The notes beneath the pieces were generated by a model. The model did not search any database. It saw nothing but the letters and a program-made list of their open reading frames with translations, and was not told where the DNA came from. From Deltaproteobacteria bacterium RIFOXYA12_FULL_61_11 (lineage in GTDB: Bacteria; Bdellovibrionota_F; JAHFAK01; YA12-FULL-61-11): 10,534 bases of DNA. The stretch spans positions 1 to 10,534 of the forward strand of contig MGSU01000128.1 in assembly GCA_001799195.1 (NCBI GenBank). Direction: 5' to 3'. Both the position numbers and the translations under genes were made by a program. Shown here piece by piece: positions 1 through 10,534 of this stretch; position 1 is the stretch's first letter; every line of letters begins with the position of its first letter.

Positions 1-1
1 C

Positions 2-448
2 ATCACCGATGTCAACGACTATCGACTAGCGCTCGCCAGGAGATTGGGAGCCACCCGGGCGATCAATGTCTCCCGAGAGAGCGTCGAGGAGCACATTGCC
101 GACATCGGTATGATCGGTTTCGACATCGGTTTGGAGATGTCCGGTTCCCCCGCCGCCTTCCGGACCATGCTCTCGTGCATGTACCACGGCGGTCGTATCG
201 CTCTCCTGGGTCTCTTTCCCGAGCAAGCGGCCATCAATTGGGATCAGGTCATCTTCAAGGGTTTGTTCATAAAGGGAATCTACGGTCGAGAGATGTGGGA
301 GACCTGGTACAAGGGAGAGAACATGCTGCGCAGTGGGCTGGACATCTCCCCGGTGATTACGCACACGTTCCCCTTCGAGAACTTCCAACAAGGGTTTGAC
401 ACCATGCTCGAGGGTAACTGCGCCAAGGTCATTCTCGATCTGCCCTGA
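2..448 (+). CDS. tdh: L-threonine 3-dehydrogenase, C-terminal part (5' end outside window)
   Basis: Zinc-dependent medium-chain dehydrogenase that oxidises L-threonine with NAD+ to 2-amino-3-ketobutyrate in the cytoplasm. The reading frame is open from base 2, so the gene starts before the window; 148 of roughly 340 family residues are visible. What is seen is the end of the NAD-binding domain and the C-terminal part. Stretches [23 protein letters not shown](S)[17 protein letters not shown] and [16 protein letters not shown] follow E. coli Tdh almost position by position, and the ITD Asp is the usual NAD ribose-binding acid. The Zn-binding Cys/His/Glu residues lie upstream and cannot be checked. 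The next gene, kbl, follows after 33 nt on the same strand, the standard tdh-kbl partnership for threonine breakdown, so co-transcription is expected. Identity is very secure; only the N-terminus is unknown. Confidence 0.95.
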
Positions 449-481
449 CACTTGCCAAGATACTAGCTGAGGAGAAGGACG

Positions 482-1672
482 ATGTACGGAGCGATGCGGG
501 ACCATCTCAGGAACGAGCTGACGGCCGTCCGCGAGGCCGGATTGTACAAGCACGAGAGGATTATCACCGGGCCGCAGGGCGCGAGGATCAGAGTCCAGGG
601 CGGCAAGGAGGTTCTCAATTTCTGTGCAAACAACTACCTAGGTCTCTCCAGTCACCCGAGAGTCCTGCAGGCGGCTCATCGCGCGTTGGATGAATGGGGT
701 TTCGGCCTGTCTTCGGTGCGCTTCATCTGCGGCACGCAGGAAATCCACAAGCTGCTCGAAGCCAAAGTCGCGACTTTTCTCGGTACCGAAGACACCATTC
801 TCTACGCTGCTTGTTTCGATGCCAATGGAGGGGTCTTCGAACCCTTCCTGGACAAAGACTGCACCATCATCACCGATAGCCTCAACCATGCCTCGATCAT
901 CGACGGGATCCGCCTCGCCAAGGCCAACCGGCTCATCTATGCCCATGCCGACATGGCCGACCTCGAGCGAAAGCTTCTCGAGACCGCCGAGGCCCGCTTC
1001 CGCTTGATCGCCACGGACGGGGTTTTCTCCATGGACGGAGATATCGCCAAGTTGAGCGAGATCTGCGACCTCGCCGAACGGTACAAAGCCCTGGTCATGG
1101 TCGATGACAGTCATGCCACGGGGTTCATCGGAGCGACCGGGCGGGGCACCCCCGAACTGTGCGGGGTCCGGAACAGAATAGACCTGATCACCACCACCTT
1201 CGGGAAAGCCCTCGGTGGCGCGTCGGGCGGGTGTGTTTCGGGACGCGCTGAAATGATCGAATACCTGCGGCAGAAGAGCAGACCCTATCTCTTCTCGAAT
1301 ACCCTCGCCCCGGTGGTGGTGGGAGCCACTCTCGAGGTCCTCGAACTGCTCTCCGAGACCACGGAGTTGCGCGATAAGCTGGAACACAATACCTTGTATT
1401 TCCGAAAAGCAATGACCTCGGCCGGCTTCGACATCCGGCCCGGGATCCATCCGATCGTGCCGATCATGCTGTATGAAGAGCGTCTGGCTCATGCCATGGC
1501 CGAGAACCTGCTCTCCGAAGGCATCTATGTCATCGGTTTCAGCTTCCCGGTAGTCCCGCGAGGGCAGGCTCGGATCCGGGTACAGATCTCGGCAGCCCAT
1601 GACCTTGAACACCTTGACCGAGCCATCACCGCCTTTACCAAGGTCGGCAAGAAGCTTGGGGTCCTCTCTTGA
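482..1672 (+). CDS. kbl: Glycine C-acetyltransferase (2-amino-3-ketobutyrate CoA ligase)
   Basis: PLP-dependent alpha-oxoamine synthase-family enzyme that cleaves 2-amino-3-ketobutyrate with CoA to glycine and acetyl-CoA, the second step of Tdh-initiated threonine degradation. The product is 396 aa, essentially full length (E. coli Kbl is 398 aa). Visible landmarks are [13 protein letters not shown] (about 47-59), the PLP-stacking His136 in [12 protein letters not shown], Asp208 and His211 in [10 protein letters not shown], and the Schiff-base Lys242 in [14 protein letters not shown] (codon 1205-1207). Spacing between these matches the family. The ATG at 482 is preceded by GGAG (471-474) at a good distance. 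The gene lies 33 nt after tdh, and no promoter or terminator is evident between them, so a tdh-kbl operon is inferred. Other family members (8-amino-7-oxononanoate synthase, serine palmitoyltransferase, 5-aminolevulinate synthase) are less likely given the tdh neighbour and the Kbl-like motifs. Nothing is missing or broken. Confidence 0.97.
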
Positions 1673-1749
1673 ATCGATAGGTTGTCGTTTCAGAGATGAG
1701 GCGCTATCCCGGCCCTGCCGGTCCGGAGAGGCAGAGCTGTATGATCTCC

Positions 1750-1778
1750 TTGAATTGTCCTTACCTGACGAGTATAGG
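1750..1778 (+). promoter_or_regulatory. Candidate sigma70-type promoter for the SDR gene
   Basis: TTGAAT (1750-1755) and TATAGG (1773-1778) are separated by exactly 17 nt in the 135-nt gap between kbl and the SDR gene. Each hexamer matches the consensus at four positions. It would start transcription near 1785, giving a short leader before the SDR ATG at 1808. This suggests the SDR gene can be expressed independently of tdh-kbl. It is a sequence match only. Confidence 0.4.
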
Positions 1779-1807
1779 AAAACCTGCATGGTTCGAGGGG
1801 TTGGGGG

Positions 1808-2557
1808 ATGAAGAAAGCGCTGATCACCGGAGCGAGCGAGGGGATCGGGCGTGCCCTGACCAAAGCCCTGTGCAAAGAGGGCTATGCCATCTGTGCCGTG
1901 GCGAGGAATGAACAGCGACTCAAGGGGTTGCTGCAGGAGATGGACGGTAATTCCCATTCGTACCTGCTCGCTGATCTCGGTACCCAAGAAGGGCAGCAGA
2001 CGGTCCTGCGAGAACTCGGTGCCGAGCACTATCATCTCTTGGTCAACAACGCCGGTTTCGGCCACTACGAGGCCTTTACCGACACCAACCTTGCGCTGTT
2101 CGACAATCTCTTGGCTGTGAACTGCCATGCCGTCCTGACCCTCTCGCATCACTTTCTGCGGACCAGCCAGAGCGGCGATGCCCTGATCAACGTCTCGTCG
2201 GTGTTGGGTTACCTTCCGATGCCGAAGATGGCGGTCTATGCCGCCAGCAAGGCCTTTGTGACCTCGCTGTCCGAGGCCCTGTGGGAAGAACAGCGCGGGC
2301 GCGGGGTGTATGTCATGAATCTGTGCCCCGGGGTTACCGAGACCCGTTTCCAGGAACGCTCGGGTATGGGTGGACACTTCAAGCCGCCTAGGCTGGTCGT
2401 GCAAAGTCCGGAACACGTGGCGCAGCGGGCCGTGGCCGAGTTGCGTCGGCGCGGCAAGCCCTCGGTGGTCTCCGGCGTGCTCAATTCCTTCTTCTTGTTC
2501 TGTACCCGTTGGATATCCCGAGAAGCCCTGTTGCGAGCCATGGGGCTCTACCGCTGA
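1808..2557 (+). CDS. Short-chain dehydrogenase/reductase (classical SDR, DltE/COG0300-like)
   Basis: NAD(P)-dependent oxidoreductase of the classical SDR type, 249 aa, cytoplasmic. The cofactor motif TGASEGIG is at residues 7-14, and the structural NNAG is at 80-83. Asn105, Ser131 (NVSSV), Tyr144 and Lys148 (YAASK) make up the Asn-Ser-Tyr-Lys catalytic set. Arg33 at the end of beta-strand 2 (AVARN) suggests a preference for NADP(H). The wording around the active site (VYAASKAFVTSLSEALWEE, NLCPGVTETRF) is that of the COG0300 subgroup, whose substrates are mostly unknown. The ATG at 1808 follows GAGGGG (1795-1800) at 7 nt. The gene sits downstream of kbl on the same strand and converges on the SDH gene, with only 10 nt between the two stop codons. 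A role in amino-acid breakdown is possible from context but not shown by sequence. The last 30 or so residues are moderately hydrophobic (LNSFFLFCTRW) and may serve membrane association or dimer contact. The substrate cannot be assigned. Confidence 0.9.
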   Translation: MKKALITGASEGIGRALTKALCKEGYAICAVARNEQRLKGLLQEMDGNSHSYLLADLGTQEGQQTVLRELGAEHYHLLVNNAGFGHYEAFTDTNLALFDNLLAVNCHAVLTLSHHFLRTSQSGDALINVSSVLGYLPMPKMAVYAASKAFVTSLSEALWEEQRGRGVYVMNLCPGVTETRFQERSGMGGHFKPPRLVVQSPEHVAQRAVAELRRRGKPSVVSGVLNSFFLFCTRWISREALLRAMGLYR

Positions 2558-2567
2558 TCCACCTTCG

Positions 2568-3887
2568 TCAGGATAGTTCCTCCACCGTTTCCCGGGCCTC
2601 GATGCCCAGTCCTGCCAGTTCGTCCAAAATGGGACCGTAGAGTTGCGGGTGAATCGGGATCTGGGCTCCGCGCAGCTCGAGCCGACCTTCCAGGAGGAGA
2701 CGCAAGGCAATGGCCGCGGGTAGGGCGACGGTACGGGCCATGGCTCGATGGCCGCGGCGTTGACCGGTCTCGCAGAGAGTCGAAGTGATGCGTTGCCGTG
2801 CTCCAGACGGGTAGCGTACCACGAAGATGTGTTGCAAGATGATGAGATCCTGTTCGTTCCTGCCGTAGGCCAACTTCTGCTCCATCAGGTTGCTGAGCAG
2901 GTCGAGGGGGGAGGAGCAATCCTTCGGACCTTCGTCCTCGAAGAGACCGAGCCATACGAGGCGTTGGAGGGCGTCGCTGGTGGGGGACAACCCTGTCCTG
3001 GCCGCGACTTCGGCCACGGGATTGGCCTGGGTCAAACCCGCGATCAGGCGTACGATGTCCCGGGGGGATTTTCCGGCCAAGCGTTCGTCCGGTTTCTCGT
3101 CCAGCAGACCGAGGGCCACGAGGACCTCCCAGGTCTGACACCAACCGAGGTTGCGCAAGGTTCCCCGTTTGAAGGTCCGCACGCCATGCAACCCATAGGT
3201 GTCGAGATAGGGGAGGGAATCGCGGTTCGGGTAGACCTCGAAGTCACCTAGGCCGGCGACCGTCCGTCGCTCGACGTCCTCGAATATCTTTCCCGGGGGA
3301 ATTTCCACCACCTCGCCGTCGCGGAGGTAGCGGGCGCCGTTGCGTCCGGCGAGGGCGACCCCCCGGGGACTCCACGACACTTTGTAGCCGAAGGGATTGG
3401 TATTGCTCTGGGGAGACGGCAATCCTCCGCAATCGGAGAGGAATTCCAGCACTTCACCGCCCTGGGCGCGGACCCGGTCGAGGATGCGCATGGCGGTCAT
3501 GTGGTCCAGGCCTGGGTCCAGCCCGCACTCGTTCAGGAAGAGGAGGTCGGCTTCACGGGCAGCGCCGTCCAAGCGGCGCATGGTATCGCTGGTATAGGAG
3601 GTGGTCACGAGGTGCTTGCGCCGGGCAAGGCAGACCTCGGCCACCTTGGGGTGGAGGCTCCAGGGGAGTAAGCTGGCGACCGCATCGCTGGCATCGACCA
3701 AACGGGTGAGCCCGGCCCGGTCCTCGACGTCGAAAGCAACGGCTCGACCGTTGGGATACCCTGCCATCAACCTGGCCGCCCGCCGGTAGTTGAGGGAGGC
3801 CACCACGACCTCCAAACCCTGGTCGAGCAGGTAGCGCAGGAGAGGGTCGATGACCAAGCCCGAGCCGAGGACGAGTACTCGCTTCAT
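2568..3887 (-). CDS. Saccharopine dehydrogenase (L-glutamate-forming; SDH half of AASS)
   Basis: Oxidises and hydrolyses saccharopine with NAD+ to L-glutamate and 2-aminoadipate 6-semialdehyde, step two of the saccharopine route of lysine degradation. The 439-aa product lines up with the C-terminal half of human AASS. It has the Rossmann start VLVLGSGLVIDPLLRYL (4-20), SLLPWSLHP (72-80), NECGLDPGLDHM (119-130), CGGLPSPQSNTNP (153-165), YKVSWSPRGV (168-177), YPNRDSLPY (219-227) and RGTLR (241-245), ending with a YGPILDEL motif (417-424). The ATG (3887-3885) overlaps the LKR stop as ATGA, so the two are translationally coupled. The frame stays open upstream to 4334, but that part is antisense-type shadow over the LKR gene. 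The CDS ends 10 nt from the convergent SDR stop. Bacterial yeast-type saccharopine reductases are a different arrangement; the match here is to the animal/plant AASS type. The aldehyde dehydrogenase that should follow in the pathway is not in the window. Confidence 0.93.
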   Translation of the reverse strand: MKRVLVLGSGLVIDPLLRYLLDQGLEVVVASLNYRRAARLMAGYPNGRAVAFDVEDRAGLTRLVDASDAVASLLPWSLHPKVAEVCLARRKHLVTTSYTSDTMRRLDGAAREADLLFLNECGLDPGLDHMTAMRILDRVRAQGGEVLEFLSDCGGLPSPQSNTNPFGYKVSWSPRGVALAGRNGARYLRDGEVVEIPPGKIFEDVERRTVAGLGDFEVYPNRDSLPYLDTYGLHGVRTFKRGTLRNLGWCQTWEVLVALGLLDEKPDERLAGKSPRDIVRLIAGLTQANPVAEVAARTGLSPTSDALQRLVWLGLFEDEGPKDCSSPLDLLSNLMEQKLAYGRNEQDLIILQHIFVVRYPSGARQRITSTLCETGQRRGHRAMARTVALPAAIALRLLLEGRLELRGAQIPIHPQLYGPILDELAGLGIEARETVEELS

Positions 3888-5197
3888 GCTGTCACCGCCT
3901 TGGTGGTTGTTTCGAGGAAGGTGTGCAAATAGGAATAGGTGGGAGTGAGCTTCCCATTGTGGACAATCAGTGCGCGGTGAAGTTCCGGGGGCAGAGCCGC
4001 GGCCTTCAAGCCATTCTGGTCGCGCGCCGCGAGGAGCCCAGGCAGGAACTGCACCAAGAGGTCGCCAAAATGTCTCGAGGCTTCGGCCGGCAACTCGCAG
4101 GGTAAATTGTCCACGGCCATGACCGTGATGCCCTCGGCCGCCACGCCTTCGACATAGTCGTCCGTCGCCGGTCGGTAGGTATAGCAGGGTTGACCTGGAG
4201 TGGTGGCGCCGCGGTTGATCTCTATCGCACCGTCGAGGTCGCAACTGATATCGCCTATTATTCGCAGGGCGTGGGGCGGCAGTCCGGAGCGCAGGTCGGC
4301 TCGGCTGCAGAGCCGAGGAAAACGGGGTTCCCAATAGATGCAGTTGAGGAGCAGGGTGAGGTGCGCATGATACCGCTGGAAAATGCCTCGGTACCGGTCA
4401 GGTGCGGTGAAATATTCCTGCAAATCGAAGGTTTTGCCCGGATTGAGCGGTTCTGCCAGGTGACGTTCCTGGAACACGACCTTGTAGAGGCGATCCGTGG
4501 CCGTGACGCGACCTCCGAGGAGCAGTTCCTCGGGTTCGAGGGTTTCGACCGGCAAGAGCTCGAGGAGCTCTTGGACCCCGTTCGAGACTTGACCGTAACC
4601 GGTGATGCCGCAGACCACGGGGTAGGGAAAACCCACGGCCGCAATCCGCCGGGAGGTTTCGTCGAGGGCCTGGTGGAGTTCGCCAAGGTCTCGGTAGGTC
4701 ATCGGCTGGCGTAAGGCTGCCAAAGGGTTGCGCAGACCCTCGAGGTCGAGCTTTCGGGAGAAGGCCACCAAGGTCTCGACCAACCCAGCCTGCCCCGCGA
4801 AGCGGCCGAAGGCAATCAGCCGTTTTCCGGTCGCATCGACGATGCGTTCGTAGTCGAGGAGGTCGCAACCGAGGTCGAGTAACCTGCGTAGCATCGGCAG
4901 GTTGTAAAGCTGACCTTTCACCACATGAGCGAAATAGAGATAGGTGGTCTTGGGAGCGAGCAATGGGATCGGGACTTCCTTGACCGCTACAATGACCGGG
5001 CAACCGTCGAGGGTAGCGACCACCTCTGCTCCTGCAGAGGCATAGGCGTGGTCCGGGAAGACTCGCTGGGAGGAGGTCTGCACCCGTACCGTCGCACCGT
5101 GCTCACCTATGAGTTGGCCGATGTGCTCAGGTGCGAGGGGAACCCGACGCTCCCACTCGTTGCGATCCTCGCGACGAACTCCGAGACGAACGGTCAT
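3884..5197 (-). CDS. Lysine-ketoglutarate reductase (saccharopine dehydrogenase, NADP+, L-lysine-forming; LKR half of AASS)
   Basis: Condenses L-lysine and 2-oxoglutarate with NADPH to saccharopine, the first step of the saccharopine pathway, in the cytoplasm. The 437-aa product follows the N-terminal half of human AASS. An AlaDh/PNT-like N-terminal domain shows VRREDRNEWERRVPLAP (7-23), VKEVP (72-76), YFAHVVKGQ (88-96), LLDYERIVD (113-121) and AFGRFAGQAGLV (129-140). The nucleotide-binding domain has GITGYGQVSNG (197-207), followed by CIYWEPRFPRL (286-296), GDISCDLDGAIE (315-326) and AVDNLPCELP (361-370). ATG 5197-5195 is chosen because GGGAGG (5209-5204, minus strand) lies 6 nt upstream and homology begins right there. 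Upstream in-frame starts (to 5374) add a non-homologous, low-quality extension. The gene ends in an ATGA overlap with SDH. The two activities, fused in one polypeptide in animals and plants, are separate but coupled here. A candidate promoter with an inverted repeat lies upstream. Confidence 0.93.
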   Translation of the reverse strand: MTVRLGVRREDRNEWERRVPLAPEHIGQLIGEHGATVRVQTSSQRVFPDHAYASAGAEVVATLDGCPVIVAVKEVPIPLLAPKTTYLYFAHVVKGQLYNLPMLRRLLDLGCDLLDYERIVDATGKRLIAFGRFAGQAGLVETLVAFSRKLDLEGLRNPLAALRQPMTYRDLGELHQALDETSRRIAAVGFPYPVVCGITGYGQVSNGVQELLELLPVETLEPEELLLGGRVTATDRLYKVVFQERHLAEPLNPGKTFDLQEYFTAPDRYRGIFQRYHAHLTLLLNCIYWEPRFPRLCSRADLRSGLPPHALRIIGDISCDLDGAIEINRGATTPGQPCYTYRPATDDYVEGVAAEGITVMAVDNLPCELPAEASRHFGDLLVQFLPGLLAARDQNGLKAAALPPELHRALIVHNGKLTPTYSYLHTFLETTTKAVTA

Positions 5198-5203
5198 GGC
5201 CTG

Positions 5204-5209
5204 CCTCCC
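5204..5209 (-). promoter_or_regulatory. Ribosome-binding site fixing the LKR start
   Basis: On the minus strand this reads GGGAGG, 6 nt before ATG 5197-5195. It decides between that ATG and several upstream in-frame starts, none of which has a comparable site or AASS-like residues after it. Confidence 0.7.
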
Positions 5210-5267
5210 GAGGTGCGTGGAGCTCATCTCCGGCGCGGCCTCCACAACCCGCTCCAACGGAGCCACC

Positions 5268-5306
5268 ATTATCCTCTTTCCCATCCGAAGGCAAGGGAAT
5301 CCTTGC
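5268..5306 (-). promoter_or_regulatory. Candidate LKR-SDH promoter with overlapping inverted repeat
   Basis: On the minus strand a GATAAT hexamer (5273-5268, five of six matches to TATAAT) lies about 70 nt before the LKR ATG. A TTGCCT (5294-5289) sits 15 nt upstream of it, a short but usable spacing. The region also holds a perfect 6-4-6 inverted repeat, GCAAGG-GAAT-CCTTGC (5291-5306), which overlaps the -35 position. That is where a repressor or activator dimer would bind, so amino-acid-responsive control is a reasonable guess. No regulator gene is in the window. The repeat is seen directly; the promoter and operator roles are inferred. Confidence 0.35.
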
Positions 5307-5343
5307 AATTTATTCTGTGAACCGCCGACCCTTACGTCCTGTC

Positions 5344-5393
5344 CCGAACTATCTCGAGAAAGGTGAGGTGGCACCAGGTGCTGTACCGAACTA
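5344..5393. repeat. Short direct and inverted repeats in the divergent intergenic region
   Basis: CCGAACTA occurs at 5344-5351 and again at 5386-5393. Between the copies lies a GCACC-A-GGTGC inverted repeat (5371-5381), preceded by GGTG. These could be regulatory protein sites in the 370-bp region (5198-5567) between the divergent LKR and Cys-rich lipoprotein genes. The words are short and chance is not excluded. I see no gene, tRNA or convincing intrinsic terminator in this region. Confidence 0.25.
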
Positions 5394-5478
5394 CGGATGG
5401 AAGACCACTATGAGTGGACGTGGATATGACGTATGCTTTCCACAACCCAGGTTGGAATTCCTCGCGCCGCCATGCCGC

Positions 5479-5484
5479 TATAAA
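5479..5484 (+). promoter_or_regulatory. Possible -10 element for the Cys-rich lipoprotein gene
   Basis: TATAAA stands out in otherwise GC-rich sequence 84 nt before the lipoprotein ATG. The best -35-like word, TTGGAA (5452-5457), is 21 nt away, which is too far for a standard sigma70 promoter. The -10 may therefore depend on an activator, or be chance. Confidence 0.25.
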
Positions 5485-5567
5485 GGCGGAGTTGGTTCCC
5501 CACATTGCCTTGGCACGTCTTTGGCGCTACTTTCAGGAAGGTCCCATGACCAAACGAGGCAACGTCC

Positions 5568-6788
5568 ATGCGATTCTGGCGACTCGTTCTTTTCTTTTCC
5601 CTCTTGACGGCTTGTGGGTTGACCAGCGAGGAACCAGCCACGAATCGCGCGGCTGCTGCCAATCAAAACCTCCCAACCGATCCGTCCGTCTCGTCGAACC
5701 CGCAACAATCCGCCACGGGGTTAGAGGTCCCAGTCCGGCCACCTTTGGTCCAGGTTGATCCAAGCGAAAAGTCACCGGGGCAAGATCCCTTCGAGGACGG
5801 GCACCAGGTCGAGCCGACCGACGACCCCGTCCAGATCGGTGGAACTCCCTGCCCTGCCGGACTGTCCTGTGCTGCCTCGACCAGTCTGACCGGAGCCACC
5901 CTGCGTTGCACCAATACTGTTGGCATCGAACAATCGTGTTGCCCTCTGGGCTCAGAGATCAACGATTCCGGCACTGAGTGCGTCATCCCCACCGACGACC
6001 CTGTGGTCGAACCCCAACCCTGCCCCGCGGGCAGGACGTGTGTCTCCGGGACTCCGCCAACGGGTTACGAACTCTCGTGCCAGGACAACGCCGTCCAGAA
6101 GTACTGCTGTCCGAGCGGCGAGATCCTCGATACAGCCGAGACGGCCTGCGTCCTGCCGACACCCGAACCCGAGCAACTCTCGCCGTGTCCTACCTCGGCA
6201 TACTGCACCGACACGGTGATGGTGACCGGTTCCTTCGCTTGTGCCGATGACGACGGGGACCGTCGTTCGTGTTGCCCGTCCGACCGGGTCTTGAATGCCG
6301 ACCGCAGCGCCTGCGTCTTCCCTAACACCGTTTCGACCTGCGCGCGCGGCCTTGCCTGCGGACATGACGAGGCCCCAACCGGCTGGAAAACCTATTGCAG
6401 CTCGACCGGGAATCCCCTCTATACGTGGTACTGCTGCAGTTCGGATTCGGTGCTCGACGAGAGCGGGAAAGCCTGTCGGCTGAAACCCACGTGCCAGGAG
6501 GGAGCATACTGCAGCGACGCCATGGACGTGGGCAACTCCATCGCTTGCCGCACCACCAGCGGGCAATCGAAGTCCTGCTGCCCTCTCGATAAAGTCTTCA
6601 ATGCCGCCCAGACCTCATGCATCTTCCCCGACCTCCCGATGTGTGGCAGCGGGTTGTCGTGCAGCCACTACGCTATTCCGACCGGGTACGAGGTCTATTG
6701 CTCGGCGAACGGCAATCCCCTCTATACCTGGTACTGTTGTGCCGCCGGTAAGACCTACAACAGTGCTGCCAATCAGTGTCAGCCCTGA
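5568..6788 (+). CDS. Lipoprotein with six copies of an unrecognised six-cysteine module
   Basis: Predicted exported, lipid-anchored protein of 406 aa. The N-terminus has a short signal peptide with lipobox LTAC, giving acylated Cys16. Residues 17-90 form a Pro/Asp/Glu/Gln-rich linker. Six modules follow, with Cys at 95/101/114/124/125/138, 152/158/171/180/181/194, 207/213/225/235/236/249, 258/264/277/289/290/303, 309/315/327/337/338/351 and 359/365/378/390/391/404. The pattern is C-x5-C-x(11-12)-C-x(8-11)-CC-x12-C. All 36 module Cys are conserved, which implies three disulfides per module and an extracytoplasmic location. Modules 4 and 6 share GNPLYTWYCC. PTDDPV linkers precede modules 1 and 2. 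The ATG at 5568 has GAGG (5556-5559) 8 nt upstream and places the lipobox correctly. I do not recognise the module; it is not the DUF4215-type myxobacterial Cys repeat. A structural, adhesive or binding role on the cell surface is a guess. The nearest downstream gene encodes a thioredoxin-like protein after 362 nt. Confidence 0.87.
   Translation: MRFWRLVLFFSLLTACGLTSEEPATNRAAAANQNLPTDPSVSSNPQQSATGLEVPVRPPLVQVDPSEKSPGQDPFEDGHQVEPTDDPVQIGGTPCPAGLSCAASTSLTGATLRCTNTVGIEQSCCPLGSEINDSGTECVIPTDDPVVEPQPCPAGRTCVSGTPPTGYELSCQDNAVQKYCCPSGEILDTAETACVLPTPEPEQLSPCPTSAYCTDTVMVTGSFACADDDGDRRSCCPSDRVLNADRSACVFPNTVSTCARGLACGHDEAPTGWKTYCSSTGNPLYTWYCCSSDSVLDESGKACRLKPTCQEGAYCSDAMDVGNSIACRTTSGQSKSCCPLDKVFNAAQTSCIFPDLPMCGSGLSCSHYAIPTGYEVYCSANGNPLYTWYCCAAGKTYNSAANQCQP
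5850..6779 (+). repeat. Six-module Cys-rich repeat array (about 150 bp per module)
   Basis: Six in-frame repeats of about 44-46 residues, with short linkers. Modules 3-4 (6186-6476) and 5-6 (6492-6779) match as a pair. They share intra-module spacings (11/9 for modules 3 and 5, 12/11 for modules 4 and 6). DNA words are shared at an offset of about 303 bp, such as AATCCCCTCTATAC at 6411-6424 and 6714-6727. This indicates a two-module duplication after older single-module duplications. Confidence 0.85.
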
Positions 6789-7150
6789 ACCGGCTCAGTC
6801 CATGACCGCACGTCCTTCTCGGCTGAAAACCCACGTTGGACGTCAATCCGCCGAATCGCTTATCCGAATGCCAGTGATCTGTTGTGAGTAATATTTTGTC
6901 TTTACAAGTATTTTCGCACACGTACTCCTGGCCCGCATGGCCGAGCTGGATCCCCGCGCGGCAAGCGTATTCGTGGCGGGGATGACGAAGTGGGGGCTTC
7001 TCCTGGTGCATGGGAGGCGTTTTGGGGAACGGAAGTCAAACATTAGGAGATACCGCCTTACCAGGAAACGTGGTCCACGATTCCCCTTGCTCACCTCCGG
7101 TCACGTCTGCAACAATGCGCCACCGATCGGAACCAGAGCCCAACCTCGTG
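6789..7150. other. 362-bp intergenic region between lipoprotein and thioredoxin-like genes
   Basis: No credible gene is seen. The region contains an AT-rich stretch (about 6882-6916), a REP-like palindrome (6946-6987), a small GGCC-N5-GGCC hairpin (6930-6942) and a CGTGG-T-CCACG inverted repeat (7069-7079). No clear -35/-10 pair or U-tract terminator was found, although the operon starting at 7151 must be transcribed from somewhere here. Short open frames running through it lack a ribosome-binding site and any family likeness. Confidence 0.6.
6946..6987. repeat. REP-like palindromic unit
   Basis: CTGG followed by ATCCCCGC (6950-6957), an 18-nt centre, GCGGGGAT (6976-6983) and GACG. The arms are a perfect 8-bp inverted repeat. 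The outline CTGGAT(C)CCCGC...GCGGG(G)ATGACG matches the widespread bacterial extragenic palindrome that, when mistranslated, gives HSRxxGNP-like peptides. The location in a long intergenic gap fits. It could be a dispersed REP/MITE, or it could act as a transcript-stabilising or terminating hairpin after the lipoprotein gene. Only one copy is visible in the window, so dispersal is not shown. Confidence 0.5.
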
Positions 7151-7702
7151 ATGGACCGCTCTCTCGCCCTCAAGGCCGCCTCGCTTTTCCTGCTTGGTAT
7201 GCTGCTTTGCTCACCGGCCATGGCCGCGGAACCCAAGGCGGCCCCGCCTTTCTCGCTGTGGACCCTCGATCGCCGGCTCCACACCCTGTCCTCGCTGCTC
7301 GAGGGTAAACGGTTCGTCGTGCTGAGCTTCTTCGCCACCTGGTGCGCGCCGTGCCGGGCCGAGCTGCCGCTGCTGTCCAAGGTGCACGAGCGGTTTTCAG
7401 GGCAGGGGGTCGAAGTGGTGCTGCTGGCCGTGGACGAAGACCGCGCCAAGCTCGAGGCCTTTCTCAAGGAACACCCCTTGCCGCTGCTGGTGCTGTCCGA
7501 CCCCTATGCCGTGGCGGCCAAGGCCTACGGTCTGGTCGAGAACGGCCTGGTCCGGGTGCCCAGGACCTTTGTCCTCGACGCCGCCGGTCGGCAGGTCGCT
7601 TCCTTCGAGGCCTCGGCCGAGCTGGACCAGAAGCTCGGCGCCCTCCTCGCCCCCAAGCCGGAGCCCACGGCCCGCTCCAAGAAGAAAGGAAACAAGAGAT
7701 GA
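7151..7702 (+). CDS. Periplasmic TlpA/ResA-like thioredoxin-fold protein
   Basis: Exported thiol-disulfide oxidoreductase, 183 aa. A signal peptide (n-region MDRSLALK, hydrophobic 9-23) ends at SPAMA-A near residue 25. C20 in the hydrophobic core does not sit in a good lipobox, so the protein is probably soluble. The thioredoxin fold shows PPFSLWTLD (32-40), FFATWCAPC with the redox pair Cys65/Cys68, and the cis-Pro loop VPRTFVLD with Pro137. This is the AhpC/TSA-Redoxin/TlpA pattern. The C-terminus is a Pro-rich linker plus a basic KKKGNKR tail whose codons also carry the next gene's ribosome-binding site. The ATG at 7151 is chosen for its signal peptide. GTG 7148 and ATG 7115 are alternatives, and none has a strong Shine-Dalgarno. 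The stop overlaps the next start as ATGA, so it is coupled to the PEGA protein. Likely work is reducing or isomerising Cys pairs in exported partners; cytochrome c maturation is the family's common role, but no such genes are here. Confidence 0.88.
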   Translation: MDRSLALKAASLFLLGMLLCSPAMAAEPKAAPPFSLWTLDRRLHTLSSLLEGKRFVVLSFFATWCAPCRAELPLLSKVHERFSGQGVEVVLLAVDEDRAKLEAFLKEHPLPLLVLSDPYAVAAKAYGLVENGLVRVPRTFVLDAAGRQVASFEASAELDQKLGALLAPKPEPTARSKKKGNKR

Positions 7703-9687
7703 GAAGCGTGGTCTGTTCGATGGTGCTGTGGGGCCTGCTTCTCGGCGGCGAGGCGCCCGCCCAACAGCGCAAGCCCTTCGTGGCCGTGGCCGACCTGCAC
7801 CTCAGCGGCGCTCTGGGCCAGGACCAGGTCCGCCTGCTGACCGACGTGCTGCGCAACACCTTGATCGAACTCGATCACTTCGTCATGCTCGACCGCTCGA
7901 ACATGGACAAGATCTTCGCCGAGCAAAAGTTCCTGCTCAGCGGGGCCTGCGACGTGGCGAGCTGCCAGACCAGGATCGGCCAACTTCTCGGCGTGGAACG
8001 CATCGTCACCGGCACGATCGGCAAGGTCGGCAGCACCTATTCGCTGGTCATCCAGCTCACCAACGTCTCCACCGGTGAGATCGAGCGCACGGCCGAGGAG
8101 TCCTACCGCGGCGAAAGCGACGGCTTGATCGCCGTGGTCAAGCAACAGGCCTACAAGCTGTGCGGGCTGCCCGTGCCGTTGGAGCTGGTGCTGGGCACGG
8201 TCGCGACCTCGGCCACGGGCGACCTGTACGTGAACTCAGAGCCGCAGGGCGCCTCGGTTTACGTGGACGGCCGTTCGGTCAAGGGCACGACCCCGCTGAT
8301 GATCGAACAGCTCCCGGTCGGCGCCCACCAGCTCAGGCTGCTCTTGGGCGAGCTGACCGGCACCTTGGAGGTCGAAGTACGCAAGGACAGCCTGGAAAAG
8401 CTGAACCTCCCTTTGGCCAAAGAAAAGCTGCAGCTCCGCATCATCACCAATCCGCCCGACGCCGAGGTCTACTCCGCGGACAAGCTGCTCGGCCGTTCGC
8501 CGCTGACCCTCAGCTATGACCAGCCGGGACTGTACACCCTGCGGGTGCTCAAGGAAGGCTTTGCCGAGGTCGTCCACGCCGGCGAGCTGACCAGACTCAA
8601 GACTGAGACCGTGCGTCTGACCCTGAAACCCGGCCTCGCCTTCGAGGTGCAGTCTACACCCCCAGGCGCCGCGGTGCACCTCGACGGCCAGCAGCGGGGC
8701 CACACCCCCTGGCGCGCGGCCGTGACCGCGGGCAAGCACGAATTCGTCCTCACCCTCGAGGGTTATGAAATCCTGACCAAGGAAGTCGAGGTGAGCAAGC
8801 CCGAGACCCTGGCCCTGACCTTGACCCCTATTCCGGCCTTTTTAAGCGTTCGCTGCCTGCCCGAGGGGACCATCCTGCTCGACGGGAAAGAGCTCGGCCT
8901 GGTCGACAGGTTCGAGACCCAGGTCGGCACGCACGAGCTGACCTGCCGCCAGGCCACCTGGCTGGAAAAGAAACAGACCGTGGAGCTCACCCGCGGGCAA
9001 CATTTCGAGCTGACCCTGCAGCTCGCCCCCGAACCGGCCCAGGTGACCCTGACCGGGCTGCCCGAAGAGGCCCGCTTGCTGGTGGATGGAGGCCAACTCG
9101 AAGAAGGGGACGTTTTGAGAGACGGTTCCCCCACGGAAGGAAGCGGCGCTGGGCCCAGGCGCCTCGGCAAGACCCTCTTCCTCGCACCCGGCAAGCATTG
9201 TATCGAAGTCCACAGCCTGCGCAACGAACCCGCGCGCCGCGAGCTGGTGCTGCAACGCGCCGAACGGCAGGTTTGGGAGGTGCAGTACACGCTCAAACCC
9301 GTCTTCGCCGAATACGAACGCAAGTACGAACGCAAGAAGTGCCATGGCCTCTGGAGCGCTGGGGTCGGCATCAGTCTCGTGATACTCAGTGCAACCCCCT
9401 TGCACCTGGCCTGGAAAGATATCGAGGCCAGAAAAGACCTGGTCGAGCGCGGCGAGAACCTGGTCGGCAGCCAAAGCGAGCTGGACGACCTGCGCGGCCA
9501 GGCCAATGCCAAGGCCTCGTCGGCCCTCTGGAAGGCCGCGACCGGCTTCACCCTGCTCGGCGCCGGGATGTTGGCCCTGGGCTACATGACCTACAACTAC
9601 ACCACGCTGCCCATACTCCCCACGGCCACCCTGGCCCTTTGGCTGGACGGCCAGACCCCCGGGGCCGTGCTTGCGGTGAGGTACTGA
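7699..9687 (+). CDS. CsgG/FlgO-like N-terminal domain plus PEGA-repeat envelope protein with two C-terminal membrane segments
   Basis: Exported 662-aa protein. The signal peptide ends at about APA-Q (residue 21). Residues about 26-160 resemble the CsgG/FlgO-like alpha/beta domain often fused to PEGA repeats (VAVADL, LIELDHFVMLDRSNMDKI, IGQLLGVERIVTGTIGKVGSTYSL). This domain has a Cys84/Cys89 pair in GACDVASC. PEGA-type beta modules follow at about 175-237, 244-309 and 313-376, with typical P(P/Q)GA-x-V-x-(V/L)DG and G-x-TP words. Two more divergent ones lie at about 380-442 and 447-530. Hydrophobic helices at about 552-571 and 613-632 flank a charged 40-residue segment. Start ATG 7699 overlaps the thioredoxin stop (ATGA) and has AAAGGA (7685-7690) 8 nt upstream; the frame open back to 7342 is a shadow of the thioredoxin gene. 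The stop is 2 nt before the next lipoprotein ATG. An envelope scaffold or surface-binding role is inferred from PEGA proteins in general; the specific partner is unknown. Confidence 0.87.
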   Translation: MRSVVCSMVLWGLLLGGEAPAQQRKPFVAVADLHLSGALGQDQVRLLTDVLRNTLIELDHFVMLDRSNMDKIFAEQKFLLSGACDVASCQTRIGQLLGVERIVTGTIGKVGSTYSLVIQLTNVSTGEIERTAEESYRGESDGLIAVVKQQAYKLCGLPVPLELVLGTVATSATGDLYVNSEPQGASVYVDGRSVKGTTPLMIEQLPVGAHQLRLLLGELTGTLEVEVRKDSLEKLNLPLAKEKLQLRIITNPPDAEVYSADKLLGRSPLTLSYDQPGLYTLRVLKEGFAEVVHAGELTRLKTETVRLTLKPGLAFEVQSTPPGAAVHLDGQQRGHTPWRAAVTAGKHEFVLTLEGYEILTKEVEVSKPETLALTLTPIPAFLSVRCLPEGTILLDGKELGLVDRFETQVGTHELTCRQATWLEKKQTVELTRGQHFELTLQLAPEPAQVTLTGLPEEARLLVDGGQLEEGDVLRDGSPTEGSGAGPRRLGKTLFLAPGKHCIEVHSLRNEPARRELVLQRAERQVWEVQYTLKPVFAEYERKYERKKCHGLWSAGVGISLVILSATPLHLAWKDIEARKDLVERGENLVGSQSELDDLRGQANAKASSALWKAATGFTLLGAGMLALGYMTYNYTTLPILPTATLALWLDGQTPGAVLAVRY

Positions 9688-9689
9688 CC

Positions 9690-10534
9690 ATGAAACCGAG
9701 CTTCTTGGCCCTGTGCCTGCTCCTTACCGCCTGTTCCTCCTTCCAGCAACTCGACCACCTCAACAACCCGCTGGACGAGCACAACCCCGAAACCAAGGGC
9801 GACCCCTACCAGCTCGTGGTCGAGAATAAAAACAACGGCGTCCAGCTCACCTGGCAGGCCGTGGACCTGCCCGGAGTGGCAGGCTACGCCGTGCTGCGCA
9901 GCGCCGACGGCACAACCTTCGAGAGGATCGGCAGTACCGACGAGACCTCGTTTCTCGACACCGACATCAGTGATGGAGAGAGTTATACCTATCGCATCGC
10001 CGTGGTTGCAATTGGATTCGCCGGTGACCTAGCCGAAGCCCCCTATCTGAGCGGCGGGACAACCGCCCTGCGCGTCATCGAAGACTTGGTCGTGGACTGG
10101 GATGGGGATGGGAAGAGGGACACCGAAGACGAGGATCTCGACGGGGATGGGGTCTCGAACCTCGACGAGGCCGCCCAGGGCAGCGACCCCGAAGACAAGA
10201 CCTCGGTACCATCCGACCTTGATAAGGATGGAAAATACGATTTCCAGGATGATGACCGGGACGGGGACGGGGTCTCGAACACCGACGAGGCCGCTCAGGG
10301 CAGTGACCCGGAAGACAAGACCTCGGTACCATCCGACCTTGATAAGGATGGAAAATACGATTTCCAGGATGACGACCGGGACGGAGACGGGGTCTCGAAC
10401 ACCGACGAGGCCGCTCAGGGCAGTGACCCGGAAGACAAGACCGCTGTACCACCCGACCTCGACAAGGATGGGAAGTACGATTTCCAAGATGACGACCGGG
10501 ACGGAGATGGTCAGACCAACGACTTCGAGGAAGA
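9690..10534 (+). CDS. Lipoprotein with fibronectin type III domain and thrombospondin-3-like Ca-binding repeats (3' end outside window)
   Basis: Predicted surface lipoprotein; 281 residues are visible and the frame is open at the window end. A signal peptide with lipobox LTAC gives acylated Cys15. Residues about 39-128 form a fibronectin type III-like sandwich (VQLTWQAVDLPGVAGYAVLR, FERIGSTDETSFLDT, YTYRIAVVA). From about 136 the sequence is dominated by acidic DxDxDG loops (DWDGDGKRD, DLDGDGVSN, DLDKDGKYD, DRDGDGVSN) typical of thrombospondin type 3 and dockerin-like Ca2+ sites, arranged in 40-residue units. The ATG at 9690 follows GAGG (9678-9681) by 8 nt and comes 2 nt after the PEGA gene stop, so it belongs to the same operon. 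A calcium-stiffened stalk carrying a binding domain near the membrane is the likely architecture. The C-terminal domain, which would tell the function, is not visible. Family-level identity is good; the specific role is unknown. Confidence 0.88.
   Translation, partial: MKPSFLALCLLLTACSSFQQLDHLNNPLDEHNPETKGDPYQLVVENKNNGVQLTWQAVDLPGVAGYAVLRSADGTTFERIGSTDETSFLDTDISDGESYTYRIAVVAIGFAGDLAEAPYLSGGTTALRVIEDLVVDWDGDGKRDTEDEDLDGDGVSNLDEAAQGSDPEDKTSVPSDLDKDGKYDFQDDDRDGDGVSNTDEAAQGSDPEDKTSVPSDLDKDGKYDFQDDDRDGDGVSNTDEAAQGSDPEDKTAVPPDLDKDGKYDFQDDDRDGDGQTNDFEE
10134..10534 (+). repeat. 120-bp in-frame tandem repeat array (three full copies and the start of a fourth)
   Basis: Units run 10134-10253, 10254-10373, 10374-10493 and 10494 onward, each coding 40 residues with two DxDxDG loops, a SNxDEAAQGSDPEDKT stretch and a D(L)DKDGKYDFQDD stretch. 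Comparing the sequence with itself at a 120-nt shift, positions 10191-10322 differ at only 2 sites. The flanking parts differ more, which marks a recent single-unit duplication. The array may continue beyond the window. Confidence 0.92.

Follow-up and report, generated by a model that had tools for sequence, protein, structure and literature searches.

The lipoprotein encoded at positions 5568-6788 (+ strand) of the window, that is, of the whole analysed stretch of 10,534 nucleotides from contig MGSU01000128.1 of Deltaproteobacteria bacterium RIFOXYA12_FULL_61_11, is built from six copies of a module that is an undescribed domain family, ordinary in its general type (a disulfide-rich tandem surface module) and possessing its own Cys framework. 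We consider the chances about even that these are disulfide-stapled surface modules of a new family that act in tandem as a semi-rigid stalk or an adhesin scaffold. In such a structure the exported lipoprotein would be anchored in a membrane by the lipidated Cys16, and a Pro-rich acidic linker of ~78 residues would bear six tandem mini-domains, each of them a beta-hairpin module of ~45 residues with six Cys that would probably form three disulfides with the help of VKOR-DsbA enzymes. Linkers of 5-13 residues that contain Pro connect the modules and would give a semi-rigid array keeping the binding surfaces away from the cell. The same module recurs in other lipoproteins of the host, where further N-terminal domains or flanking repeat domains accompany it, and in Patescibacteria surface proteins.

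The open reading frame specifies 406 amino acids with 37 Cys, as read from the translation, namely the lipobox Cys16 and 36 Cys in the six modules. The signal peptide (5568-5615, + strand; MRFWRLVLFFSLLTAC), called by eye from the translation, has a lipobox, LTAC, that ends in the putatively lipidated Cys at residue 16, as is expected of a lipoprotein. It is followed by a Cys-free linker with a composition dominated by Pro, Ser, Gln and acidic residues (residues 17-94; 5616-5849, + strand), in which 12 Pro fall within residues 17-92. The lipobox and the Pro/acidic linker ahead of the modules, both described in the first-pass annotation, are thus present in the translation. A GAGG motif stands 5' of the ATG at a plausible spacing; scans for promoters and terminators gave no match.

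All the modules lie on the + strand. Module 1 (5850-5981; CPAGLSC...TEC), which matches the family profile with E 6e-17, has spacings of 5/12/9/0/12 residues between successive Cys, and module 2 (6021-6149) of 5/12/8/0/12. Modules 3 (6186-6314) and 5 (6492-6620) both show 5/11/9/0/12, and modules 4 (6339-6476) and 6 (6642-6779) both show 5/12/11/0/12, the last Cys of module 6 sitting two residues before the C-terminus of the protein. The overall spacings are therefore 5/11-12/8-11/0/12, and the translation bears out the earlier claim of six modules of the form C-x5-C-x(11-12)-C-x(8-11)-CC-x12-C accounting for all 36 module Cys. When the module region was shuffled 20,000 times with its composition preserved, a single match appeared in one shuffle and two or more in none, against six in the real protein. 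Non-Cys identity among the modules is mostly 11-40%; the best-matching pairs are modules 3 and 5 (44% identical) and modules 4 and 6 (48% identical), which points to the probable duplication of a unit of two modules, modules 3-4 and 5-6 having the look of an internal duplication.

The assembly to which the window belongs (4.64 Mb in 342 contigs, 87% complete) holds further copies. A profile of 18 modules found 20 complete or near-complete modules in it, including the six of the window, and one fragment, at E < 1e-10; outside the window the first profile accounts for about 14 modules and the fragment, and a wider profile for up to five divergent ones. These modules occupy at least four further loci: contig C93 with two adjacent multi-module lipoproteins (L011:1-3681, - strand), contig C2 with one multi-module lipoprotein (L012:12159-14669), contig C73 with a module fragment (YGASEPQCLSGTIVNWCCPTGKILNSAKTACIDP) in a gene cut by the contig edge, and contig C313 with a lipoprotein whose copies, four or five in number, are divergent and have their last spacing shortened. 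The readable starts of the C93, C2 and C313 proteins consist of a signal sequence and a lipobox (LLGC, LVSC, LSAC, LLNC), and the GC content is alike across the module-bearing contigs (0.61-0.64), which makes mis-binning unlikely. The search for the module in other lipoproteins that had been proposed as a check was successful, with the six Cys kept in the homologues. The domain partners of the modules vary among these paralogues. The C93 lipoproteins have in common a Cys-rich N-terminal region of ~190 residues (CDGL...CxNCxxS...YCDC...GWIGV) without a Pfam match, and in the C2 lipoprotein the modules have on either side sets of repeats of ~50 residues that are rich in Trp and Tyr (LxxxYWRGxxGxxRTVPIVxGxxxWxxAxxWxGP), likewise without a Pfam match; these may represent an unnamed repeat of lectin-like or propeller type.

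Outside the host, a scan of named genomes returned one relative, in the Patescibacteria MAG JAHITH010000027.1. Modules were found in four of 379 sampled Patescibacteria genomes and in six of 88 genomes in the order of one of those four, while the one other genome of the host phylum that was searched was without the module; the small number of matching Patescibacteria and the empty second genome of the host phylum indicate that the distribution is scattered. A homology search of plasmid and phage proteins gave no relevant match, and two scans of viral contigs no confirmed relative. The query of the pattern scan was a five-row alignment (A4) headed by a hand-made consensus, which is not a natural sequence; among the other alignments, A2 has one row padded by three residues (again non-natural) and A5 one mistyped residue (LLC for PLC), and the rows of A1, A6 (33 rows) and A7 were taken from translations.

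The Patescibacteria module proteins all have an N-terminal hydrophobic stretch; linkers rich in Thr and Pro occur in several of them and a putative C-terminal membrane anchor in some. The six Cys are retained in the exported relatives, contrary to the free variation of Cys positions that the first-pass annotation had named as counting against its proposal. One Patescibacterial variant (L035, 7743-8156) has eight Cys, the extra ones standing two residues after C2 and four before C4. Of the open reading frames adjoining this variant, judged by eye, one contains dockerin-like repeats and another is glycoside hydrolase-like. Two proteins of one Patescibacterial genome (L039 and L041) end in a common tail, E-x2-VPGLP-x-VSG-x-P-x-PL, which is perhaps a sorting or anchoring signal, and two others (L037 and L038) have in common a membrane tail, TGF-x2-D-x-LLY-x-GG.

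The modules of the host and of the Patescibacteria are homologous beyond their Cys, and all but one of the tested modules were recognised in each direction. True homology was told apart from a bare Cys pattern by permuting the non-Cys residues with the Cys left in place, 1000 shuffles per module. With a profile made from other proteins the six window modules scored 39.6-50.0 bits, and the best Cys-fixed shuffle 22.7 bits. The host-genome profile gave ten Patescibacteria modules 16.9-42.8 bits, and for each of them none of the 1000 shuffles reached the real score; conversely, a profile made from Patescibacteria alone placed five of the six window modules above all shuffles and module 4 above 996 of 1000. 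The C313 copies were the weakest: of the three tested, one was outscored by 12 of its 1000 shuffles and another by 31. The resulting fingerprint is C-[PG]-x-G-L-x-C-x(4-7)-P-T-G-x(2-5)-C-x(7-11)-[WYF]-C-C-P-x-G-K-V-L-N-x-A-x2-A-C-[VI]-x-P, with an aromatic residue commonly just before the CC pair. The family as a whole keeps constant just the six Cys with their CC pair, the spacings ranging over 4-10, 10-14, 8-12, 0 and 10-12; the invariance of the first and last spacings (5 and 12) that had been claimed holds in the window protein and is lost in the family at large (4-10 and 10-12).

The searches against named families agree with the earlier failure to recognise the pattern as one of them, and their silence together with the exported relatives supports the suggestion that it may be an undescribed bacterial surface domain. 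Neither the whole window protein nor its relatives had a Pfam match above cut-off, NCBIfam (which should include the Cys-rich repeat models of the Myxococcus type) and PHROGs gave no significant match to modules or whole proteins, and the module profile matched no PDB sequence even at E 10. No match of modules or whole proteins to DUF4215, TIGR02232 or TIGR04201 was obtained in Pfam and NCBIfam. Several models scored below their cut-offs: Granulin (PF00396) weakly on 6 of 33 modules, at best 14.2 vs 20.9 bits (E 0.05-1.2), CBM_14 (PF01607) on module 2 only with 14.4 vs 22.1 bits (E 0.042), Lustrin on an individual module (E 0.037) and Metallothionein (PF00131) with 11.8-12.1 vs 23 bits (E 0.12-0.28). 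Run over the whole genome, the granulin model reached a module at best with E 0.34, behind a chance match with E 0.21, and the best matches of the CBM_14 model lay elsewhere with no module among them; neither model singles out these modules. Granulins have 12 Cys and four CC pairs. Our modules carry the granulin-like half-motif CCP-x-G...C, and 32 of the 33 have six Cys and one CC pair, the remaining one having eight Cys. The first-pass annotation, which did not recognise the pattern as DUF4215, EGF or granulin, is thus borne out at the level of profile matches above cut-off, whereas a granulin-like or EGF-like fold is still conceivable structurally.

AlphaFold2 models of module 2 alone (33 sequences; pLDDT 87.3) and of modules 5 and 6 together (16 sequences; pLDDT 88.9) both predict with confidence a small fold in which a beta-hairpin reaches from C3 to C4 and C6 lies at a short strand, the strands flanking C3, C4 and C6. 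All Foldseek matches were insignificant, the best having E 0.79 for the single module and 0.059 for the pair. An EGF-like topology is possible from these models, and it is conceivable, though improbable, that the modules belong to the EGF-like superfamily as remote members in which C4 and C5 are adjacent, serving as ordinary EGF-type spacers. Most of the top Foldseek matches of both models were indeed EGF-like (MSP1-19, factor X, fibrillin and Pfs25; E 0.06 to 10), and the C3-C4 hairpin and the short C5-C6 loop resemble those of EGF, which like our modules has six Cys and is used in tandem, as in the MSP1-19 pair. However, the E-value never fell below 0.05, VIA-align, which listed EGF-type chains alone (the absence of granulin and CBM14 there carrying no excluding weight), gave Z of 2.0-2.8, no family of the Pfam EGF clan matched any of the 33 modules at E up to 10, C4 and C5 are adjacent in 33 of 33 modules where EGF has one residue between them, and the C2-C3 loop is longer than usual. 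The nearest solved structures are EGF-like, though insignificantly so; we make no claim of a new fold for the modelled module, for which a granulin-like or CBM14-like fold may also be conceivable.

The window protein has no attached binding domain, and a stalk of this kind must therefore bind by its modules or need a partner. For this reason the main rival is a lectin-like role, in which each module would itself bind a glycan or a protein, in the manner of the chitin-binding CBM14 or hevein types, and the array would provide avidity; we regard this as the less probable reading, at roughly one chance in four. It would agree with the weak CBM_14 score of module 2, with the CBM14 structures (6so0, 5zjl, 4zce and 5hbf) that Foldseek also listed without significance (6so0 with E 0.9 and TM 0.34), with the loop C-P-x-G-x3-N-x5-C, whose 12 residues between Cys we take to recall CBM14, with the common aromatic residue before the CC pair and with the position of the C2 paralogue's modules between Trp/Tyr-rich repeat sets. 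Yet that score is below the cut-off, the genome-wide CBM_14 search does not select the modules, the aromatic position is occupied by Ser in three of the six window modules and the low non-Cys identity does not point to a single ligand site common to the modules. Much less credible, in our opinion a few chances in a hundred, is that the Cys bind metal or buffer redox state instead of forming structural disulfides. The very weak Metallothionein score would fit this, as would a TlpA-like thioredoxin encoded downstream of the lipoprotein gene (7010-7702), so the module Cys could be redox-handled and not static; the long ORFs listed for the C93 and C2 loci included no such protein. Against it stand the density of six Cys per ~45 residues and the lack of CxC and CxxC motifs within the window modules, the export of the protein in an organism whose genome encodes two VKOR proteins (L049 and L050), each fused to a DsbA-like domain, and the simultaneous gain of two Cys in L035, as expected of an added disulfide. 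VKOR-DsbA is the machinery expected for the disulfides of exported proteins, and the two fusions make disulfides in the exported modules plausible. By analogy with the published Cys-rich surface proteins described below we favour the semi-rigid stapled array on the surface. The reading frame, the lipobox, the six modules, the homology beyond the Cys, the fold model and the VKOR-DsbA genes come from the computation itself, and the three disulfides per module and their pairing, the surface location and the function as a stalk or adhesin are inferred.

Around the lipoprotein gene, the downstream region 7010-10533 (+ strand) is a cluster of envelope genes, for the TlpA-like thioredoxin, for a PEGA/CsgG-like protein and, truncated at the contig end, for a lipoprotein that bears bacterial TSP3 repeats. 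The adjacent genes of an AlaDh/PNT-domain (lysine-ketoglutarate reductase-like) protein and a saccharopine dehydrogenase at 2571-5374 (- strand) suggest the saccharopine route of lysine degradation, and the end of a zinc-dependent (threonine dehydrogenase-like) dehydrogenase followed by a glycine C-acetyltransferase-like enzyme of the class I/II aminotransferase fold (2-1672, + strand) is likely a threonine degradation pair.

The closest published parallel is the Cys-rich stalk of the Myxococcus protein TraA (TIGR04201), which is proposed to present the recognition domain of that protein and to owe its stiffness to disulfides (PMC3325183, PMC12045341); in its repeat three Cys are invariant and two more are marginally conserved (PMC3325183). 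Like TraA and the TIGR02232/DUF4215 proteins, ours is an exported, membrane-anchored bacterial protein with tandem Cys-rich repeats for which a rigid stalk is proposed; its modules differ from the TIGR04201 repeat in having six Cys, and they match no NCBIfam model. Large Cys-rich extracellular proteins with a proposed attachment function have been described in Peribacteria (PMC4736985), CPR bacteria that, in the part of that report considered here, resemble our case in exporting Cys-rich proteins of proposed attachment function, whereas a six-Cys module of this kind is not defined in that part.

The module, present also in distantly related, very small bacteria, the Patescibacteria, is probably an overlooked disulfide-stapled unit of stalks or adhesins. 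More tentatively, and with odds well short of even, it may represent a hitherto undescribed, disulfide-stapled surface-domain family common to a rare candidate phylum and the Patescibacteria that serves as an interchangeable unit of bacterium-bacterium contact structures, such as stalks or adhesins touching hosts or prey. Most of the Cys-rich proteins that uncultured bacteria export lack an annotation, and a named module defined by an HMM would allow annotators to find such proteins. It would also offer a small testable unit for the rigid surface structures of diderm bacteria and Patescibacteria, and would mark lineages with a need for strong extracytoplasmic oxidative folding.
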